A stretch of 64,000 bases of DNA from Aeromicrobium erythreum (GTDB taxonomy: Bacteria; Actinomycetota; Actinomycetes; Propionibacteriales; Nocardioidaceae): positions 3,162,001 to 3,226,000 of the forward strand of contig NZ_CP011502.1 of assembly GCF_001509405.1 (NCBI RefSeq). The letters are read 5' to 3'. The position numbers were made by a program, and so were the translations under genes. Of the stretch, positions 1 to 64,000 are shown one piece after another (within the stretch, counting starts at the first letter, position 1; every line of letters begins with the position of its first letter). The notes under the pieces are model-generated. The model was not told where the DNA came from and did no database searches. It saw only the letters and a list, made by a program, of their open reading frames with translations.

Positions 1-167
1 GGACCGCGAGGATCGCCGCGATGAGGACGCCCGAGCCGACCAGGAGGAACACGTCGAGGTCGTGGACGTCCATGCACCGACCTCCCACCCTCGCCGAGAC
101 CCGATCCTATCGAGCGTCGACCGTGCATCGACCTGCAGGGACGCACGCCGTGCGGTGGGATGGACGG

Positions 168-992
168 GTGCACCGTCGTCGATTTCTCTCGCTCGGGGCC
201 GCGGCGGTCGGCACGGCTGCGCTCGCCGCCTGCTCCGGCCCCAGTGCACCCACGTCGGGCGGTGGCAGCATGGGCGACATGGAACGCATCGCCTACGGCT
301 CCGACCCGTCGCAGTTCGCCGAGCTGACCCGTCCGTCGGGAGCCTCACGCGGGGTGGTCGTCGTCATCCACGGCGGGTTCTGGCGCGCGCAGTACGACCT
401 CTCGCTCGGCCGTCCGCTCGCCGCGTCGCTCGCGGAGGAGGGCTGGACCGCCTGGAACCTCGAGTACCGCAGGGTCGGGAACGGTGGCGGGTGGCCGCAG
501 ACGCCCGACGACGTCAGCGCGGGCATCGACAAGCTCGCGGAGGTCGACGGCCTCAACCTCTCGCGCGTGGTGACGCTCGGCCACTCGGCCGGCGGCCACC
601 TCGCGGTGTGGGCGGCGGGACGTCAACGCCTGCAGCCGTGGACGGATGCGAAGGTCCCCGTGACGGCCGCGGTCTCCCAGGCGGGCGTGCTCGACCTCGC
701 GGGGGCTGCCTCGTTGGGCGCCGGGGCCGTGGAGGCGTTCCTCGGCCGGCCCGTCGACCAGGTGCCCGACGCCGACCCGACCGGCCAGGTCCCGCTCGAC
801 GTGCCGGTGCGCTGCGTCCACGGACGCGACGACTCGACCGTGCCGATCAGCCAGTCGGAGGCCTACGTCGCCGCAGCCACCGACGCCGGTGCCGACGCGA
901 CGCTCACGCCCGTCGACGGCGACCACTTCGTCGTCATCGACCCACGGAGCGAGGCGTGGGCGACGACGGTGCGGCTGCTCGCGGACCTGTAG
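168..992 (+). CDS. alpha/beta hydrolase (BD-FAE / kynurenine-formamidase-like), probably exported and lipid-anchored
   Basis: A predicted serine hydrolase of 274 residues, substrate unknown. From a GTG at 168 the protein opens with Arg-Arg-Arg, a hydrophobic Ala/Gly stretch and an Ala-Ala-Cys-Ser lipobox, which suggests Tat export and a lipid anchor. Visible hydrolase features are an oxyanion HGG motif followed by Phe-Trp, the nucleophile elbow GHSAGG, an Asp in GRDD and a His in GDHF near the C terminus, giving a full Ser-Asp-His triad. In-frame ATGs at 21 and 72 would add a long non-signal-like N terminus; the 168 start is preferred because it puts the twin-Arg motif at the N terminus. Its 3' end overlaps the convergent membrane-protein gene by about 59 bp. 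Confidence 0.8.
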   Translation: MHRRRFLSLGAAAVGTAALAACSGPSAPTSGGGSMGDMERIAYGSDPSQFAELTRPSGASRGVVVVIHGGFWRAQYDLSLGRPLAASLAEEGWTAWNLEYRRVGNGGGWPQTPDDVSAGIDKLAEVDGLNLSRVVTLGHSAGGHLAVWAAGRQRLQPWTDAKVPVTAAVSQAGVLDLAGAASLGAGAVEAFLGRPVDQVPDADPTGQVPLDVPVRCVHGRDDSTVPISQSEAYVAAATDAGADATLTPVDGDHFVVIDPRSEAWATTVRLLADL

Positions 993-1530
993 CGACGACG
1001 AGCCAGGTCCAGCCCGCGGCGAGCAGGACCATCGAAAGCACGCCCCACGGCCGGTAGACGTGCTCCTGCCAGAACATCACGGAGCCGACCAGCGTGAGCA
1101 CGGCGCCGGGCAGCGCCCGCACCACGCCGGCGCGGCTCGCGACGCCGACGGCGAGCGCGGTCGCGGCGATGTAGGCGTAGGACCCGATGGCGCCGAGGTC
1201 GCCCGCGATGGGGAAGACGATCCCGAGGCCGCCCGCCTCGGCGTCCTTGATGGCTCCCCCGGCGATCCCGGCCAGGATGTCGAGGCTGGTGTAGAAGCAG
1301 GCGTACACGTACGCCAGGACACCGACCACGACGCCGACGGCGCGGTCGTGCTGGCGGGCGACGAGCCACGGGCCCAGCGCGAGGAGCGGGAAGACGGGCA
1401 GCAGGACGGTGTGCATCATCTGCCAGTGCGCCGCGTCCTCGACGGTCAGCACCGCCGGGTGCGTCAGCCCGAGCGCGGCGGTGAACAGCGGCGGGAGCGC
1501 CACGGCGCAGATCGTGAGGTAGCGGGTCAT
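934..1530 (-). CDS. hypothetical multi-pass membrane protein
   Basis: An unrecognised membrane protein of 198 residues. It starts MTRYLTICAV and contains about five or six hydrophobic segments separated by short loops, with a conserved-looking Trp-Gln-Met-Met-His near residue 37 and Phe-Trp-Gln-Glu-His near the C-terminal third. ATG 1530 is preferred over an upstream GTG because the upstream extension reads into the repeat array. The gene converges on and overlaps the hydrolase gene. Nothing in the sequence indicates a substrate or partner. Confidence 0.65.
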   Translation of the reverse strand: MTRYLTICAVALPPLFTAALGLTHPAVLTVEDAAHWQMMHTVLLPVFPLLALGPWLVARQHDRAVGVVVGVLAYVYACFYTSLDILAGIAGGAIKDAEAGGLGIVFPIAGDLGAIGSYAYIAATALAVGVASRAGVVRALPGAVLTLVGSVMFWQEHVYRPWGVLSMVLLAAGWTWLVVATGPRAAAPSSPTPRSVGR

Positions 1531-1569
1531 GGCCTCACCGTAGGCACGATCCCCCCTGCCCGCCGACCA

Positions 1570-2411
1570 CCGCCAGTCGAGCAGCGGCACGCGCGACGAA
1601 GGAGCGCCGTGGCTGCGTATCGAGACCACCCGGCAACGGCTCAGCGCGAACCGACCCCCAGCGACAGCACAGAGTGGTCTCGATACGCCCGAAGCACGCT
1701 CGTCCCTCGCGGCTCCGCGCTACTCGACCAGCGGCAGGTTCCGCTGGTCGAGTAGCAGGGACGAGCTTGCGAGGTCCCTGCATATCGAGACCACCCGGCA
1801 ACGGCTCAGCGTGGACCAAGCCCCAGCGTCGGCGTGGAGTGGTCTCGATACGTCTCCGTCAGCTCCTTCGTCGCAACGTCGACTACTCGACCAGCGAAAT
1901 CCACCGCTGGTCGAGTAGCGGCGACGGCGAGCGCCAGCGAGCACGTCGCTGCGTATCGAGACCACCCGGCAACGGCTCAGCGTGGACCAAGCCCCAGCGT
2001 CGGCGTGGAGTGGTCTCGATACGTCTCCGTCAGCTCCTTCGTCGCGGCGTCGACTACTCGACCAGCGGAACACTCCGCTGGTCGAGTAGTCCGAGCGAGC
2101 TTGCGAGGCTCGGACGTATCGAGACCACCCGGCAACAGCCCAGCGCGGACCAACCCCCAGCGAACGCTTGGGATGGTCTCGATACATCTCCGCCAGCTCC
2201 TTCGTCGCGGCGTCGACTACTCGACCAGCGGAACACTCCGCTGGTCGAGTAGTCCGAACGAGCTTGCGAGGCTCGGACGTATCGAGACCACCCGGCAACA
2301 GCCCAGCGCGGGCCAACCCCCAGCGAACGCCCAGAGTGGTCTCGACCTCCGCCTGCTCCTTCGTCGCGGCGTCGACTACTCGACCAGCGAAGCCATCCGC
2401 TCGGCGGAGGG
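1570..2411. repeat. five-copy array of about 165 bp palindromic intergenic repeats
   Basis: Each unit starts TATCGAGACCACCCGGCAAC, at about 1619, 1783, 1953, 2118 and 2280 (spacing 163-170 bp). It runs through a variable stretch to the inverted copy GTGGTCTCGATACG, then CTCCTTCGTCGCG and a second palindrome CTACTCGACCAGCGG / CCGCTGGTCGAGTAG around a 6 nt loop. Most units end with a third palindrome such as TCCGAGC / GCTCGGA. Units 2-4 are nearly complete; unit 5 is cut off within its second palindrome at the end of the next gene. A short inverted fragment (CGCGACGAAGGAGC, about 1592) precedes unit 1. Reading frames stay open through the array but have no RBS and are repeat-encoded, so I do not call genes here. 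Confidence 0.9.
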
Positions 2412-2792
2412 TCAGGTGGCGTCCTCGACCCAGCCGTGGGTGCGGGTGTGCAGCTCCTCGCAGACGGCGCGGTAGAAGCGCTCGACCTCGGGGCTGGAGA
2501 AGTCGGAGGCGCCGGCGAAGGTGTCCGACCTGGCCTGGAACCACAGGGCTGCGCGCAGCAGGGTGATGCCCAGGTCACCACCCAGGTGCTCTCCGCGCTC
2601 GACGGCCTCGAACGCGGGCCGGTAGGCGAGCTGCACGATCGTCGCCGTGGACGACGACAGGAAGAAGGCCGCGTCGAAGGTCTGCGCGAAGGCGTGCAGC
2701 GCCGCCCAGTCGGCGTCGGGCCCGGGCACGCGCACGCGTCGGGAGACGGCGAGCTGCTTCTTGTGCGGGACGTTGCGGGGTCCGTCGCTCAC
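2412..2792 (-). CDS. hypothetical protein downstream of aroQ
   Basis: A soluble 126-residue protein with no recognised family. It is largely helical in composition (repeated Ala/Leu/Phe, for example AALHAFAQTFDAAFF) and has no signal peptide or metal motif. It begins at a GTG that overlaps the aroQ stop codon (TCAC at 2789-2792), so it is probably translationally coupled to aroQ. Its stop codon lies directly at the end of the palindromic repeat array, whose last unit is truncated there. Confidence 0.7.
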   Translation of the reverse strand: MSDGPRNVPHKKQLAVSRRVRVPGPDADWAALHAFAQTFDAAFFLSSSTATIVQLAYRPAFEAVERGEHLGGDLGITLLRAALWFQARSDTFAGASDFSSPEVERFYRAVCEELHTRTHGWVEDAT

Positions 2793-3256
2793 GAGGCGTC
2801 CTCCTCGGTGGCCAGGGCGGCGACGAGCTCGCGGACCGCGCGACCGTAGCCCGCGACACCCTCCCCGACGACGGTGACCGCGGCGACGTCGCTCAGGTAG
2901 GAGAAGTGGCGGAACTCCTCGCGGGCGTGCACGTCGGACACGTGCACCTCCGCGAACGGCAGCGCCACGCCGGTGAGGGCGTCGCGCAACGCCACCGACG
3001 TGTGCGTGAGCCCACCCGGGTTGATGACGACCCCCGCACAGTCCTCGCGGGCCTCGTGGATCGCGTCGATGAGCACGCCCTCGTGGTTGCTCTGCAGCGC
3101 CCGCACCGCGTAGCCGAGCTCGTCGGCGGTCCGCTCGACGAGCGCGACGACGTCGTCGAGCGTCTCGTGCCCGTACACGGCGGGCTCGCGCGTGCCGAGC
3201 AGGTTCAGGTTGGGGCCGTTGACCAGCAGCAGCCGGCGCGGGGGCGAGTCGCTCAC
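2789..3256 (-). CDS. aroQ: type II 3-dehydroquinate dehydratase
   Basis: Converts 3-dehydroquinate to 3-dehydroshikimate in the shikimate pathway (or quinate catabolism). The 155-residue length fits the dodecameric type II family. Diagnostic motifs are present: NGPNLNLLGTREP near the N terminus with the active-site Tyr of VYG just after it, the QSNHEG motif, the INPGG-THTSVALRDA segment, and the catalytic His in EVHVSD. The start is GTG at 3256. No other shikimate gene adjoins it; it is followed by an overlapping hypothetical gene. Confidence 0.95.
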   Translation of the reverse strand: MSDSPPRRLLLVNGPNLNLLGTREPAVYGHETLDDVVALVERTADELGYAVRALQSNHEGVLIDAIHEAREDCAGVVINPGGLTHTSVALRDALTGVALPFAEVHVSDVHAREEFRHFSYLSDVAAVTVVGEGVAGYGRAVRELVAALATEEDAS

Positions 3257-3299
3257 GGGGTCACGCTACCGACCTCGTGCAGCCGCCCCCACCGACCCG

Positions 3300-4778
3300 T
3301 CACTGCCAGGCGCGCACCCAGTCGACCTGCAGCGTGGCGGGGAAGGTCGTGCCCGACGTCGGCTTGTTGCCGTCGACGCCCAGCATCTGGGTGAGGTTGA
3401 TCGTGTAGTCCTGGTCGAACGGCCGGCCTTGCTCGACCGAGGTGTCCGACGTGCGGATGGCGTGGTCGAGGCAGACCTGCCCGTCGTACTCGACGCGGAT
3501 GCGCTCGCGGTCCCACTCCAGCGCGTAGGTGTGCCAGGCGGTCGGGTCGTCGACCATGCAGAAGTAGTTCGTGTAGTCGCGGGTCGACGTCGCGTAGTGG
3601 ACGGTCGGGATCAGGCGGTCCGGGTACTGGGAGTAGAACTCCGCGATGTCCATCTCGCCGGTGCCGAGGCCGTCGCCCCAGTACTTCAGCGTCTGCGGGA
3701 ACAGCCAGAGGGCGCTGTGGACGCCGGGGCGGGAGCTCGCGGGCATCTTCGCGCGGATCTCGACCCGTCCCCGGTTCATCGTGTAGTGGCCCCAGGTGGT
3801 CACCGACGCCGACGTGTAGGGCGTCGTGACGGTGGAGCCGTTGGCGGTGCAGGTGACGGGCTCGGACTCCTTGCGCGTCGTCAGGCGCAGGGCGCCGCCC
3901 TTCACCTCGAGGTTCTGCGGCCGGTCGACCCAGCAGTCCCCGTAGGTCAGGCCGGTGGCCTCGGTGGTCGCCGGGCTCCACCTGCTGCGGTCGAGGGCGT
4001 TGCCGGTGAAGTCGTCGGCGAAGGTGCACGTCCACGCCGAGCCGTCGTCCTTGGAGCGGGTCTTCCCGCAGTCGTCGGAGGTCGTCGTCGACTCGGGGGT
4101 GGGCGTCGGCTCGGGGGTCGGCGTCGCCGTGGCCTCCGGGGTGGGCGTCGCCGTCGGGGCCGGAGAGGCAGTGGGCTCCGGGCTCGGAGCGGTCGTCGCC
4201 TCGGGCGACGGAGTCACCGTCGGCTCGGGCGAGGGGGCGGCAGAGGGCTCCGCCGACGGCGTCACCGTCGGCTCGGGCGTCGCGACGGGCTCCGGGCTGG
4301 GCGCGACCGTGGGCTCGGGCGCCGGGGTGGCGGTCGGCGTCGGCGAAGGGGTCGCGGCGGGTGTCGGCTCGGGGGTCGGCTCGGCCGCGGCGGCGGCCTG
4401 CTCGGCGCGCGCGGTGGCGATCTTCGCCGCGGCGGCCGAGGCCGTCGCGAAGGCGCGCTGACGGGCCTGCACCAGGGCCCGCTCGCGCGCCTTCGTCGCC
4501 GCCCGGGCGCGAGCCCGCTGCGGGGTCGCCGCCTTGACGGTCGCGGTGCCGCGACCCGTCGCGCTGCGCCGCACCGTCGCCTCGCCGCGGTGTCCGTCGA
4601 CGTGGACCACGCGCGTCGCGGTCTTCGCGACGGTGGCGGTCTTCGTCACGGTCACGCGGTGGCTGCGCGCGGCGTCGGCCTGCGCCACGACCAGCGTCGA
4701 CGCCGCCAGGGCGACCAGGATCAGCGCGACCACCTTCGCGGTCGTGCTCGACGGACGTGCTGACGTCACCAGTCCCAT
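3300..4778 (-). CDS. secreted glycoside hydrolase family 16 protein with Pro/Thr-rich linker
   Basis: A likely secreted endo-beta-glucanase-type enzyme of 492 residues; the polysaccharide is not identifiable from sequence. Order: signal peptide (hydrophobic VVALILVALAAS, Ala-Gln-Ala cleavage region near 35), a basic Ala/Arg-rich coiled region to about 135, a long Pro-Thr-Glu-Pro repeat linker to about 240, then the GH16 domain. The catalytic signature EMDIAE lies at about 375-380, with Glu nucleophile, Asp helper and Glu acid/base all present. Cys residues around the catalytic domain could form disulfides. ATG 4778 is chosen because it immediately precedes the signal peptide. It is divergent from the usp gene across an intergenic region holding two DosR-like boxes. 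Confidence 0.88.
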   Translation of the reverse strand: MGLVTSARPSSTTAKVVALILVALAASTLVVAQADAARSHRVTVTKTATVAKTATRVVHVDGHRGEATVRRSATGRGTATVKAATPQRARARAATKARERALVQARQRAFATASAAAAKIATARAEQAAAAAEPTPEPTPAATPSPTPTATPAPEPTVAPSPEPVATPEPTVTPSAEPSAAPSPEPTVTPSPEATTAPSPEPTASPAPTATPTPEATATPTPEPTPTPESTTTSDDCGKTRSKDDGSAWTCTFADDFTGNALDRSRWSPATTEATGLTYGDCWVDRPQNLEVKGGALRLTTRKESEPVTCTANGSTVTTPYTSASVTTWGHYTMNRGRVEIRAKMPASSRPGVHSALWLFPQTLKYWGDGLGTGEMDIAEFYSQYPDRLIPTVHYATSTRDYTNYFCMVDDPTAWHTYALEWDRERIRVEYDGQVCLDHAIRTSDTSVEQGRPFDQDYTINLTQMLGVDGNKPTSGTTFPATLQVDWVRAWQ

Positions 4779-4882
4779 GGTGTTCTCTCCCTCGGTGAAG
4801 GGATGCACGGCCGGCTGCACTGGTGCCCACCTGGCCCTTCGTGGTCTCCCCACCACGAAGGACGGACGCTGGTCCCTATCTC

Positions 4883-4902
4883 CTCGGGACTTTAGTCCCT
4901 AT
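4883..4902. promoter_or_regulatory. DosR/DevR-like box 1
   Basis: Contains GGGACTTTAGTCCC (4886-4899), a perfect GGGACT/AGTCCC dyad preceded by CTC. It matches the core of the DosR consensus GGGAC-WWW-GTCCC known from mycobacteria. It lies about 120 bp upstream of the universal stress protein gene and about 108 bp from the divergent GH16 gene. Confidence 0.7.
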
Positions 4903-4936
4903 CGAGGTCATCTGCACCCATAAAGTCCTGACTTCT

Positions 4937-4956
4937 TTCGGGACATCAGTCCCTGC
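4937..4956. promoter_or_regulatory. DosR/DevR-like box 2
   Basis: TTC followed by GGGACATCAGTCCC (4940-4953), again GGGAC-n4-GTCCC. It lies about 35 bp upstream of a plausible -10 (TAGCGT, 4989-4994) of the usp gene, a position suited to activator binding near -55. The two boxes are 54 bp apart, about five helical turns. Confidence 0.72.
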
Positions 4957-5018
4957 TCACCCGGGGCGACGATGCCGTACGTGCCCGGTAGCGTGGTGCC
5001 GGGGAGAAGGAGAACCGC

Positions 5019-5405
5019 ATGAGCACGATCGTCGTGGGCTACGTCGCGAGTCCCGAGGGTGAGGCCGCCTGGACCTGGGCCGTCGACCACGCCCGCAGCA
5101 CGTCCGCCCGTCTCGTCGTCATCGCGTCCGACGCGCCGCACCCGGACGTCTCGCCCGAGACCGTCGTGGAGCAGCTCGAGTCGCGGCTCGGCGAGGCAGG
5201 CGTCGAGCACGAGGTGGTGCACTTCGTGGGCAGCGGTGGCGCCGCCGACGCCATCCTCGACCACGCCAACCGCCACGACGCGTCGCTCGTCGTCATCGGC
5301 CAGCGCCGCCGCTCGCCCGTGGGCAAGCTGGTGCTCGGCTCGACCTCGCAGCGCATCCTGCTCGAGGCCGACTGCCCGGTCGTCGCCGTCAAGGCCCCGC
5401 GCTGA
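5019..5405 (+). CDS. universal stress protein (UspA family)
   Basis: A single-domain Usp of 128 residues, expected to bind ATP and act in stress or hypoxic dormancy responses in the cytoplasm. It starts MSTIVVGYVAS, and the C-terminal half carries the nucleotide-binding pattern GQRRRSPVGKLVLGSTS (G-x2-G-x9-G-S/T-like). The final strand is DCPVVAVK, typical of the family. A strong GGAGAAGGAGAA ribosome-binding site precedes ATG 5019. Two DosR-like boxes upstream suggest induction by a DosR-type response regulator, as for many usp genes of the mycobacterial dormancy regulon; no DosR homologue is in the window. Confidence 0.92.
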   Translation: MSTIVVGYVASPEGEAAWTWAVDHARSTSARLVVIASDAPHPDVSPETVVEQLESRLGEAGVEHEVVHFVGSGGAADAILDHANRHDASLVVIGQRRRSPVGKLVLGSTSQRILLEADCPVVAVKAPR

Positions 5406-5448
5406 CCTCGTCGCCGGTCCCGGCACGTACCTCTCGGACGTCGACTGC

Positions 5449-5904
5449 TCAGCTGCCGCCAGCCTCGCTGGTCGTGTCGCCCCACACCGCCTTCGCGCCC
5501 GAGTCGCCCACGCGGTAGACCTGCACGGCCGCCGCGACGGAGGCGATCAGGACGAGGACGGCCACGCCCCGCGCCGCCGCGGACACGACGCCCCGACGGT
5601 GCAGGACGAGCATCGCCACGAGCACCACCAGCAGGGCGATCTCGAACCAGATGAGCTGGTCGCCGAGCTCCGCGTGCCGGCCCGGGTCGCCGACCCTCTT
5701 CTCGAGCGCCTCGCCGCTCGAGGTCGCGACCGGGGTGAGCGCGGTCGCCACGACGAGCAGACCGGCCACGAGCCAGCCGTAGGTCTGGCGCCAGGCCGGG
5801 CGCAGCGCGACGACGATCGCACCGACCACCGACAGGGGCAGCAGCACGACGACCGCGTGCACGACGAGCGGGTGCAGCGGGAGGCCGTTGAACGTGTCCA
5901 GCAT
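5449..5904 (-). CDS. DUF2231-type membrane protein
   Basis: A 151-residue integral membrane protein beginning MLDTFNGLPLHPLVVHAVVV. The Gly-Leu-Pro-Leu-His-Pro-Leu-Val-Val-His pattern with two His in the first membrane helix is the DUF2231 hallmark and may bind heme or metal; function is not established. Four hydrophobic segments are visible (about 12-33, 39-58, 87-107, 113-133). It sits 58 bp downstream of the histidine kinase stop on the same strand, so it could be the last gene of that transcript. Confidence 0.78.
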   Translation of the reverse strand: MLDTFNGLPLHPLVVHAVVVLLPLSVVGAIVVALRPAWRQTYGWLVAGLLVVATALTPVATSSGEALEKRVGDPGRHAELGDQLIWFEIALLVVLVAMLVLHRRGVVSAAARGVAVLVLIASVAAAVQVYRVGDSGAKAVWGDTTSEAGGS

Positions 5905-5962
5905 GGTGTTCTCCTTCGTGGGACGTCCCCGTGCGGCGAGCGCCGACGTGCGGTGGAGGGGG

Positions 5963-7348
5963 TCAGGGTGCGCCGAGGACGAGCCGGACCAGGGACCACG
6001 GACCGTCGCGGTCGAGCTCGAGGCGACCGCCGCTCGCCTCCGCGCACGACCGCGCGATGTCGAGGCCGAGACCGCTGGAGCCCCGGTCGCTCGTCCCGCG
6101 CCGCAAGGCCGACGGCGGCACGCCCGGCCCTTGGTCACGGACCTCGACGACGGTGTCGGTGCCGACGGACGACACGGTCACGGCCACCGGCACTCCCTCG
6201 GCCGTGTGCGCGACGGCGTTCTCGAGCAGCGCGTCCAGCGCGGCGGCGAGGTCCGCGTCGGCCAGGCGCACCTCCCACCCCGCGGCGCCGTCCGGCAGCT
6301 CGAGCACGGCGTCTCGCCGCTGGTCCTCCAGCAGCGGAGCCCAGTACGCGAACCGGTCCTGCACCACGGCGACCGCGTCTCTCCGGGGCACCGCCCCCTC
6401 GCGTTGTGGTCGGCGAGCAGCCTGGATCACCGCCGTCAGGGTCCGCTCGAGGTGGTCGAGGTGGTCCTCGAGCTCACGCTTCTGCGGCGACTCCGGCAGG
6501 GCCTCGACGTCGAGCCGCACCGCGGTGACCGGGGTGCGCAGCCGGTGCGACAGGTCGGCGACGGTCTCGCGCTCGGCCACGAGCAGCTCGTCGATGCGCC
6601 CGGCCAGGCGGTTCAGCGCCGCCGACACGCTGCGCACCTCGCGCGGACCGTCCTGCGGCGCCCGGGCGTCGAGGTCGCCGTCGGCGAGTCGTTCGGCCGT
6701 CGCGGCCGCTGCCGTCAGGTGACCCGCGAGACGACGCCCCACCACCACGGCGAGCCCCGCCACCGCCGCGAGCGTGACCAGCCCGGCCAGGCCGAGCACG
6801 CCCACCTGCTCGAGCGTCTCCCTCCCCACCACGCTGCTCGGCACGAACGAGCACACCGCGACGTCGCGGCCCCGCTGCTCGGCGACCACGCGCACGAGCC
6901 GGCCGCCGTCGACCGACGCCACCTCGGCCCCGTACACGCGCCCGACCCGGGCGTCCGGCGGGCCGTAGGAGTCGCCGTCGGGGGACCGTGCGTCGTCGTC
7001 GCGTCGCCCTGGGGGTGTGCCGGCGTCGGCGAGGGGACCGAAACGGGCGTCCGAGTCGACGCTGCAGTCGGGTCGGGTCGACCCCACGGGCGCGCCGTCG
7101 CCGACGTCGACGGTCACCCGACCACCGTCGCGGGCGTCGATGCGCTCGACGACCGCGACGAGGTCGTCGCGGTCGCCCCGCCCCGTGCTCAGCAGGTCGG
7201 CCACGCCCTGCGCGACGGAGGCCGCCCACTGCTCCTCGTCCTGCTGCACGTTGCGCTGCACGGTCAGCGTCACCGGCACGGCGAGGAGCAGCAGCATCGC
7301 CGCGGCCGACCCGACGCCCAGCGCGAGGATGCGGGCGCGCAGGCTCAC
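5963..7348 (-). CDS. two-component sensor histidine kinase
   Basis: A 461-residue membrane sensor kinase. Membrane helices at about 8-30 and 180-204 flank an extracytoplasmic loop rich in Asp and Arg. A HAMP domain follows, then the DHp helix with His about 268 (LSHRLRTPV). The usual HELRTP is HRLRTP, with Arg replacing the H-box Glu. The ATP-binding domain has N-box LLENAVAHT, G1 DQGPGVP and G2 SGLGLDIA. The GTG start overlaps the response-regulator stop (TCAC at 7345-7348), so the pair is translationally coupled. It lies directly downstream of the redox operon, which it may regulate (inference from position only). Confidence 0.9.
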   Translation of the reverse strand: MSLRARILALGVGSAAAMLLLLAVPVTLTVQRNVQQDEEQWAASVAQGVADLLSTGRGDRDDLVAVVERIDARDGGRVTVDVGDGAPVGSTRPDCSVDSDARFGPLADAGTPPGRRDDDARSPDGDSYGPPDARVGRVYGAEVASVDGGRLVRVVAEQRGRDVAVCSFVPSSVVGRETLEQVGVLGLAGLVTLAAVAGLAVVVGRRLAGHLTAAAATAERLADGDLDARAPQDGPREVRSVSAALNRLAGRIDELLVAERETVADLSHRLRTPVTAVRLDVEALPESPQKRELEDHLDHLERTLTAVIQAARRPQREGAVPRRDAVAVVQDRFAYWAPLLEDQRRDAVLELPDGAAGWEVRLADADLAAALDALLENAVAHTAEGVPVAVTVSSVGTDTVVEVRDQGPGVPPSALRRGTSDRGSSGLGLDIARSCAEASGGRLELDRDGPWSLVRLVLGAP

Positions 7349-8049
7349 GCGGCGCCGCCGGTCGCGGGGTCGGGGGCGACGAGCTTGACGCCCACCCCTC
7401 GCACGCTGTGCAGGTACCGCGGGTCGGCAGCGCTCTCGCCGAGCTTGCGACGCAGCCACGACAGGTGCACGTCGACCGTGCGGTCGGCGCCGCCCCACGG
7501 CATCTGCCAGACGTCGGCCAGCAGCTCACGCTTGCTCACGACCTCGCCGGCGCGGGTGGCGAGGGCGAGCAGCAGGTCGAACTCCTTGCGGTTCAGCGCG
7601 ACGGCGCGGCCGTCGAGGGCGACCTCTCGTGAGACAGGGTCGACGACCAGTCCGCCCACCCTGACGGTGCGGTCGGCCGCACCGGCCGGCGCGGTGCGGC
7701 GCAGCACCGCTCGGACGCGCGCCATGGCCTGCGCGGCGGAGAACGGCTTGACGAGGTAGTCGTCGGCGCCGGCGTCGAGGAGCCGCACGATCTCCCGCTC
7801 GTCGTCACGGGCCGTGGCCACGACCACCGGCACGTCGCTGGAGGAGCGCACCAGGGCGAGCACGTCGGCGCCGTCGAGGTCCGGCAGCCCGAGGTCGAGC
7901 ATGATCACGTCGGGCTGCTCGGCCCCGACGCTGCGGATGGCCTCGACGGCCGTCCCGACGGCGGTGACGACGGCACCGTGGTCGGTCAGCCCGCGGGTGA
8001 GGGTCGTGCGGATGGCGAGGTCGTCCTCGACCACCAGGATCCGGACCAT
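7345..8049 (-). CDS. OmpR/PhoB-family response regulator
   Basis: A 234-residue DNA-binding response regulator. The N-terminal receiver domain has the acidic pair EDD at 8-10, phospho-acceptor Asp about 52 (MLDLGLPD), a Thr in VVATARDD and Lys in YLVKPF. The C-terminal winged helix (from about 130) has ALNRKEFDLLLALA, the recognition helix VDVHLSWLRRKLG and a final VRGVGVKL hairpin. It is followed by its overlapping kinase gene. It starts 50 bp after the ferredoxin gene of the redox operon on the same strand. It is OmpR-class, not NarL/DosR-class, so it is unlikely to be the factor acting on the DosR-like boxes at 4.9 kb. Confidence 0.93.
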   Translation of the reverse strand: MVRILVVEDDLAIRTTLTRGLTDHGAVVTAVGTAVEAIRSVGAEQPDVIMLDLGLPDLDGADVLALVRSSSDVPVVVATARDDEREIVRLLDAGADDYLVKPFSAAQAMARVRAVLRRTAPAGAADRTVRVGGLVVDPVSREVALDGRAVALNRKEFDLLLALATRAGEVVSKRELLADVWQMPWGGADRTVDVHLSWLRRKLGESAADPRYLHSVRGVGVKLVAPDPATGGAA

Positions 8050-8099
8050 GGGGTCACCGTAGTGCTCGGTGACGCCGACCGGGGCCGACTCGCGCACGC

Positions 8100-8309
8100 T
8101 CACGACCGGCCCGACCGGTCCAATGCGGGCAGGACCCGCAGGGCGAGCGCGGGGCACGCCTGCGCCAGCTGGCGGGCCTGCCGCTCGGTGAGGTCGTCGC
8201 CGACGACGGGGAAGCCCCACTCGTCGAGGGTCACCTGCTCGGGCAGGAGCGCGGCGCACAGTCCGTGGCCGTCGCAGCGGGTCCAGTCGACCAGGACGCG
8301 TGGGCTCAT
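8100..8309 (-). CDS. small ferredoxin with three conserved Cys
   Basis: A 69-residue P450-type small ferredoxin, probably carrying one iron-sulfur cluster and serving as electron carrier for the NuoF-like and ferric-reductase-like proteins encoded beside it. The motif is Cys-Asp-Gly-His-Gly-Leu-Cys at about 11-17 and ACPALAL near residue 54. The central Cys of the usual CxxCxxC is replaced by His (C-x2-H-x2-C), as in some actinobacterial 3Fe-4S ferredoxins. The ATG overlaps the upstream stop codon (ATGA at 8306-8309), giving tight coupling. Confidence 0.85.
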   Translation of the reverse strand: MSPRVLVDWTRCDGHGLCAALLPEQVTLDEWGFPVVGDDLTERQARQLAQACPALALRVLPALDRSGRS

Positions 8310-9541
8310 CGCTCGGCACCCGTCGGGAGCACGCCGAGCGTCGGACGTCCGCACCCGCGACCCGTCGCGTGGACGGCGACGTCGTCGGCGAACGCGGTCA
8401 GCGCGCTGGCCAGGAAGCCGACGGCGCCGTCGGGGTGGGCGCACGCTCCGCGACCGCGCACCAGGCCGAGCCGTCGGGACAGGCGCGAGAGGTCGACGGG
8501 CGCGTTCGCCGCCAGCCCCTCGACGTCGGAGGCGAGGGAGTCGAGCCCGAACACGCAGGGTCCGCACTGCCCGGCCGACTCCCCGGCGAGCCAGCGCGCC
8601 ACCCGCGCGACCTCCCCCACGGGGCAGGTGGCGCCGGGCAGCACGGCGACGACGCCCGCACCCCACGTCGCACCTCGCGCGCGGAGGGCGGCGCGGTCCA
8701 CGAGCAGGTCGCCGGCCTTGGTCCAGCGGCCGTGGTACCCACCGAGGAGGACGGTCCGGTCCGCTCCGCCGACGAGGTCGGCGACCCGTCGGCGGTGCGG
8801 CACCTCGACCACGCCCGGGTGCGGCACGTCGCCCAGCAGCGTCGCGAGCGTGCTCCCCGGCTCGTCGAGGGTGCCGACGCTCGCGAACCCGGCCGGTCCG
8901 CGACGGCCCAGCAGCCCCAGCTGCGCGAAGGTCTCGACGTTCGACAGGAACGTCGGGTGCCCGTCGACCCCGTGGACGGTCGGCAGCGTGCGTCGACCAC
9001 CCGGGACCGGCGCCGACCCCGAGAGCCGGTTGACGAGCGACCGCGCCTCGCCGCCGACGAACGTCCCTGCTGCGTCGACGACCCGCACGTGGTGCGCGTC
9101 GGTGCGCTCCACGAGCGCGGCACGCAGGGCCGCAGCAGCCTGCGGGTCGTGGACGGCGACCACGGCGTGCGTCGTGCGCAGGGCTTCCGCCACGACGACG
9201 ACGCCGTCGAGCACGAGGTGCGGGACGCGGCGCATGAGCACCCGGTCCTTCCAGCTCGCCGGCTCGCCCTCGCTGCCGTTCACCACCACCCGCACGTCGG
9301 ACCCGGGCGCGACTCCGGCCAGCTTGGTCGCGACCGGGAAGGCTGCACCGCCACGGCCCAGCAGCCGCACCGACGCCACGTCGGCGGCGAGCGTGCGCGC
9401 TGCATCCGCCCGGAGCGCGCCATGCAGGAGCTCGTGCTCGACGAGGGGCACGTGGCCGGTGTCGCGCGCGCCGGAGAGCAGGGCGTCCGCTCCCCAGGTG
9501 AGGACGGCCGGGGGACCGCTGGGACAGGTCAGGACGGTCAT
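8306..9541 (-). CDS. NuoF-like NADH-binding flavoprotein/iron-sulfur subunit
   Basis: A 411-residue homologue of the 51 kDa subunit of complex I, here outside any nuo operon. It retains the flavin/NADH-site motif GRGGAAFPVATK and VNGSEGEPASWKDR, the SNVETFAQL segment, and a C-terminal iron-sulfur region with SAGQCGPC and a later RGAC. Three of these Cys plus one elsewhere could hold an N3-like 4Fe-4S cluster. It probably oxidises NAD(P)H or exchanges electrons with the small ferredoxin. Both ends overlap neighbours by ATGA, so it is part of a single translationally coupled redox operon with a ferric-reductase-like membrane protein and ApbE. Confidence 0.85.
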   Translation of the reverse strand: MTVLTCPSGPPAVLTWGADALLSGARDTGHVPLVEHELLHGALRADAARTLAADVASVRLLGRGGAAFPVATKLAGVAPGSDVRVVVNGSEGEPASWKDRVLMRRVPHLVLDGVVVVAEALRTTHAVVAVHDPQAAAALRAALVERTDAHHVRVVDAAGTFVGGEARSLVNRLSGSAPVPGGRRTLPTVHGVDGHPTFLSNVETFAQLGLLGRRGPAGFASVGTLDEPGSTLATLLGDVPHPGVVEVPHRRRVADLVGGADRTVLLGGYHGRWTKAGDLLVDRAALRARGATWGAGVVAVLPGATCPVGEVARVARWLAGESAGQCGPCVFGLDSLASDVEGLAANAPVDLSRLSRRLGLVRGRGACAHPDGAVGFLASALTAFADDVAVHATGRGCGRPTLGVLPTGAER

Positions 9542-10140
9542 CGGGATCCTCCTCGGACGAGCACACGGTGGGGTGGGACGGAGTCGGTGAGGACGGTCGT
9601 CCGACGGGGACGGGCGAGGATGCGCAGCGCCGCGACTCCGGCCACCGCCAGCGCGCAGCCGACGTAGACGACCGTCGCCCAGGCACGACCGGTGTCGGTG
9701 CCGGCGAGGACGCCGTGCCCCATGCTCAGCAGCCAGCCGACGTAGGCGGAGCCGTGCACGGTGCGCCAGACGAGGGGCGAGACCCGCGAGCCGGCGAGCC
9801 GTCCGCGCGACAGTCCGCTCAGCGCGGCGGCCACGAAGGCCCACACCGCGAGGGCGCCGAGCCCGACCGCGAGCGGCGCGAACCCCGAGGTGAAGGGCAC
9901 GACCACGGAGGTGAGCGGCACGTCGACGTGGGTGTCGAGCACGAGCAGCCCGACGTGCAGGACCAGCGCCGCCAGCGCCGTGAGCGCGACCGAGCGGTGC
10001 GCGAGCTGGCGGACGGCGCGCTGCTCGTGGGCGCCGCTGCCGCGACCCGTCGACGACGCGAGCGCACCGAGGCAGACGGACGCCGTGAACCCGAGGAGGG
10101 CCACCATGCCGAGAGCACGAGCCAGGAACCAGAGGGTCAT
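9538..10140 (-). CDS. ferric-reductase-like transmembrane (heme b) protein
   Basis: A 200-residue protein with about six hydrophobic helices. Conserved-looking His residues inside or next to helices (LAHRSVALTA, LVLHVGLL, WRTVHGSAYVGW, SMGHGVLAG) resemble the paired b-heme ligands of the ferric reductase/NOX/YedZ fold. It probably moves electrons across the membrane between the cytoplasmic NuoF-like/ferredoxin proteins and an external acceptor. There is no FAD or NAD domain, so it is only the membrane module. ATGA overlaps on both sides place it in the middle of the operon, after apbE. Confidence 0.83.
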   Translation of the reverse strand: MTLWFLARALGMVALLGFTASVCLGALASSTGRGSGAHEQRAVRQLAHRSVALTALAALVLHVGLLVLDTHVDVPLTSVVVPFTSGFAPLAVGLGALAVWAFVAAALSGLSRGRLAGSRVSPLVWRTVHGSAYVGWLLSMGHGVLAGTDTGRAWATVVYVGCALAVAGVAALRILARPRRTTVLTDSVPPHRVLVRGGSR

Positions 10141-11093
10141 GCCGCCACCTCCGTCTCGGGCGGCCAGCCGCCGACGTGCTCGACGGCACCGGCGACGGTG
10201 ACCACGCGTGCGGCCACGTCGTCACGCTGCAGCCAGGGCAGGGCCTCCGGGCCGCGGACCACCGCGGCCGTGCTGAGCGTGTTCGCCAGCACCGCGCTCG
10301 GAGCCCACACGGCGACCGTGCGCCAGGAGCTGTCGGCGGGTCGGCCCGTACGGGGGTCCAGCAGGTGGTGGGCCGGGACGCCGTCCGTGGTGGTCCAGCG
10401 ACGCTCCCGGGTCGACGACGTCGCGAGCCCGCCGCGGGTCACGGCGACCCGGGTCCCCGCCCCGCCGCGTCGTTCGGCGACGTCGACCTGCCAGGGTCGG
10501 GACGGTCGGCCCGCGAGCGCGAGGTCGCCGCCGATCTCGACGAGGACGGCGTGGCCGTCGAGCGCGTGCACCCGGCGCGCCGCCTCGTCGGCCGTCCACG
10601 CCTTCGCCACGGCACCGAGGTCGAGCCCGACGCCCGCCGGGACCCCCACCAGCCGCAGCTCGGGGTCGACGCGGACGCTGCGCCAGTCACGTCGGAGCGG
10701 CCAGCTCGGTCGGTGGAGCGCCTCCAGCTGGCCGAGGCCGGTCCGCGTCCCGGCCGCGCGACCTCGGGGCGCGGCCCGCACCACGTCGAGGTCGGCGTCG
10801 TAGCCGAGTGCTGCCAGGTCGGCGCCGAGCGTCGGGTCCACGGCACCGTCGGTCGCGCGCGCGGCCTGCAGGGCCACCTGGACCAGCTCGACGGTCAGCG
10901 CCGACGCCGGCACCAGACGGCCGCCGTGCCGAGCGACCCGCACCAGCTCGGCATCGTCGCGGAACCGGCTCACGGCGGCGTCGACGTCGGCCATCAGGTC
11001 GCGGACGACGCGCTCGGCACGGTCGGGCGAGCCGGCCTCCACGGTCACGGACACGGTGCACGACCAGGCGTCCCACCGACGCACGGCGCTCAT
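10137..11093 (-). CDS. apbE: FAD:protein FMN transferase
   Basis: A 318-residue ApbE/NqrT-type flavin transferase, which attaches FMN covalently to Thr or Ser of redox partners using FAD and Mg2+. Motifs include DAAVSRFRDDAEL, TDGAVDPTLG, LDLGAVAKAWTADEAARR, the glycine-rich EIGGDLALAG and HHLLDPRTGRP. No Tat or lipoprotein signal is visible, so it appears cytoplasmic or weakly exported. The ATG overlaps the upstream small gene (ATGA). The operon has no recognisable FMN-binding-domain substrate, which is unusual for ApbE in such a cluster. Confidence 0.9.
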   Translation of the reverse strand: MSAVRRWDAWSCTVSVTVEAGSPDRAERVVRDLMADVDAAVSRFRDDAELVRVARHGGRLVPASALTVELVQVALQAARATDGAVDPTLGADLAALGYDADLDVVRAAPRGRAAGTRTGLGQLEALHRPSWPLRRDWRSVRVDPELRLVGVPAGVGLDLGAVAKAWTADEAARRVHALDGHAVLVEIGGDLALAGRPSRPWQVDVAERRGGAGTRVAVTRGGLATSSTRERRWTTTDGVPAHHLLDPRTGRPADSSWRTVAVWAPSAVLANTLSTAAVVRGPEALPWLQRDDVAARVVTVAGAVEHVGGWPPETEVAA

Positions 11094-11371
11094 GACGCGT
11101 TGCTCGACGCGTCGCCCTGGCCGCTGGAGCTGCCCTGCTGCAGGCCGCTCCCGCCCTGGTCCGAGCTGCTCCCCTGGTCCGAGGTGCTGCCCTGGCTCGA
11201 GTCCTGGGGCGACGTGCTCCCCGACGTGCCCGACGTCGTGCTCTGCTCGACGCTCGCGGCGGTCGAGCTGGTCTGGGCGACGACGGCCGCGAAGCCGCCG
11301 GTCGCCACCACACCCAGCACGCCGGCGCCGACCGCCATGCGGCGGGCCCTGGTCCTCACGTCGGTCCTCAT
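11090..11371 (-). CDS. small secreted or anchored Ser/Gln-rich protein, first gene of redox operon
   Basis: A 93-residue protein with an Arg-rich N terminus (RTRARR), one hydrophobic helix (VGAGVLGVVATGGFAAVVA) and a low-complexity tail of Ser, Gln, Gly, Thr and Asp. It occupies the place where related clusters, as I recall them, carry an FMN-binding-domain protein, but no SGAT-type flavinylation motif is present. It could be a truncated remnant or an extracellular spacer protein. ATG 11371 has a GGAGGA ribosome-binding site just upstream; a further upstream start would add a Cys/Arg-rich extension without support. Confidence 0.6.
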   Translation of the reverse strand: MRTDVRTRARRMAVGAGVLGVVATGGFAAVVAQTSSTAASVEQSTTSGTSGSTSPQDSSQGSTSDQGSSSDQGGSGLQQGSSSGQGDASSNAS

Positions 11372-11502
11372 GCCGTCCTCCTCGTCGGTGCCGCTCCTGC
11401 GGCGGCACCCCGAGCATCGGACGGGACGGGTCAGCCCCAACCCAACCGGACCTCAAATCCACGTCAAGAACGGCGGGCGGTCGCTCGTGGCACGATCGTC
11501 GG

Positions 11503-12855
11503 GTGAGCCTCGACGACCTGCCCACGGCGATCGTGCAGACCGACCCGGACGTGGTGGCCGGGTTCGCGCACGACGAGGCGCGACTGGTGCAGCGCTCGAC
11601 GCCCGCAGCGGTGCTGTCGCCACGCGACACCGACGAGGTCGCCGCCTGCCTGCGGGCCGCGCGGGCGGCCGGGCTCACGGTCGTCACCCGCGGCGCCGGC
11701 ACGGGGCTGGCCGGCGGCGCGAACGCTCCGGCGGGCTCCGTCGTGCTGAGCACCCGACGGCTCGACCGCATCGTCGCGATCGACGTCGAGGAACGGGTCG
11801 CCGTCGTGCAGCCCGGCGTGCTGACCGGCGACCTGCGCGCGGCGGTCGAGGAGGTCGGGCTGTTCTACCCGCCCGACCCCGGCAGCGTCGCCATCTCGAC
11901 CATCGGCGGCAACGTCGCGACCGACGCCGGCGGCATGTGCTGCGTGAAGTACGGGGTGACGGGCGACTACGTGCTGGGTCTCGAGGTCGTCCTGGCCGAC
12001 GGTCGGGTCCTGCGGACCGGACGCCGCACGGTCAAGGGCGTGGCCGGCTACGACCTGACCCACCTGCTCGTGGGCTCCGAGGGGACGCTCGGGGTGATCA
12101 CCGAGGTCACGCTGCGGCTGCGGCCGGCTCCCCCGGCACCCGCCACCGTCGTCGCGACGTTCGCCTCGCTGCCCGACGCGGGTCGGGCGGTGGAACGGAT
12201 GAGCGCGGACGCGCTCGACGTGTCGCTGCTCGAGCTGCTCGATGCCACCACGCTCCGGGCGATCGACGCGCACACCGGCATGGGGCTCGACGCCGCCGCG
12301 ATGCTGCTGGTCCAGTCCGACCAGCCCGACCCCACGGCGACGCTCGCAGCCGTGCAGCGGGCGTGCGAGGGAGCGGGAGCGGTCGACGTCGCGGTCACGA
12401 CCGACGTCGAGGAGGGACGGCAGCTGCTCGAGGCCCGACGTCAGGCGCTGCCCGCCCTGGAGCGGCTCGGCGACTGGCTGCTCGACGACGTGTGCGTCCC
12501 GCGGCGCGCGATCGTGGCGCTCGTGCAGGGCGTCGAGCAGGTGGCCCGCGCCGAGGGGCTGACGATCGGGGTGTTCGGCCACGCCGGCGACGGCAACATG
12601 CACCCGACGGTGATCTTCGACCAGCAGGACCCGGAGTCCGAGGCGGCCGCCCGGCGCGCGTTCGACGCGATCACGGCGCTCGCCCTCGACCTCGGCGGCA
12701 CGGTGACGGGCGAGCACGGCGTCGGCCGGCTCAAGGCCGGCTGGCTGGCGCGCGAGCTCGACCCCGTCGCCCTCGACGTCCACCGCGCCGTCAAGGCCGC
12801 TCTCGACCCGGAGGGTCGGCTCAACCCCGGGAGCGTCCTCGGTGCGAGGCGCTGA
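11503..12855 (+). CDS. FAD-linked oxidase, GlcD / D-lactate dehydrogenase type
   Basis: A flavoprotein of 450 residues that probably oxidises a 2-hydroxy acid such as glycolate or D-lactate. The N-terminal PCMH-type FAD domain has TRGAGTGLAGGA, PDPGSVAISTIGGN and KGVAGYDLTHLLVGSEGTLG. The C-terminal domain has FGHAGDGNMHP, with the His typically involved in substrate or metal binding, and GTVTGEHGVGRLK. The GTG at 11503 starts VSLDDL and fits the usual N terminus. It is a single gene without glcE/glcF partners, divergent from the redox operon; electron acceptor unknown. Confidence 0.9.
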   Translation: MSLDDLPTAIVQTDPDVVAGFAHDEARLVQRSTPAAVLSPRDTDEVAACLRAARAAGLTVVTRGAGTGLAGGANAPAGSVVLSTRRLDRIVAIDVEERVAVVQPGVLTGDLRAAVEEVGLFYPPDPGSVAISTIGGNVATDAGGMCCVKYGVTGDYVLGLEVVLADGRVLRTGRRTVKGVAGYDLTHLLVGSEGTLGVITEVTLRLRPAPPAPATVVATFASLPDAGRAVERMSADALDVSLLELLDATTLRAIDAHTGMGLDAAAMLLVQSDQPDPTATLAAVQRACEGAGAVDVAVTTDVEEGRQLLEARRQALPALERLGDWLLDDVCVPRRAIVALVQGVEQVARAEGLTIGVFGHAGDGNMHPTVIFDQQDPESEAAARRAFDAITALALDLGGTVTGEHGVGRLKAGWLARELDPVALDVHRAVKAALDPEGRLNPGSVLGARR

Positions 12856-12966
12856 GGACACCTGGACGTCTCTGTGGAGGAACGGGCGGGTCGCCCACCG
12901 GCCGAGCCGGTGTCGCGCAGACGGGACAGCCCACGAGCGGATCGCCGATCGCTGGCGACCAAAGAG

Positions 12967-13001
12967 TATAGTCCAGGAGACTATCACTCATGATAGTCTC
13001 C
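12967..13001 (+). promoter_or_regulatory. promoter with overlapping perfect 11 bp inverted repeat
   Basis: A TATAGT -10 element (12967-12972) is followed at once by GGAGACTATCA (12976-12986), a CTCA loop and TGATAGTCTCC (12991-13001), a perfect palindrome. A related half, TATAGTCC, lies in the -10 itself. The dyad covers the expected transcription start, 35 bp before the ATPase gene, as expected for an autorepressor-type operator; a stable RNA hairpin is the alternative. Confidence 0.6.
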
Positions 13002-13035
13002 TCGGTGAATCACTTCCCGACCAGAGGCGCGGCAC

Positions 13036-14460
13036 ATGTTCGTGGGACGAGAGCAGCAACTGCGGGAGCTCACCGACCGCCTCACGTCGGTGCGCGAGTC
13101 GACGGACGCGAAGCCCGGCAAGGCCGTCCTCATCCGAGGACGGCGTCGCGTGGGCAAGTCCCGTCTCGTCGAGGAGTTCGTCGAGCGATCCGGGGTGCCC
13201 TACCTCTTCTACGCTGCTTCGCGACGCCCCCTGCACGAGGAGCTCCAGCTCTTCGTCGACGAGGTCGCCCGCTCCAACCTCCCCGGCGCGGACACCTTCC
13301 GCGACCTCACCGTGACAAGCTGGGACGCAGCGCTTCGACTGCTCGCCAGCGCGACGTCTGACACCGGCAGCATCGTCGTCCTCGACGAGCTCCCCTACGT
13401 CATCGCTCAGGACCCTGCGTTCGAAGGCACGCTCCAGACCGTCTTCGACAGGATCCTGTCCAGGCACCGACTGCTCCTCATCGGCATCGGTTCCGACCTG
13501 GCCATGATGGAGGCGCTCAGCAGCTACGACCGGCCCTTCCACCAACGTGCCGACGAGATGGTCGTGCCTGCGCTCTCGCCGGCCGAGGTCGCCCGCATGC
13601 TCCAGCTCGAGCCCGCCGACGCGTTCGACGCGCACCTCGTCACCGGTGGGCTTCCACTGATCTGCGCCGAGTGGAAGCCCGGCCAGTCCTTGACCGACTA
13701 CCTGAGAAGCGCGTTCGCCAACCCCACCTCCGCCCTCCTGGTCTCCGCCGAACGCGCCCTCGCGGCCGAGTTCCCCTCCGAGGCCCAGGCACGAACCGTC
13801 CTCGGGGCCATCGGCAGCGGCGAGCGTACGTTCACCTCCATCGGGCGAGCGAGCGGCGTCACCGCCGCCAGCCTGAGCCGGGCACTTTCGCTCCTGACGG
13901 ACAAGCGCATCGTGCATCGGGCCACGCCCCTGTCGACGAAGGCCTCGCAGGAAGCGCGCTACTGGGTCGCCGACCCCTACCTGAGGTTCTGGTTGGAGTT
14001 CGTCGGGCCGTACATCCACGAGGTCGAGCGCGGACGTGGCGACCGCACCCTGGAGCGGGTCCAGAGGTCCTGGACGACGTGGCGCGGTCGCGCCATCGAG
14101 CCGATCGTCCGTGAAGCGATCGATCGGCTCGGCCTCCCGCTCGGACCCGACGGGTCCGCCGGGGTCGTGGGCGGCTACTGGACCCGCAAGAACGATCCCG
14201 AGATCGACATCGTCGTCGCGGACCGGGCACCCACGGCGAAGGCCCTCTTCGCGGTGGGGTCCATCAAGTGGCTCGAGAACGCACCCTTCAGCCGCCGGGA
14301 CTACGACCGCCTCGTCGAGCATCGACGCCAGCTCCCGGGGGCGACTGACGAGACCCCGTTGCTCGCCGTCTCGCGGGTACCGACGCAGATCGACGACGTC
14401 ACCGTCCTCGGCCCCGCCGAGCTCATCGCCGCGTGGCCGTCCGGCGATCCAGGCGTCTGA
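13036..14460 (+). CDS. AAA-type P-loop ATPase with DUF234 C-terminal domain
   Basis: A 474-residue STAND/archaeal-type ATPase. The N-terminal NTPase has Walker A GRRRVGKS (Lys about 41) and Walker B IVVLDELPYV near 115-125. A winged-helix region (about 255-300, FTSIGRASGV-TAASLSRALSLL) follows, then the DUF234 domain with a nuclease-like core, E-x-D-I-V-V near 395 and GSIKWL. Such proteins are common mobile or toxin-like genes in archaea and scattered bacteria; function is unproven. Base composition is slightly lower in GC and codon use more mixed than in neighbours, suggesting transfer. It is isolated, convergent with the AidB gene, and preceded by a palindromic promoter. Confidence 0.85.
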   Translation: MFVGREQQLRELTDRLTSVRESTDAKPGKAVLIRGRRRVGKSRLVEEFVERSGVPYLFYAASRRPLHEELQLFVDEVARSNLPGADTFRDLTVTSWDAALRLLASATSDTGSIVVLDELPYVIAQDPAFEGTLQTVFDRILSRHRLLLIGIGSDLAMMEALSSYDRPFHQRADEMVVPALSPAEVARMLQLEPADAFDAHLVTGGLPLICAEWKPGQSLTDYLRSAFANPTSALLVSAERALAAEFPSEAQARTVLGAIGSGERTFTSIGRASGVTAASLSRALSLLTDKRIVHRATPLSTKASQEARYWVADPYLRFWLEFVGPYIHEVERGRGDRTLERVQRSWTTWRGRAIEPIVREAIDRLGLPLGPDGSAGVVGGYWTRKNDPEIDIVVADRAPTAKALFAVGSIKWLENAPFSRRDYDRLVEHRRQLPGATDETPLLAVSRVPTQIDDVTVLGPAELIAAWPSGDPGV

Positions 14461-14500
14461 CCGGACGCGCTCGACCAGCGCGTCCCCGGCCCGGCCGCCG

Positions 14501-16195
14501 TCAGGTCGCGAGACCAGGCAGGGCCCGCTCGAGGATCGCGCCGGCGTCGACGTCGGCGTCGAGCGTGCCGAACGCCAGCCCGCCGCGCCCGTCGAGCCGG
14601 CTCGAGCAGAACGCGTCGGCCACGGCGGGCGAGGAGTGCCGCACCAGCAGCGACGCCTGCAGCGTCAGGGCCATCTGCTCGACGAGTCGGCGCGCCCGGA
14701 ACTCGATGCTGCCGAGGTCGCGCGCGGCGGCTGCGAGGTCGGCGCCCAGCCTGTCGGCCGCGGCGTCGAGGCGGGCGTCGCCACCGCGGGCGAGACCGAT
14801 CTCGTGCAGCAGGGCGTCGGCCACGGCCGGCTCGCGACCGAGGGCCCGCAGGACGTCGAGCGCGTTGACGTTGCCCGAGCCCTCCCAGATCGAGTTGAGC
14901 GGAGCCTCGCGGTAGAGCCGCGGCATGCCGGACTCCTCGACGTACCCGTTGCCGCCCAGGCACTCCATGGCCTCCGCCGTGAAGGCGGGGCCCCGCTTGG
15001 TGATCCAGTACTTCCCGACCGCCGTGCCGATGCGCCGGAACGCCTGCTCGTGCTCGTCGCCGCGCAGCGCGCGGTCGGCGGCACCCGAGAGCCGCAGGGT
15101 GAACGCCGTCGCGGCCTCCGACTCGAGCGCGAGGTCGGCAAGCACGTTGCGCATGAGCGGCTGGTCGACCAGCCGGCGGCCGAACGCCGCGCGGTGCTGC
15201 ACGTGGTGGCCGGCCTCGACGAGCGCCTTGCGCATGAGGGTCGCGCTGCCCGTCGCGCAGTCCAGCCGGGTGCAGCTGACCATGTCGATGATGGTGCGCA
15301 CGCCGCGGCCCTCCTCCCCCACGAGCCAGGCGACGGCGCCGTCGAGCTCGGGCTCGGACGAGGCGTTGGAGCGGTTGCCGAGCTTGTCCTTCAACCGCAC
15401 GACGTGGAAGCGGTTGCGCGACCCGTCGGGCAGGATCCGCGGGACGAGGAAGCACGACAGGCCGCCCGGCGACTGCGCAAGCACGAGGAACACGTCGCAC
15501 ATGGGCGCCGACGTGAACCACTTGGCACCGTGCAGCGTGAAGACGCCGGGCTCCTCGGTCGGCTGCGCGACGGTGGTGTTGGTGCGCACGTCGGAGCCGC
15601 CCTGGCGCTCCGTCATGCCCATGCCCGCGAGCAGTCCCTGCTTCTGGGCGGGCACGCGCAGACCGGGCTCGTACACGCGCGACGTCAGGAGCGGCTCGTA
15701 CACCTCGGCCAGCGCCGGGGCGTGCCGCAGCGCGGGCACGACGGCGTAGGTCATCGTGACCGGGCACCCGTGGCCGGCCTCGGTGTGCCCCCACACGAGG
15801 CTGCCCGCCGTGCGGGCGACGTGGGCGCCCGCACGCTCGTCGGCCCAGGCAGCGCCGCCGAGGCCCTCGGAGATCGCGGTGTCCATGAGCTGGTGCCAGG
15901 CGGGATGGAACTCGACCTCGTCGACGCGGTTGCCGTAGCGGTCGACGACGCGCAGCTCCGGCTCGAAGCGGTTGGCGTCCTCCGCCCAGCGCTGCGCCTC
16001 GGGGCTGCCCGCCAGGCGGCCGAGTCGGCGTACGTCGTCCTCGGCCCAGCCGGCGCCCTCCCGGCGCAGCGCCTCGACGAGCGCGATGTCGGCCGACGCG
16101 TCGTAGGGCGCGAGCGGCGGCGCCTGGTTGGCGTCGGGGCCGGTGACCGTGCCGGGGCGGACGTCGCTGACGGTGCGGGGCGGGGTGAGGGTCAT
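14501..16195 (-). CDS. AidB-like acyl-CoA dehydrogenase
   Basis: A 564-residue flavoprotein of the AidB subgroup of acyl-CoA dehydrogenases. AidB itself is an FAD and DNA-binding protein of the adaptive response; actinobacterial homologues are usually annotated as isovaleryl-CoA dehydrogenase-like. Visible family motifs include GMGMTERQGGSDVRTN, GAKWFTSAPMCD, RLKDKLGNRSNASSE, and the C-terminal FAD region CLGGNGYVEES and EGSGNVNALDVLRAL. The length and N-terminal extension (NQAPPLAPYD) match AidB rather than short-chain enzymes. It is divergent from a PaaX-family regulator across a 74 bp gap containing a TGACA/TGTCA dyad, so the two are probably co-regulated. Confidence 0.88.
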   Translation of the reverse strand: MTLTPPRTVSDVRPGTVTGPDANQAPPLAPYDASADIALVEALRREGAGWAEDDVRRLGRLAGSPEAQRWAEDANRFEPELRVVDRYGNRVDEVEFHPAWHQLMDTAISEGLGGAAWADERAGAHVARTAGSLVWGHTEAGHGCPVTMTYAVVPALRHAPALAEVYEPLLTSRVYEPGLRVPAQKQGLLAGMGMTERQGGSDVRTNTTVAQPTEEPGVFTLHGAKWFTSAPMCDVFLVLAQSPGGLSCFLVPRILPDGSRNRFHVVRLKDKLGNRSNASSEPELDGAVAWLVGEEGRGVRTIIDMVSCTRLDCATGSATLMRKALVEAGHHVQHRAAFGRRLVDQPLMRNVLADLALESEAATAFTLRLSGAADRALRGDEHEQAFRRIGTAVGKYWITKRGPAFTAEAMECLGGNGYVEESGMPRLYREAPLNSIWEGSGNVNALDVLRALGREPAVADALLHEIGLARGGDARLDAAADRLGADLAAAARDLGSIEFRARRLVEQMALTLQASLLVRHSSPAVADAFCSSRLDGRGGLAFGTLDADVDAGAILERALPGLAT

Positions 16196-16216
16196 GGTCC
16201 AAGCATTGCATCATCG

Positions 16217-16228
16217 TGACAGTTGTCA
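16217..16228. promoter_or_regulatory. TGACA-GT-TGTCA dyad in aidB/paaX intergenic region
   Basis: A perfect 5 bp inverted repeat with a 2 bp spacer, 21 bp upstream of the AidB-like start and 41 bp upstream of the regulator start. It is a plausible operator for the divergent PaaX-like protein. Short dyads occur by chance, so confidence is moderate. Confidence 0.5.
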
Positions 16229-16269
16229 AGGATGTGCAAGGCCGATCTGCAAGGATGGAGACTGTGCAC

Positions 16270-16992
16270 ATGGACGTCCGCCCCCTCAGCGCCCGGTCGA
16301 TCGTGCTGAGCCTCATGCTCGCGGTGCATCCGCCGGAGATGACGCCGGCGCAGCTCGTGGCCTCCGGCGAGGTCTTCGACGTCCCCGAGTCGACGCTCCG
16401 CGCCGCCCTGACCCGCCTGGTCGCGGCGGGCGACCTCGAGCGCTCGGGCGGCACCTACCGCATCGGCGCCCGGCTGCAGGAACGGCAACGTCGGCAGGAC
16501 GCCGCCCTGGACCCGCCGTACCGGCCGTGGGACGGCACGTGGGAGACCGCGGTCGTGGTCGCCGGCGGCCGGTCGGCGCCGGACCGCGCCGCGCTGCGCC
16601 AGGAGATGGAGCGGCTGCGGCTCGCCGAGCTGCGCGAGGGCGTCTGGACCCGGCCAGCGAACCTCGACCGTCCGCTCCCCGCCTGGCCCGACGACCTCGT
16701 CGTGGTGGCGAGCTCGCGTCCGATGGACGAGCGCGGGCTCACCGCGCGCCTGTGGGACCTGCCCGGCTGGACGGACACCGGCGATCGACTGCTCGCGGCC
16801 CTCGACGAGCCACGACCGCCTGCGGAGCGTCTGGCCGTGGCCGCTGCGCTCGTCCGCCACCTGCGGACCGACCCGGCCCTGCCGCCCGCGCTGCGACCGT
16901 CGGGCTGGAACGCGCCGCGTCTGGTCGAGGCCTACGCCGCCTACCAGGCCGAGCTGGCGGCGTCCCTCGGTCGCCCGAGCCACACCACCTGA
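16270..16992 (+). CDS. PaaX-family transcriptional regulator
   Basis: A 240-residue regulator with an N-terminal winged helix (ARSIVLSLMLAVHPPEMTPAQLVASGEVF, recognition helix ESTLRAALTRLVAAGDLE) and the PaaX-like C-terminal region with WDGTWETAVV, LREGVWTRPANL and a final SGWNAP-RLVEAY segment. PaaX controls phenylacetyl-CoA catabolism in E. coli and binds acyl-CoA effectors; here the divergent acyl-CoA dehydrogenase is the likely target. ATG 16270 is chosen because GGATGGAG sits at the right distance and MDVRPLSARS is the usual start. A further upstream GTG at 16216 would place the start inside the operator-like dyad. Confidence 0.85.
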   Translation: MDVRPLSARSIVLSLMLAVHPPEMTPAQLVASGEVFDVPESTLRAALTRLVAAGDLERSGGTYRIGARLQERQRRQDAALDPPYRPWDGTWETAVVVAGGRSAPDRAALRQEMERLRLAELREGVWTRPANLDRPLPAWPDDLVVVASSRPMDERGLTARLWDLPGWTDTGDRLLAALDEPRPPAERLAVAAALVRHLRTDPALPPALRPSGWNAPRLVEAYAAYQAELAASLGRPSHTT

Positions 16993-17098
16993 CCGGTCGC
17001 GGCGGGGGCGGGGTGCCGGACCTCACGCCCGCTCGGGTCGCGCGTCCGGCGGAGCGTGCCGACGATGAGGTGACCGCGTCCCGACGTCAGGAGCCCCC

Positions 17099-17491
17099 GT
17101 GCCGCTCGTCCACCTGCATCTCGTCGAAGGTCGACGCACGCCCGAGGAGGTCCGCCGGCTGGCCGACGTCGTCCAGCAGACCCTGCTCGACGTGTTCGCC
17201 GCTCCCGAGCGCGACCGCTACCAGCTCATCTCCGAGCACAAGCCGGGCTTCATGATCGCCGAGGACACCGGGCTCGGCATCGAGCGCACGGACGACCTCG
17301 TGATCCTGCAGATCACCCAGCAGGGCCGCGACCTCGACCAGAAGCGCGCGCTCTACGCGACCCTCGCCGAGCGGCTCGAGGCCGAGTGCGGCCTCGCCCC
17401 GTCCGACCTGATCGTGTCGCTGACGGAGAACACCAAGGAGGACTGGTCGTTCGGGAACGGCGTCGCCCAGTTCGTCGAGGGGCAGCTGTAG
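17099..17491 (+). CDS. tautomerase (4-oxalocrotonate tautomerase superfamily)
   Basis: A 130-residue double-length tautomerase. After the initiator codon (GTG) the protein begins Pro-Leu-Val, giving the catalytic N-terminal Pro-1 of the superfamily. It carries the Tautomerase_2-type C-terminal motif SLTENTKEDWSFGNGVAQF, which favours this subgroup over 60-residue 4-OT enzymes. The natural substrate is unknown; related proteins act on malonate-semialdehyde or enol acids. An AGGAG ribosome-binding site precedes the GTG. It stands alone between the PaaX gene and a hypothetical gene. Confidence 0.88.
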   Translation: MPLVHLHLVEGRRTPEEVRRLADVVQQTLLDVFAAPERDRYQLISEHKPGFMIAEDTGLGIERTDDLVILQITQQGRDLDQKRALYATLAERLEAECGLAPSDLIVSLTENTKEDWSFGNGVAQFVEGQL

Positions 17492-17570
17492 GCCGGAGTC
17501 GGCGCGGGTCCGTCCGCGTCGGGTCCGGCACTGCCATGCTGGCCGCGCACCCGACACGAAGGACGGCACC

Positions 17571-18500
17571 ATGGGGATCTTCTCGAGGCGCACCGCGGAC
17601 CGGCCCGAGCCGATGGACGAGGCGCTGACGTTCCTCACCGTCTCCGACGCCGACCGCGTCCGCGCGCTCCTGCACCACGCCTTCGGTGAGCACGGGCTCG
17701 AGGTGACCACGCACGCCGATCACGCGGTCGACGCCGAGGGCCGTCAGTTCGGGTTCTGGAACGTGGCAGCCACGTGCGCCGACGTCGACCGCCGTGACTG
17801 GCCGGCCGCGGTGCAGGACCACGTGCGGCGCATCCTCGAGAGCTTCGACGAAGAGGACCCCTTCGAGGGCGCGGACCCCGACGACCAGCGGCGACGCACT
17901 TACGCGCGACTCCTGCCGGCCGACGCCCTCCCCGACCTCGACGCCTTCCCGCACCGCGAGCTCGCCCCCGGCATCATCGAGGTCCTCGCGCTCGACCTGC
18001 CGACGACCTTGTCGATCTACAACCACGAGAACGCACGGACCGCCGGCGGATGGGAGCTGTTGCACCAGGCGGGTCTCGAGAACCTCCGGGCCCTCCCGAC
18101 GGAGCAGGTGGAGCTGGTCGACGCGCACGACGGCGGCGCCTTCCACGTGCTGCTCGGCGACTCGGTCCACACCGCGAGCCGCGCGCTGCTGCTCCCCGAG
18201 CTGCCCGCCGGGGTCGACGACGCCGCGCCGACCGACCTCGGCTGGCTGATGAGCGTCCCGCACCGTCACCAGCTCTGCTGGCACGTGGTGCGCGACGCGA
18301 CGGTGGTCTCGGTGGTGAACAGCATGGCGCGCTTCACCGCGCTCGGGTACTCCGACGGCGTCGGCCAGGTCAGCCCCCACCTGTACTGGTGGAACGGGTC
18401 GGCCTACGTGCAGCTCACCCGCTTCGACGACGAGGGAACGATGTCCATCCACGTCGACAGCGACTTCGCCGACGTCCTGCAGCGTGCGATGGGCGACTGA
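17571..18500 (+). CDS. hypothetical cytoplasmic protein
   Basis: A 309-residue soluble protein beginning MGIFSRRTADRPEP. No signal peptide or membrane helix is visible. The C-terminal half alternates hydrophobic strands, with a cluster HRHQLCWHVV near 233 and SPHLYWWNGSAYVQLT near 275. The overall pattern (an early 'FLTVSDADRVRALL' helix and a late LMSVPHRH segment) recalls DUF1444-like proteins, but I am not sure of this. It starts about 80 bp after the tautomerase gene and may share its transcript. Confidence 0.72.
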   Translation: MGIFSRRTADRPEPMDEALTFLTVSDADRVRALLHHAFGEHGLEVTTHADHAVDAEGRQFGFWNVAATCADVDRRDWPAAVQDHVRRILESFDEEDPFEGADPDDQRRRTYARLLPADALPDLDAFPHRELAPGIIEVLALDLPTTLSIYNHENARTAGGWELLHQAGLENLRALPTEQVELVDAHDGGAFHVLLGDSVHTASRALLLPELPAGVDDAAPTDLGWLMSVPHRHQLCWHVVRDATVVSVVNSMARFTALGYSDGVGQVSPHLYWWNGSAYVQLTRFDDEGTMSIHVDSDFADVLQRAMGD

Positions 18501-18620
18501 CAGGCCAGGGAGCCACCGGCCGCCGTCGCACGACAGGTCGAGGCGGCGGACCCTCTCGTCGCTGCCGATGCAGACGCGGCAGACGTCGCAGGCCGAGCGG
18601 CGAGCGACAGCGCGGCGTCG

Positions 18621-19418
18621 TCAGTCCGTGGCCGCCTCGCGTCGCCGCGCCGCCCGACTGCCGGGCGTCGGGAACCACCGCCAGACCACGAGGGACTGGC
18701 CGAGCGTCCACACCTGGCTGGCGACCCAGTAGACGAGCAAGCCGACGGGCACGAACGTCCCGGTGAGCAGGAGCCCTCCGGCCGAGAGCGTCGGCATCAT
18801 GCGGGTGGCCTGCTGCATCGCCTCGGGCATCCCCTCGGTCGGGGTGTTCGGCATGACGAACAGGTGCTGGGTCGCGAAGGAGACCAGCGCGGCCACGGCT
18901 GCGAGCGTGAGGACGACGGCCAGGTGGAGCCCTCCGTGGCCGAGCATGCCGCTGTCCGCCAGACCGGTGCCGAACAGCTGGGCGCGGTCGAAGAGCGCCA
19001 CCTGCTCGGCGTCCATCGACCCGACCGGCGAGCCGGCCGCGACGTCGGAGAGCAGGTGGTAGAGCGCGATCCACAGCGGCACCTGCAGCAGCACGGGCAG
19101 GCACCCGAGCCGCGAGACGCCGTGCTCGGCCGACACGGCGCGACGCTCCTCCATCATGGCGCGCACGCTCTCGGTGTCGGTGCGGCCCTTGTACCGCTGG
19201 GCGATCTCCTGCAGCTGTGGTCGGGCGAGCGCGGACCGGCGCGCGTTGCGGACCTGGTGGATCGTGATCGACAGCAGCAGGGAGCGCACCACCACGACGA
19301 TCGCGGCGATGCTCAGGCACCAGCCGACGGCACCACCGGGGTCGGCCCCGAGGTGCGTGAGGAGGGCGTGGGTGTGGGACAGCAGGGCGGACAGGACGTG
19401 CTTCAACGGGTCGAGCAT
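18621..19418 (-). CDS. yidC: YidC/Oxa1-family membrane protein insertase
   Basis: A 265-residue short insertase with a probable five-helix Oxa1 core: helix 1 about 30-52, the cytoplasmic helical hairpin YKGRTDTESVRAMMEERRAV, helices around QVPLWIALYHLLSD, VVLTLAAVAALVSF and VPVGLLVYWVASQ. The Arg of helix 1 (VVVVRSLLL) matches the conserved hydrophilic-groove Arg. It is far from any rpmH-rnpA-jag context, so it is probably an accessory second copy rather than the housekeeping one. It is immediately downstream of a DUF6412-like gene, a pairing I recall from other actinobacteria. Confidence 0.9.
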   Translation of the reverse strand: MLDPLKHVLSALLSHTHALLTHLGADPGGAVGWCLSIAAIVVVVRSLLLSITIHQVRNARRSALARPQLQEIAQRYKGRTDTESVRAMMEERRAVSAEHGVSRLGCLPVLLQVPLWIALYHLLSDVAAGSPVGSMDAEQVALFDRAQLFGTGLADSGMLGHGGLHLAVVLTLAAVAALVSFATQHLFVMPNTPTEGMPEAMQQATRMMPTLSAGGLLLTGTFVPVGLLVYWVASQVWTLGQSLVVWRWFPTPGSRAARRREAATD

Positions 19419-19469
19419 GGGAGTCTCCTGGTCTGAGGATCGGATCGGGCACGTCGCCCGAAGGCGACC

Positions 19470-19730
19470 TCAGACCAGACCGGGAGCGCGCGGACGCACG
19501 GGCTGCCGCACGGGGTCCGCGATGCGCGAGGAGAGCACGGGCACCAGCCGCACGGCCTCGCCTGGCCGCGCTCCGACCCCCGTGACACGGTGCTCGACCA
19601 CGACGCGCGAGCCCACCGCCACCACCAGCGCCGCGGCGATGAGGACCGCGACGCCCGCCGCTGCAGTGGACTCCGACGGCGCCGCGAGGCACAGGACGAA
19701 CGCGAGCAGCCCGGTCGCCCGGCTCAGCAT
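19470..19730 (-). CDS. small membrane protein (DUF6412-like) upstream of yidC
   Basis: An 86-residue protein with two hydrophobic segments (ATGLLAFVLCLAA and AGVAVLIAAALVVAVG) and a Pro/Arg-rich C terminus. It lies 51 bp before yidC on the same strand. GTG 19745 is an alternative start, five codons earlier. A TATGCT hexamer just upstream suggests a near-leaderless transcript. The frame stays open further upstream through the tRNA gene, which cannot be coding. Assignment to DUF6412 rests on size, topology and context, not on a firm motif. Confidence 0.6.
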   Translation of the reverse strand: MLSRATGLLAFVLCLAAPSESTAAAGVAVLIAAALVVAVGSRVVVEHRVTGVGARPGEAVRLVPVLSSRIADPVRQPVRPRAPGLV

Positions 19731-19840
19731 CGCGGTCTCGAACACCTCGCCAGCATAGGCCGGTGGGGCGAAGGAGGGCGAGGACGTCGGTGGCGACGTG
19801 GCCTCGCCCTCCCGTGACCAGGGCGTCGCCCGTGGACGGA

Positions 19841-19875
19841 GAAGGGCCCCCGGCGCAGAACGCTGGGGGCCCTTC
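19841..19875 (-). terminator. intrinsic terminator-like hairpin after tRNA-Ser
   Basis: GAAGGGCCCCCGGCG (19841-19855) and CGCTGGGGGCCCTTC (19861-19875) pair over 15 bp with one G-T wobble around a 5 nt loop, starting 8 nt past the tRNA 3' end. There is no clear T-run, as is common in high-GC actinobacteria. Confidence 0.75.
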
Positions 19876-19882
19876 TCACCGG

Positions 19883-19969
19883 CGGTGGCGGTGGGATTTG
19901 AACCCACGGTGGGTTTGACCCCACACATCATTTCGAGTGATGCACCTTCGGCCGCTCGGACACGCCACC
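19883..19969 (-). tRNA. tRNA-Ser (anticodon CGA)
   Basis: An 87 nt gene on the minus strand. The acceptor stem GGTGGCG pairs with CGCCACC, discriminator G. The anticodon stem ATCA/TGAT encloses loop CTCGAAA, giving anticodon CGA (reads UCG). A long variable arm (GTGGGG-TCAA-ACCCACC region) marks it as class II, and the T arm is GTGGG-TTCAAAT-CCCAC. CCA is not encoded; the bases after the discriminator are CCG. A strong hairpin follows directly. Confidence 0.96.
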
Positions 19970-20047
19970 GCGGGGTACCTTACCGGACCCCTGCGCGTCA
20001 CCCGGCGGTGGGTTTGACGAGGGGGAGCGACCCCGTGCAGGAGGAGG

Positions 20048-20686
20048 ATGAGCGTCGTGGACCTCGACGACCTCGCCGCGCGGGCGGCAGCGCTGGCTGA
20101 GGCCGACCCGGCCCGTCGCGTGCTGGTCGGCCTCGTCGGCGCACCCGGGAGCGGGAAGTCGACGCTGGCCCGACGGCTCGCGAACCGGCTGTCGGCGCGC
20201 GGCGTCCCGTCCGTGCGGGTGCCGATGGACGGGTTCCACCTCGCCGACGTCGCCCTGCTCGAGCGCGGACTCCTCGCTCGCAAGGGTGCCGTCGAGACCT
20301 TCGACGCGCACGGCTACCTCGCGCTCCTGCGACGCCTGCGCGCGGAGACCGACCACGACGTGCTGGCGCCGGGCTTCGAGCGCGACCTCGAGCAGCCCCT
20401 GGCGGCGTCGATCACGATCGCGCCGGAGCACCGCGTGGTCGTGACCGAGGGCAACTACCTCCTCGACGCCGACGAGCCGTGGCCCGACGTCCGGCGCGAG
20501 CTCGACGCCGTCTGGTTCGTCGACCTCGACGACGGACGGCGCCGGTCGCGCCTCGTCATGCGGCACGTCAAGCACGGGAAGTCGCGCGAGGACGCGCAGG
20601 CGTGGGTCGACGACGTGGACGAGCCGAACGCCCGGCGCGTGCTCGCCCGGCGCGACCAGGCCGACCTCGTCGTCCCCTCCCCCTGA
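20048..20686 (+). CDS. uridine-kinase/PanK-like P-loop kinase
   Basis: A 212-residue kinase of the family often annotated as nucleoside/nucleotide or fructose-transport-system kinase. The P-loop GAPGSGKSTLA begins near residue 30; MDGFHLADVALLERGL near 73, typical of PanK/uridine kinase-like enzymes, carries the catalytic Asp; VVTEGNYLL near 139 and WFVDLDDGRRRSRLVMRHVKHGKS give the lid Arg residues. The substrate is not determined by sequence. ATG 20048 follows an AGGAGGAG ribosome-binding site. It is convergent with the aminotransferase gene. Confidence 0.85.
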   Translation: MSVVDLDDLAARAAALAEADPARRVLVGLVGAPGSGKSTLARRLANRLSARGVPSVRVPMDGFHLADVALLERGLLARKGAVETFDAHGYLALLRRLRAETDHDVLAPGFERDLEQPLAASITIAPEHRVVVTEGNYLLDADEPWPDVRRELDAVWFVDLDDGRRRSRLVMRHVKHGKSREDAQAWVDDVDEPNARRVLARRDQADLVVPSP

Positions 20687-20790
20687 CCCCCAGCGCGAAC
20701 CAGGCGTTTGGTGAACCTTGCGACGCTTTCCCGCCGCGAGACCGTCACCGACTCCACAGAACGCGGGCTCAGGCGTACGGGTGGGTGGGG

Positions 20791-21939
20791 TCAGGGCAGG
20801 GCGGAGGCGACTCGGGTGACGATCTCGCGCAGCACGTCGGGCGGGGTGGCGTAGGTCAGGCGAGCGCGGCCGTCGCCGACGCGCGACGTGCCGCCGAACG
20901 TCGGGCCGGGGGCGAGGGCGACCCGACCCTGCTCCAGCAGGCGCGCGGCCGGGTCGTCGCCGACGTCGTACGCGCGCAGGTCGAGCCACGCCGTGTAGGT
21001 GCCGGGCCCGGCGAGCAGCCGCGCCGAGGGCAGGTGCTCGTCCACGAGTGCCTCGAGCAGCTCGCGGTTCGCGCGCAGGTCGGCGCGCAGCGCGTCGAGC
21101 CAGTCGCGACCCTCGCGCAGCGCGGTCACGTGCGCCAGGGTGCCGAGGTGGCTGGGGCCGTGGCTGACGATCTCGAGCACCGCGGCCCGCTCGTCGGCGG
21201 TGGCGGCACCGCCCACGACCACGGCAGCCTTCAGGCCCGCCAGGTTGAACGCCTTCGACGCCGACAGCACGGCGTAGGCGTCGTCGGTCCCCTCGACCGA
21301 CAGGTACGGCACGAACGCGTCGGTCTCGCCCGACACCGGCGCGAGCGGGGCGTGGATCTCGTCGACCACGACCCGCACGCCGTGCTCGGCGGCCAGCCGG
21401 GCGACGGTCGACAGCTCCTCGCGGGTGTGCACGACCGCGGTGGGGTTGTGCGGGCTGCACAGCAGGTAGGCGGCGCCCGGGTGGCGGGCAAAAGCAGTGG
21501 CCAGGCCGTCGAGGTCGAGCCGTCCGTCGGCACCGAGCGGCACCTCCACCCTCGAGCGCCCGACGTGCGCGACCGCGTCGTAGAACGGCGGGTACACGGG
21601 CGGGTTGAGGATCACCGGGGCCTCCGGGGCCGCGTGCAGCCGCAGCACCTCCTCGATGCCGACCATCACGTCGGCGACGTCGAGCGTGCTGGCCGGATCG
21701 ACGGTCCAGCCCCAGCGGTCGGCCGCGAACGACGCCAGCGCCTGCCCGTACGTCCCGGCCTTCGGGTAGCCGGTGTCGCCGAGCGCGACAGCCTCGGACA
21801 GCGCCCGGGCGACGGGCTCCGCGAGCGGCACGTCCATCTCGGCGACGAACGCGGGCAGCACGTCGGGCTCGTGGAGCGTCCACTTGACGCTCGTGCGGCG
21901 GCGCAGGTCGGCCAGGGTCAGCTCGTGCAACGGGTGCAT
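20791..21939 (-). CDS. MalY/PatB-type PLP-dependent C-S lyase (cystathionine beta-lyase)
   Basis: A 382-residue fold-type I aminotransferase-like enzyme predicted to cleave C-S bonds of cystathionine or cysteine conjugates. Features include the N-terminal KWTLHEPDVLPAFVAEMD, where the Trp and 'AEMD' are typical of PatB, CSPHNPTAVVHTREEL, VVDEIHAPLA, and the PLP-Lys in SASKAFNLAGLK (Lys about 229). ATG 21939 is preferred over an upstream start that adds 30 low-complexity residues. It is divergent from a small membrane-protein gene. Confidence 0.88.
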   Translation of the reverse strand: MHPLHELTLADLRRRTSVKWTLHEPDVLPAFVAEMDVPLAEPVARALSEAVALGDTGYPKAGTYGQALASFAADRWGWTVDPASTLDVADVMVGIEEVLRLHAAPEAPVILNPPVYPPFYDAVAHVGRSRVEVPLGADGRLDLDGLATAFARHPGAAYLLCSPHNPTAVVHTREELSTVARLAAEHGVRVVVDEIHAPLAPVSGETDAFVPYLSVEGTDDAYAVLSASKAFNLAGLKAAVVVGGAATADERAAVLEIVSHGPSHLGTLAHVTALREGRDWLDALRADLRANRELLEALVDEHLPSARLLAGPGTYTAWLDLRAYDVGDDPAARLLEQGRVALAPGPTFGGTSRVGDGRARLTYATPPDVLREIVTRVASALP

Positions 21940-22027
21940 ACGACCCACCCTGCCACCGGCGTCGAGCCTTGACACCGCAGCCGACGCCACGGGACAGTCA
22001 CGTCGACCCCGAGCCCGGAGGTGGCCC

Positions 22028-22441
22028 ATGACGGAGCACCGGACGACGGCAGACCCTTCGACGTCCCGGGGGATCGCGCTCGCCTGGGTGTCGTGGGTCG
22101 CCGGCCTCCTCGCCTACCTCTGGACCGCCGCTACAGGCTTCAGCCTCGACGGGCTCACGCCGTCCGAGGAGACGAAGGTGCTCGTCGGCGTCACCGTCGC
22201 CATGGCGCTCACCACGGTGCTGCCGTTCATGGGACTGTGCCTCGCGCTCGTGCAAGGTCGCGCTCTCGCCGCCGTCGGGCTCGGCCTCGCGCTGGCGCTG
22301 GCGCTGGTGCCCGTCGCGGCCGTGGGCCCCGATGCCGCGCGCGACTGGCGCGACCGCACCGCGCCCGAGCCGACACCTGCGCGGCCGAACGGCGGGTGCG
22401 CCGTGCACAGCGGCGGCACCAACACCTGTCCCGGCGGCTGA
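22028..22441 (+). CDS. hypothetical small membrane protein
   Basis: A 137-residue protein with three hydrophobic segments (about 17-38, 50-72, 78-98) and a periplasmic or extracellular C-terminal tail containing two Cys (GGCAVHSGG and NTCPGG). A GGAGG ribosome-binding site lies 6 nt before ATG 22028. It sits 24 bp upstream of the dipeptidase gene on the same strand, so the two are probably co-transcribed. No family recognised. Confidence 0.72.
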   Translation: MTEHRTTADPSTSRGIALAWVSWVAGLLAYLWTAATGFSLDGLTPSEETKVLVGVTVAMALTTVLPFMGLCLALVQGRALAAVGLGLALALALVPVAAVGPDAARDWRDRTAPEPTPARPNGGCAVHSGGTNTCPGG

Positions 22442-22465
22442 CGCCCGGCGTCCTACCGTGGAGGC

Positions 22466-23551
22466 ATGGACGCGACCCTCGGCTCCCTGCTCACCGAACC
22501 CGCCGCCCAGGAGGCCGTGCGCGTCGCACCCCTCGTCGACGGCCACGACGACCTCGCGTGGGAGGCGCGGGAGGCCGCCGGGTACTCCGTCGAGGGGCTC
22601 GACGCCGACCGCGCGGCCGACGGCGTCGAGCCGACGTTCCACACCGACCTCGTCCGGCTGCGCGCCGCGGGCGTCGGCGGGCAGTTCTGGTCGGTCTACG
22701 CGCCCTGCGAGCGGCGTGGGGCCGACGCCGTCACCTACACGCTGGAGCAGGTCGACTGGGTGCACCGCCTGGTCGCCCGGTACCCGGAGCGCACGGCGCT
22801 GTGCTGGACGGGCGACGACGTCCGCGCCGCCTGGGCCTCGGGGCGGCTCGCATCGCTGCTCGGTGCCGAGGGCGGGCACAGCATCGACGGGTCTCTCGCG
22901 GTCCTGCGCCAGCTCGCGCGCCTCGGCGTGCGCTACATGACGCTCACCCACAACGAGAACACGCCGTGGGCCGACTCCGCCACCGACGTGCCGCAGCACG
23001 GCGGCCTCACCGCCTTCGGCCGCGACGTCGTGCGCGAGATGAACGCCGTCGGCATGCTCGTCGACCTCTCGCACGTGGCCGCGACGACCATGCACGACGC
23101 GCTCGACGTCAGCAGCGCGCCGGTGATCTTCAGCCACTCCTCGTGCCGCGCCGTCACCGACCACCCGCGCAACGTCCCCGACGACGTGCTGGAGCGGCTC
23201 CCCGGCAACGGCGGGGTCGTCATGGTCACCTACGTGCCGTCCTTCGTCAGCGCCGAGTTCGCGGCCTGGTTCGAGCGGCACGAGACCGACCCCGCCACGG
23301 CCGGCGAGAAGCCCGTCGTCACCGTCGAGCACGTCGCCGACCACGTCGACCACGCCCGCGAGGTGGCCGGCGTCGAGCACGTCGGGCTCGGGGGCGACTA
23401 CGACGGCTTCGACCACTTCCCGGTCGGCATGGGCGACGTCACCGGCCACGCCGCGCTGCTCGACGAGCTGGCCAGGCGAGGCTGGTCCGCCGACGACCTG
23501 TCCCGTCTCACGGGGCGCAACATCCTGAGGGTGCTCGACGCCACCTCCTGA
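22466..23551 (+). CDS. membrane dipeptidase, peptidase family M19
   Basis: A 361-residue dinuclear zinc dipeptidase of the renal dipeptidase type. Metal and active-site residues are visible: DGHDDLAW near residue 25 (His and Asp ligands), the bridging Glu in GAEGGHSI near 135, VDLSHVA and SHSSCRAV (His ligands), and the substrate Asp in [24 protein letters not shown] is also typical. There is no signal peptide, so it is cytoplasmic despite the family name. It could process D-Ala or other dipeptides. Confidence 0.92.
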
Positions 23552-23626
23552 GGTCGGGCCGGAGGCCGGTCGTCGGCGCGTGGCAGACTCGACGTGACCC
23601 AGCACACACTGCTCTCGGGGGGACCG

Positions 23627-25246
23627 ATGACAGCCCGACCCAGCCACACGACCGGCAGCACCGACGTCCCGCTGCTCGAGACCACGATCGGTGCCGACCT
23701 CGCCGCCACCGTCGCGCGCGTGCCCGACGGCGAGGCGCTCGTGGAGTGCGCCACCGGACGGCGCTGGACCTACCGAGAGCTGTGGGACGACGTCACCGCG
23801 GTGGCGCGCGGGCTCGCGTCGCTGGGGCTGCAGAAGGGCGACCGGGTCGGCATCTGGGCGCCGAACTGCGCCGAGTGGACGCTCGTCCAGTACGCGACGG
23901 CGCGCCTCGGCGTCGTGCTGGTCAACGTCAACCCCGCGTACCGCGCCCACGAGCTCGGCTACGTCGTCGGCCAGTCGGGCATGCGCGCGATCGTCGCCGT
24001 GCCCGAGCTCAAGGGCGCCTCGTTCGCCGACATGATCGAGCAGGTCCGCCCCGACCACCCGCACCTCACGGACGTGCTGTTGATCGGAACCCCCTCCTGG
24101 GAGGCCATGACCGACGCCGGCCGCGCGAGCGACCTCGACGTCGACGCCGTGGAGGCCACCCTCGACCCCGGCGACCCGATCAACATCCAGTACACGTCGG
24201 GCACCACCGGCTTCCCCAAGGGCGCCACCCTCTCGCACCGCAACATCCTCAACAACGGCTTCGCGGTCGGCGAGCTGCTGCACTACACGGCCGACGACCG
24301 GATCGCGATCCCCGTGCCCTTCTACCACTGCTTCGGCATGGTCATGGGCAACCTCGCAGCCACGTCGCACGGCGCGACGATGGTCGTCCCCGCGCCCATG
24401 TTCGACCCCGCCGCCACTCTGCGCGCTGCGGCGCAGGAGCGTTGCACGTCGCTGTACGGCGTGCCCACCATGTTCATCGCGATGCTGTCCGACCCGTCGT
24501 TCGACGAGCACGACCTGTCCGCGCTGCGCACCGGGATCATGGCCGGCTCCCCGTGCCCGGTCGAGGTGATGAAGCAGGTCATCGAGCGGATGGGCGCCGA
24601 GGAGGTGTCGATCTGCTACGGCATGACCGAGACGTCGCCCGTCTCGACCCAGACCCGCACCGACGACTCGGTCGAGCGTCGCGTCAGCACCGTCGGACGT
24701 GTGCACCCCAACCTCGAGGTCAAGGTCGTCGACCCGCTCACCGGCGACGTCGTCCCCCGCGGCACGGCCGGCGAGCTGTGCACCCGCGGGTACTCGGTGA
24801 TGCTCGGCTACTGGGAGGAGCCGGCCAAGACCGCCGAGGCGATCGACGCCGACGCGTGGATGCACACCGGCGACCTCGCCGTCATGGACGACGACGGGTA
24901 CGTCGGCGTCACGGGTCGCATCAAGGACGTCGTCATCCGCGGCGGCGAGAACATCTACCCGCGCGAGGTCGAGGAGTTCCTGCTCACCCATCCCGACGTG
25001 CTCGACGTGCAGGTCGTCGGCGTGCCCGACGCGCGCTACGGCGAGGAGCTCATGGCGTGGGTCCGGCTGCGCGACGGCATCGGCACGCTGACGGTCGAGG
25101 CGGTGCGGGAGTTCTGCGACGGACGGCTCGCCCACTACAAGGTGCCGCGGTACGTGCACGTGGTCGAGGAGTTCCCGATGACGGTCACCGGCAAGGTCCG
25201 CAAGGTCGAGATGCGCGAGGAGTCCCGGACCCTGCTCGGCCTCTGA
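23627..25246 (+). CDS. AMP-binding acyl-CoA ligase (fatty-acyl-CoA synthase type)
   Basis: A 539-residue adenylate-forming enzyme that activates a carboxylic acid, probably a fatty acid, with ATP and CoA. Motifs: A3 [17 protein letters not shown]5 [12 protein letters not shown]7 YTGDLA-like [14 protein letters not shown]8 [21 protein letters not shown] and the A10 Lys in [11 protein letters not shown]. It is complete and similar in length to FadD/AcsA-like enzymes. ATG 23627 fits the family N terminus; an upstream in-frame start adds 11 residues. It stands alone after the dipeptidase gene. Confidence 0.92.
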
Positions 25247-25281
25247 CCTCCGTCGGCGTGGGGCCGGTCGCGCGTCGTGGG

Positions 25282-26349
25282 TCAGGCGGGCGGCGCCGGA
25301 CGCACCCACCGGTCGACGTCGATGCCGTACACCCAGCGACGCCCGGGCCACTCGGTGAGCGTCCACAGCTGACCGCGCTGGGGCCACCACGTGATGTCCT
25401 CCGGACCGGTCGGCAGCACGCCGCGGTGCCGGTGGAGCGCACCAGGACGTCCGACCCACAGGTCCCCCGCGACGTCCTCCCCGGCGCTCGCGGTGATCAC
25501 CCACGTGCCGTCGACGAGCACGGCTCCCTGCATCCGCGGGGCGACACCGTCGTGGGCCTCCACCGGCTCCGCCGGGCCCGCCTCGACGCCACGCAGCAGC
25601 TGCGTCGCCCGGTCCAGCTCGTAGCGCAGCAGACGGTGGGTGGCGCCCTTGCGGCCGTACTCACCGGCCACCAGGTGGTCGACGTCGCCCGCGCGGTCGA
25701 GCGAGAGGAAGGAGTAGGTCATCGGTCGCGCGTCGCCCGTGGTCGACGCGTCGTAGGTCGTCAGCTGCGGCAGGACGTAGCGGTAGCCGCGCGTGCGCCA
25801 GCGGTTGCGCACCCGCACGACGTCGTCGACGCGGAACACGCGGATGCCGCGTGAGCTGCCGGCGACGAACAGGTGGTCGCCGTACCAGACGATCCCGCCC
25901 GCATGCACCCGCACGGGCCGCAGCCGGTGCAGCCCGAACCGGCGCCGCGGCTCCACGAGCAGCACGTGCCGGTAGCGAGGGTCCGCGGGGTCGGTGAGGT
26001 CGACGACGGACACCCGCGACCCGAGGAGCAGCCAGCCGAGCGCCCCGTGGGCGTACCAGCTCGCGAGCAGCACCAGACGGCCCGCGTAGGTGCCCGACTG
26101 CGGGTCAGGTCCGTACGCGTCGGCCGACGTCGTCACGCCCTGCGGCCACCACCGGTCGGTGCTCGCGTCGCGCTCCTCCCACGTGAAGCCCTCCGCCACG
26201 GCCTCGCCCGGCACCTGCGTCGGCGTCGCCCGCCGGTCGAGGTCGGCGAGCACGCCGCGCAGCCCGACCCGGCGGAACCGGCCGAAGAACCGTTCGCTCA
26301 GCCGACGGTCCGAGCGGGCGGGGACGAGCCGGTACGGGGAGGCGACCAT
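25282..26349 (-). CDS. conserved-looking hypothetical protein, possible beta-propeller
   Basis: A 355-residue soluble protein without signal peptide. It contains repeated beta-strand blades with Trp/Gly/Asp patterns (LGSRVSVVDLTDPADPRYRHV, DHLFVAGSSRGIRVFRVDDV, WWPQRGQLWTLTEWPGRRWVYGIDVDRW), which suggest a WD40 or NHL-like propeller. Catalytic residues cannot be identified. It is convergent with the acyl-CoA ligase and divergent from the membrane-anchored hydrolase at 26440. Confidence 0.7.
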   Translation of the reverse strand: MVASPYRLVPARSDRRLSERFFGRFRRVGLRGVLADLDRRATPTQVPGEAVAEGFTWEERDASTDRWWPQGVTTSADAYGPDPQSGTYAGRLVLLASWYAHGALGWLLLGSRVSVVDLTDPADPRYRHVLLVEPRRRFGLHRLRPVRVHAGGIVWYGDHLFVAGSSRGIRVFRVDDVVRVRNRWRTRGYRYVLPQLTTYDASTTGDARPMTYSFLSLDRAGDVDHLVAGEYGRKGATHRLLRYELDRATQLLRGVEAGPAEPVEAHDGVAPRMQGAVLVDGTWVITASAGEDVAGDLWVGRPGALHRHRGVLPTGPEDITWWPQRGQLWTLTEWPGRRWVYGIDVDRWVRPAPPA

Positions 26350-26439
26350 CCCTCCACGGTAGGGCCCGAGGCCCCGCTCGCGACCTGGGCCGACCGCGGG
26401 TACGGTCTCCGCCGGGGGACGGACGACGAGAGGGACGAC

Positions 26440-27705
26440 GTGGCAGCGGATCGGGCGGGAGGCGGAGCCCTGCGAGGGCTCGGTCGCACCCTGCTGGTGG
26501 TGCTGGTGCTCATCACCGTGCTCGGCCAGGTGGTCGCCTGGACCCGTCCCTCCTGGTGGGAGCCCGTGCTCCAGCACCACGCCGCGCAGTACGTGGTCGT
26601 CGCCGTCGGCGTGTGGCGCGACGCGCTCGGCGTGTGGAACGTCGTCCTCGCGGCGGCGCTGCTCGTCATCGCCCTGGTCGGTGCCCGCCGTCGCGGCCTC
26701 GACCCGTGGCGACCGCTGCCCGTCGTCACGGCGCTCGCCCTCGTCTCGTCGCTCGGCCTGTGGACCTACCAGGTGGTCGACGCGCAGCGGGTCGGCGCCG
26801 ACGTCGGCGTCTTCGCACCCACCCTGCCGTTCCAGAGGGGCGTGGTGCAGCCCGACCGGACGGTGACCGTCGGGCAGGTCGACGGAGTCGCGCTGTCGGC
26901 CGACCTCTACCTGCCGCAGGGCGCCTCGGCCGACCGTCGCGCGCCCGTCGTCGTGAACGTGCACGGCGGCGGCTTCACGAGCGGCAGCCCCCGTCCCACC
27001 GCCTACTTCCCGCCGCTGCTCGACCGCGGCTACGCCGTCCTCGACGTGAGCTACCGGCTCGCGACGCGCGACCGCCAGACGTGGGACCTCGCCGTGGCCG
27101 ACGTCGGCTGCGCGCTGACCTGGGTCACCCGTCGGGGCCCGCGGGTCGGGCTCGACCCCGACCGCGTGGGGACGATGGGCGACTCCGCCGGAGGTCAGCT
27201 CGCGATCAACGCGGCGAACCTGGGCCGCAGCCTCGACCCGTCGTGCGGGTCGCGCGACGACCTGCCGCGCGTGTCCGCAGTGGTGGGGCTGTACCCCGCG
27301 GTCGACGGGTCGGCCGCCTACGAGGAGTCGGCGCTGGGACGCGGCTACGGCGACCTGTACGTCGGCGGCTCGCCACGTGAGTTTCCCGAGCGGTACGCGT
27401 TCACCGACTCCGCCGAGCACGTCGAGGAGCCCCTGCGGCAGTGCCGGTCCGTGGTCGGCGCGTGCGACGGTGCGCCCGTCCTCGTCGTCCAGGGCGGGGC
27501 CGACCACCTGATCCTTCCCGACCCGGTGCGTCGGTTCGCCGACGCGTCGCGCCGGGCCGGCATCACGACGCGCTACGTCGAGCTGCCCGGCCAGGAGCAC
27601 ACGCTCGGTCGAGGCCTGGGGACGGTGTCGTTCGGCACGCTCGTGGCGCGCGACCTCGTGCTGCAGTGGTTCGAGGAGCACCTGCCCGCGTCGACGCCCG
27701 ACTAG
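26440..27705 (+). CDS. membrane-anchored alpha/beta hydrolase (BD-FAE/HSL-like)
   Basis: A 421-residue protein with three N-terminal membrane helices (about 12-33, 62-83, 97-117) followed by an extracytoplasmic or cytoplasmic hydrolase domain. The oxyanion motif HGGGFTSG, nucleophile GDSAGGQLA, Asp in VVQGGADHLI and His in GQEHTLGRG complete the triad. The substrate is unknown. GTG 26440 is used because the upstream frame has no RBS and would read through the neighbouring gene on the other strand. It ends 8 bp before the convergent DUF2277 gene. Confidence 0.83.
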   Translation: MAADRAGGGALRGLGRTLLVVLVLITVLGQVVAWTRPSWWEPVLQHHAAQYVVVAVGVWRDALGVWNVVLAAALLVIALVGARRRGLDPWRPLPVVTALALVSSLGLWTYQVVDAQRVGADVGVFAPTLPFQRGVVQPDRTVTVGQVDGVALSADLYLPQGASADRRAPVVVNVHGGGFTSGSPRPTAYFPPLLDRGYAVLDVSYRLATRDRQTWDLAVADVGCALTWVTRRGPRVGLDPDRVGTMGDSAGGQLAINAANLGRSLDPSCGSRDDLPRVSAVVGLYPAVDGSAAYEESALGRGYGDLYVGGSPREFPERYAFTDSAEHVEEPLRQCRSVVGACDGAPVLVVQGGADHLILPDPVRRFADASRRAGITTRYVELPGQEHTLGRGLGTVSFGTLVARDLVLQWFEEHLPASTPD

Positions 27706-27712
27706 CGGGCTC

Positions 27713-28012
27713 CTAGGACGCGGCGCCGGTGCGCAGGCGCACCTCGCGCTCCATGCGCTTCTCGTGCCGCTCGCGACCCCTGACCGCCTCGACGTCCCGG
27801 TCGCGCGGCGGGGCGCTCGTCACGAGGTCGTCGAGCATGCGCCGGGTGGCCGCCGCGATCTCGTCGACCGCCCGCTCGAACGCCTCGGTGTTGGCGCGCG
27901 AGGGTCGGGTCGAGCCGCTCGTCTTGCGCACGAACTGCAGCGCGGCCTCACGCACCTCGTCGTCGGTGGTGGGCGGCTCGAAGTTGTGGAGCCTGCGGAT
28001 GTTCCGGCACAT
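27713..28012 (-). CDS. DUF2277 family protein
   Basis: A 99-residue protein matching the DUF2277 pattern: MCRNIRRLHNFEPPTTDDEVREAALQ at the start, FVRKTSGSTRPS in the middle and a basic C-terminal tail. The N-terminal Cys-Arg-Asn-Ile may be functional, but the family has no established role. It is a single gene with its own spacing. Confidence 0.88.
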   Translation of the reverse strand: MCRNIRRLHNFEPPTTDDEVREAALQFVRKTSGSTRPSRANTEAFERAVDEIAAATRRMLDDLVTSAPPRDRDVEAVRGRERHEKRMEREVRLRTGAAS

Positions 28013-28090
28013 CCTCCGACCGTACGCCCGACGACGTCGACGCGGTAGACGTTCGGCGCGGCGGCTCGGCGAGCGCTCGGGGACGCTGCG

Positions 28091-28699
28091 TCAGGGTCGG
28101 CGCTGCGGGTCGGAGATGCTCAGCATCGTGTCGCTGAACAGGTCGATGTCGTCGTTGCGGGTGCGCCCCGTGCCGGCCCCGCGCAGCATGCTCATGAGCT
28201 CGCCGACCGCGCGGTCGACACGGGTCGTCAGTGCCCCCTCGCCGTCGGCGCTCCAGTCGTGCGGCGACGCGAACACGCCGGTGGGCACCGGCACGGCCTG
28301 CAGGTAGGCCATCAGCGGACGCATCGCGTACTCGACGGCCAGCGAGTGCCGGGCCGTGCCGCCGGTGGCGCCGAGCAGCACCGGCTTGCCGACGAGCGCG
28401 TCGGGCTCGAGCACGTCGACGAAGGACTTGAAGAGTCCGCTGTAGGACGCCTGGAAGACAGGGGTGACGAACCCGACCGCATCGGCCGCGCCGAGCTGGT
28501 CGACCACGTGCTGCAGCCGCGGCGACGCGAAGCCGCTGAGCGTGGCGTCGACGACGTCGTGCGCGAGGGGTCGCAGCTCGACGACCTCGATCGACGCGGT
28601 GGTGTCCGCCCGCCGCACGCCGGCGGCGAGCTGGTCGGCGAGCAGCCGGGTGGTCGAGGGGTTGCCGAGGCCGGCGGAGACGATGACGACCCGGGTCAT
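28091..28699 (-). CDS. NADPH-dependent FMN reductase (CE1759-type)
   Basis: A 202-residue flavodoxin-fold reductase that should supply reduced FMN to the luciferase-like monooxygenase encoded just upstream. It shows the phosphate-binding start VIVSAGLGNPSTTRLLADQL, PVFQASYSGLFKSFVDVL and GATGGTARHSLAVEY. The ATG overlaps the monooxygenase stop (ATGA, 28696-28699), so the two subunits are translationally coupled, matching the CE1758/CE1759 two-component arrangement of corynebacteria. Confidence 0.9.
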   Translation of the reverse strand: MTRVVIVSAGLGNPSTTRLLADQLAAGVRRADTTASIEVVELRPLAHDVVDATLSGFASPRLQHVVDQLGAADAVGFVTPVFQASYSGLFKSFVDVLEPDALVGKPVLLGATGGTARHSLAVEYAMRPLMAYLQAVPVPTGVFASPHDWSADGEGALTTRVDRAVGELMSMLRGAGTGRTRNDDIDLFSDTMLSISDPQRRP

Positions 28700-29814
28700 G
28701 CGCGCACCTCCTCGTCGGGGCTGTCGGCCTGGGCGGCGTCGCGGGCCGCCACGCGCGAGGCGTGGGTGGGCGCGTCGGGGACGCCGGCGGGCCGGCGGGC
28801 CTCGAACTCCTTGCGCAGCGTGGGCAGCACCTCGCCGATCATGTCGATCTGGTGCAGCACCTCCTTCTGCGGCAGTCCGGCGTGGTCGACGAGGAACAGC
28901 TGGCGCTGGTAGTCGCCGAAGTAGTCGGCGAAGGTCAGCGTCTTCTCGATGAACTCCTGCGGGCTGCCGACGGTGAGCGGCGTCTGCGCGGTGAAGTCCT
29001 CCAGGCTCGGCCCGTGGCCGTAGACCGGCGCGTTGTCGAAGTAGGGCCGGAACTCCCGCATCGCGTCCTGGCTGTTCTTGCGCATGAACACCTGGCCGCC
29101 GAGCCCGACGATCGCCTGCTCCGGCTCGCCGTGCCCGTAGTGGGCGTAGCGCTGCCGGTAGAAGTTGATCAGCCGGATGTAGTGCTCCTTCGGCCAGAAG
29201 ATGTTGTTCGCGAAGTAGCCGTCGCCGTAGTAGGCCGCGAGCTCGGCGACCTCGGGCGTGCGGATCGAGGCGTGCCAGACCATGGGCGGCACGCCGTCGA
29301 GGGGGCGCGGCGTGGCGGTGAACCCGCGCAGCGGCGTGCGGAAGCGGCCCTCCCAGTCGACGACGTCCTCGTCCCACAGCCGGCGGAGCAGCTGGTAGTT
29401 CTCGACCGTGAGCTCGACGGCGCGCGTCGGGTCCTGGCCGAACCACGAGTAGACCGGGGCGGAGTTGCCGCGTCCGAGCATGAGGTCGACGCGGCCGTCG
29501 GAGAGGTGCTGCAGCACGGCGTAGTCCTCGGCCAGCCGGACCGGGTCGTTCGTGGTGATCTGCGCGATGGCCGTGGAGAAGACGATGCGCTCGGTCTGCG
29601 CGGCCATGTAGGCCATCAGCGTGGTCGGCGAGGTCGTCACGAAGGGCGGGTTGTGCTGCTGCCCGCTCGCGAAGACGTCGAGGCCGACCTCCTCGGTCTT
29701 CTTCGCGATCTCGACGAGCGCCTTGATGCGCGCGTTCTCCGTGGGCGTCGTCCCGTCGGTGGGGTCCTGGGTGACGTCGCCGACGGTGAAGATGCCGAAC
29801 TGCATGCTGCTCAT
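28696..29814 (-). CDS. luciferase-like (LLM class) flavin-dependent monooxygenase, CE1758-type
   Basis: A 372-residue bacterial-luciferase-fold enzyme that uses FMNH2 from its partner reductase; substrate unknown. It opens MQFGIFTVGDVTQDPTDG, has GLDVFASGQQHNPPFV, FSTAIAQITTNDPVRLAEDYAVLQHLSDGR, GRGNSAPVYSWFGQD and PMVWHASIRTPE, all matching the CE1758 subgroup. AAGGAGGC precedes ATG 29814. Upstream lies a TTGAA-rich operator-like region, and beyond that a three-hairpin repeat element. Confidence 0.92.
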   Translation of the reverse strand: MSSMQFGIFTVGDVTQDPTDGTTPTENARIKALVEIAKKTEEVGLDVFASGQQHNPPFVTTSPTTLMAYMAAQTERIVFSTAIAQITTNDPVRLAEDYAVLQHLSDGRVDLMLGRGNSAPVYSWFGQDPTRAVELTVENYQLLRRLWDEDVVDWEGRFRTPLRGFTATPRPLDGVPPMVWHASIRTPEVAELAAYYGDGYFANNIFWPKEHYIRLINFYRQRYAHYGHGEPEQAIVGLGGQVFMRKNSQDAMREFRPYFDNAPVYGHGPSLEDFTAQTPLTVGSPQEFIEKTLTFADYFGDYQRQLFLVDHAGLPQKEVLHQIDMIGEVLPTLRKEFEARRPAGVPDAPTHASRVAARDAAQADSPDEEVRA

Positions 29815-29839
29815 GGGAGCCTCCTTGCGTCGATGGTCG

Positions 29840-29866
29840 CATCAACTAGTTCAACATTCAACTTAT
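29840..29866 (-). promoter_or_regulatory. TTGAA/TTGAT repeat operator-like region upstream of the LLM gene
   Basis: On the minus strand, AAGTTGAATGTTGAACTAG is followed by TTGATG. GTTGAA occurs twice, 7 bp apart, and TTGAACTAGTTGA contains an imperfect dyad. Such AT-rich, GTTGAA-containing sites are typical of MarR-type operators. It is 25-50 bp upstream of ATG 29814 and stands out against the GC-rich background. Confidence 0.5.
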
Positions 29867-29887
29867 TCCGCTGCCGTCCGCGCGTGA

Positions 29888-29996
29888 TGATTCCCATGAG
29901 GTGATGGGAATCAGAGCAGCTCACCATGCTTCTCCCACGCTCACCGGCTGAATCATCCGCAGGTGAGTGAAAGATTCCCATCAGGACCTGGGAATC
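29888..29996. repeat. three-hairpin intergenic element, copy A
   Basis: About 109 nt. Hairpin 1 is TGATTCCCAT (29888-29897) with ATGGGAATCA (29904-29913). Hairpin 2 is CTCACC (29940-29945) with GGTGAG (29962-29967). Hairpin 3 is GATTCCCA (29973-29980) with TGGGAATC (29989-29996). The same order of hairpins recurs at 53461-53571. Confidence 0.8.
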
Positions 29997-30080
29997 AGCG
30001 GCGTCCGCGTCTCGTGCAGGCAGACGAGAACGCCCCGGCCGACGGGGGCGGCCGGGGCGCTCGCCGTCGCGCTCGCGGCG

Positions 30081-30647
30081 TCAGGCGTGCGCGCCGTCGT
30101 GCTCCGTCTCGGGCGTCTCGGGCGACTCCGTGGGCTCGGGAGCCTGCGCAGCCTCGGCGCACTCCTCGGCGTGGTCGCGCTGGTCCCGCAGCGCCTTCTT
30201 CACTGCGTCCCACTGCGACTTCAGGACGGCGCGCTCGGCCTTGACCTGACGCTTCAGGGTGGCGAGCGACGCGCGCTGCGCACGGGCTGCCTCCTTGGCC
30301 GCGGCACGGGCCGTGTCTCGGGCGGCCTTGGCCTCGTCGCGGAGCGCGGGGTCCTTCCGAGCCGCGACGGCGAGGCGTCGTGCTTCCTTCTCGGCGGCTC
30401 GCGCCTCGGCGGTCTCGCGGTCCTTGAGCTGCTTCACGAGGTCCTTCGTCGAGGTCCGCGTGTGCGTGACGTACGCCTTCTGCGCGGCCAGCGCGTCCGC
30501 CTCGGCCTTCGTGAGCGCGGCCTGGACGACGGCCGGGTCACAGCTGGGCGCCGGGTCGTCGGCGCTCGCCGGCGTCGTGGCGAGGTTGATGCCGGCGATC
30601 GTGATGACGACGGTCGCGCAGGCGCGACCGATGATGGTGATGTTCAC
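30081..30647 (-). CDS. secreted coiled-coil protein, Ala/Arg/Lys-rich
   Basis: A 188-residue protein with a signal peptide (MNITIIGRACATVVITIAGI, Ala-Ser-Ala cleavage near 29) and a long charged Ala-rich helix (about 45-165) with a heptad-like pattern. Three Cys remain, of which CDPAVV near 36 and EECAEA near 163 could pair at the two ends of the helix. The tail is Pro/Glu/Thr-rich. No family recognised. The preceding GGGAGG ribosome-binding site fits ATG 30647. It is followed downstream by the hairpin element. Confidence 0.75.
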   Translation of the reverse strand: MNITIIGRACATVVITIAGINLATTPASADDPAPSCDPAVVQAALTKAEADALAAQKAYVTHTRTSTKDLVKQLKDRETAEARAAEKEARRLAVAARKDPALRDEAKAARDTARAAAKEAARAQRASLATLKRQVKAERAVLKSQWDAVKKALRDQRDHAEECAEAAQAPEPTESPETPETEHDGAHA

Positions 30648-30749
30648 GGTTCTCCCTCCCGTGGTGGATGGTGCGCATCCACGATGTCACCGAGAACCGG
30701 GGTCCCGGGACCAAATACCCTAACCCGGAAGAACGCGCCGGAACCTCGC

Positions 30750-31214
30750 TCAGCGACGGTCGGCGAAGAAGGCGCGCAGGAGCGCCGACGACTCCTCCGC
30801 GAGCACGCCCGACGTGACCTCGGGACGGTGGTTGAGGCGACGGTCGCGGACGACGTCCCACAGCGAGCCGACGGCTCCGGCCTTGTCGTCCCACGCCCCC
30901 AGCACGAGCCGCTGCACGCGCGAGGACACGATGGCGCCGGCGCACATCGTGCACGGCTCGAGGGTGACGACCAGCGTGCAGCCGTCCAGGCGCCACGTGC
31001 CGAGCTGCCTTGCCGCCGCCCTCAGCGCCACCAGCTCGGCGTGGCCGAGCGGGTCCTGGTCGCGCTCCCGCGTGTTGAACCCCTCCCCCACCACGACCCC
31101 CGAGGCGTCGAGCACGAGCGCACCCACCGGCACGTCGTCGGACGTCAGCGCCGACGCGGCGAGGTCGAGCGCGCGACGCATCGCCGCGACGTCGTCCACC
31201 GGCCTGCTGCTCAC
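30750..31214 (-). CDS. tadA: tRNA-specific adenosine deaminase
   Basis: A 154-residue CDA-fold deaminase that makes inosine-34 in tRNA-Arg(ACG). Zinc and catalytic motif HAELVAL (His and Glu) lies near residue 66 and PCTMCAG (two Cys ligands) near 96. GEGFNTRERDQDPLGHAE fits TadA rather than cytosine deaminase. GTG 31214 is chosen for the start VSSRPVDDVAAM; an upstream in-frame ATG at 31262 would run into the large palindrome. Confidence 0.92.
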   Translation of the reverse strand: MSSRPVDDVAAMRRALDLAASALTSDDVPVGALVLDASGVVVGEGFNTRERDQDPLGHAELVALRAAARQLGTWRLDGCTLVVTLEPCTMCAGAIVSSRVQRLVLGAWDDKAGAVGSLWDVVRDRRLNHRPEVTSGVLAEESSALLRAFFADRR

Positions 31215-31260
31215 CCCCTGATCGTCCCAGATCGTCCGGGTGCGCTCCCGGTGCGCTGCC

Positions 31261-31877
31261 ATCGGTGGTCGTGGTCTTGGTGGTGCGCTGCCTGCGTTGG
31301 TCTCGACCTGCTGGTGCGCTGCCGCAGGGAGTCTGGGCCTGCTGGTGCGCTGCCGCAGGGGGTCCGGGCTTGCTGGTGCGCTGCCTCGGCCTTCGCTGGG
31401 AGTGGTCTCCGAAAGGGCCTCGACCGGGCGGCTGGCGACGGCGCTGGTCTGGGGTCTCGGGCTGCGGCTTGGGCACGGAGTGGGCGCACGATGCTGCGTT
31501 CGTGCACTGAGGGGCCAAGGATGCTGCGTTTGCTACGGGATGCCGTCGTGAACGCAGAAGCCTCTGCGCCCACAGCCCGCCATCGGTGGATCTTCAACCG
31601 CAGAACGGCTCCTGCGGTTGCAGATCCACCGATAGGACGCGCCAACGCAGAACGGTGCGTCAAGAACGCAGAAACGAAGAACCTTGCGGCGAGGGCGGCC
31701 TCAGCCAGACCCCGAGACCCGGAGCTACCCCCAGGCACGCTGCCGGTCGAGGCCCTTTCAGAGGCTGCCCCCAGCGAGAGCCGAGGCAGCGCACCACCAA
31801 GGTCACGACGACCGCAGCCAGCGCACCACCAAGGTCACGACGACCGCAGCCAGCGCACCAGCAAGGTCACGACCCCC
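31261..31877. repeat. roughly 600 bp imperfect palindrome with tandem repeats in both arms
   Basis: The whole tadA-araA gap is an inverted repeat. The left arm has four TGGTGCGCTGCC units at 31281, 31312, 31343 and 31374 (31 bp period). The right arm has CAGCGCACCA units at 31787, 31819 and 31851 (32 bp period). GAAAGGGCCTCGACCGG (31411-31427) is exactly complementary to CCGGTCGAGGCCCTTTC (31743-31759). Outer ends match as GGTCTTGGTGGTGCGCTG against CAGCGCACCACCAAGGTC. A long hairpin forms the centre. No convincing gene lies here. Confidence 0.85.
31582..31633. repeat. central hairpin of the large palindrome
   Basis: ATCGGTGGATCT (31582-31593) pairs perfectly with AGATCCACCGAT (31622-31633). 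After a 3x3 internal bulge, ACCGCAG (31597-31603) pairs with CTGCGGT (31612-31618) around an 8 nt loop. It is the apex of the surrounding inverted repeat. Confidence 0.85.
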
Positions 31878-31901
31878 GGACCAGGCAGCCCCGGGGGCAG
31901 C

Positions 31902-33410
31902 TCAGATCCCGTCCGCGAGCCGGTAGTACGCCGCGTTCCAGCGCAGCTCCTGCAGGAAGCGGTGGGGGGTGGTGTCGGCGTCGATGTGCACGAGCTCGGT
32001 CCGCAGGATCTCGGAGAGGTCCCGGAAGGCCTCGATGCCGACGGCGGTGGTGAGGACGGTGTGGTGCGGTCCGCCCGACATGAGCCAGGCCTCGGCGGCC
32101 GTCGGGAGCGACGGGTGGGCCTGCCACACCGCGCACGCGACGGGGAGGTTCGGCAGGGGCGCGTCGGGCTCGACCAGCGTCACGTCGTTCGCGGTGAGCC
32201 GGAAGCGGTCGCCGAGGTCGGCCAGGCCGACCACGACCGCCTCGCCGGGGTCGGCGACGAAGCGCAGGCGCACCGGGTCCTCGCGGTTGCCCATGCTGAG
32301 TGAGTGCGCCTCAGCCGACGGTCGCTGCGAGCTGATCGTCGGGCACACCTCGAGCATGTGCGCACCCAGCGACTTCTGGTTGCCCGGCTCGAGGTGGTAC
32401 GTGTAGTCCTCCATGAACGACGTGCCGCCGGGCAGCCCCGCCGTCATCGTCTTGGTGGTCCGCACGAGCACCGACGTCTTCCAGTCGCCCTCACCGCCGA
32501 AGCCGTAGCCGTCGGCCATGAGCCGCTGCACCGCGATCCCCGGCAGCTGGCGGAGCCCGCCGAGGTCCTCGAAGCTGGTCGTGAAGGCGCCGTAGCCGCC
32601 CTCCTCCAGGAAGCGCCGCAGCCCCACCTCGATCTGCGCGGCGTCGCGCAGCAGGTGGTGCCGATCGGCGCCGGCGTGCAGGTCGGGCGCGACGTCGTAC
32701 AGGTCCTCGTACTCGGCGACCACCTTGTCGACCGCACCCGGCTCCACCGCGTCGACGACGTCGACGAGGTCGTTGACGCCGAACGTGTTCACCGAGACGC
32801 CGAAGCGACGCTGCGCCTCGACCTTGTCGCCCTCGGTGACGGCGACGTCGCGCATGTTGTCGCCGAAGCGCGCGAGCCGCAGCGTGCGCACGTCCTGCGC
32901 CGCGGTGGCCGCGCGCACCCAGGTCGCGATCCGGGCGCCGACGGACGGGTCGCTCACGTGCCCCGCGACGGTCTTGCGCGCCACGCCCAGGCGCGTCTGC
33001 ACGAAGCCGAACTCGCGGTCGCCGTGCGCCGCCTGGTTGAGGTTCATGAAGTCCATGTCGATGGACTCCCAGGGGATGTCGCGGTGCCACTGCGTGTGCA
33101 GGTGCAGGAACGGCTTCTGCAGCGCGTCGAGACCCTGGATCCACATCTTCGCCGGGGAGAAGGTGTGCATCCACCCGATCAGCCCGACGCACGCGTCGTC
33201 GGCGTTCGCCTCGAGCACGACCCGTCGGATCGCGTCGGCCGTGGTGAGCACCGGCTTCCAGACGACGGGCACGGGGATCCGGTCGTCGCCGTCGACCATG
33301 GCCGCGACCTCGCGCGACTGCGTCGCGACCTGCGCGAGCGTCTCGTCGCCGTAGAGGGCCTGGCTGCCGGTCAGGAACCAGACCTCGCGCGTCTGCTGCT
33401 GGGTGCTCAT
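31902..33410 (-). CDS. araA: L-arabinose isomerase
   Basis: Converts L-arabinose to L-ribulose, Mn2+-dependent, cytoplasmic. At 502 residues it matches the E. coli enzyme. Motifs include [16 protein letters not shown] at the start, [39 protein letters not shown] (metal/catalytic Glu) and [15 protein letters not shown], with a second catalytic Glu. AGGGAGAG precedes ATG 33410. It is the last gene of the arabinose operon, after araD, and its stop lies just outside the large palindrome, which may act as the operon end. Confidence 0.97.
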
Positions 33411-33430
33411 GCGGTGCTCTCCCTCAAGGC

Positions 33431-34105
33431 TCATTGGCCGTAGACGTTCTGGTAGCGGTCGAACAGGCTCGTCACCTGCTGCTCGGGGATCGGCACGGGC
33501 TCGCCGAGCTGGCGGGCCACGTGCACCGTGCGGGCGACGTCCTCGCACATGACGGCGGCCTTGACCGCGGCGCGGGCGTCCTTGCCGATGGTGAAGACGC
33601 CGTGGTTCTGCATGAGGACGGCCGGCGAGCGGCTGCCGCGCAGCGTCTCGACGATGCCCCGACCGATGGAGTCGTCGCCGATCAGGGCGAACGGCCCGAC
33701 GGGGATCTCGCCCCCGAACTCGTCGGCCATCATCGTCAGCACGCAGGGGATGGGCTCGGCGCGCGACGCCCAGGCGGTCGCGTACGTGGAGTGGGTGTGC
33801 ACCACGCCCCCCACGTGCGGCAGGTGCCGGTAGACGTACGCCTGCGCGGCCGTGTCGGAGCTGGGGGCGAGGTCGCCCTCCTTGACCTCGCCGTCGAGGT
33901 CGCAGAGCACCATGTTCTCGGGGGTGAGGTCGTCGTAGGAGACGCCGCTCGGCTTGATCACCATGAGGTCGTGCCCGGGCACCCGTGCCGACACGTTGCC
34001 GGCGGTCCACACGACGAGCTCGTAGCGGGTGAGCTCCGCGTGCAGCGCGCTCACCTGGGCGCGCAGGGTCCGCAGCGTCTCGGTGACGTCGGCGGTGACG
34101 GTCAT
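33431..34105 (-). CDS. araD: L-ribulose-5-phosphate 4-epimerase
   Basis: Epimerises L-ribulose-5-phosphate to D-xylulose-5-phosphate, the last dedicated arabinose step. The 224-residue class II aldolase-fold protein has NVSAR in the phosphate site, [27 protein letters not shown], zinc ligands in [12 protein letters not shown], and [11 protein letters not shown] (third His ligand). The ATG overlaps the araB stop (ATGA at 34102-34105). Confidence 0.96.
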
Positions 34106-35820
34106 GAGGCGTCCTTCCTGGTCCGTCGACGCCGCACGGCGTCGCGTCGCACCGTGCGCAGGCGGTGCATCACGTCGTTGCCGCCCCGGCCGAAGTGGTC
34201 GTGCAGCGCGGTGTACTCGGCGAACAGGGCGTCGTACGCGAGCGCCGACTCCTCGTCCGGGACGAACACACCGCGCTGCACGGACCCCATGGCCTTCGCG
34301 GCGGCGCGTATGTCCGCGTACGCGCCGGCCGCGACGGCGGCATGGAGAGCAGAGCCCAGGGCTGGGCCCTGCTCGGACCCGACGACGGACAGCGGCAGGC
34401 GCGTCACGTCGGCGTAGACCTGCATGAGCAGGTGGTTCTTCGACAGCCCGCCGGCCACCACGAGCTCCTCGACGGGGACGCCGGAGGAGGTGAAGGCCTC
34501 GATGATGGTGCGGGTGCCGAAGGCGGTCGCCTCGATGAGGGCGCGGTACACGTCCTCCGGCCGGGTCGCGAGGGTCTGGCCGACGACGAGACCCGAGAGC
34601 TCGTGGTCGACCAGGACGGAACGGTTGCCGCTGTGCCAGTCGAGCGCGACGAGCCCGTGCTCGCCGACCTCCTGCTGCGCGGCGAGGGCGGTGAGGTGCT
34701 CGTGCACGCTGCGGCCGGCGGCGGCCGCCTCCGCGTGGATGTACGGCGGCACGCCGTGCTCGACGAACCAGCCGAAGATGTCGCCGACGCCGCTCTGGCC
34801 GGCCTCGTAGCCCCAGCTGCCGGCGACGATGCCGCCGTCGACGACCCCGCACATCCCGGGCACCTCGCGCAGCACGCCGGCGCTCATCACGTGGCACGTG
34901 GAGGTGCCCATGATGGCCACCATCTGGCCGTGGTCCACGGCCTGCGCGGCCGGTGCGCTCACGTGCGCGTCGACGTTGCCGACGGCCACCGCGATGCCCT
35001 CGGGCAGCCCGGTCCAGGCGGCGGCGCGTGCGGACAGCGAGCCTGCGCGGTCGCCGAGCTGGCCGATCGGCTGCTCGACCTTGGTCTCGACGTAGTCGGC
35101 GAACGCGGGGTTGAGCGCTGCGAGGAAGTCGGCTGACGGGTAGGCACCGTCCTGCAGGACGCCCTTGTAGCCCGCCGAGCACGCGTTGCGCACGTACGTG
35201 CCGCACAGCTCCCAGACGATCCAGTCGGCCGCCTCGACCCACCGCTCGGTGCGGGCGTAGACGTCGGGGTCCTCCTCGAGCAGCTGCAGCCCCTTGGCCA
35301 GCTCCCACTCCGACGACAGAAGGCCGCCGTAGCGGGCGAGCCACGTCTCCCCCCGCTGTGCGGCGAGCGCGTTGATGCGGTCGGCCTGCGCCTGGGCGGC
35401 GTGGTGCTTCCAGAGCTTGACGTAGGCGTGGGGGCGGTCGGCGTACCCGTCGACCTCGTTCAGCGGCGTGCCGTCGTGGAGCGTGGGCACCATCGTGCAG
35501 GCGGTGAAGTCGGTGGCGATGCCGATGACACGGCTCGGGTCGACCCCGGCGGCCTCGACGGCGGCAGGGACGGCGACCTGGAGCACCTCGCGGTAGTCCT
35601 GCGGCACCTGCAGCGCCCAGTCGGGCTCGAGCGCCACCTCCGCACCGCCGGTGAGGTCCGATGGCAGGCACCGCTCGAGGACCGCGTGCCGGTAGGGGTG
35701 CACGGCCGACCCCAGCTCGGCACCGTCGGACACGCGCACCACGAGGGCGCGACCGGACAGGGTGCCGTAGTCGACGCCGACGACGTAGGCGTCCTCGTGG
35801 TCGTGCTCGTGCTCGGTCAT
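34102..35820 (-). CDS. araB: L-ribulokinase
   Basis: Phosphorylates L-ribulose with ATP. A 572-residue FGGY-family carbohydrate kinase with N-terminal [16 protein letters not shown] (ATP phosphate loop), [26 protein letters not shown] and the C-terminal [23 protein letters not shown] region. The N terminus is rich in His/Asp/Glu, which is unusual but short. It overlaps the lacI stop at its start and araD at its end, giving strict translational coupling. Confidence 0.96.
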
Positions 35821-36863
35821 CGCGCTCCTCCGGAGGGCCGGTCGCGCGGGGCGCGCGGGGTGGTGCTGGCGCGGACCACGAGGGTCGGCTCCACCAGTCG
35901 GTCGACGTCCTCGGTCCCGCCGACGATGGCCGCGTGGAGCACGGCGATCGCCCGGCGGCCGACCTCGGGGAAGTCCTGGTGCACGGTCGTGAGCGGCGGG
36001 ATCAGGTAGCCCGCCTCCGGCGAGTCGTCGAAGCCGACGACGCTGACGTCGTCCGGCACCGACAGACCCGACTCCTGGAGCGCGCGGAGCACCCCGATCG
36101 CCATCTGGTCGTTGGCGACGAACACGGCGTCGACGTCGCGCAGCACGGCGAGCTCGAGACCGAGCGCGTAACCCCGCTCGGCCGTCCAGTCGCCCTCGAG
36201 CAGCGGCCCGGGCTGCAGCCCCGCCGTCGCGACGGTGTCGCTCCAGCCCTGGGCGCGCGCCTCGGCCTCGGTCCAGCCGTGCGGTCCGCTCACGTGGGCG
36301 ATCCGGCGACGGCCGAGGTCGACGAGGTGCTGGGTGGCGATGACGGCGCCCCGGTGCTGATCGACGCCGACGGCGAACGTCGCGCGCGACAGGTCGCCCT
36401 CGACGACCACGAGCGGCACGCCCGGGTCGGACCGTCGCACGAGGTCGAGGGCCTCGTGCTGCGCAGCGATCATGACGATGCCCTCGACGGACTGGCGGCG
36501 CAGGTGGTCCACGGCGGCGGCGAGGCCGTCGGCGGTGATCGTCTTCAGCCCTACCGAACCGGCGAAGTAGCCGGCCTCGCGGGCTGCCTCCTCGACCGTG
36601 CGGTGGATGCTGTTCGGCCCGTACAGACCGGTCTCGGTGCTGATGATGCCGATGATCGACGAGCGGCGGGTGACGAGCGTGCGGGCGGCCGTGTTGGGCC
36701 GGTAGTCGAGCTCCTCGATCGCGGCGAGCACCCGCTGCCGGGTGGCCTCGCCGACGTGCGGGAGCCCGTTGACGACGCGCGAGACGGTCTGGTGAGAGAC
36801 CCCGGCGAGCGCGGCCACGTCGGCCATCACGGGGGTGCGGGACTGGTCGGGCCTGACGGTCAT
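35817..36863 (-). CDS. LacI-family transcriptional regulator of the arabinose operon
   Basis: A 348-residue repressor with an N-terminal helix-turn-helix (VMADVAALAGVSHQTVSRVVNGLPHV), a hinge helix PNTAARTLVT, and a periplasmic-binding-protein-like sugar domain ending FDDSPEAGYLIPPLTTVHQD. It is encoded inside the operon between the permease genes and araB, with ATGA overlaps at both ends, so it is probably autoregulated. Two LacI-type operators 4.9 kb upstream, in front of the binding-protein gene, are its likely sites. The inducer is inferred to be arabinose or a derivative. Confidence 0.92.
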   Translation of the reverse strand: MTVRPDQSRTPVMADVAALAGVSHQTVSRVVNGLPHVGEATRQRVLAAIEELDYRPNTAARTLVTRRSSIIGIISTETGLYGPNSIHRTVEEAAREAGYFAGSVGLKTITADGLAAAVDHLRRQSVEGIVMIAAQHEALDLVRRSDPGVPLVVVEGDLSRATFAVGVDQHRGAVIATQHLVDLGRRRIAHVSGPHGWTEAEARAQGWSDTVATAGLQPGPLLEGDWTAERGYALGLELAVLRDVDAVFVANDQMAIGVLRALQESGLSVPDDVSVVGFDDSPEAGYLIPPLTTVHQDFPEVGRRAIAVLHAAIVGGTEDVDRLVEPTLVVRASTTPRAPRDRPSGGAR

Positions 36864-37864
36864 GCCTGCCTCCTGGTGAAGAAGCGCTGCATGACGACGA
36901 ACACCAGCAGGAGGACCCCGATCGAGATCTTGGTCCACCACGAGCTCAGCGTGCCGTCGAAGGAGATGAACGTCTGGATGGTCCCCAGCACGAGCACCCC
37001 GAGCAGCGACCCCAGCACCATCCCACGTCCGCCGACGAGCAGCGTCCCGCCGATGACCACCGCGGCGATGGCGTCGAGCTCCATGCCGACCGCGTGCAGG
37101 CTGTACCCCGAGAGCATGTAGAGCGAGAACAGCAGCCCGGCCAGCGCCGAGCAGAAGCCGCTCACGACGTAGACCCCGACCTTGACCCGCGCGACGCGCA
37201 GACCCATGAGCAGCGCCGACGCCTCGCTGCCGCCGACGGCGTAGACCGTGCGCCCGAAGCGGGTCAGGTGCAGCACCCAGGCGGCGACACCCACGACGCC
37301 GAGCGCGAGCAGCGCCGTCCACGTCACGTACACCCCGCCCGGGAGGGTCACGGTGCGGCTCGCGAGGTCGGTGAAGAACGGGTCGCGGATCGGGATCGAC
37401 TCGACGTCGATGAGGTAGCAGAGCCCACGGGCGAGGAACATGCCGGCGAGCGTCGCGATGAAGGGCTGGATGCCGAGGTAGTGGATCACCACCCCGTGGA
37501 ACAGCCCGATGACGACACCGGTCGCGAGCACCGCGGCGATGGCGAGCCCCGGGTTCCAGCCGGCCTGCAGCGTCGACGCGGCCACCATCGTCGACAGCGC
37601 CACCACCGAGCCGACGCTCAGGTCGATGCCCCCGGTGAGGATGACGAACGTCATGCCGACGGCCAGCACGATGAGGAACGCGTTGTCGACGAACAGGTTG
37701 GCGACGACCTGCGGCGACGCGAAGCCCTCGTAGCGGGCCGACCCGAGGCCGAACATGCCGACGAAGACGGCGAGGGTGGCGACGACCGGCAGGTAGCGGT
37801 CGGGGGGCGTGAAGCCCTTGAGCCGGTCGAGCGCCGATCCGGCGGGGACGGTCGCGGTGGTCAT
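36860..37864 (-). CDS. sugar ABC transporter permease (YjfF-like)
   Basis: A 334-residue RbsC-family membrane permease. About nine or ten hydrophobic segments follow a short N-terminal tail; GMTFVILTGGIDLSVGSVVAL is the family signature, and GGSEASALLMGLRVARVKVGVYVVSG is the cytoplasmic coupling region. Closest in pattern to YjfF of the YtfQRT-YjfF galactofuranose importer; in this operon arabinose is the likely substrate. It overlaps both neighbours by ATGA. Confidence 0.9.
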   Translation of the reverse strand: MTTATVPAGSALDRLKGFTPPDRYLPVVATLAVFVGMFGLGSARYEGFASPQVVANLFVDNAFLIVLAVGMTFVILTGGIDLSVGSVVALSTMVAASTLQAGWNPGLAIAAVLATGVVIGLFHGVVIHYLGIQPFIATLAGMFLARGLCYLIDVESIPIRDPFFTDLASRTVTLPGGVYVTWTALLALGVVGVAAWVLHLTRFGRTVYAVGGSEASALLMGLRVARVKVGVYVVSGFCSALAGLLFSLYMLSGYSLHAVGMELDAIAAVVIGGTLLVGGRGMVLGSLLGVLVLGTIQTFISFDGTLSSWWTKISIGVLLLVFVVMQRFFTRRQA

Positions 37865-38898
37865 GCGGGGACACCTGCCTTCGCGCGGGAGGGGGTCGTG
37901 CGGCGGGCCGCGAGCGTGCTGCGGACCTGCGGGGACTGGAGCAGGCAGACCGCGATCACGGCGACGGCCTTGAACAGGTAGTTCGTCTCCGCCGGGATGC
38001 CGATGCTGGGGATGGTCGTCGCGAGGGTCTGGATGAACAGCGCCCCGACGAACGTGCCGGCCAGCGAGAACCGGCCACCGGCGAGCGAGGTGCCGCCGAT
38101 GACGACCGCGAGGATCGCGTCGAGCTCGATCCAGAGGCCGGCGTTGTTGGCGTCGGCCGCGCTCGTGTTGGAGGCGATCATCAGGCCGGCGACCCCGGCG
38201 CAGAACGCGGCGAACACGTAGACGGTCCAGATGATCGTGCGGCTGCGGACCCCGGCGAGGCGGCTGGCCTCGGGGTTGATGCCGACGGCCTCGATGAGCA
38301 TCCCGAGCGCGGTGCGCCGGGTCAGCAGCGCCGTGGCTCCGAAGACGACCAGGGCGACCAGGACGGCCACGGGCACGGCCAGGAAGAACCCGGCGCCGAT
38401 CAGCTTGAACGTCGGGTTCGTGACCGTGGTGATCTGCCCGTCGGTGACGAGCATCGCGAGACCACGTCCGGCGGTCATGAGCACCAGCGTCGCGATGATG
38501 GGCTGGATGCCCAGCACGGAGACGAGGAAGCCGTTCCAGAGGCCGAGCAGGACGGCGACGGCGAGCGCCGTCGTCATCGCGACGATGGCCGTGCCGGCGG
38601 CGGACTCCTGGTTCGAGCCCGCGATCTGCACGCAGGCCACGGCCCCGGAGATGGCGGCGATGGCGCCCACCGAGAGGTCGATGCCGCGGGTCGCGATGAC
38701 GAGGGTCATGCCGAGCGCGACGAGCAGCACGGGAGCCCCGTTGCGCAGGATGTCGATGACGCTCCCGTAGAGCCGGCCGTCCTGCAGGCGCACCGACAGG
38801 AAGCCGGGGTTGACGACGACGTTGAGCGCCACGAGGGCGAGCAGGGCCACGACGGGCCACACGAGAGAGCTGCGCAGGAGCGCACGGACGTCAGGCAC
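37861..38898 (-). CDS. sugar ABC transporter permease (YtfT-like)
   Basis: A 345-residue partner permease with the same fold: VALGMTLVIATRGIDLSVGAIAAISG, VLGIQPIIATLVLMTAGRGLAML and GINPEASRLAGVRSRTIIWTVYV coupling region. GTG 38898 is chosen because GGAGGC sits just upstream and the longer reading frame adds a basic low-complexity tail. It overlaps the ATPase gene at its start and the second permease at its end. Confidence 0.9.
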   Translation of the reverse strand: MPDVRALLRSSLVWPVVALLALVALNVVVNPGFLSVRLQDGRLYGSVIDILRNGAPVLLVALGMTLVIATRGIDLSVGAIAAISGAVACVQIAGSNQESAAGTAIVAMTTALAVAVLLGLWNGFLVSVLGIQPIIATLVLMTAGRGLAMLVTDGQITTVTNPTFKLIGAGFFLAVPVAVLVALVVFGATALLTRRTALGMLIEAVGINPEASRLAGVRSRTIIWTVYVFAAFCAGVAGLMIASNTSAADANNAGLWIELDAILAVVIGGTSLAGGRFSLAGTFVGALFIQTLATTIPSIGIPAETNYLFKAVAVIAVCLLQSPQVRSTLAARRTTPSRAKAGVPA

Positions 38899-40519
38899 GG
38901 GGAGCCTCCTCGGCGTCGGGGACGACCTCGAGCGCCACGGCGGACTCGCCGGCACCCGCGATGGTGCGGAGCACGTCGGAGACCTCGAGGCCGTCGTTGA
39001 CCTGCTCGGCCACCTTGCGGCGGTCGCGCATGACGACGACGCGGTCGGCGAGCCGCAGCACCTCCTCGAGCTCCGCGGAGATGAACACGACGGCCATCCC
39101 GTCGGCGGCCAGCTCGGCGACGAGCTGCTGGATCTGTGCCTTTGCGCCCACGTCGATGCCGCGGGTCGGCTCGTCGAGGACCAGGAGCCGCGGCTCGGTG
39201 ATCAGCCAGCGGGCCAGCAGCACCTTCTGCTGGTTGCCGCCGCTGAGGTTGCGCATGAGGGCGTTCGGGTCGGCCGGTCGGATGTCGAGGGCCTCGATGT
39301 AGCGGCGGACGAGCTCGTCCTTGGTGCGCTGCGGCACGGGGCGCAGCCAGCCTCGCGTGGCCTGCAGCGCGAGGATCATGTTGTCGGCGACGGTCAGGTC
39401 GCCGACCACGCCCTCGGCCCGACGGTCCTCGCTGGAGAACGCGACGCCGGCGTCGATGGCCTGGCGCGGGGAGCGCCAGGGACGGGTCCGACCCTGCACC
39501 TGCACCTCGCCGCGGTCCGCGACGTCGGCGCCGACGAGGAGCCGCGCCAGCTCGGTGCGACCCGAGCCGAGCAGCCCGGCCACGCCGACGACCTCCCCCT
39601 CGTGCAGGGCGAGGTCGGTGGCCTCGAGCTCGCCCGAGCGGCCCAGGCCGACGACCTTGAGCACGGGCTCGGCGGCGGGAGCGGCCGGGTCGGCGGGCTG
39701 GCGGTCGAGCCGCTCGAGCACCTCCAGCTCGCGGCCGATCATCTCCTGCACGAGCTCGAGCTGCGTGATCTCCGCCGTCCGGTGCTCGGCGACGAACCGA
39801 CCGTTGCGCAGCACCGTCATCCGGTCGGAGAGCTCGAAGACCTGGTCGAGGAAGTGCGAGACGAAGAGCACCGCGACGCCCTGGTCGCGCAGGGAGCGCA
39901 CGACGTCGAAGAGCACGCGGACCTCGTCGGCGTCCAGGCTCGACGTCGGCTCGTCGAGCACGAGCACCTTGGCGTCGACGTCGACGGCCCGCGCGATGGC
40001 GACGAGCTGCTGCACGGCGATCGGGTGGCTGCCGAGGGTCGAGGTCGGGTCGACGTCGAGACCGAGGCGCGCGAGCACCTCCGCGGCCCGGCGGTTCATG
40101 GCGCGGGTGTGGATGCGGCCGAAGCGTCGCGGCTCGCGTCCGAGGAGCATGTTCTCCGCGACCGTGAGGTTGGTGCAGAGGTTGACCTCCTGGTAGACCG
40201 TGCTGATCCCGGCGGCCTGGCTCTCGGCCGGGCCGGAGAACCGGTGCTCCTGGCCGTCGACCCTGAGGGACCCGGCGTCGATGGCGTAGACGCCGGTCAG
40301 CGCCTTGATCAGCGTCGACTTGCCGGCACCGTTCTCGCCCATGAGCGCGTGCACCTCCCCCGGCAGGAGTCGCAGGCTCACGCCGTCGAGCGCCTTGACG
40401 CCGGGGAAGCCGATCTCGATGCCGGTCAGCTCGACCACGGGCTCCACCGCGCTGTCGGCGCGCGGAGCGGGTCGGGCAGCGGGGGTCTCGGCCCTCGCGG
40501 CGGCGGTTCCTGCGCTCAT
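38891..40519 (-). CDS. sugar ABC transporter ATP-binding protein (two-NBD, YtfR/AraG-like)
   Basis: A 542-residue tandem ATPase. The first domain has Walker A GENGAGKSTLIKAL, Q-loop VYQEVNLCTNLTV and Walker B VLVLDEPTSSLD; its ABC signature is degenerate (LGSHPIAVQQLVAIAR). The second domain has a Lys-less Walker A (GLLGSGRTEL) and a perfect signature LSGGNQQKVLLARW with LLVLDEPTRGID. This asymmetry is usual for sugar importers of this class. ATG 40519 is preceded by a GAGGAGC site. It is the second gene of the operon. Confidence 0.93.
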   Translation of the reverse strand: MSAGTAAARAETPAARPAPRADSAVEPVVELTGIEIGFPGVKALDGVSLRLLPGEVHALMGENGAGKSTLIKALTGVYAIDAGSLRVDGQEHRFSGPAESQAAGISTVYQEVNLCTNLTVAENMLLGREPRRFGRIHTRAMNRRAAEVLARLGLDVDPTSTLGSHPIAVQQLVAIARAVDVDAKVLVLDEPTSSLDADEVRVLFDVVRSLRDQGVAVLFVSHFLDQVFELSDRMTVLRNGRFVAEHRTAEITQLELVQEMIGRELEVLERLDRQPADPAAPAAEPVLKVVGLGRSGELEATDLALHEGEVVGVAGLLGSGRTELARLLVGADVADRGEVQVQGRTRPWRSPRQAIDAGVAFSSEDRRAEGVVGDLTVADNMILALQATRGWLRPVPQRTKDELVRRYIEALDIRPADPNALMRNLSGGNQQKVLLARWLITEPRLLVLDEPTRGIDVGAKAQIQQLVAELAADGMAVVFISAELEEVLRLADRVVVMRDRRKVAEQVNDGLEVSDVLRTIAGAGESAVALEVVPDAEEAPRA

Positions 40520-40607
40520 GACGTGCTCCTCACGGTCGAGCGGACGGGACGGTCGGGGTGGGACGGGGCGAGGTCGTGGCAGCGACCCCGCCCCGTCACG
40601 GGCAGGC

Positions 40608-41600
40608 TCAGTACTGGCGGTCGGCCAGCACCTGCTTCGCCTGGTCCTGCGTGAACGTCGTCTCCTCGGTGACGACCCGCTTCGGCACGTCCTCACCGGC
40701 GACGACCTTCTTCGCCAGCTCCATGAGCTGGGGTCCGAGCAGCGGGTTGCACTCGACGATGAAGTTGATCTTGCCCTCGCTCAGCGCCGTCATCCCGTCC
40801 TTCACGGCGTCGACCGTGATGATCTTGATGTCCGTGCCGGGCTTCTTGCCGGCGGCCTCGATCGCCTCGATCGCGCCGAGACCCATGTCGTCGTTGTGCG
40901 CGTAGACGACGTCGATGTCGTCGTGGGACTGCAGGAACGCCTCCATGACCTTCTTGCCGCCGTCGCGCGTGAAGTCGCCCGTCTGGGAGGCGATGATCTT
41001 GATCGCGTCGTCGGACGACGTGACGTCCTCGAAGCCCTTCTTGCGGTCGATGGCCGGCGCGGCACCCGTGGTGCCCTGCAGCTCGACGACGTTCACGTCG
41101 CCGTTCTTGTCGACGTCGGCGTCCTGGGCGTTGTCGACGAGCCACTGGCCGGCCTTCTCGCCCTCCTCGACGAAGTCGGAGCCGAGGAAGGTGACGTAGA
41201 GCGAGTCGTCGTCGGAGTCGACGGCGCGGTCGGTCAGGATGACCGGGATCTTGGCCCGCTTGGCCTCCTGCAGCACCGCGTCCCAGCCGGTCTCGACGAC
41301 CGGGCTGAAGGCGATGACGTCGACCTTCTGCTGGATGTAGGAGCGGATCGCCTTGATCTGGTTCTCCTGCTTCTGCTGGGCGTCGGAGAACTTGAGGTCG
41401 ACGCCGTCCTTCTTCGCCGTCTCGCGGATCGACGTCGTGTTGGCGGAGCGCCAGCCGCTCTCGGCACCGACCTGGGCGAAGCCCATGGTCAGTCCGTCGC
41501 CGCCGGATCCGCCGTTGCCGCCGTCCGAGCTGCTGCCGCACGCCGTCATGCCACCGAGCAGGGCCAGGCCTGCTGCGACCGTGATGACCTTCTTGAACAC
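40608..41600 (-). CDS. sugar ABC transporter substrate-binding lipoprotein (YtfQ-like)
   Basis: A 330-residue periplasmic-binding-protein-type lipoprotein. The signal peptide VFKKVITVAAGLALLGGMTAC ends in lipobox GMTAC with Cys about 21, followed by a Ser/Gly linker. The mature domain has GFAQVGAESGWRSANTTS and VDVIAFSPVVETGWD, matching the YtfQ group of pentose/galactofuranose binding proteins. GTG 41600 is preceded by GGAGGAAA. It is the first gene of the arabinose operon, with operators immediately upstream. Confidence 0.92.
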   Translation of the reverse strand: MFKKVITVAAGLALLGGMTACGSSSDGGNGGSGGDGLTMGFAQVGAESGWRSANTTSIRETAKKDGVDLKFSDAQQKQENQIKAIRSYIQQKVDVIAFSPVVETGWDAVLQEAKRAKIPVILTDRAVDSDDDSLYVTFLGSDFVEEGEKAGQWLVDNAQDADVDKNGDVNVVELQGTTGAAPAIDRKKGFEDVTSSDDAIKIIASQTGDFTRDGGKKVMEAFLQSHDDIDVVYAHNDDMGLGAIEAIEAAGKKPGTDIKIITVDAVKDGMTALSEGKINFIVECNPLLGPQLMELAKKVVAGEDVPKRVVTEETTFTQDQAKQVLADRQY

Positions 41601-41714
41601 TGCTTTCCTCCATCTGGTTCGGCGCCGGGACGGCACCTGCGGGGGGCTCGTGTGGCGGGCGGACAACCGGACACACTGGCGACGCTGGCACGTGACCTGC
41701 ATCACTGATGCCTG

Positions 41715-41732
41715 ATTGTTAACGCTCACAAC
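41715..41732. promoter_or_regulatory. LacI-type operator 1
   Basis: ATTGTTAACGCTCACAAC, an 18 bp pseudo-palindrome with centre ACGC. It differs from operator 2 at two positions (T for G at 7 and the last base). It lies about 115 bp upstream of the binding-protein gene. Confidence 0.8.
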
Positions 41733-41760
41733 ACACCGCGTCAAGCAGTTCGACGAAGAA

Positions 41761-41778
41761 ATTGTGAACGCTCACAAT
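41761..41778. promoter_or_regulatory. LacI-type operator 2
   Basis: ATTGTGAACGCTCACAAT, with perfect 7 bp arms ATTGTGA/TCACAAT. It is centred 46 bp from operator 1 and 26 bp before the GTG of the divergent alditol oxidase gene, so it should affect both directions. It very probably binds the LacI-family protein encoded in the operon. Confidence 0.85.
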
Positions 41779-41804
41779 GGCCGCCCCCCATGGGAGGATG
41801 CGGT

Positions 41805-43046
41805 GTGACCACCACCCCGCGCCGGAGCAGCTGGTCCGGCACCGTCCCGTACCACTTCGCCGCCGAGCACCGTCCCGCCGACCTCGACGCGCTGCGCCGC
41901 CTGGTCACGACCACCCCGCGCCTGCGCCCGGTGGGCACCGGCCACACCTTCAACGACGTCGCCGACGGGGCCGAGGCCGTCGCACTGACGGCCTTCGACA
42001 CCGTCGACGTGCTGGACGACGGAGCCGCCGTGCGGGTCGGCGCCGGCCTGACCCACGCACGGCTGGCCGAGGAGCTCGCGCCGCACGGGCTGGCCCTGGC
42101 CAACCTGGCCTCGCTGCCGCACCTGAACGTCGCCGGCGCGGTCGCGACCGCGACGCACGGGTCGGGCACGCGGACCGGCAACCTCGCCACGCAGGTTCGG
42201 GCGGTCGAGCTGGTGCTCACATCTGGCGACGTCGCGACCGTCCGCCGCGGCGACCCGGACTTCGACGGCGTGGTCGTCAACCTCGGCCTCCTCGGCGTGG
42301 TCACGGCGCTCGAGCTCGACGCCGTGCCCGCTGTCGACCACCGCCAGGTGGTGCTCCCCGACGCCGACGTCGCGAGCCTGCCCGACCGGCTCGCCGACCT
42401 GCACCGCCTCGGCCGCAGCGTCAGCGTCTTCACCCGCTGGGACGACGCGCCCAGCCACGTGTGGGTGAAGTGGCGCGACGGCGACCCCGACCCCGCCCCG
42501 GGGTGGGAGACGCTCGGGCTGGCGCCGGCCACGGAGGAGCTGCACCCGATCCCCGGCCTCGACCCGGTGCACTGCACGGCCCAGCAGGGCGTGCCCGGGC
42601 CGTGGGTGGAACGGCTGCCGCACTTCCGGCCGGGGTTCCTGCCGAGCGCGGGCGACGAGGTGCAGTCGGAGTACCACCTGGCGGCCGAGCACGGACCCGC
42701 AGCCGCGCGCGCCCTGCAGGAGGTCGGGCACTTGCTCGACTCCGCCCTGCTGACGTCGGAGATCCGCGCCATCGCGGCGGACGAGCTGTGGCTGAGCCCG
42801 CAGTCGGGGCAGGACACCTGCTCCTTCCACTTCACCTGGACGGCCGACCTCACGCTCTCCTCGGCCGCGGCCCTCGTGGTCGAGCACGCGCTCGCGCCGT
42901 TCGCGCCGCGCCCGCACTGGGGCAAGCACTTCGCGCTCGACGTGCGCGGCCTCTACCCGCGCCTGCCCGACTTCGAGGCGCTGCGCCGACGCCTCGACCC
43001 CGACGGCGTGCTCGCCGGCCCCTGGTACGACCGCGTCCTCGCCTAG
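41805..43046 (+). CDS. FAD-dependent alditol/sugar-lactone oxidase
   Basis: A 413-residue vanillyl-alcohol-oxidase-fold flavoprotein close to alditol oxidase and xylitol oxidase of actinobacteria. His about 47 in [13 protein letters not shown] is the expected covalent FAD-attachment site. [20 protein letters not shown] is the pyrophosphate-binding loop, and [10 protein letters not shown] is the C-terminal signature of the D-arabinono-lactone/alditol oxidase family. It oxidises a polyol or lactone with O2, producing H2O2. GTG 41805 has GGAGG 10 nt upstream. Its promoter region contains the arabinose-type operators, so it is probably part of the same pentose regulon. Confidence 0.9.
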
Positions 43047-43061
43047 CCCGACAGCTGGAGA

Positions 43062-43134
43062 GTCCCCACGATCCGGAACCTGGTCGTCCTTTCTCGCGCC
43101 CGCAACGGGCGATGGGGTTCCGGATCGTGGGGAC
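43062..43134. repeat. 19 bp perfect inverted repeat between alditol oxidase and upp
   Basis: GTCCCCACGATCCGGAACC (43062-43080) and GGTTCCGGATCGTGGGGAC (43116-43134) are perfectly complementary, with a 35 nt interior that contains a smaller GCCCG-CAA-CGGGC hairpin. It begins 15 bp after the oxidase stop codon and ends 28 bp before the upp start, so it may be a terminator for the first gene or a small repeat element. Confidence 0.85.
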
Positions 43135-43162
43135 GGACGGCGCTGGCACTAGGCTCGACGTC

Positions 43163-43804
43163 ATGCACGTCCACGTCGCCGACCACCCGCTCGTCTCCCA
43201 CAAGCTCACGGTGCTGCGCGACGCGTCCACCGACTCCCCCACGTTCCGTCGGCTCGCGGACGAGCTGGTGACGCTGCTGGCCTACGAGGCCACGCGCGAC
43301 GTCCGCGTCGAGACGGTGCAGGTGATGACGCCGGTCGCCCAGGCGCAGGGCGTCCGGCTCGCCGACCCGCGCCCGCTCGTCGTGCCGATCCTGCGCGCGG
43401 GCCTGGGCATGCTCGAGGGCATGCAGCGACTGCTGCCCACGGCCGAGGTCGGCTTCCTCGGGATGGTGCGCAACGAGGCGACGCTCGAGGCCGACACCTA
43501 CGCCGAGCGGCTGCCCGACGACCTGTCCGGGCGCCAGTGCTACGTGCTCGACCCGATGCTCGCGACCGGCGGCAGCCTCGCCGCCGCCATCCACTTCCTG
43601 GTGAAGCGCGGGGCCGACCACATCACCGCCGTGTGCCTGCTCGCCGCCCCGGAGGGCATCGAGCGGATCGAGCGCGAGATGACGGAGGTCGGCGTGCCCG
43701 TCACCCTCGTCGTCGCCGGTCTCGACGAGCGTCTCGACGAGAACGGCTACATCGTCCCCGGTCTCGGCGACGCCGGCGACCGGCTGTACGGCGTCGCCGA
43801 CTGA
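43163..43804 (+). CDS. upp: uracil phosphoribosyltransferase
   Basis: Converts uracil and PRPP to UMP in pyrimidine salvage. The 213-residue protein begins [20 protein letters not shown] and has [24 protein letters not shown], the PRPP loop [16 protein letters not shown] and the C-terminal [14 protein letters not shown]. It is complete. It is followed 14 bp later by the first of five tandem membrane-protein genes; a 13 bp direct duplication (CGACTGACGTGGC) sits across its stop codon. Confidence 0.96.
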
Positions 43805-43818
43805 CGTGGCCGACTGAC

Positions 43819-44421
43819 GTGGCCGTCACGCAGGAGCTCCGTCCGGGGCCGTGGGGGTGGGCCGAGCGTCGCCGTCGGATCGCGGCGTCCGGTGCGGTGC
43901 TGGCCGTGGCCGTCGGGCTGCTGCTGCTGGCGGGTCGCGGCACGGGCCTGCTGGGCGTGCTGCTGATCGCGGTCCCGACCGTCGTCGTGACGGTGCCCTC
44001 GATCCTGCTCTACGAGCGACTCACATACCAGCGCGAGAGCCTGGTGATCACGGCGCGCACGCTCGAGATGTACCGCGGCGACCGGCTGCTCCACCGCCTC
44101 GACCGCACCGCACCGATCCGGGCCCTGCGGTTCCGGCTGTCGGCGTCGGGTCACCCGTTCGGGCTGCCGAAGCTGCTGCTGCACGACGGTCGTGACCACG
44201 TGCGGCTGGCGAGCGACCGGTGGCTGGTCCGGCACGAGCAGCTCCTCACGGCCCTGGGCGTCGAGGCACCCACCGTCGACCACCGCCAGGCGCAGCAGCT
44301 GGTGCCGGACGCCTTCCCGCTGTGGGAGCGCCGCCCCAACCTCGTCGCGGGGCTCTCGGTGCTCGGCCTGTTGGTCGCGATCGTGGCCGTCCCCGTCGTC
44401 GGGGCGCTCCTCACCGCCTGA
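43819..44421 (+). CDS. tandem membrane-protein family, member 1
   Basis: A 200-residue member of a five-gene paralogous array, family unrecognised. Two N-terminal membrane helices (about 27-47 and 49-70) are followed by a soluble beta-rich domain (SLVITARTLEMYRGDRLLHR, then KLLLHDGRDHVRLASDRW), a Pro-Asp-Ala-Phe motif near 165, and a final helix (about 178-198). The shared core is a strand ending x-DG-x-x-x-x-x-L followed by a Trp. The domain order resembles bacterial PH-domain membrane proteins (inference). GTG 43819 follows the upp stop after 14 bp, so it may be co-transcribed with upp. Confidence 0.72.
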   Translation: MAVTQELRPGPWGWAERRRRIAASGAVLAVAVGLLLLAGRGTGLLGVLLIAVPTVVVTVPSILLYERLTYQRESLVITARTLEMYRGDRLLHRLDRTAPIRALRFRLSASGHPFGLPKLLLHDGRDHVRLASDRWLVRHEQLLTALGVEAPTVDHRQAQQLVPDAFPLWERRPNLVAGLSVLGLLVAIVAVPVVGALLTA

Positions 44422-44483
44422 CCAGCGGGGACGTCCGGCCAATCGGCTGCGGTGACGACCGCGGGCGTGCAAGGGTGTGCGCC

Positions 44484-45143
44484 ATGACCGAGCCGGGTCC
44501 TGACGCGGACGCCACGGCGCTCGTGCTGCGCCCCCTGGGCTGGCGCGAGGCCGACGGCGCGGCGCGGCTGTGGCGGGACCTGCTGGTGCTGGCCGTGCCG
44601 TTGACACCCGGGGTCCTGTGGCTGGCCCTCGCGAGCGAGCAGCACCCGTGGGTCGCAGTCGTGGTGCTGGCGGGCGTGCTGGCGGTGCTCGGGGCGTACG
44701 CGACGGAGCTGCTGATGGTGCGCCACGAGCGAGTCGTCGTCACCGCGAGCACGGTGGAGTGGTGGCGCGGCAAGCGGTTACGTGCCCGTCTCCAACGAGG
44801 TCCGACCCTGCGCGCCGCGCGCTACGTGCCCTGGCCGGTCGGCCGACCTCTGGGTCTCATCCACCTCGCCGTCTCCGACGGGACCACGGGGTTCCGCCTC
44901 GGCGACGCACGGTGGATCGCCCGCTTCGAGGCGATCGCCCTCGCCGCCGAGGTGGCCGCGCCGCGACTGACCCACGACAGGGCCCGACGACGCATGCCGG
45001 AGTGCTTCACCGCCCTCGAGCGACTCCTCGACGCGCTCCGTGCGCAGGGCTGGGCCCGGGTCGCGGTGGGTGTCGTCGTGCTCGTGGCAGCGGGCTTGGT
45101 CGCCGGCTACCTGGTCGGGGCCCTCACGGGCGCAGGGCCATGA
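44484..45143 (+). CDS. tandem membrane-protein family, member 2
   Basis: A 219-residue paralogue. Two membrane helices (about 29-48 and 54-76) precede the soluble domain (RVVVTASTVEWWRGKRLRAR, LIHLAVSDGTTGFRLGDARW), a MPECFTALER motif and a C-terminal helix (about 192-213). The core SDG-x-x-GF-x-L-x-D-x-x-W is well preserved. Its leader (GGGCGTG, AGGGTGT, GCC-ATG) is almost the same as that of member 4, suggesting duplication of a promoter-plus-two-gene block. Its stop overlaps the original start of member 3 (ATGA at 45140-45143). Confidence 0.75.
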   Translation: MTEPGPDADATALVLRPLGWREADGAARLWRDLLVLAVPLTPGVLWLALASEQHPWVAVVVLAGVLAVLGAYATELLMVRHERVVVTASTVEWWRGKRLRARLQRGPTLRAARYVPWPVGRPLGLIHLAVSDGTTGFRLGDARWIARFEAIALAAEVAAPRLTHDRARRRMPECFTALERLLDALRAQGWARVAVGVVVLVAAGLVAGYLVGALTGAGP

Positions 45144-45202
45144 GCGACCTCGACCCCGTCCGTGTCCTGCGCCCCGTGCCCTGGTCGGAGCAGCCGCAGT
45201 AG
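45140..45202 (+). other. orphan 20-codon N-terminus of member 3, ended by in-frame TAG
   Basis: ATG 45140 overlaps the stop of member 2 and encodes MSDLDPVRVLRPVPWSEQPQ, which aligns with the N termini of the paralogues (for example VLRPLGWREADG). A TAG at 45200-45202 then stops it. The following codons (Asp-Ala-Leu-Arg-Gly-Leu) remain in the same frame and continue the family sequence, so member 3 appears split by one nonsense change, most simply CAG to TAG. Confidence 0.75.
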
Positions 45203-45220
45203 GACGCGCTGCGGGGTCTC

Positions 45221-45736
45221 GTGCTCTACCGGTCCCTCCTCGTGCTCTCCCTCCTCGTTCAGTACGTCATCCACCGCGAGCCCCGACCGGTGCTCGCACT
45301 CCTCGTGCTGACGTTGGCGGTGCTGGTCGCCTCTGGCGCGGCGTGGGAGTGGTGGCGGGGGACCCGTGAGCGGCTCGTGCTGATCGACGACACGGTGGAG
45401 CTCGTCCGAGGGCGACGGAGCCGGCCACGGTCCCGCCTGGCCCGCAAGGACCTGTGGGCCGGGCGCTTCTCCCTCTACCGCGGCGATTCGGAAGCGGGAC
45501 CACAGGCCCTGGCGATGTCCGACGGTCGCGACGGGATCCTGCTCACCCACGCCGGCTGGACGCCGAGGTACCCGGAGCTGCTGACGATCCTCGGGGTCTC
45601 CGCTCCGCTCGTGTCAGCCAAGGTCGCCGCCCGGCGTCATCCGGAGGCGTTCGACTGGTCCACCCGTCACCCACTCGCGTTCGCCGTGCTGGTCGTGGTG
45701 CTCGTCGCGATCGTCGTGGCCTTCGCCCTGCGCTGA
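45221..45736 (+). CDS. tandem membrane-protein family, member 3 (interrupted N terminus)
   Basis: From GTG 45221, in the frame of the interrupted start, it encodes 171 residues: one or two helices (LYRSLLVLSLLVQYVIH, VLALLVLTLAVLVASG), the soluble domain (RLVLIDDTVELVRGRRS, ALAMSDGRDGILLTHAGW), HPEAFDWS and a C-terminal helix. The downstream frame is fully intact, so either translation restarts at this GTG, or the TAG is recent, programmed or a sequencing error. If restarted, the first about 27 residues are lost. I keep it as a gene with a question mark; it could equally be called a pseudogene. Confidence 0.6.
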   Translation: MLYRSLLVLSLLVQYVIHREPRPVLALLVLTLAVLVASGAAWEWWRGTRERLVLIDDTVELVRGRRSRPRSRLARKDLWAGRFSLYRGDSEAGPQALAMSDGRDGILLTHAGWTPRYPELLTILGVSAPLVSAKVAARRHPEAFDWSTRHPLAFAVLVVVLVAIVVAFALR

Positions 45737-45787
45737 GCCTCGCGATCCGGCTGACGGGGTGCCGACGGGCGTGGGAGGGTGTCGGCC

Positions 45788-46447
45788 ATGACCGGTCCGA
45801 CGTCGCCGACGCCACCGTGGCCCGTCGAGATCCTCCCCGTGCGCTGGTCGCAGTCCCAGGGCCGCACGCAGGTGGCGCGCGAGCTGCGCTGGAATCTGGT
45901 CGGGGCGCTCGGCTTGGGTGCGGGCGCCCTGGCGAACGTCGACCACGCCCCGGTGCTGGCCGGCCTCGCGGTCGCCCTCGGGCTCGCCGGTCTGGTCGCA
46001 CCGGTGGTCGCCCCGGTCGTGCGCTGGCCCGAACGGGTCGTCGTCGACGAGGAGACGGTCACGCTGTGGCGCCGCGGACGGGTGCGGGGCCGCGTCCGGC
46101 GCGGGGTCGATCTCCGGGCCGTCCGGTACCGCCTCGGACGGGATGACGGCTCCTCGCCCCAGCACCTGGCATTGTCCGACGGTCAGGACGGTTTCCGGCT
46201 CACCGACCCTCGATGGGCTCCGCGGCACCTCGAGCTGGCGGACGTCGCCGGTGTCGACGCGCCGATGTCGGGCGTCACCCTCGTCCGTCGTCAAATGCCC
46301 GAGGCCCTGCCGGTGCTCGACCGGACCTTCGTGGCCTGGGGACGTCCCGAGCTCAGGCGCCGACGTCTCGCAGTGGTCGGCCTGCTCGTCGTCGTCCTCG
46401 TGGCAGTCGCGGTCGTGGTCGCACGCCATCAGGCCGGGGTGCTGTGA
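45788..46447 (+). CDS. tandem membrane-protein family, member 4
   Basis: A 219-residue paralogue beginning MTGPTSPTPPWPVEILPVRW. Helices at about 38-55 and 60-80, soluble domain with RVVVDEETVTLWRRGRVRGR and HLALSDGQDGFRLTDPRW (the clearest form of the family core), MPEALPVLDR, and a C-terminal helix. It shares its leader sequence with member 2 and, like it, is translationally coupled to the next member: its TGA overlaps GTG 46444. Confidence 0.75.
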   Translation: MTGPTSPTPPWPVEILPVRWSQSQGRTQVARELRWNLVGALGLGAGALANVDHAPVLAGLAVALGLAGLVAPVVAPVVRWPERVVVDEETVTLWRRGRVRGRVRRGVDLRAVRYRLGRDDGSSPQHLALSDGQDGFRLTDPRWAPRHLELADVAGVDAPMSGVTLVRRQMPEALPVLDRTFVAWGRPELRRRRLAVVGLLVVVLVAVAVVVARHQAGVL

Positions 46448-47028
46448 GCGACCCCGGACGCGTGGAGATCGCGCCCGCCCCGTGGGACCCCGCGGACCTC
46501 CGCTCCGTGCTGCGGCGGGAGTCCCTCGCGATGGTGCTCCTCCTGGCGTTCCTTCTCGTGGTGTTCAGGCCGGCCCTCGGCGGCGGCTGGTTCGTGCCCA
46601 GTCTCATCGTCCTCGTCCACACGGTGACCACCGTGGTGGAGTACCAGGCGGTACGTACCGAGCGACTGGTCATCGGCCTCGACCGCGTGGAGTACTGGAT
46701 CGGATTCCACCGTCGACGCACCGTCGACCTGCGTAGCGACGTCTGGGTGGTGCTCACGCGCCGCACCCCCGAGAACCCGCGACCGTCCGAGCTCGTCATC
46801 TCCGACGGCCGCCAGGGCTTCCACCTGTCCGACCCTCGATGGCGGACCAGGTTCCCGGCGATCGTCGACGCGATCGGCCGCCCGGCGCAGCAGGCGCCGC
46901 GTCGGCGGGCCTTGCGGCTGGTGCCGGAGGCCTACCCGTGGTTCGAGCGGCCGTCGTGGACCGCCCGGCTGACACAGACCGTGCTCGTGCTGTTCATGCT
47001 CGCCGTCATCGCAGGCGCCATCATCTGA
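46444..47028 (+). CDS. tandem membrane-protein family, member 5
   Basis: A 194-residue paralogue starting at a GTG overlapped by the previous stop (GTGA). Helices at about 30-48 and 51-68, soluble domain with RLVIGLDRVEYWIGFHRR and ELVISDGRQGFHLSDPRW, VPEAYPWFER, and a C-terminal helix (LTQTVLVLFMLAVIAGAII). It is the last member; a 55 bp gap separates it from the MFS exporter. Members 2+3 and 4+5 look like two copies of the same overlapping pair. Confidence 0.75.
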   Translation: MSDPGRVEIAPAPWDPADLRSVLRRESLAMVLLLAFLLVVFRPALGGGWFVPSLIVLVHTVTTVVEYQAVRTERLVIGLDRVEYWIGFHRRRTVDLRSDVWVVLTRRTPENPRPSELVISDGRQGFHLSDPRWRTRFPAIVDAIGRPAQQAPRRRALRLVPEAYPWFERPSWTARLTQTVLVLFMLAVIAGAII

Positions 47029-47083
47029 TCCCACGCCCCACCGTTCGGCTTGCGCCGACCCCGGACTCGGCCACGCTGGTCTG

Positions 47084-48529
47084 GTGAGCGAGGAGCCGGT
47101 CGAGACCCACGAGGACCGACCGACCACCTCGGACGAGCCGAACCCGGCGCGGTGGCGGATCCTCGCGGTCACCCTGGTCGTCGGCTTCATGTCGCTGCTC
47201 GACGTCACCATCGTCAACGTCGCGATCCCCTCGATCCAGAAGGGGCTCGACACGTCGGCCTCGACCGTGCAGTGGGTGGTCTCCGGCTACGCGCTCACGT
47301 TCGGCCTGACCCTCGTGGCGGGCGGACGCCTCGGCGACGCGTACGGCCGCAGACGGCTCATGCTGATCGGCCTGGCCGGGTTCGTCGCCTCGAGCGCCGC
47401 GGTCGGGCTCGCGCCCACCGCCGAGCTGGTCGTCGTCGCCCGACTGCTCCAGGGCGCGTCGGCCGGGCTCCTCACGCCCCAGAGCTCGGGGCTCATCCAG
47501 CAGTTGTTCTCCGGCGCCGAGCGGGGCCGCGCGTTCGGCTACTTCGGCCTCACCGTCTCGCTCGCGTCGGCCACCGGACCGCTCCTCGGCGGTCTCGTCA
47601 TCGGCCTGGTCGGCGAGGAGCTCGGCTGGCGGCTCGTGTTCCTCGTCAACGTGCCGATCGGCGTGGTCGCCGCGATCGCCGTCGCCCGCATGGTCCCCGG
47701 ACGCGAGGACGACAGCACGCCCGGCCGCATCGACACCCTCGGCGCGGCGCTTCTCGGGGTGTCCGTGCTCTGCCTGCTCTACCCGCTCGTCAGCCTCGAG
47801 TCGGGTGCGCGCTGGCCGCTCGGGCTGCTCGTCGGCGTGCCGGTGTTCGCGTGGGCGTTCGTGCGCTGGGAGCACCGCGAGAAGCGACTCGGCCACGACC
47901 CCCTGCTCGACCTCGACCTGCTGCGCCGCCTCCCCGGGTACGGCAACGGGCTGCTCGTCGGCACCGTCTACTTCACCGGGTTCACGGGCGTGTTCCTGGT
48001 CGCGTCGGTGTGGCTGCAGGACGCGCGCGACGTCAGCGCGCTGCACGCCGGGCTGCTCCTGACCCCGTTCGCCCTCGGGTCGGCGATCACGTCCCCGCTC
48101 GCCGGACGGCTGGTCAGCACGGTCGGTCGACCACTCACGGTCATCGCGCTCGGCGTCATGATGGTCGGCGTCCTCGGTGCCGCGCTGGTCGCGCCCGGTC
48201 GCCCCACCGACGACCTCTGGTGGGCGCTCTCCCCGTTCCTGCTGCTGGCCGGTCTCGGCGGCGGCGCCGTCGTGTCGCCGAACATCACGCTGACCCTCCA
48301 GGAGGTGCCGCCGCGGATGGGTGGCGCGGCCGGCGGGGCCCTGCAGACCGGCCAGCGCATCGGCTCCTCGCTCGGCGCGGCACTGCTGGCCACCACCTAC
48401 CAGGTGGTCGCGGGACGCTCCGACGGCGACGCCGGCATCCAGGTCTCGCTGCTCGTCGCGCTCGCCGTCCTGGCCCTCGCCCTCGCGGCGGCAGTGCTCG
48501 CCTGGCGCACCGCCCGACAGCCCCGCTGA
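47084..48529 (+). CDS. MFS transporter, DHA2 (EmrB/QacA) family
   Basis: A 481-residue drug/proton antiporter-type protein with about 14 hydrophobic helices. Motif C-like and A motifs are visible: LLDVTIVNVAIPSIQKGL in helix 1, WVVSGYALTFGLTLVAGGRLGDAYGRRR between helices 2 and 3, and GGAAGGALQTGQRIGSSLGAAL late. The exported compound is unknown and there is no linked regulator. GTG 47084 gives the usual short cytoplasmic N terminus. Confidence 0.92.
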   Translation: MSEEPVETHEDRPTTSDEPNPARWRILAVTLVVGFMSLLDVTIVNVAIPSIQKGLDTSASTVQWVVSGYALTFGLTLVAGGRLGDAYGRRRLMLIGLAGFVASSAAVGLAPTAELVVVARLLQGASAGLLTPQSSGLIQQLFSGAERGRAFGYFGLTVSLASATGPLLGGLVIGLVGEELGWRLVFLVNVPIGVVAAIAVARMVPGREDDSTPGRIDTLGAALLGVSVLCLLYPLVSLESGARWPLGLLVGVPVFAWAFVRWEHREKRLGHDPLLDLDLLRRLPGYGNGLLVGTVYFTGFTGVFLVASVWLQDARDVSALHAGLLLTPFALGSAITSPLAGRLVSTVGRPLTVIALGVMMVGVLGAALVAPGRPTDDLWWALSPFLLLAGLGGGAVVSPNITLTLQEVPPRMGGAAGGALQTGQRIGSSLGAALLATTYQVVAGRSDGDAGIQVSLLVALAVLALALAAAVLAWRTARQPR

Positions 48530-48602
48530 CCGTGACGTCCTGGACCTCGAACGGGGCCATTCGGGGCCAGGTCGTCACAGTCAGGGTCCGTATCCTCGGG
48601 CC

Positions 48603-49628
48603 GTGTCCGCCACCGTCCCCGTCGTCGCCCTCACCGGCAGCCTCGGGAGCGGCAAGACGACGATCCTCAACCACCTGCTCGCCCACCGGGGCCGACGTCG
48701 GGTGGGCGTGCTGGTCAACGACTTCGGCGCCGTCGACGTCGACGCGCTGCTCGTCGACGCCGGGTCGGCGGCCACGCTCTCGCTGGCCGGCGGGTGCGTC
48801 TGCTGCCGGGTCGACGACGACACGCTCGACTCGACGCTGGAGCAGCTGACGTCGACGCGCGCCGGACTCGACCTGGTGCTGGTGGAGTCGAGCGGGGTGG
48901 CCGACCCTGCGACGCTCGCCGCTCGTCTCCACCGCGCCGTGCGGCACCCGGGGCAGGCAGGCGGGCTGCTGCACGTCCTCGACGCGCGCGCCTGGGCCGA
49001 CGACGACACGCTGCTCGACCCCGCCGGCCTGGCTCGCGCCGACCTCGTGGCGCTGACGAAGACCGACCTGCCCAACTCCGTCCCCGTCGACGAGGCGCGA
49101 CGTCGGCTCGAGCCGCTGCTGCGCACCGGGGTGCCCGTGGTCGACGCGCCGCACGGCGCACTCGACCCCGAGCTCTTCGCCGACGCCTCGGCGCCGCTGG
49201 ACGACGGACCCCGTCAGCTGTCCCTCGCCGAGGCCCTCCCCCTCCCCGGCGGGCACCAGCACGTCCACGCGAGCACCTGGGAGCACGACGGGCTGGTGCA
49301 CCCGCGACGCCTCGCCGAGCTGCTCGACGGTGGACTGCCGGAGGCCTACCGGCTGAAGGGCGTGGTCCGGCTCGACGTGCCGTGGGGCGCGCGCTGGTGG
49401 ACGGTGCACCGCGTCGGCGGGCTGCCGCGCGTGACCCCCGCACCGAGGCCCGCGCCGACGAGCCGGCTCGTGGCCCTCGGCCCGACGCTCGACGAGCGCG
49501 CGGCGGAGGTCGCGCTGACGCACGTCGGGCGCGACCCCCAGGAGGAGGTCGCGCCCGACGACCACGCGGCGCTCATGCGCTGGGTGCCCGACGACCTGCG
49601 CCCGGAGTGGGCGCGGGTCGAGGGCTGA
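48603..49628 (+). CDS. CobW/COG0523 family GTP-binding metal chaperone
   Basis: A 341-residue G3E GTPase predicted to handle zinc or another metal. P-loop GSLGSGKTTIL at about 12-22, metal site GGCVCC (Cys about 65, 67, 68), switch-like VLVESSGVADP, guanine motif LTKTDL, and the CobW C-terminal domain from about 245 (YRLKGVVRLDVPWGARWWTVHRVGG). A His-containing patch (GGHQHVHAS) near 217 may add metal binding. It is convergent with the metallothionein-like gene, and the locus as a whole looks like a zinc-homeostasis group, possibly Zur-controlled; I found no clear Zur box. Confidence 0.9.
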   Translation: MSATVPVVALTGSLGSGKTTILNHLLAHRGRRRVGVLVNDFGAVDVDALLVDAGSAATLSLAGGCVCCRVDDDTLDSTLEQLTSTRAGLDLVLVESSGVADPATLAARLHRAVRHPGQAGGLLHVLDARAWADDDTLLDPAGLARADLVALTKTDLPNSVPVDEARRRLEPLLRTGVPVVDAPHGALDPELFADASAPLDDGPRQLSLAEALPLPGGHQHVHASTWEHDGLVHPRRLAELLDGGLPEAYRLKGVVRLDVPWGARWWTVHRVGGLPRVTPAPRPAPTSRLVALGPTLDERAAEVALTHVGRDPQEEVAPDDHAALMRWVPDDLRPEWARVEG

Positions 49629-49635
49629 GCCCGAC

Positions 49636-49956
49636 TCAGGCGGCGTGCTTGCAGGTGCTGCAGGTGCAGTCGCTGCACACGCAGTTGGCGCAGCTGTCGG
49701 AGCAGTGCGCGCAGGAGCAGACGTTGTGGTTGCAGGTCGCGCACGTGCAGTCGGTGCAGGTGCAGGTCGCACAGCTGTCGCTGCAGTGAGCACAGGAACA
49801 GGTGGCGCACTCGTCGTAGTGGCCGTCGTGCTCACGGTGCACGTGGCCGTCGTGGAGGTAGTCGACGTGGTCCTCGTGGACGACGGCGTCGTGGCCGCAG
49901 CCCGGGCCGTGCGTGTGGTCGTGCTTCTCGGCCTCGCGGTGGTCGATGACGGTCAT
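49636..49956 (-). CDS. His-rich/Cys-rich metallothionein-like fusion protein
   Basis: A 106-residue probable metal-sequestering protein. Residues 1 to about 49 are rich in His, Asp and Glu (HDHTHGPGCGHDAV, HEDHVDYLHDGHVHREHDGH) and match the small zinc-associated HGPGCGH proteins of actinobacteria. Residues about 50-106 contain 19 Cys in C-x-C and C-x2-C spacing and consist of two near-repeats (CATCSCAHCSDSC... and VCSCAHCSDSCANC...). Its ATG overlaps the ArsR-type repressor stop (ATGA at 49953-49956), so metal-dependent expression is likely. The fusion of the two halves in one chain is unusual. Confidence 0.85.
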   Translation of the reverse strand: MTVIDHREAEKHDHTHGPGCGHDAVVHEDHVDYLHDGHVHREHDGHYDECATCSCAHCSDSCATCTCTDCTCATCNHNVCSCAHCSDSCANCVCSDCTCSTCKHAA

Positions 49957-50270
49957 AAGTGGTTCTCCTGGGTGTGCTGGAAGGCGTCGAGGAGCACGTG
50001 GGCCACGTGCTCGTCGGTGAGGGAGTAGACGACCTCGCGTCCGCGTCGCTCGCCCGAGACGAGACGTGCGGTGCGCAGGATCCTCAGGTGCTGCGACACG
50101 AGCGGCTGCGACCGCCCGGTCCACTCGACGAGGTCGCCGACCGTCTGCTCCCCCGCGCACAGGCGGTGCACGAGAGCGGCGCGCAACGGCGTCGACATGG
50201 CGTCGAAGAGTGCAGCGACGGACGCGTAGGCGTCGATGTCCCCCCGCCCGGCGTCACCCCGCTCACTCAT
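49953..50270 (-). CDS. ArsR/SmtB-family metal-responsive repressor
   Basis: A 105-residue winged-helix repressor. FDAMSTPLRAALVHRLCAGEQTVGDLV leads into the recognition helix RSQPLVSQHLRILRTARLV, then the wing GRREVVYSL-like segment (RRGREVVYSLTDEHV) and a final helix VAHVLLDAFQHTQENH. DEHVAHVLLDAFQH holds the D-x-H...H alpha-5 zinc ligands typical of SmtB/CzrA. It is translationally coupled to the metallothionein-like gene and preceded by an AT-rich promoter; autoregulation by zinc or a related metal is inferred. Confidence 0.9.
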   Translation of the reverse strand: MSERGDAGRGDIDAYASVAALFDAMSTPLRAALVHRLCAGEQTVGDLVEWTGRSQPLVSQHLRILRTARLVSGERRGREVVYSLTDEHVAHVLLDAFQHTQENHL

Positions 50271-50278
50271 GCACACAT

Positions 50279-50305
50279 CCTTATATAGCAATCCGTGCAT
50301 GTCAA
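50279..50305 (-). promoter_or_regulatory. AT-rich promoter of the repressor/metallothionein operon
   Basis: On the minus strand, TTGACA (50300-50305) is followed by an AT-rich TATATAAGG stretch (50279-50287), 9-17 bp upstream of the repressor ATG. This is the most AT-rich promoter in the neighbourhood and leaves almost no 5' leader. The repressor operator probably lies over it, but no clean dyad can be defined. Confidence 0.6.
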
Positions 50306-50334
50306 CACGATCCGTCGTCCCTTCTCCCACGAAG

Positions 50335-50374
50335 CACGACGGCCGGCCACCCCTCGGGCGACCGGCCGACCGTG
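50335..50374 (-). terminator. GC-rich hairpin downstream of pntB
   Basis: CACG-ACGGCCGG (50335-50346) and CCGGCCGACCGTG (50362-50374) pair with one bulge around a 15 nt loop, starting about 10 bp beyond the pntB stop on the minus strand. It has no T-run and probably ends the pntAB transcript. Confidence 0.6.
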
Positions 50375-50384
50375 CACCTCCGAC

Positions 50385-51773
50385 TCACAGCGCGCGCAGG
50401 ATGTCCTCCACGCGGTCCTTCGCGTCACCGAACAGCATCTGGCTGTTCTCCCGGAAGAACAGCGGGTTCTGCACCCCCGCGTACCCGGCGGCCATCGAGC
50501 GCTTGAACACCACCACGTTCGACGCCTCCCACACCCGCAGCACCGGCATGCCGGCGATCGGGCTGGTCGGGTCCTCCGCCGCGGCCGGGTTCACGGTGTC
50601 GTTGGCGCCGATGACGAGCACCACGTCGGTGTCGGCGAGGTCGTCGTTGACCTCGTCCATCTCGAGCACGATGTCGTACGGGACCTTCGCCTCGGCGAGG
50701 AGCACGTTCATGTGCCCGGGCAGCCGACCGGCGACCGGGTGGATGCCGAACCGCACGTCGACGCCGCGCTCGCGCAGCTTGCGGGTCAGGTCGGCGACCG
50801 GGTACTGCGCCTGTGCCACCGCCATGCCGTAGCCCGGGGTGATGACGACGCTCGACGCGTCCTTCAGCAGCTCGGCCACGCCCTCGGCGTCGACCTCGCG
50901 GTGCTCGCCGTAGTCCGTCGCCTCGCCGGCCGGCGCCTCGATGCCGAAGCCGCCCGCGATCACGGAGATGAACGAGCGGTTCATCGCCTGGCACATGATG
51001 TAGCTCAGGTACGCACCCGAGGAGCCCACGAGCGCGCCGGTGACGATCAGCAGGTTGTTGCTCAGCAGGAAGCCGGCTGCGGCCGCGGCCCAGCCCGAGT
51101 AGCTGTTGAGCATCGACACGACGACGGGCATGTCGCCACCGCCGATCGAGGCTACGAGGTGCCAGCCCAGGGCGAGGGCGAGGGCCGTCACCAGGATCAG
51201 CAGCCAGATGTTCGGGCTCGCCACGAACACGACGGTGAGCACGAAGAACAGCACCAGCGCGCCGATGTTGAGGTAGTTCTTGCCCGGCAGCACGAGCGGC
51301 GACGACTTGATCCGTGCGCTCAGCTTCAGGTACGCGACGATCGACCCGGTGAACGTCACGGCGCCGATGAACACGCCCACGAAGACCTCGGCCGAGTGGA
51401 TCCGCTCGAGCGACTCCAACGGGTACACCGGGTGCTCGAGGTAGCCGTTCCAGCCGACGAGCACGGCCGCCATGCCGACGAAGGAGTGCAGGAGCGCGAT
51501 CAGCTCCGGCATGCCGGTCATCTCGACCTCGCGGGCCCGCCAGATGCCGATGCCCGCGCCGATCACGATCGCACCGACCAGCAGGACGACGCCGACCGTC
51601 TCGGCGTCCTCGACGGCCAGCACGATGGTCGCGACGAGGGCGATGGTCATGCCGGCGATGCCGTAGGCGACACCCGAGCGCGCGGTCTCGTGCTTGCTCA
51701 GCCCGGCGAGGCTGAGGATGAACAGCAGGGCGGCGACGATGTACGCCGCGGTCGCGATGCTCTGTGCAGTCAC
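50385..51773 (-). CDS. pntB: NAD(P) transhydrogenase beta subunit
   Basis: Proton-translocating transhydrogenase subunit carrying the NADP(H) domain. A 462-residue protein with about nine membrane helices, then domain III with [55 protein letters not shown] and [19 protein letters not shown]. It reduces NADP+ with NADH using the proton gradient. GTG 51773 lies 5 bp after the pntA stop, with GAAGGG inside the pntA end as ribosome-binding site. Confidence 0.95.
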
Positions 51774-51778
51774 TCTGA

Positions 51779-53329
51779 TCAGCCCTTCGAGAACATGCTC
51801 AGCATGCGGCGGGTCACGGCGAAGCCGCCGAAGATGTTGATGGAGGCCAGCAGCACCGCGACGAACGCGAGCAGGCGGATCGCCCACGCGTTGTCGGCCC
51901 CGTCGCCGACGCCGATCTGCAGCAGCGCACCCACGACGATGATGCCGCTGATGGCGTTGGTGACGCTCATGAGCGGTGTGTGCAGGGCGTGGTGGACCTT
52001 GCCGATCACGTAGTAGCCGATGACGACCGACAGCGTGAGCACGAAGAAGTGCTCGGGCAGCGGCGGCGGCGCGTACGCGTTGACGAGGAAGAGGGCGGCG
52101 ATGCCCGCGGCGATGAGAAGGTACTTGCCGCGCTGGGTGAGGCCGGGGCGCGGCTCCGGCTTCTCCTGCACGGCCGGCATCTCGGCCGTCGGGGCGGGTG
52201 CCGCCGAGACCTGCACGGGCGGCGGCGGCCAGAGGACGTCGCCGTCGTGCACCACGGTCACGCCACGCTGCACCACGTCGGAGTGGTCGAGGACGAGCTG
52301 ACCGTCCTTGCCCGGCGTGAGCAGCGTCAGCAGGTTGACGAGGTTCTGCCCGTACAGCTGGGAGGCCTGCGTGGGCAGGCGACCGGCGAGGTCGGTGTAG
52401 CCGAGGATCGTCACGCCGTTCGCGGTGACGACCTTCTCGCCCGCCACCGAGCCCGCGACGTTGCCGCCCTGGGCCGCGGCCATGTCGACGATGACGCTGC
52501 CGGGCTTCATCGAGGCGACGTCGGCCTCGGTGAGCAGCCGCGGGGCCTGACGTCCAGGGATGAGCGCCGTGGTGACCACGATGTCGACGTCGGCGGCCTG
52601 CTCGGAGTAGATCTCCGCGGCGCGGCGGTCGTACTCCTCGCTGGTGGCCTTCGCGTAGCCGTCGGTGGACTTCTCGACCTCGACGTCGACCGCGAGGTAC
52701 TCGCCGCCGATCGACTTCACCTGGTCGGCGACCTCGGGGCGCGGGTCGGTGGCGCGCACGATGGCGCCGAGGCTGGACGCGGCACCGATCGCCGCGAGCC
52801 CGGCCACGCCGGCGCCGGCGACGAGCACCTTGGCGGGCGGCACCTTCCCGGCGGCCGTGACCTGCCCGGTGAAGAACCGGCCGAACTCGTGGGCCGCCTC
52901 GACGACCGCGCGGTAGCCCGCGATGTTGGCCATCGACGACAGCACGTCCATCGACTGCGCCCGCGAGATGCGCGGCACGGCATCCATCGCGAGGACGGTC
53001 AGCGGGCGGGCCGACAGCGCCTCGAGCAGCTCGGGGCTGGTCGCCGGCGCGATCAGGCTGACCAGCGTCGCATGGTCGTTGAGCCGGTCGATCTCGGCGG
53101 TGCTCGGCGGGTTGACCTTGAGGACGACGTCGGCCGTCCATGCCTCCTCCCCCGTGACGACGGAGGCACCGGCCTCCGCGAACGCCTCGTCGGCGAACGC
53201 GGCCTTCGCCCCGGCCCCGGACTCGACGCTCACGTCGTACCCGAGCTTCAGCAGACGTGCGACCGTCGCGGGAGTCGCAGCGACCCGGGTCTCCCCGGCA
53301 CGCGACTCGGCGACCACTCCGATCCTCAT
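51779..53329 (-). CDS. pntA: NAD(P) transhydrogenase alpha subunit (fused)
   Basis: A 516-residue single-chain alpha subunit combining the NAD(H)-binding domain with about four membrane helices, as in E. coli, not the split PntAA/PntAB form. [19 protein letters not shown] begins the alanine-dehydrogenase-like domain; [25 protein letters not shown] and [22 protein letters not shown] form the NAD fold. The membrane part starts near 400 ([18 protein letters not shown]). ATG 53329 may be leaderless. Two operator-like dyads lie 40-75 bp upstream. Confidence 0.95.
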
Positions 53330-53370
53330 TCCGCGGACACTAGCGGAGGCCTCGGGAACCGACCACTGGA

Positions 53371-53386
53371 TGAGACCGGTGTCTCA
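53371..53386. promoter_or_regulatory. TGAGAC-CGGT-GTCTCA palindrome upstream of pntA
   Basis: A perfect 16 bp palindrome with self-complementary arms TGAGAC/GTCTCA, 42 bp before the pntA start. It abuts and shares two bases with the next operator-like site. It is a good candidate for a dimeric repressor site. Confidence 0.55.
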
Positions 53387-53402
53387 GGTACTGGCGGTAT
53401 CT
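53385..53402. promoter_or_regulatory. 18 bp operator-like motif shared with the SDR gene
   Basis: CAGGTACTGGCGGTATCT, an imperfect dyad (GGTAC/GTATC-type arms). It matches 15 of 18 positions with CAGATACCGTCGGTATCT at 60927-60944, in front of another gene. The consensus is CAGRTACYGKCGGTATCT, TetR-like in appearance. Confidence 0.6.
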
Positions 53403-53460
53403 GAAACTTCCGGCCATCCGGACGACAAGTTCACGCGTTCCGCCCTCAATGGCCACCTGG

Positions 53461-53571
53461 CTGCTGGTTCCCATCAGTTCATGGGAACCAGCAGCCCACC
53501 ATGGTTCTCCCTCACTCACCTGCGGATGCAACCCCAGGTGAGCGAGGGATTCCCATCCATTGATGGGAATC
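53461..53571. repeat. three-hairpin intergenic element, copy B
   Basis: Hairpin 1 CTGCTGGTTCCCAT (53461-53474) with ATGGGAACCAGCAG (53481-53494), perfect. Hairpin 2 CTCACTCACCTG (53511-53522) with CAGGTGAGCGAG (53535-53546), one mismatch. Hairpin 3 GATTCCCATC (53548-53557) with GATGGGAATC (53562-53571), perfect. Same layout as copy A at 29888-29996; hairpin 1 differs by compensated base pairs. Confidence 0.85.
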
Positions 53572-53601
53572 AGCATCGACGGCGACGGGTCGAGCCGGGC
53601 G

Positions 53602-54270
53602 TCAGCAGCCGGCCAGGACGTCCTGCAGGGCGGCCTTCTCGGCGGAGTCGACGCTGAGACCCCACCGGTACTTCACGGCGATCCAGTCCGACACGTACGT
53701 GCAGCGGTAGCCGGTGGCGGGCGGGAGCCAGGAGTCCGGATCCTGGTCGCTCTTGGACCGGTTCGTCGACGCCGACACCGCGATCAGGCTGCGGGCGTCG
53801 CCGAGGTCGTTGGCGAACGACTCGCGTCGACTCGCCGTCCAGCCCGAAGCACCGGAGATCCACGCCTCCTTCAACGGCACCATGTGGTCGATGTCGAGGC
53901 TTCCCGCGTCGGTGAAGCGCACGTTGTCGTAACGCGACAGCCAGGAGCCCGACGTGATCGTGCAGGTGCCGGTGCGCCCGGTCGCCGACGACGACTCGTC
54001 CATGAGCACCTCGGCGCGCGTGTTGCAGCCGTCGCCGTCGGCGTCGATCCAGTGCCGGAACGCGTCGCGGTCGTAGGTCGTGCCGTTGGCCTCCGCCCGC
54101 ACGGTCAGCTCGGCGAGCTGCGACTCCGGCGACGCCGACGCGGCTGGTGCGACGAGGACGGTCGCGACGAGCGTCGCGACCAGCAGGCCGACGACGTGGG
54201 TGAGGCGGCGCCGTCGCCGCCCGACGGCGGGACGGACGTGGACGGTGGACGAGGCAGCACGAAGCGGCAT
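53602..54270 (-). CDS. secreted HNH-type nuclease (DUF1524-like)
   Basis: A 222-residue protein with a basic N terminus, one hydrophobic signal helix (VVGLLVATLVATVLVAPAASA) and an HNH/ββα-metal nuclease domain: DIDHMVPLKEAW at about 126-137 (catalytic His), then an Asn in SASTNRSKSDQDPDSWLPP (the N/H positions of the motif), and YVSDWIAVKYRWGLS. Two Cys pairs may be disulfides. Such exported nucleases act on extracellular DNA, possibly for nutrient release or competition. It is not beside any immunity or competence gene. Confidence 0.87.
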   Translation of the reverse strand: MPLRAASSTVHVRPAVGRRRRRLTHVVGLLVATLVATVLVAPAASASPESQLAELTVRAEANGTTYDRDAFRHWIDADGDGCNTRAEVLMDESSSATGRTGTCTITSGSWLSRYDNVRFTDAGSLDIDHMVPLKEAWISGASGWTASRRESFANDLGDARSLIAVSASTNRSKSDQDPDSWLPPATGYRCTYVSDWIAVKYRWGLSVDSAEKAALQDVLAGC

Positions 54271-54370
54271 GGCGGGACTCCCCCCGAAGTCACTGGTCAG
54301 GTCGAGAGGACCCTAGGCTGCGCCGTCGCCCGTCCGGAAGGCTCGGAACCAGACGTTCACCCGAACGTCA

Positions 54371-56995
54371 TCAACCGCGTCCCTGCGCGCCCACGCCGGC
54401 CGTCGGTGGCGTGGCGGGAGCCGGCCGGCCCAGGTGGTAGCCCTGGAGCAGCCGGTAGCCGAGCGACTCGAGCGCGGTCTGCTGCTCCGCCGTCTCCACT
54501 CCCTCGGCCACGACGTCGATGCCGATCCCCTGGGCCATCGCGACCACCCCGGCGCAGACCGAGCGCGCCCGGCGCGAGTGCGTCATGCGGGCGACGAACG
54601 ACCCGTCGAGCTTGACGACGTCGACGGGCAGGTCGACGAGGTGCGCCAGAGTGCTGTAGCCCGTCCCGAAGTCATCCACCGCGATCCGCACCCCGTGGTC
54701 GCGCAGGGCGAAGAGGTCGACGACCAGACCGCCCGTCACGTCGAGCAGCTGCGTCTCGGTGATCTCGAGGACGAGCATCGACGGCGGCAGCCCGACCTCG
54801 TCGAGCACCGACAGCACCCGTGCCACCAGACCCGCCCGACCCAGCTCGACGGCCGAGACGTTCACGTGCACCGGCACCGGCGTGCCCTGGGCAGCCAGCG
54901 CGGCCGCGTGCGCGCACGCCCCGCGGAGCACCCCGTCGCCCACCTGGTGCATCAGGTCGCTGACCTCCAGCACGGGCATGAAGTCGCCCGGACGCAGCTG
55001 GCCCCGGATCGGGTGGTCCCAGCGCAGCAGGGCCTCGACCGCGTGGAGGTAGCCGGTGGCGACGTCGACGATGGGCTGGAAGACGAGCGAGAACTCCCCC
55101 GAGGCCTGCGCCCGCTCGAGGTCGACGAGCAGCCGCGCCGACGACTCGATGCCGGCGTGCACGGTCGGGTCGTAGAACTCCGCCCGGCCGCGACCACGGT
55201 CCTTCGCCGCGTAGAGCGCCTGGTCGGCGTGGCGCAGGAGCAGAGGCGCCTCGGCCTGCTCGTCGGCGGCGGCGATGCCGATGCTGACGGTCACGGAGAC
55301 CGTCGTGCCGTCCTGCAGCACGACGGGCTCCGACAGGCGGTCCATGATCCGCTGCGCCTCGGCGGCGAGCTCCTCACGCGTCCCCGCCGACGTGCACAGG
55401 ACCACGAACTCGTCGCCGCCGAGCCGGGCGACGGTGGCGCCGTCGCCGACGAGGGCGGAGAGCCGCTCGGCGAGCTCGACGAGCACCGCGTCGCCGACCG
55501 CGTGACCACGGCCGTCGTTGACCTGCTTGAAGCGGTCGACGTCGATGAACATCACCGCGAGGGCCGGCCGCTCGGACCCGACCACCTGCGCGGCGCGCTC
55601 CAGCGAGTCCGCCCACAGGGCCCGGTTGGCCAGGCCCGTGAGGTCGTCGTGGAGGGCCGCGTGGGCGAGCGCCTGCTCGGCCTCCTTCTGCGCGGTCACG
55701 TCGATCATCTGCAGCGTGATGGCCGCCGACGACGCACCCGACCCCCCGAGCGAGAGGCTCGGGTCGAGGTCGGGGTCGACGAGCGCCAGCGCCACGTCGA
55801 CCCATCCGCCGCCCCACGCGTCGTCGAGCCGCAGCTGGGTGCGCCAGCCGAGCGCGCGGCCCAGCGTCAGCTCGCAGACGCCCTGGCGGAAGGCCTCGAC
55901 GTCGTCGTCGACGAACCAGGTGCGCGGATCGACCCCGAGGAGCGCGTGCCGGGGTCGGCCGGTGAGCGTCACGAGCGCCGCGTTCACGGCGTCGACGTGC
56001 ACGAAGCCGTCGGGGTCGACCACCACGTGCGCCGACGCCAGCAGCGCCGCCTCCATGTGGTCCTGCAGCTGGTCGCGGTCGCGCCGGCTCTGCACGAGCG
56101 CGGCGTCGCGGGCGTCCTCGAGCGTCGCCAGCACCACGCCTACGACGGCCAGCACGAGGACGAAGGCCTGCGCCGCGACGACCCTCGCCTGGGGGTCGTC
56201 GAGCGACGCGAACTGTCCGTTGCCGGCTACCGTCGCGGCGACGACGAGCACGCCCTGCAGCGCCACCAGCACCGACGTCGCCTGCGCGCCGCAGCGCAGT
56301 GCCACGACGACGACGATCGGCACGATGGCGAAGTCGACCGGCCACGGCAGCCAGAGCAGCGCGCCCGTGACCACGAGTCCTGCAGCCACCGTCAGCGGGC
56401 ACCCCGCTCCCCGCTCGCGCCGGGTGCGCCAGAGCTGGGGCAGCGCCAACAGCGCGTTCAGCACGACGAAGGAGCTGACCACGTTGCGGAAGCCGATGAT
56501 GAACAGGCCCTCGAGGAACGGCTCGTCGAAGCGCCACCACGCCACCAGCGACCCCAGCAGCCCGCTGGTGGTGGCGGCCGCGGCTGCCACGCCGAGCAGC
56601 ACGCCGACGTCGCCGAGCGTCGTCCACGTCGAGCGGAGCCAGGCCGGACGCCAGCGATGCAGCAGGACCGCACCCACGGCACCGTGCGACAGGTTGACCA
56701 GGCCGAAGAGCCAGGCCCCCAGCGGCTCGGTGCCGGTGAGCTGGTTGAGCACACCGCTGACCACCACCACGACGACGCACGCGACGATCCGCTCGAGCGA
56801 GCTGCGGGCCGCGAGCAGCCAGAGGATGACCACGCCGGCAGCCGGCCAGGCGAGCGCCAGCTGCGCCGGGGGCACGCGGGTCGCACGGCCGGCGAGGAAC
56901 GCCAGGGCGAAGAGCACGGCGAAGCCCAGCGCCAGCGCCGCGGATCGCGTCCGCGTGCGCGGGGCGCTGCTCTCGAGGCCGAGCAGCCGCTCCAT
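54371..56995 (-). CDS. membrane GGDEF-EAL protein with MASE1-like sensor
   Basis: An 874-residue cyclic-di-GMP turnover protein. The N terminus has about eight membrane helices (20-300) resembling MASE1, then a PAS-like region (about 320-450, HVVVDPDGFVHVDAVNAALV), a GGDEF domain with intact GGDEF at about 526-530 (RLGGDEFVVLC), and an EAL domain starting near 653 with EALLRWDHP and later ETQLLDV, DDFGTGYSTLAHL and KLDGSFV. Both active sites look intact, so it may act in both directions. ATG 56995 is preferred over an upstream start that adds 20 residues. It is a single gene. Confidence 0.9.
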   Translation of the reverse strand: MERLLGLESSAPRTRTRSAALALGFAVLFALAFLAGRATRVPPAQLALAWPAAGVVILWLLAARSSLERIVACVVVVVVSGVLNQLTGTEPLGAWLFGLVNLSHGAVGAVLLHRWRPAWLRSTWTTLGDVGVLLGVAAAAATTSGLLGSLVAWWRFDEPFLEGLFIIGFRNVVSSFVVLNALLALPQLWRTRRERGAGCPLTVAAGLVVTGALLWLPWPVDFAIVPIVVVVALRCGAQATSVLVALQGVLVVAATVAGNGQFASLDDPQARVVAAQAFVLVLAVVGVVLATLEDARDAALVQSRRDRDQLQDHMEAALLASAHVVVDPDGFVHVDAVNAALVTLTGRPRHALLGVDPRTWFVDDDVEAFRQGVCELTLGRALGWRTQLRLDDAWGGGWVDVALALVDPDLDPSLSLGGSGASSAAITLQMIDVTAQKEAEQALAHAALHDDLTGLANRALWADSLERAAQVVGSERPALAVMFIDVDRFKQVNDGRGHAVGDAVLVELAERLSALVGDGATVARLGGDEFVVLCTSAGTREELAAEAQRIMDRLSEPVVLQDGTTVSVTVSIGIAAADEQAEAPLLLRHADQALYAAKDRGRGRAEFYDPTVHAGIESSARLLVDLERAQASGEFSLVFQPIVDVATGYLHAVEALLRWDHPIRGQLRPGDFMPVLEVSDLMHQVGDGVLRGACAHAAALAAQGTPVPVHVNVSAVELGRAGLVARVLSVLDEVGLPPSMLVLEITETQLLDVTGGLVVDLFALRDHGVRIAVDDFGTGYSTLAHLVDLPVDVVKLDGSFVARMTHSRRARSVCAGVVAMAQGIGIDVVAEGVETAEQQTALESLGYRLLQGYHLGRPAPATPPTAGVGAQGRG

Positions 56996-57085
56996 CTCAG
57001 GCAGTCCCCTCCCGACGTTCCACCTGCGGAGAAGCGTAGACCTCGGTGAGGCCACCCGGGTAGGGATCGGTCCTGGACGCCTTGC

Positions 57086-57778
57086 TCAGGTGGACAGGTC
57101 CACGTCGTCCCAGCTGTCGTGGACGCCGTCGCCGGCGGTCCACTCCAGGGCCCGACGTCGCTCCCAGAGGACGGACGGATCGACACGCCCGGGGTGGGGT
57201 CGGCCCGCGAGCCGTGCGTCGGTGATCCCCCACGTCAGGGCGAGGTGCAGGTCGAGCACGGGGAGCACGTCCTCGACGTCCCTGCGCCGAGGCCCGGTGC
57301 GGGAGCGCCACGCCGCCACCGGCTCGCTGGTGCGCAGGTCGGGCATGAGCGACGCGAGCTGGTCGCCGCACGGCGCGCTCGCGTCGAGCTCGGGCACGAG
57401 CCCGAGCACCCAGGCCAGCGCCCACAGGGCCTCGACCTGCGCCTCGTCCGAGTAGTCCGGCTCGACCTCGCCCGACAGGAGAGCGCGCTCGCGCGGGCTG
57501 AGCGACGCGAGCAGTCCCTGCTCCGCCAACCAGGCGCGCGCGAGCTCCGGCGGCATGCGCAGGGCCAGGTTCACGCGCACCGTCAGCACCAGCGCACGCT
57601 GCATCACCTGCTCCTCGTCCACGAGCACGAGGGGATCGGCAGCGTCGGCCACCGGGGGCAGGTGCGACGGGGGCTGCGGGAAGCCGAGACCGGGCAGCGC
57701 CGCGAGGCTGCGGCGGCGTGCCTCTGCGGCAGCGTCACCGTGCCCACGGCTGGCGTCGCGACCCCGAGACCACCTCAC
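57086..57778 (-). CDS. DUF4272 family protein
   Basis: A 230-residue soluble protein. RALVLTVRVNLALRMPPELARAWL, VEALWALAWVLGLVPELD (the Trp-Ala-Leu core typical of DUF4272), and RTSEPVAAW-type segments with a final DPSVLWERRRALEWTAG motif. Function unknown. It starts with GTG overlapping the stop of the SUFU gene (57775-57778), so the two are coupled. Confidence 0.75.
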   Translation of the reverse strand: MRWSRGRDASRGHGDAAAEARRRSLAALPGLGFPQPPSHLPPVADAADPLVLVDEEQVMQRALVLTVRVNLALRMPPELARAWLAEQGLLASLSPRERALLSGEVEPDYSDEAQVEALWALAWVLGLVPELDASAPCGDQLASLMPDLRTSEPVAAWRSRTGPRRRDVEDVLPVLDLHLALTWGITDARLAGRPHPGRVDPSVLWERRRALEWTAGDGVHDSWDDVDLST

Positions 57779-58506
57779 CGTGGAGGACCGAGGACGCTCG
57801 GGCGGTCGGGGTCCAGCAGCTCCGTCACGCCGTGCGCGTCGAGTCCGTCGAGGAGGCCGTCGACCCCCTCGGTCAGCTTCATCTCGAGCTCGTCGGGCAG
57901 GAGCGGCAGCATCGCGAGCAGGGCGACCTCACGACCGTCGTCGGTGCGGAAGGTCCGCGCCCCCTGCGGCAGCCGGAGCGGCGGGGCGAGCATGAGGCCG
58001 CAGAAGCGGGTGTCGTCGGCGTACGGCTCGGCCGGGTCGCCGTTCGGCAGCGAGTGCCAGGCACCCAGCCAGGTCTCGTACTCGTGGGGGAAGCGGGCGA
58101 GCACCTTCAGCGCGCGCACGGGCCAGTAGGAGCGCTCGTCGACCCAGGAGGCCTCGTCGACCGGCCAGTCCGGCGGGAGCATGACCATGACCTCGACCCG
58201 GTCGGGCACCTGTCCCTGCAGGTCCTGCGGCACGGTCATCCTGCGGTCGGACATGCCCGACGTCGCCAGCGTGTGGAACGGCCGACCCTCGCCGGCCGGC
58301 ACGAGGTGCACGTCGACGTGCACGAGGTCGGACACGATCTCGTGGAAGACCGTCTCGACGGGCCCGACCCACTGCTCCAGGTGTCGGTCGACGGCGTCCA
58401 CCGTCTCCGAGCACCCGAGACCTGCTGGCTCGAACGGCCGCTCCCGCTCCTGGTGACGGACGGTCGTCGGGTGCTCCCGACGCCGCGCGCGCCTACGTCC
58501 GAACAC
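57775..58506 (-). CDS. suppressor-of-fused (SUFU) domain protein
   Basis: A 243-residue protein containing a SUFU-like domain: AVDRHLEQWVGPVETVFHEIVSDLVHVDVHLVPAGEGRPFHTLATSGMSDRRM near the start, MVMLPPDW and SYWPVRALKVLARFPHEYETWL in the middle. In bacteria such proteins are often found with polymorphic toxin immunity genes, and SUFU is a known immunity-type domain. The partner here is a DUF4272 protein, which is also seen in such contexts. No toxin gene is nearby. GTG start at 58506. Confidence 0.82.
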   Translation of the reverse strand: MFGRRRARRREHPTTVRHQERERPFEPAGLGCSETVDAVDRHLEQWVGPVETVFHEIVSDLVHVDVHLVPAGEGRPFHTLATSGMSDRRMTVPQDLQGQVPDRVEVMVMLPPDWPVDEASWVDERSYWPVRALKVLARFPHEYETWLGAWHSLPNGDPAEPYADDTRFCGLMLAPPLRLPQGARTFRTDDGREVALLAMLPLLPDELEMKLTEGVDGLLDGLDAHGVTELLDPDRPSVLGPPR

Positions 58507-58571
58507 GAGCCCTCCGTCCCTCGGTTCCCGGTGGGCACGACCCTAGCGTCGCCGCGGGGCCGGATCCAGGG

Positions 58572-58913
58572 TCAGCGGAACACCTGCACGACGTCGATCG
58601 TGCCGACGATGTGCTCGTTCAGCCCGGCGAGGTCCTCGGCAGGTATCCAGTACTCCAGGATGGTGTCGCCACCCGCCTGCTGGACGTCGTACGCGTCGAG
58701 GAACGACGTCTCGACCTCGAAGCGCGTCACGTAGCCCACACCACTCGCCGGCACGTTCCAGTCGCGCGCGATCCGCACGGCGTAGTCCTCGTTCAGGACG
58801 GGGTAGAAGATCGGCTGGTCGGGCAGCCGCGGCGGCCACGCGCGCCACCCCGATGCCTCGACCAGCGCGAGCTCCTGCGGCCCGGTCGGCCGCCAGAGCG
58901 TCGTCGAGTCCAT
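58572..58913 (-). CDS. small ADP-ribosylation/crystallin-J1-annotated protein
   Basis: A 113-residue soluble protein of the type starting STTLWRPTGPQELALVEASGWRAWPPRLPDQPIFYPVLN, with DYAVRIARDWN and GYVTRFEVETSFL, ending AGLNEHIVGTIDVVQVF. I recall these being labelled ADP-ribosylation/crystallin J1 proteins, but no catalytic residue can be assigned. It lies 66 bp upstream of the SUFU gene on the same strand, so it could belong to the same unit. Confidence 0.78.
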   Translation of the reverse strand: MDSTTLWRPTGPQELALVEASGWRAWPPRLPDQPIFYPVLNEDYAVRIARDWNVPASGVGYVTRFEVETSFLDAYDVQQAGGDTILEYWIPAEDLAGLNEHIVGTIDVVQVFR

Positions 58914-59030
58914 CCCGTCATCCTGCCGCAGGACACGGCGGGCGACCCAGCCACTTTCGGCCGCTTGGAGATACTCGGCGAAGCGCGGCGGGCGGACCGG
59001 TCTCCGCCGGGTCGATGGACGGGAGGGGCT

Positions 59031-59726
59031 TCACCCACCGAACCGCTGACGATCCAAGCTCTTGAAGTAGCCCTTTCGCAGCGCGCGCTCGGCGCTGTCC
59101 TTCGACGTCGAGAAGAAGCCGCGCTCGGACGCCGACAAGCCTGAGGTCTCGATCTTTCGCCGGAGCATTGAGAGCGTGCAGCACAGGTCGGCTGCCTGGA
59201 ACAGGCTGTAGTCGGCCGGGATCACCTTGCGCACCTCGACACTCAGGTGAGCGTTGAAGACGCTGTTGACAAGATTCGTGATCTCCTTCTGACCATTGTC
59301 GTAGTAGATGACGATGCGCTCCCACGAGCTGAAGAACTCGTAGCTCGACCGGATCAGCTCACCGAGCTCACGTGACATCGCGCTGACGAGCCGATCTGTG
59401 TCACCCAGCTCGCGTTTGCTGAACACCCACGAGTGGTGCGTGACCTCGGACGTCCTGACGAAGTCGACGAGCACGCGGAAGATCGAACGGCGGGACGGCA
59501 TGTCGAGCAGTCGATAGTCCTGCTCCCGGCGCACGAGGGGACCGGTGTGGATCGCATGGTCTGCCGGCAAGCCACGCGCCACCAGGGCGTCGCGGATCTT
59601 CTCCAGGTGCTGCGCGATGTCGTCGCTCTGATCATGGAAGACGAGGCTCAGCACGTAGAAAGGCGAGTGCTTCTCGAATGGGCCGAAGTCGCCGGACTCG
59701 TCGACGAAGATGCTTAGCTCGCGCAC
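59031..59726 (-). CDS. DUF3800 domain protein (RNase-H-like)
   Basis: A 231-residue protein with the DUF3800 signature: FVDESGDFG near residue 8 (acidic, RNase-H-like metal residues), HSPFYVLSLVFHD, and the C-terminal YSLFQAADLCCTLSMLRRK. The family is common on mobile elements and in defence islands, and its biochemical activity is unproven. GC content and codon use are lower than in neighbours (many A/T third positions), consistent with transfer. Upstream are two strong hairpins; no partner gene is adjacent. Confidence 0.85.
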   Translation of the reverse strand: MRELSIFVDESGDFGPFEKHSPFYVLSLVFHDQSDDIAQHLEKIRDALVARGLPADHAIHTGPLVRREQDYRLLDMPSRRSIFRVLVDFVRTSEVTHHSWVFSKRELGDTDRLVSAMSRELGELIRSSYEFFSSWERIVIYYDNGQKEITNLVNSVFNAHLSVEVRKVIPADYSLFQAADLCCTLSMLRRKIETSGLSASERGFFSTSKDSAERALRKGYFKSLDRQRFGG

Positions 59727-59746
59727 GACGACACCCCTGGAAACGT

Positions 59747-59797
59747 CTTGAGGCGGGAAGAACCCGCCTCAAGAGGGTGGCGGGGGATATCCCCGCC
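59747..59797 (-). repeat. two consecutive hairpins in the leader of the DUF3800 gene
   Basis: CTTGAGGCGGG (59747-59757) pairs perfectly with CCCGCCTCAAG (59763-59773) around AAGAA. Next to it, GGCGGGG-GAT-ATCCCCGCC-type palindrome spans 59779-59797. Read on the minus strand, both lie within 75 bp upstream of the DUF3800 start and share GGCGGG cores, so they could be structured RNA or a tandem operator. Confidence 0.75.
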
Positions 59798-59912
59798 TAA
59801 AGGTTGGACCAGGGCCTCTCGGCCAGCCCAGGTCGTCAACTCTAGCACCGGGCACCGCCAGCACCCGTCCACCTCAGTCGGTGGCGTCGCACGGGCGCGC
59901 CAGACTGGGCCC

Positions 59913-60857
59913 TCAGTAGTACCAGGGGAACGGCGACCAGTCGGGATCGCGCTTCTCCAGGAACTGGTCGCGACCCTCCTGCGCCTCGTCGGTCATGTAG
60001 GCCAGGCGGGTGGTCTCGCCCATGAGGACCTGCTGGCCGACGAGCCCGTCGTCGATCAGGTTGAAGGAGTACTTGAGCATGCGCTGCGCAGTGGGGCTCT
60101 TCGCATTGATCTTGCGCCCCCACTCCAGGGCGGTCGCCTCGAGCTCGTCGTGAGGGACGGCCCGGTTGACCGTGCCCATGCGGACGCCGTCCTCGGCGGA
60201 GTACTCGTCGGCGAGGAAGAAGATCTCGCGGGCGAACTTCTGCCCGACCTGGCGGGCCAGGTACGCCGACCCGAAGCCGCCGTCGAAGCTCCCGACGTCG
60301 GCGTCGGTCTGCTTGAAGCGGGCGTGCTCGGCCGACGCGAGGGTCAGGTCGGCGACGACGTGCAGGCTGTGCCCGCCGCCTGCCGCCCAGCCCGGGACGA
60401 CGCAGATGACGATCTTCGGCATGAAGCGGATGAGGCGCTGGACCTCGAGGATGTGCAGCCGCGCGAGGCGGGCCTTGTCGATGGGCGACGGCTCCTCCGC
60501 TCCGGTGTCGGAGCCGGACGCCTCACCGTCCTCGTACTGGTAGCCGAACCGACCGCGGATGCGCTGGTCGCCGCCCGTGCAGAACGATCGCTTGCCGTTC
60601 TTCTCGCTCGGGCCGTTGCCGGTGAGCAGCACGCAGCCGACGTCGGCCGACGTGCGCGCGTGGTCGAGCACCTGCAGCAGCTCGTCGACCGTCTGCGGGC
60701 GGAACGCGTTGAGCACGTCGGGGCGGTCGAACGCGACGCGCACGGTGCCGTGCGCGCGGGCGCGGTGGTAGGTGACGTCGGTGAGGTGCTCGAAGCCGGG
60801 CACCTCGTCCCACGCGGAGGGGTCGAACGTCTCTGACACACCGGGCAGGGCACTCAT
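59913..60857 (-). CDS. menB: 1,4-dihydroxy-2-naphthoyl-CoA synthase
   Basis: Catalyses the ring-closing step of menaquinone synthesis from O-succinylbenzoyl-CoA. A 314-residue crotonase-fold enzyme. VAFDRPDVLNAFRPQTVDEL, FCTGGDQRIRG, VPGWAAGGGHSLHVVADLTLAS, FKQTDADVGSFDGGFGSAYLARQVG and the C-terminal RDPDWSPFPWYY are all MenB-typical. The acidic insertion EDGEASGSDTGAEEPSP near 110-125 is longer than in E. coli, as in mycobacteria. ATG 60857 starts MSALPGVSETFD. It is divergent from the SDR gene. Confidence 0.95.
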   Translation of the reverse strand: MSALPGVSETFDPSAWDEVPGFEHLTDVTYHRARAHGTVRVAFDRPDVLNAFRPQTVDELLQVLDHARTSADVGCVLLTGNGPSEKNGKRSFCTGGDQRIRGRFGYQYEDGEASGSDTGAEEPSPIDKARLARLHILEVQRLIRFMPKIVICVVPGWAAGGGHSLHVVADLTLASAEHARFKQTDADVGSFDGGFGSAYLARQVGQKFAREIFFLADEYSAEDGVRMGTVNRAVPHDELEATALEWGRKINAKSPTAQRMLKYSFNLIDDGLVGQQVLMGETTRLAYMTDEAQEGRDQFLEKRDPDWSPFPWYY

Positions 60858-60926
60858 GGCCGCGAGGCTACTGGTGGGCGACTGCGGGGCGCGCGTCGGG
60901 AATCGGTCACACCCGCGTGACGCGCC

Positions 60927-60944
60927 CAGATACCGTCGGTATCT
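60927..60944. promoter_or_regulatory. TetR-like palindromic operator overlapping the SDR promoter
   Basis: CAGATACCGTCGGTATCT, with AGATACC/GGTATCT perfect arms and a 3 bp centre. A possible -10 (TATCTT, 60940-60945) overlaps it, and the ATG follows 6 bp later, implying a leaderless transcript and repression by occlusion. It matches a site upstream of pntA at 15 of 18 positions. Confidence 0.7.
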
Positions 60945-60951
60945 TGACGCC

Positions 60952-61872
60952 ATGGCACTGTTCGCCCGCAAGGGCTTCACCGGCAAGGTCCTGCTCGTCA
61001 CCGGCGCCGCCCGCGGCATCGGCGCGGGCGTGGCACGCGCGTACGTGGCACAGGGCGGCAAGGTCGCGCTGCTGGGCCTGGAGCCCGACCTGCTCGAGGC
61101 GCTCGCCGCCGAGCTCGGCCCGGCCGCGGCGTGGTGGGAGGCCGACGCGCGCGACGGTCGCGCGATGACCGAGGCGATCGACGCCGCCGCAGCCCACTTC
61201 GGCCGCATCGACCACGTCCTGGCGAACGCCGGCATCGCGTCGTACGGCACCGTCCGCCAGATCGACGAGGCGTCGTTCGAGCGGGTCGTCGACATCAACG
61301 TCAACGGCGTCTACCGCACGCTGCACGCGTCGATCCCGCACCTGGAGCGCACCCGCGGGTACGCGCTCGTCGTCGCGTCGCTGGCTGCCTTCACCAACCT
61401 CGCCGGGCTCGCGTCGTACAACGCCAGCAAGGCCGGCGCCGAGTCGCTCGCCCTCGCGACCCGTCAGGAGGTCGCCCACCTCGGGATCAAGGTCGGGGTT
61501 GCGCACCCGTCGTGGATCGACACCGACATCGTGCGTGGCGCCGAGGCCGACCTGCCGACGTTCAAGACGATCCGCGGCAAGCTGCCCTACCCCGCCAACA
61601 GCACCACGACCCTGGCCGACTGCGTCGACGCGATCGTCGCGGGCCTGCGCCGTCGCAAGACCCGTGTGTACGTGCCGCGGGGCGTGCTGCTCGCCAACTG
61701 GACGAAGCCGCTGCTCAACTCCCCCGTCGCGTGGCTCTTCATGCGTCCGCAGCTCAAGCGGCACGTGCCCGACCTCGAGCGCGAGGTCGCCGCCCTGGGC
61801 CGCTTCCAGCACGCCCACGTCCCCCTCACCGACCCGAAGAAGCCGCTCGAGGAGACCCCCTCCACCCCCTGA
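60952..61872 (+). CDS. short-chain dehydrogenase/reductase
   Basis: A 306-residue classical SDR that uses NAD(P)(H). Cofactor motif TGAARGIG at 17-24, NAG at 92-94, catalytic Ser about 143 and YNASK with Tyr about 156 and Lys about 160. It has a C-terminal extension of about 60 residues with an amphipathic region (LLNSPVAWLFMRPQ) that may touch the membrane. The substrate is not predictable. It is apparently leaderless and controlled by the upstream palindrome. It converges on the ACT-domain gene across the 61 bp repeats. Confidence 0.9.
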   Translation: MALFARKGFTGKVLLVTGAARGIGAGVARAYVAQGGKVALLGLEPDLLEALAAELGPAAAWWEADARDGRAMTEAIDAAAAHFGRIDHVLANAGIASYGTVRQIDEASFERVVDINVNGVYRTLHASIPHLERTRGYALVVASLAAFTNLAGLASYNASKAGAESLALATRQEVAHLGIKVGVAHPSWIDTDIVRGAEADLPTFKTIRGKLPYPANSTTTLADCVDAIVAGLRRRKTRVYVPRGVLLANWTKPLLNSPVAWLFMRPQLKRHVPDLEREVAALGRFQHAHVPLTDPKKPLEETPSTP

Positions 61873-61894
61873 CCCACCCGCCGCTGCCCTCGGG

Positions 61895-62105
61895 GTGGGG
61901 CCCCACCCCAGGTGCGACTCCCCCACCCAGTCCTGGGGTGGGACGCACTGTTTACGTGGGGCCCCACCCAAAGGTCAACTCCCCCACGCAAACGACAGCC
62001 CCCAGCGCCTGTTTACGTGGGGCCCCACCCAAAAGTGAACTCCCCCACGCAAACGACAGCCCCCAGCGCGCGTTGACGTGGGGCCCCACGTAAACGCGCA
62101 GCGGG
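61895..62105. repeat. 61 bp tandem repeat with GTGGGGCCCCAC palindromes
   Basis: GTGGGGCCCCAC-type palindromes occur at 61895, 61956, 62017 and 62078, spaced exactly 61 bp. Units 2-3 are nearly identical (TTTACGTGGGGCCCCACCCA, CCCCCACGCAAACGACAGCC). In each unit GTTTACGTGGGG can also pair with CCCCACGCAAAC. The last copy has longer near-perfect arms (62070-62097). It lies between two convergent genes and probably ends both transcripts. Confidence 0.9.
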
Positions 62106-62107
62106 GG

Positions 62108-62749
62108 TCAGGCCTGGACCGACCCCGCGAGCGACGTCATGTGGCCCAGGCGGGCGAGCTCGGAGGCGAGGAACTCCGGGCCGCCGTGCCGTCCGACGAC
62201 CACGACGAAGCCGCGACCCTGGCGGTCCTTCGCGTGCGTGCCGGCGAGCAGCGTCGACGACCACGCCTCGACGCCCTCCAGGCGCGACGACGACCTGATC
62301 GACAGCCACTCCGCCGCCTCGGGCACGAGCTTCGGGGCCGACGGCGACGCGAACAGCACCGACGCCTCGCCGTCGACGCGGCGCAGCGCCATGGCCCAGT
62401 CGGTGCGGAACGTGGCCGGCACGACCTCGACGAGCCGTTCGACGGCGTGCTGCGGCTCCGACGTGAACTGCTCGACGGCCTCGAGGTCCATGCTCAGGTT
62501 GGCGCCCGCGTTGTACCGCGAGATCCAGTGCACCCGCACGCCGTCGAGCTCGTGGCACGCCGTCACGAGGGCGTCGGCCATGACGCTCGGCGGCAGCTCG
62601 AGCAGCACGTCGTCGACCGCCTTGCCGTCGGCGCGGTGCTCCACGATCTCGATCGCCTCGATGTCGGCACCCGCACCACCGAGCGCCGTGGCCAGCGCAC
62701 CGAGCGAGCCCGGGACGTCGGGCAGCTCGACGCGCAGCAGGAAGGCCAT
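62108..62749 (-). CDS. ACT-domain-containing protein
   Basis: A 213-residue protein with an N-terminal ACT domain (LLRVELPDVPGSLGALATALGGAGADIEAIEIVEH, residues about 4-72), suggesting binding of an amino acid or other small ligand. The C-terminal part (about 90-213) is a predicted regulatory or GAF-like domain of unknown function, with GTHAKDRQGRGFVVVVGRHGGPEFL. It is divergent from the DUF3817 gene by 56 bp. Confidence 0.85.
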   Translation of the reverse strand: MAFLLRVELPDVPGSLGALATALGGAGADIEAIEIVEHRADGKAVDDVLLELPPSVMADALVTACHELDGVRVHWISRYNAGANLSMDLEAVEQFTSEPQHAVERLVEVVPATFRTDWAMALRRVDGEASVLFASPSAPKLVPEAAEWLSIRSSSRLEGVEAWSSTLLAGTHAKDRQGRGFVVVVGRHGGPEFLASELARLGHMTSLAGSVQA

Positions 62750-62805
62750 GTCCCCATCTCACCACGAGGCTGTTTCCTTTGTGTGACGCCACTACGCTGT
62801 GGGTC

Positions 62806-63210
62806 GTGACCGATCCTGCGGCCCCCGAGACCGTCCCCCAGCCTCACGACCGGGCCCGGTCGGTGCGGCGCTGGTTCCGCATCTTCGCCTTCGCCGAGGC
62901 GGTGTCGTGGGGCGCGCTGCTCGTCGCGATGTTCTTCAAGTGGGTCGTGCAGGACGACCCGCACGCCGGACTCGAGGGCGGTGTGCCGATCGTGGGCCCG
63001 ATCCACGGCGTCCTGTTCCTCGCCTACTGCTCGCTCGCGGTCGTGGCGTGGTCGACGTTCCGCTGGAACCTCAAGACCCTCGCCCTGGCGCTGGCGGCGT
63101 CCATCCCGCCGTTCTTCACGATCTGGTTCGAGACCTGGGCGGAGCGCCGCGGGCTGCTCACGTCGGTCGCCGACGACCCCGACCCCGCGCCGGGCGTCAC
63201 TCAGGTCTGA
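62806..63210 (+). CDS. DUF3817 membrane protein
   Basis: A 134-residue membrane protein with three hydrophobic helices, matching DUF3817 (RWFRIFAFAEAVSWGALLVAMFFKW, GPIHGVLFLAYCSLAVV, FFTIWFETWAERRGLL). The role is unknown. GTG 62806 is used; the upstream frame adds only 9 residues. The end overlaps the convergent GGDEF gene by 10 bp. Confidence 0.87.
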   Translation: MTDPAAPETVPQPHDRARSVRRWFRIFAFAEAVSWGALLVAMFFKWVVQDDPHAGLEGGVPIVGPIHGVLFLAYCSLAVVAWSTFRWNLKTLALALAASIPPFFTIWFETWAERRGLLTSVADDPDPAPGVTQV

Positions 63211-63980
63211 CCCGACTCCGGTCGACGCCCCTGCTTCTGCGCGTACATCCGGTCGTCGGCCCGCGCGAGCAGCGACGCGACGTCGTCGTCGGCGCGCGCC
63301 TGCGCCACCCCGCACGACCACGATGCCGGAGCACCCACCTGCAGCCGCCGCGCGACGACGTCGGCGACGCCGTGGTCGGCTCCTGGCATGACGACGAGGA
63401 ACTCGTCGCCCCCGAGGCGGCCGAGCACGTCACCCTCGCGCAGCCCGGCGCGCAGGTGCTCGACGACCGACGTCAGCAGCCGGTCGCCCGCCGCGTGGCC
63501 CCCGAGGGTGTTCACAGCGCGCAGGTCGTCGACGTCGAGGGCGAGGACGGTCAGCGGCGTCCCCAGCCGGCGGCGCCGGACCAGCTGCGCGTCGACCACG
63601 GCCTGCACGCCCCACCGGTTGAGCGCGCCGGTGAGCTGGTCGGTGCGGGCGAGCCGGTCGAGCCGCAGCCGCAGCCGACCCAGGACCTCGGTGCCCACCA
63701 GCACCTGCACGACGACGGCGACCGTCGGCCCGAGCATCTGCGGGTCGTGGTGCGAGGCGACGGCCAGCACCCACAGCGCCGTGCCGACGTACGACACCAC
63801 GCGCGCCAGCGCCAGCGGCAGGAACCACACGGCGAAGACGGCCAGGGTCGGCGTGCTCGTGCCGTTGGCGAGGACGGCGACCTGACGCTCGGTGCCCCAC
63901 GTCAGCACGGCGAGCGCCACGAAGCAGAGCGACACCATCGCCGCGACCTCGCGCGGCTCGAGCAACGCACCGCGCCTCAC
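63201..63980 (-). CDS. GGDEF-domain diguanylate cyclase, N terminus possibly beyond window
   Basis: At least 259 residues. About four membrane helices (20-110) precede a GGDEF domain with intact GGDEF (GRLGGDEFLVVMPGA), TDQLTGALNRWGVQAVVD and LARADDRMYAQKQG. An allosteric I-site RxxD is not clearly visible. GTG 63980 is the last in-frame start seen; the frame remains open to the window edge, so the true start may lie outside. It should synthesise c-di-GMP and, with the protein at 54-57 kb, makes two turnover proteins in the window. Confidence 0.85.
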   Translation of the reverse strand: MRRGALLEPREVAAMVSLCFVALAVLTWGTERQVAVLANGTSTPTLAVFAVWFLPLALARVVSYVGTALWVLAVASHHDPQMLGPTVAVVVQVLVGTEVLGRLRLRLDRLARTDQLTGALNRWGVQAVVDAQLVRRRRLGTPLTVLALDVDDLRAVNTLGGHAAGDRLLTSVVEHLRAGLREGDVLGRLGGDEFLVVMPGADHGVADVVARRLQVGAPASWSCGVAQARADDDVASLLARADDRMYAQKQGRRPESGQT

Positions 63981-64000
63981 GGTCCAGGCGAGACCGCCGA

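Follow-up and report, generated by a model that had tools for sequence, protein, structure and literature searches.

The five tandem genes M1-M5 of Aeromicrobium erythreum, located in a 64,000-nucleotide window (the whole stretch of DNA that was analysed), belong to a protein family that has no model in the databases searched and that occurs in actinobacteria as recurrent tandem arrays. Our leading interpretation, which is tentative and to which we give somewhat less than an even chance, is that they represent a new bacterial family of pleckstrin-homology-like (PH-like) proteins, anchored in the membrane, which evolve by birth and death and whose function, as judged from context, is probably envelope defence.

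The sequence-only reading had described five tandem paralogues, and this description stands: all five lie on the forward strand (Table 1), their proteins are 31-43% identical pairwise and a search of the organism's own genome with M4 finds exactly five places at E ≤10, all with E ≤1.8e-8, which are M1-M5. GC content by codon position is coding-like throughout (0.72-0.84, 0.48-0.55 and 0.86-0.94). The flanking genes were assigned with Pfam (upp: UPRTase, E 5.2e-66 over 43178-43801; MFS transporter: MFS_1, E 4e-54), and upp is present in 44 of 49 genomes of the genus, the window's own included. M1 starts 14 nt downstream of the upp stop codon and, as no leaderless -10 box was seen by eye upstream of it, is probably transcribed together with upp. 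No Rfam family matches at gathering score within 43000-47500. A 4-nt overlap joins M2 to M3 and M4 to M5, as expected of the overlapping pairs originally proposed, but M2+M3 is not simply an intact pair because the M3 frame, read from its overlapping ATG, meets a TAG at codon 21; the open frame from a later in-frame GTG (45221) encodes 171 residues and lacks the N-terminal strand.

Table 1 Features of the array and its flanks (positions in the window).
Feature	Position	Strand	Description
upp	43163-43804	+	uracil phosphoribosyltransferase, left flank; start chosen as the most likely of several candidates
M1	43819-44421	+	200 aa, putative PH-like membrane protein, GTG start
M2 leader	44440-44483	+	leaderless-type -10-like box AAGGGT, ends 7 nt before ATG
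M2	44484-45143	+	219 aa, putative PH-like membrane protein; mosaic relative to its G026 relative
M3	45140-45736	+	copy with in-frame TAG at 45200-45202
M4 leader	45744-45787	+	leaderless-type -10-like box GAGGGT, ends 7 nt before ATG
M4	45788-46447	+	219 aa, putative PH-like membrane protein
M5	46444-47028	+	194 aa, putative PH-like membrane protein; GTG start overlaps M4 stop
MFS transporter	47084-48529	+	right flank of the array

No model in Pfam, NCBIfam, PADLOC or PHROGs covers M1-M5 above cut-off or convincingly, which agrees with the initial view of the family as undescribed, and searches of an open-licence literature library listed no description of the family or its tandem arrays. Weak matches of M5 to PDC-M02A (PADLOC, E 0.017) and phrog_10709 (PHROGs, E 0.0075) are too weak to serve as evidence, and three matches of PDB sequences to the family profile (E 0.64-0.96) are not meaningful.

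The motifs and helices ascribed to every member are present in part. SDG-x-x-GF-x-L-x-D-x-x-W is exact in M2, M4 and M5 but degenerate in M1 (HDGRDHVRLASDRW) and M3 (SDGRDGILLTHAGW), and PE[AC][FLY] fits M2-M5 but not M1, which has PDAF. AlphaFold models of M1 (mean pLDDT 77.9) and M2 (83.8) agree with each other and show, in order, a short strand, a transmembrane hairpin, six strands, a helix, a linker and a third transmembrane helix. Two N-terminal helices and a final helix are thus predicted for these two members, and a simple hydropathy scan gives three segments in M1, M2 and M3; it gives only two in M4 and M5, where one N-terminal helix falls below the scan threshold. A conserved stretch consisting of P, six residues and usually E-R leads into the third helix. 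Positive charges lie before the first and after the second transmembrane helix, with few in the hairpin turn or, in the short members, after the third.

The seven strands followed by a helix in the predicted models (residues 5-146 of M1 and 13-154 of M2) have the order of the PH superfold, a possibility already raised in the sequence-only reading. Fold searches with both models return mostly PH-type domains, judged by their titles, each match being weak: the best Foldseek E values are 0.017-0.019, with none below 0.001, and the best VIA Z-scores are 7.1 and 7.5, the tool's advised level being 8. DUOX1 and Nox2 entries occur among the matches, and the top entry for M2 is DUOX1 (rmsd 7.1). The aligned region begins at about the strand that precedes the hairpin and runs to the helix that follows the barrel. 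Since the predicted strand ahead of the hairpin aligns as β1, the hairpin appears to be placed in the β1-β2 loop.

Several known families resemble M1-M5. YdbS/YdbT and DdE/DdF (bPH_2, PF03703) are likewise membrane proteins that combine transmembrane helices with PH-like domains and are encoded by adjacent paired genes; their reported role is envelope defence or peptide export. The window members differ from YdbS/YdbT in having a third helix after the barrel and more tandem copies, and bPH_2 is absent among the Pfam matches of all five at E ≤10. YqeB-like bPH_10 (PF23494) matches relatives over part of the hairpin and strands (E 0.0018 for the third copy in L066, 0.0043 in L077 and 0.029 in L089), all below the 27-bit cut-off, the best relative reaching 18.1 bits; no window member matches it in Pfam. 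Among 60 genomes of the phylum none has a bPH_10 match above cut-off, and the genes neighbouring three sub-threshold matches were read as unrelated. By eye, bPH_6 (PF10756) has a similar N-terminal '-RP-' stretch, two hydrophobic stretches and PH-like strands, and its profile-profile probability is 61% with a broad family profile and 35% and 1.5% with two narrower ones. No window member has bPH_6 among its Pfam matches, and one Jiangella copy scores 12.2 bits against a cut-off of 22. Unlike the window family, bPH_6 is single copy in nine of the ten genomes of the genus searched and stops after the helix, with no third transmembrane segment. DUF2244 (PF10003) also combines two N-terminal helices with a domain proposed as PHb in PMC2817789, but it matches M1 alone, below the 27-bit cut-off (E 0.0077, 16.4 bits).

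The leaders of M2 and M4, which had been read as almost the same, are alike beyond chance: 18 of the 23 nt before the start are identical, as are 28 of 40, and neither value is reached by any of 23,220 pairs drawn from 216 other leaders (over 15, 20 and 30 nt the match is reached by 102, 5 and 4 pairs, respectively). They overlap a 52-nt repeat (44444-44495 and 45748-45799, 73%). The AGGGT part, taken alone, is generic, because it sits approximately where the genome keeps its leaderless -10 box (in 56 of the 216 leaders, a TANNNT whose end is 6-7 nt from the start); the first T is missing in both boxes. Duplication of a pair along with its promoter, as proposed, finds only half support: identity is highest between M2 and M4 (43%), which also have a common leader, but M3 and M5 (34%) are less similar than M3 and M4 (39%). 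The branching of M3, M4 and M5 is not settled by the trees, in which M3 and M5 as sisters are neither favoured nor rejected (p-AU 0.471), and duplication of M2+M3 as a whole pair to give M4+M5 is unproven.

Between upp and the MFS gene the window species and its sister species carry five, two or no copies. G026 retains M1 and M2, with only an 8-codon scar of the following copy; in G039 all that remains is a segment resembling the M4 end and M5 start; and in G018 the interval from upp to the MFS gene is 48 nt, one long-form relative lying elsewhere in its genome. The local expansion first noted stands. These remnants, together with the internal TAG in M3 and a truncated copy in one Jiangella array, are what would be expected if the array were a decaying relic from which useful copies are being lost and in which the remaining ones do little, and decay to pseudogenes, named at the outset as an outcome that would overturn the first reading, is partly borne out by the stop in M3 and the scars. 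We regard the relic reading as improbable: four of the five frames are intact and of coding-type composition, the promoter-like leaders of M2 and M4 are alike, other genera keep arrays at a fixed place, and M1 and M2 are conserved in G026 and under purifying selection (dN/dS 0.31 for each), M1 being identical to its one-to-one relative at 192 of 200 residues. Both are less constrained than upp (0.12) and the MFS gene (0.05). Compared with its G026 relative, M2 is, by its sequence, a recombinant mosaic. Gene conversion by M4 was rejected as the source because the two M2 sequences are closer to each other than to M4 in five of five segments.

Profile searches reveal relatives across the class, seven to nine candidates being scored per genome in the large multi-genome searches. 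Matches weaker than approximately 1e-4 to 1e-5 were taken as noise, including a sixth place in the organism's own genome (C1:3446231-3446560). When named genomes were searched with M4 alone, 88 stretches fitted a pattern and none encodes a relative; on sequence evidence the family diverges fast. The window profile matches a Jiangella-type profile (probability 94.4, E 8.5e-8, 161 columns), and these distant relatives, with 18-22% identity to M2, occur as one to five copies in tandem, with a histidine kinase gene on one side and a gyrA/parC-type gene on the other. Elsewhere, three relatives lie in tandem beside a gatB-like gene, and longer two-domain forms exist.

This wider context bears on function. 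In the 24 Jiangella-type loci read in the family holding Jiangella, L162 included, a histidine kinase lies beside the members in 16, and in 13 of these no called gene intervenes, the distance being 9-11 nt in several. In the one locus tested, a match above the MucB/RseB cut-off comes from the gene that is divergent from the response regulator. The members might act alongside two-component systems as auxiliary sensors or regulators, a PH protein binding and tuning the kinase and the paralogues serving different inputs; the seven long members, with 138-166 extra residues after the third helix that are predicted to lie outside and contain two Cys aligned in all seven, would suit such a role. We consider this about as improbable as decay, since the window array lacks a neighbouring kinase gene, eight of the 24 loci, L162 among them, show no kinase (one of these at a contig end), and the members could merely belong to the regulon. 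The single relative in G020 has WXG100, T7SS-signal and FHA/FtsK-type genes around it (Pfam), an arrangement that G007 shares by eye, and DdE and DdF, both PH proteins, are required for bacteriocin export according to PMC8657885. That the members serve as accessories to secretion or export machinery, for instance in type VII secretion or peptide export, is nevertheless improbable, more so than decay or kinase tuning: no secretion gene was recognised by eye next to members in the other loci read, the window array has upp and the MFS gene as its neighbours, and the MFS gene persists in G018 and G039 without the array. The context of distant relatives, with the kinase and the MucB/RseB match, does point towards the sensing or envelope-stress function first suggested for the expansion.

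Under the preferred interpretation, that of PH-like proteins in envelope defence, M1-M5 would be small proteins of the inner membrane with a PH-like barrel as their core. The N-terminus would lie inside and form β1, the transmembrane hairpin would fall between β1 and β2, β2-β7 and the helix would complete a cytoplasmic barrel and the third helix would end outside. Copy number would rise and fall through tandem duplication, deletion and recombination. The paralogues would most likely assemble with themselves or each other via their PH-like domains, as oligomerisation through the domain has been proposed for membrane PHb proteins; for soluble PHb domains direct binding to membrane lipids is argued against (both in PMC2817789). 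The resulting membrane complexes may protect or monitor the envelope against membrane-active compounds, by analogy with Bacillus YdbS/YdbT: ydbST is placed in the σW envelope-stress regulon (PMC3498285) and is reported to protect against amylocyclicin (PMC8144471). On the other side, upp and the MFS transporter as neighbours hold no hint of envelope stress, the arrays next to a kinase belong to distant relatives, and the array is dispensable, being absent at this site in G039 and G018, with M3 interrupted in the window.

In many eukaryotic PH domains the β1-β2 loop is a lipid-binding site. A bolder version, unlikely but slightly less so than decay or kinase tuning, is that the family has a distinct PH-like architecture in which the transmembrane hairpin replaces this loop and stitches the barrel into the membrane. 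The arrays would then supply subunits that can substitute for one another in mixed membrane rings, and duplication, deletion and recombination would reshuffle the composition of these rings into a species-specific envelope-defence repertoire.

PH-like membrane proteins are widespread in bacteria, and to our knowledge a role has been established for few of them. Arrays of variable copy number at fixed places (one to five by the kinase; five, two or none between upp and the MFS gene) constitute a natural experiment on what these proteins do. Alignments of membrane PHb families suggest, according to PMC2817789, that β1 is missing. If the strand before the hairpin is truly β1, this remark would need amending, at least for this membrane PH-like family, because β1 would have been hidden ahead of the helices.

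Five homologous forward-strand genes, M1 to M5, lie in tandem, as the sequence-only reading had proposed; they stand between upp on one side and an MFS transporter gene on the other (both by Pfam). The proteins are 31–43% identical in pairwise comparisons, and a search of the organism's own 3.63-Mb genome with M4 (E up to 10) returned the five array copies only. The motifs described for these proteins hold in general, with exceptions in M1 and M3. The proposed overlap of M2 with M3 exists if the ATG of M3 is taken as its start, but the frame from this codon is interrupted after 20 codons by a TAG at 45200-45202, with an in-frame GTG downstream at 45221.

Coordinates of the array and of other features in the window
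Feature	Position	Strand	Remark
13-bp tandem repeat	43799-43824		GACTGACGTGGCC x2, upp/M1 junction; single in sister species G026
M1	43819-44421	+	
M2	44484-45143	+	
M3	45140-45736	+	coding-like composition overall
M4	45788-46447	+	
M5	46444-47028	+	
106-aa protein	49636-49956	-	C-terminal half a run of C-x-C / C-x-x-C repeats, metallothionein-like
113-aa frame	58572-58913	-	called as gene; no Pfam match
DUF3800 protein	59031-59726		near the 113-aa frame

The 106-aa frame overlaps a putative ArsR-type regulator gene, adjoins a CobW-type GTPase gene (CobW by Pfam), and its protein is conserved in the sister species G018, G026 and G039.

Comparison with related genomes bears on the history of the array. 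In G026 (upp 99% identical) M1 and M2 have counterparts, and after M2 come an 8-codon stretch resembling the start of M5 and then the sequence found after the M5 stop in the window. In G039 (upp 97%) only a stretch resembling the M4 end and the M5 start lies between upp and the MFS gene; in G018 (upp 95%) these genes are 48 nt apart, with no array trace recognised there, and two different genes occupy this place in G033 (upp 94%). The simplest reading of these sequences would be that the array was already present before the window species, G026 and G039 diverged and was later deleted piecemeal, leaving short scars. An alternative is that the array is a relic. Against G026, M1 and M2 each have a dN/dS of 0.31, higher than upp (0.12) and the MFS gene (0.05); M1 and M2 are constrained, though less than these two flanking genes. 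M2 and its G026 relative are 98.7% identical over the first 75 nt, 66.7% over the next 300 nt and 85.1% over the remainder (dS 0.05, 0.92 and 0.38, respectively); M2 is thus a mosaic, which speaks for recombination with a diverged allele. No donor was found, and M4 was ruled out as donor by sequence comparison.

It had also been proposed that a gene pair was duplicated together with its promoter. The leader half of this proposal stood: 18 of the 23 nt before the start are common to M2 and M4, a likeness matched by none of 23,220 control pairs (0 to 102 of them at other lengths), and a 52-nt repeat (73%) of the two leaders extends into the coding region. The AGGGT box of both lies approximately at the -10 position of this genome's leaderless genes, but without the first T. 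Among 216 leaders (L096-L115) of genes preceded by a gap of at least 30 nt, 56 have a TANNNT ending 6–7 nt before the start codon, against 0 of 80 genes with a gap below 10 nt; judged from such leader sequences, leaderless transcription is widespread in this genome. The larger tree joins M4 to M2 and the G026 relative of M2 as sisters (support 80/88); in the smaller one this grouping is unsupported (40/26), and the program cautions that long branches meet there. The tree test neither prefers nor rejects the sisterhood of M3 and M5 that a pair duplication implies (p-AU 0.471), and the same holds for M3+M4 (0.444).

The claim that the family is undescribed held against the profile libraries searched. 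No member exceeded any Pfam or NCBIfam cut-off, and PADLOC and PHROGs gave weak matches only. The weak Pfam matches of interest are to membrane families of the pleckstrin-homology (PH) type, namely DUF2244 for M1 (16.4 bits, cut-off 27) and bPH_10 for relatives (best 18.1 bits, cut-off 27). The family is real, and none of these libraries has a model for it. It is of a kind already known, the membrane-anchored bacterial PH-like proteins, and stands out by its unusual behaviour in tandem and by a hairpin predicted within the barrel.

Structures were predicted with AlphaFold2 for two of the five members, M1 (window proteins only as input; mean pLDDT 77.9) and M2 (15 sequences, five from the window and ten from Jiangella; 83.8). 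Both models run from a short strand (5-7 in M1, 13-15 in M2) through two long helices, the hairpin, to six strands, a helix (133-146 and 142-154), linker helices and a last helix; a hydropathy scan found only two segments each in M4 and M5. In line with the suggested PH-like fold, Foldseek and VIA matches are, by their titles, mostly of PH type (dynamin, FACT subunits, SCAB1, Btk, bacterial 3b77 and 3hsa), but each is weak (best Foldseek E 0.017-0.019; VIA Z at most 7.5, the value for DUOX1). Because the alignments extend from about the pre-hairpin strand to the post-barrel helix (e.g. model 1..148 or 9..157), this strand would occupy the place of β1. Eukaryotic PH domains have a Trp in their C-terminal helix as the hallmark residue, and the sole invariant column among 22 aligned sequences is a Trp at the start of the post-barrel helix (W135 of M1), where Jiangella copies have W, Y or F. 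Positive charges favour a topology with N-terminus and barrel inside and C-terminus outside.

In the genus, 4 of 49 genomes, counting that of the window, gave matches (seven-sequence profile, E 0.01): five copies in the window genome, two in G026 and one each in G020 and G033. Broader profiles found relatives in at least 9 of 341 genomes of the family, at least 16 of 391 sampled from the order, every one of them within the same family, and at least 53 of 393 sampled from the class (among the matches listed, 41 reach E 1e-10 or better); these are lower bounds because at most 7–9 candidates per genome were scored. The broadening proceeded by transitive steps; in a direct comparison of the two ends, the window-type and Jiangella-type profiles, from hosts of one class, align over 161 columns (probability 94.4, E 8.5e-8). 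Close members at L080, L081 and L082 (about 1490-2150) span two genera (G171 and G160 vs G048) with tree branches of 0.02-0.10 and a patchy distribution, and may reflect horizontal transfer. Seven long members (L077, L089, L093, L078, L079, L090, L065) extend 138–166 residues past the third helix. This extension is predicted to lie outside, and two of its Cys align in 7/7; these members are possible sensor forms.

The gene context of relatives varies. The single copy of G020 sits in a type VII secretion locus, where Pfam identifies WXG100, T7SS-signal, FHA/FtsK and protein-kinase genes, and by eye G007 has the same order; the members could alternatively be secretion accessories. By eye, the three tandem copies of G100 and the one of G101 each adjoin a putative gatB. 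In the family that holds Jiangella and further genera (24 loci, 20 genomes), 16 loci combine a histidine kinase, family genes and a gyrA/parC-type gene, with a response regulator in 14 and a MucB/RseB-like gene in 15. The kinase, regulator, topoisomerase and MucB/RseB-like genes were called by Pfam in L149 (MucB/RseB 23.4 bits, cut-off 22.3) and elsewhere by similarity to L149. Copy numbers in these loci are 5, 4, 4, 3, 3 and 2 (L149-L154), 3, 4, 2, 2, 2, 2 and 1 (L188-L194) and 1 each (L201, L203, L204). In 13 of them no called gene separates the kinase from the family genes; another gene intervenes in L188 and L190, and an extra truncated copy in L194. L195, at a contig edge, has the gyrA/parC-type gene only, and seven genes are solo at other places (L162, L196-L200, L202). 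In Jiangella ureilytica a truncated copy with an internal deletion lies beside an intact one (L167 6627-6986, L194 3567-3926; apparently the same contig). That members are kinase partners is a further alternative.

Published bacterial proteins of this type offer an analogy. Passages of PMC2817789 tie DUF2244, DUF304 and DUF1200 to bacterial PH domains, predict the domain to be intracellular, suggest from alignments that β1 is missing, and propose transporters or pores held together by the PH domain. YdbS and YdbT, membrane PH proteins whose genes likewise form a neighbouring pair, are placed in the σW regulon in part of PMC3498285 and protect against amylocyclicin according to a passage of PMC8144471; enterocin DD14 export requires DdE and DdF, as PMC8657885 states. 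The arrays that sit beside a kinase gene and have a MucB/RseB-like gene nearby point in the same direction as this analogy. The best-supported reading is that these proteins would be PH-like barrels anchored in the membrane from both sides and, on analogy and gene context, would act at the cell envelope.
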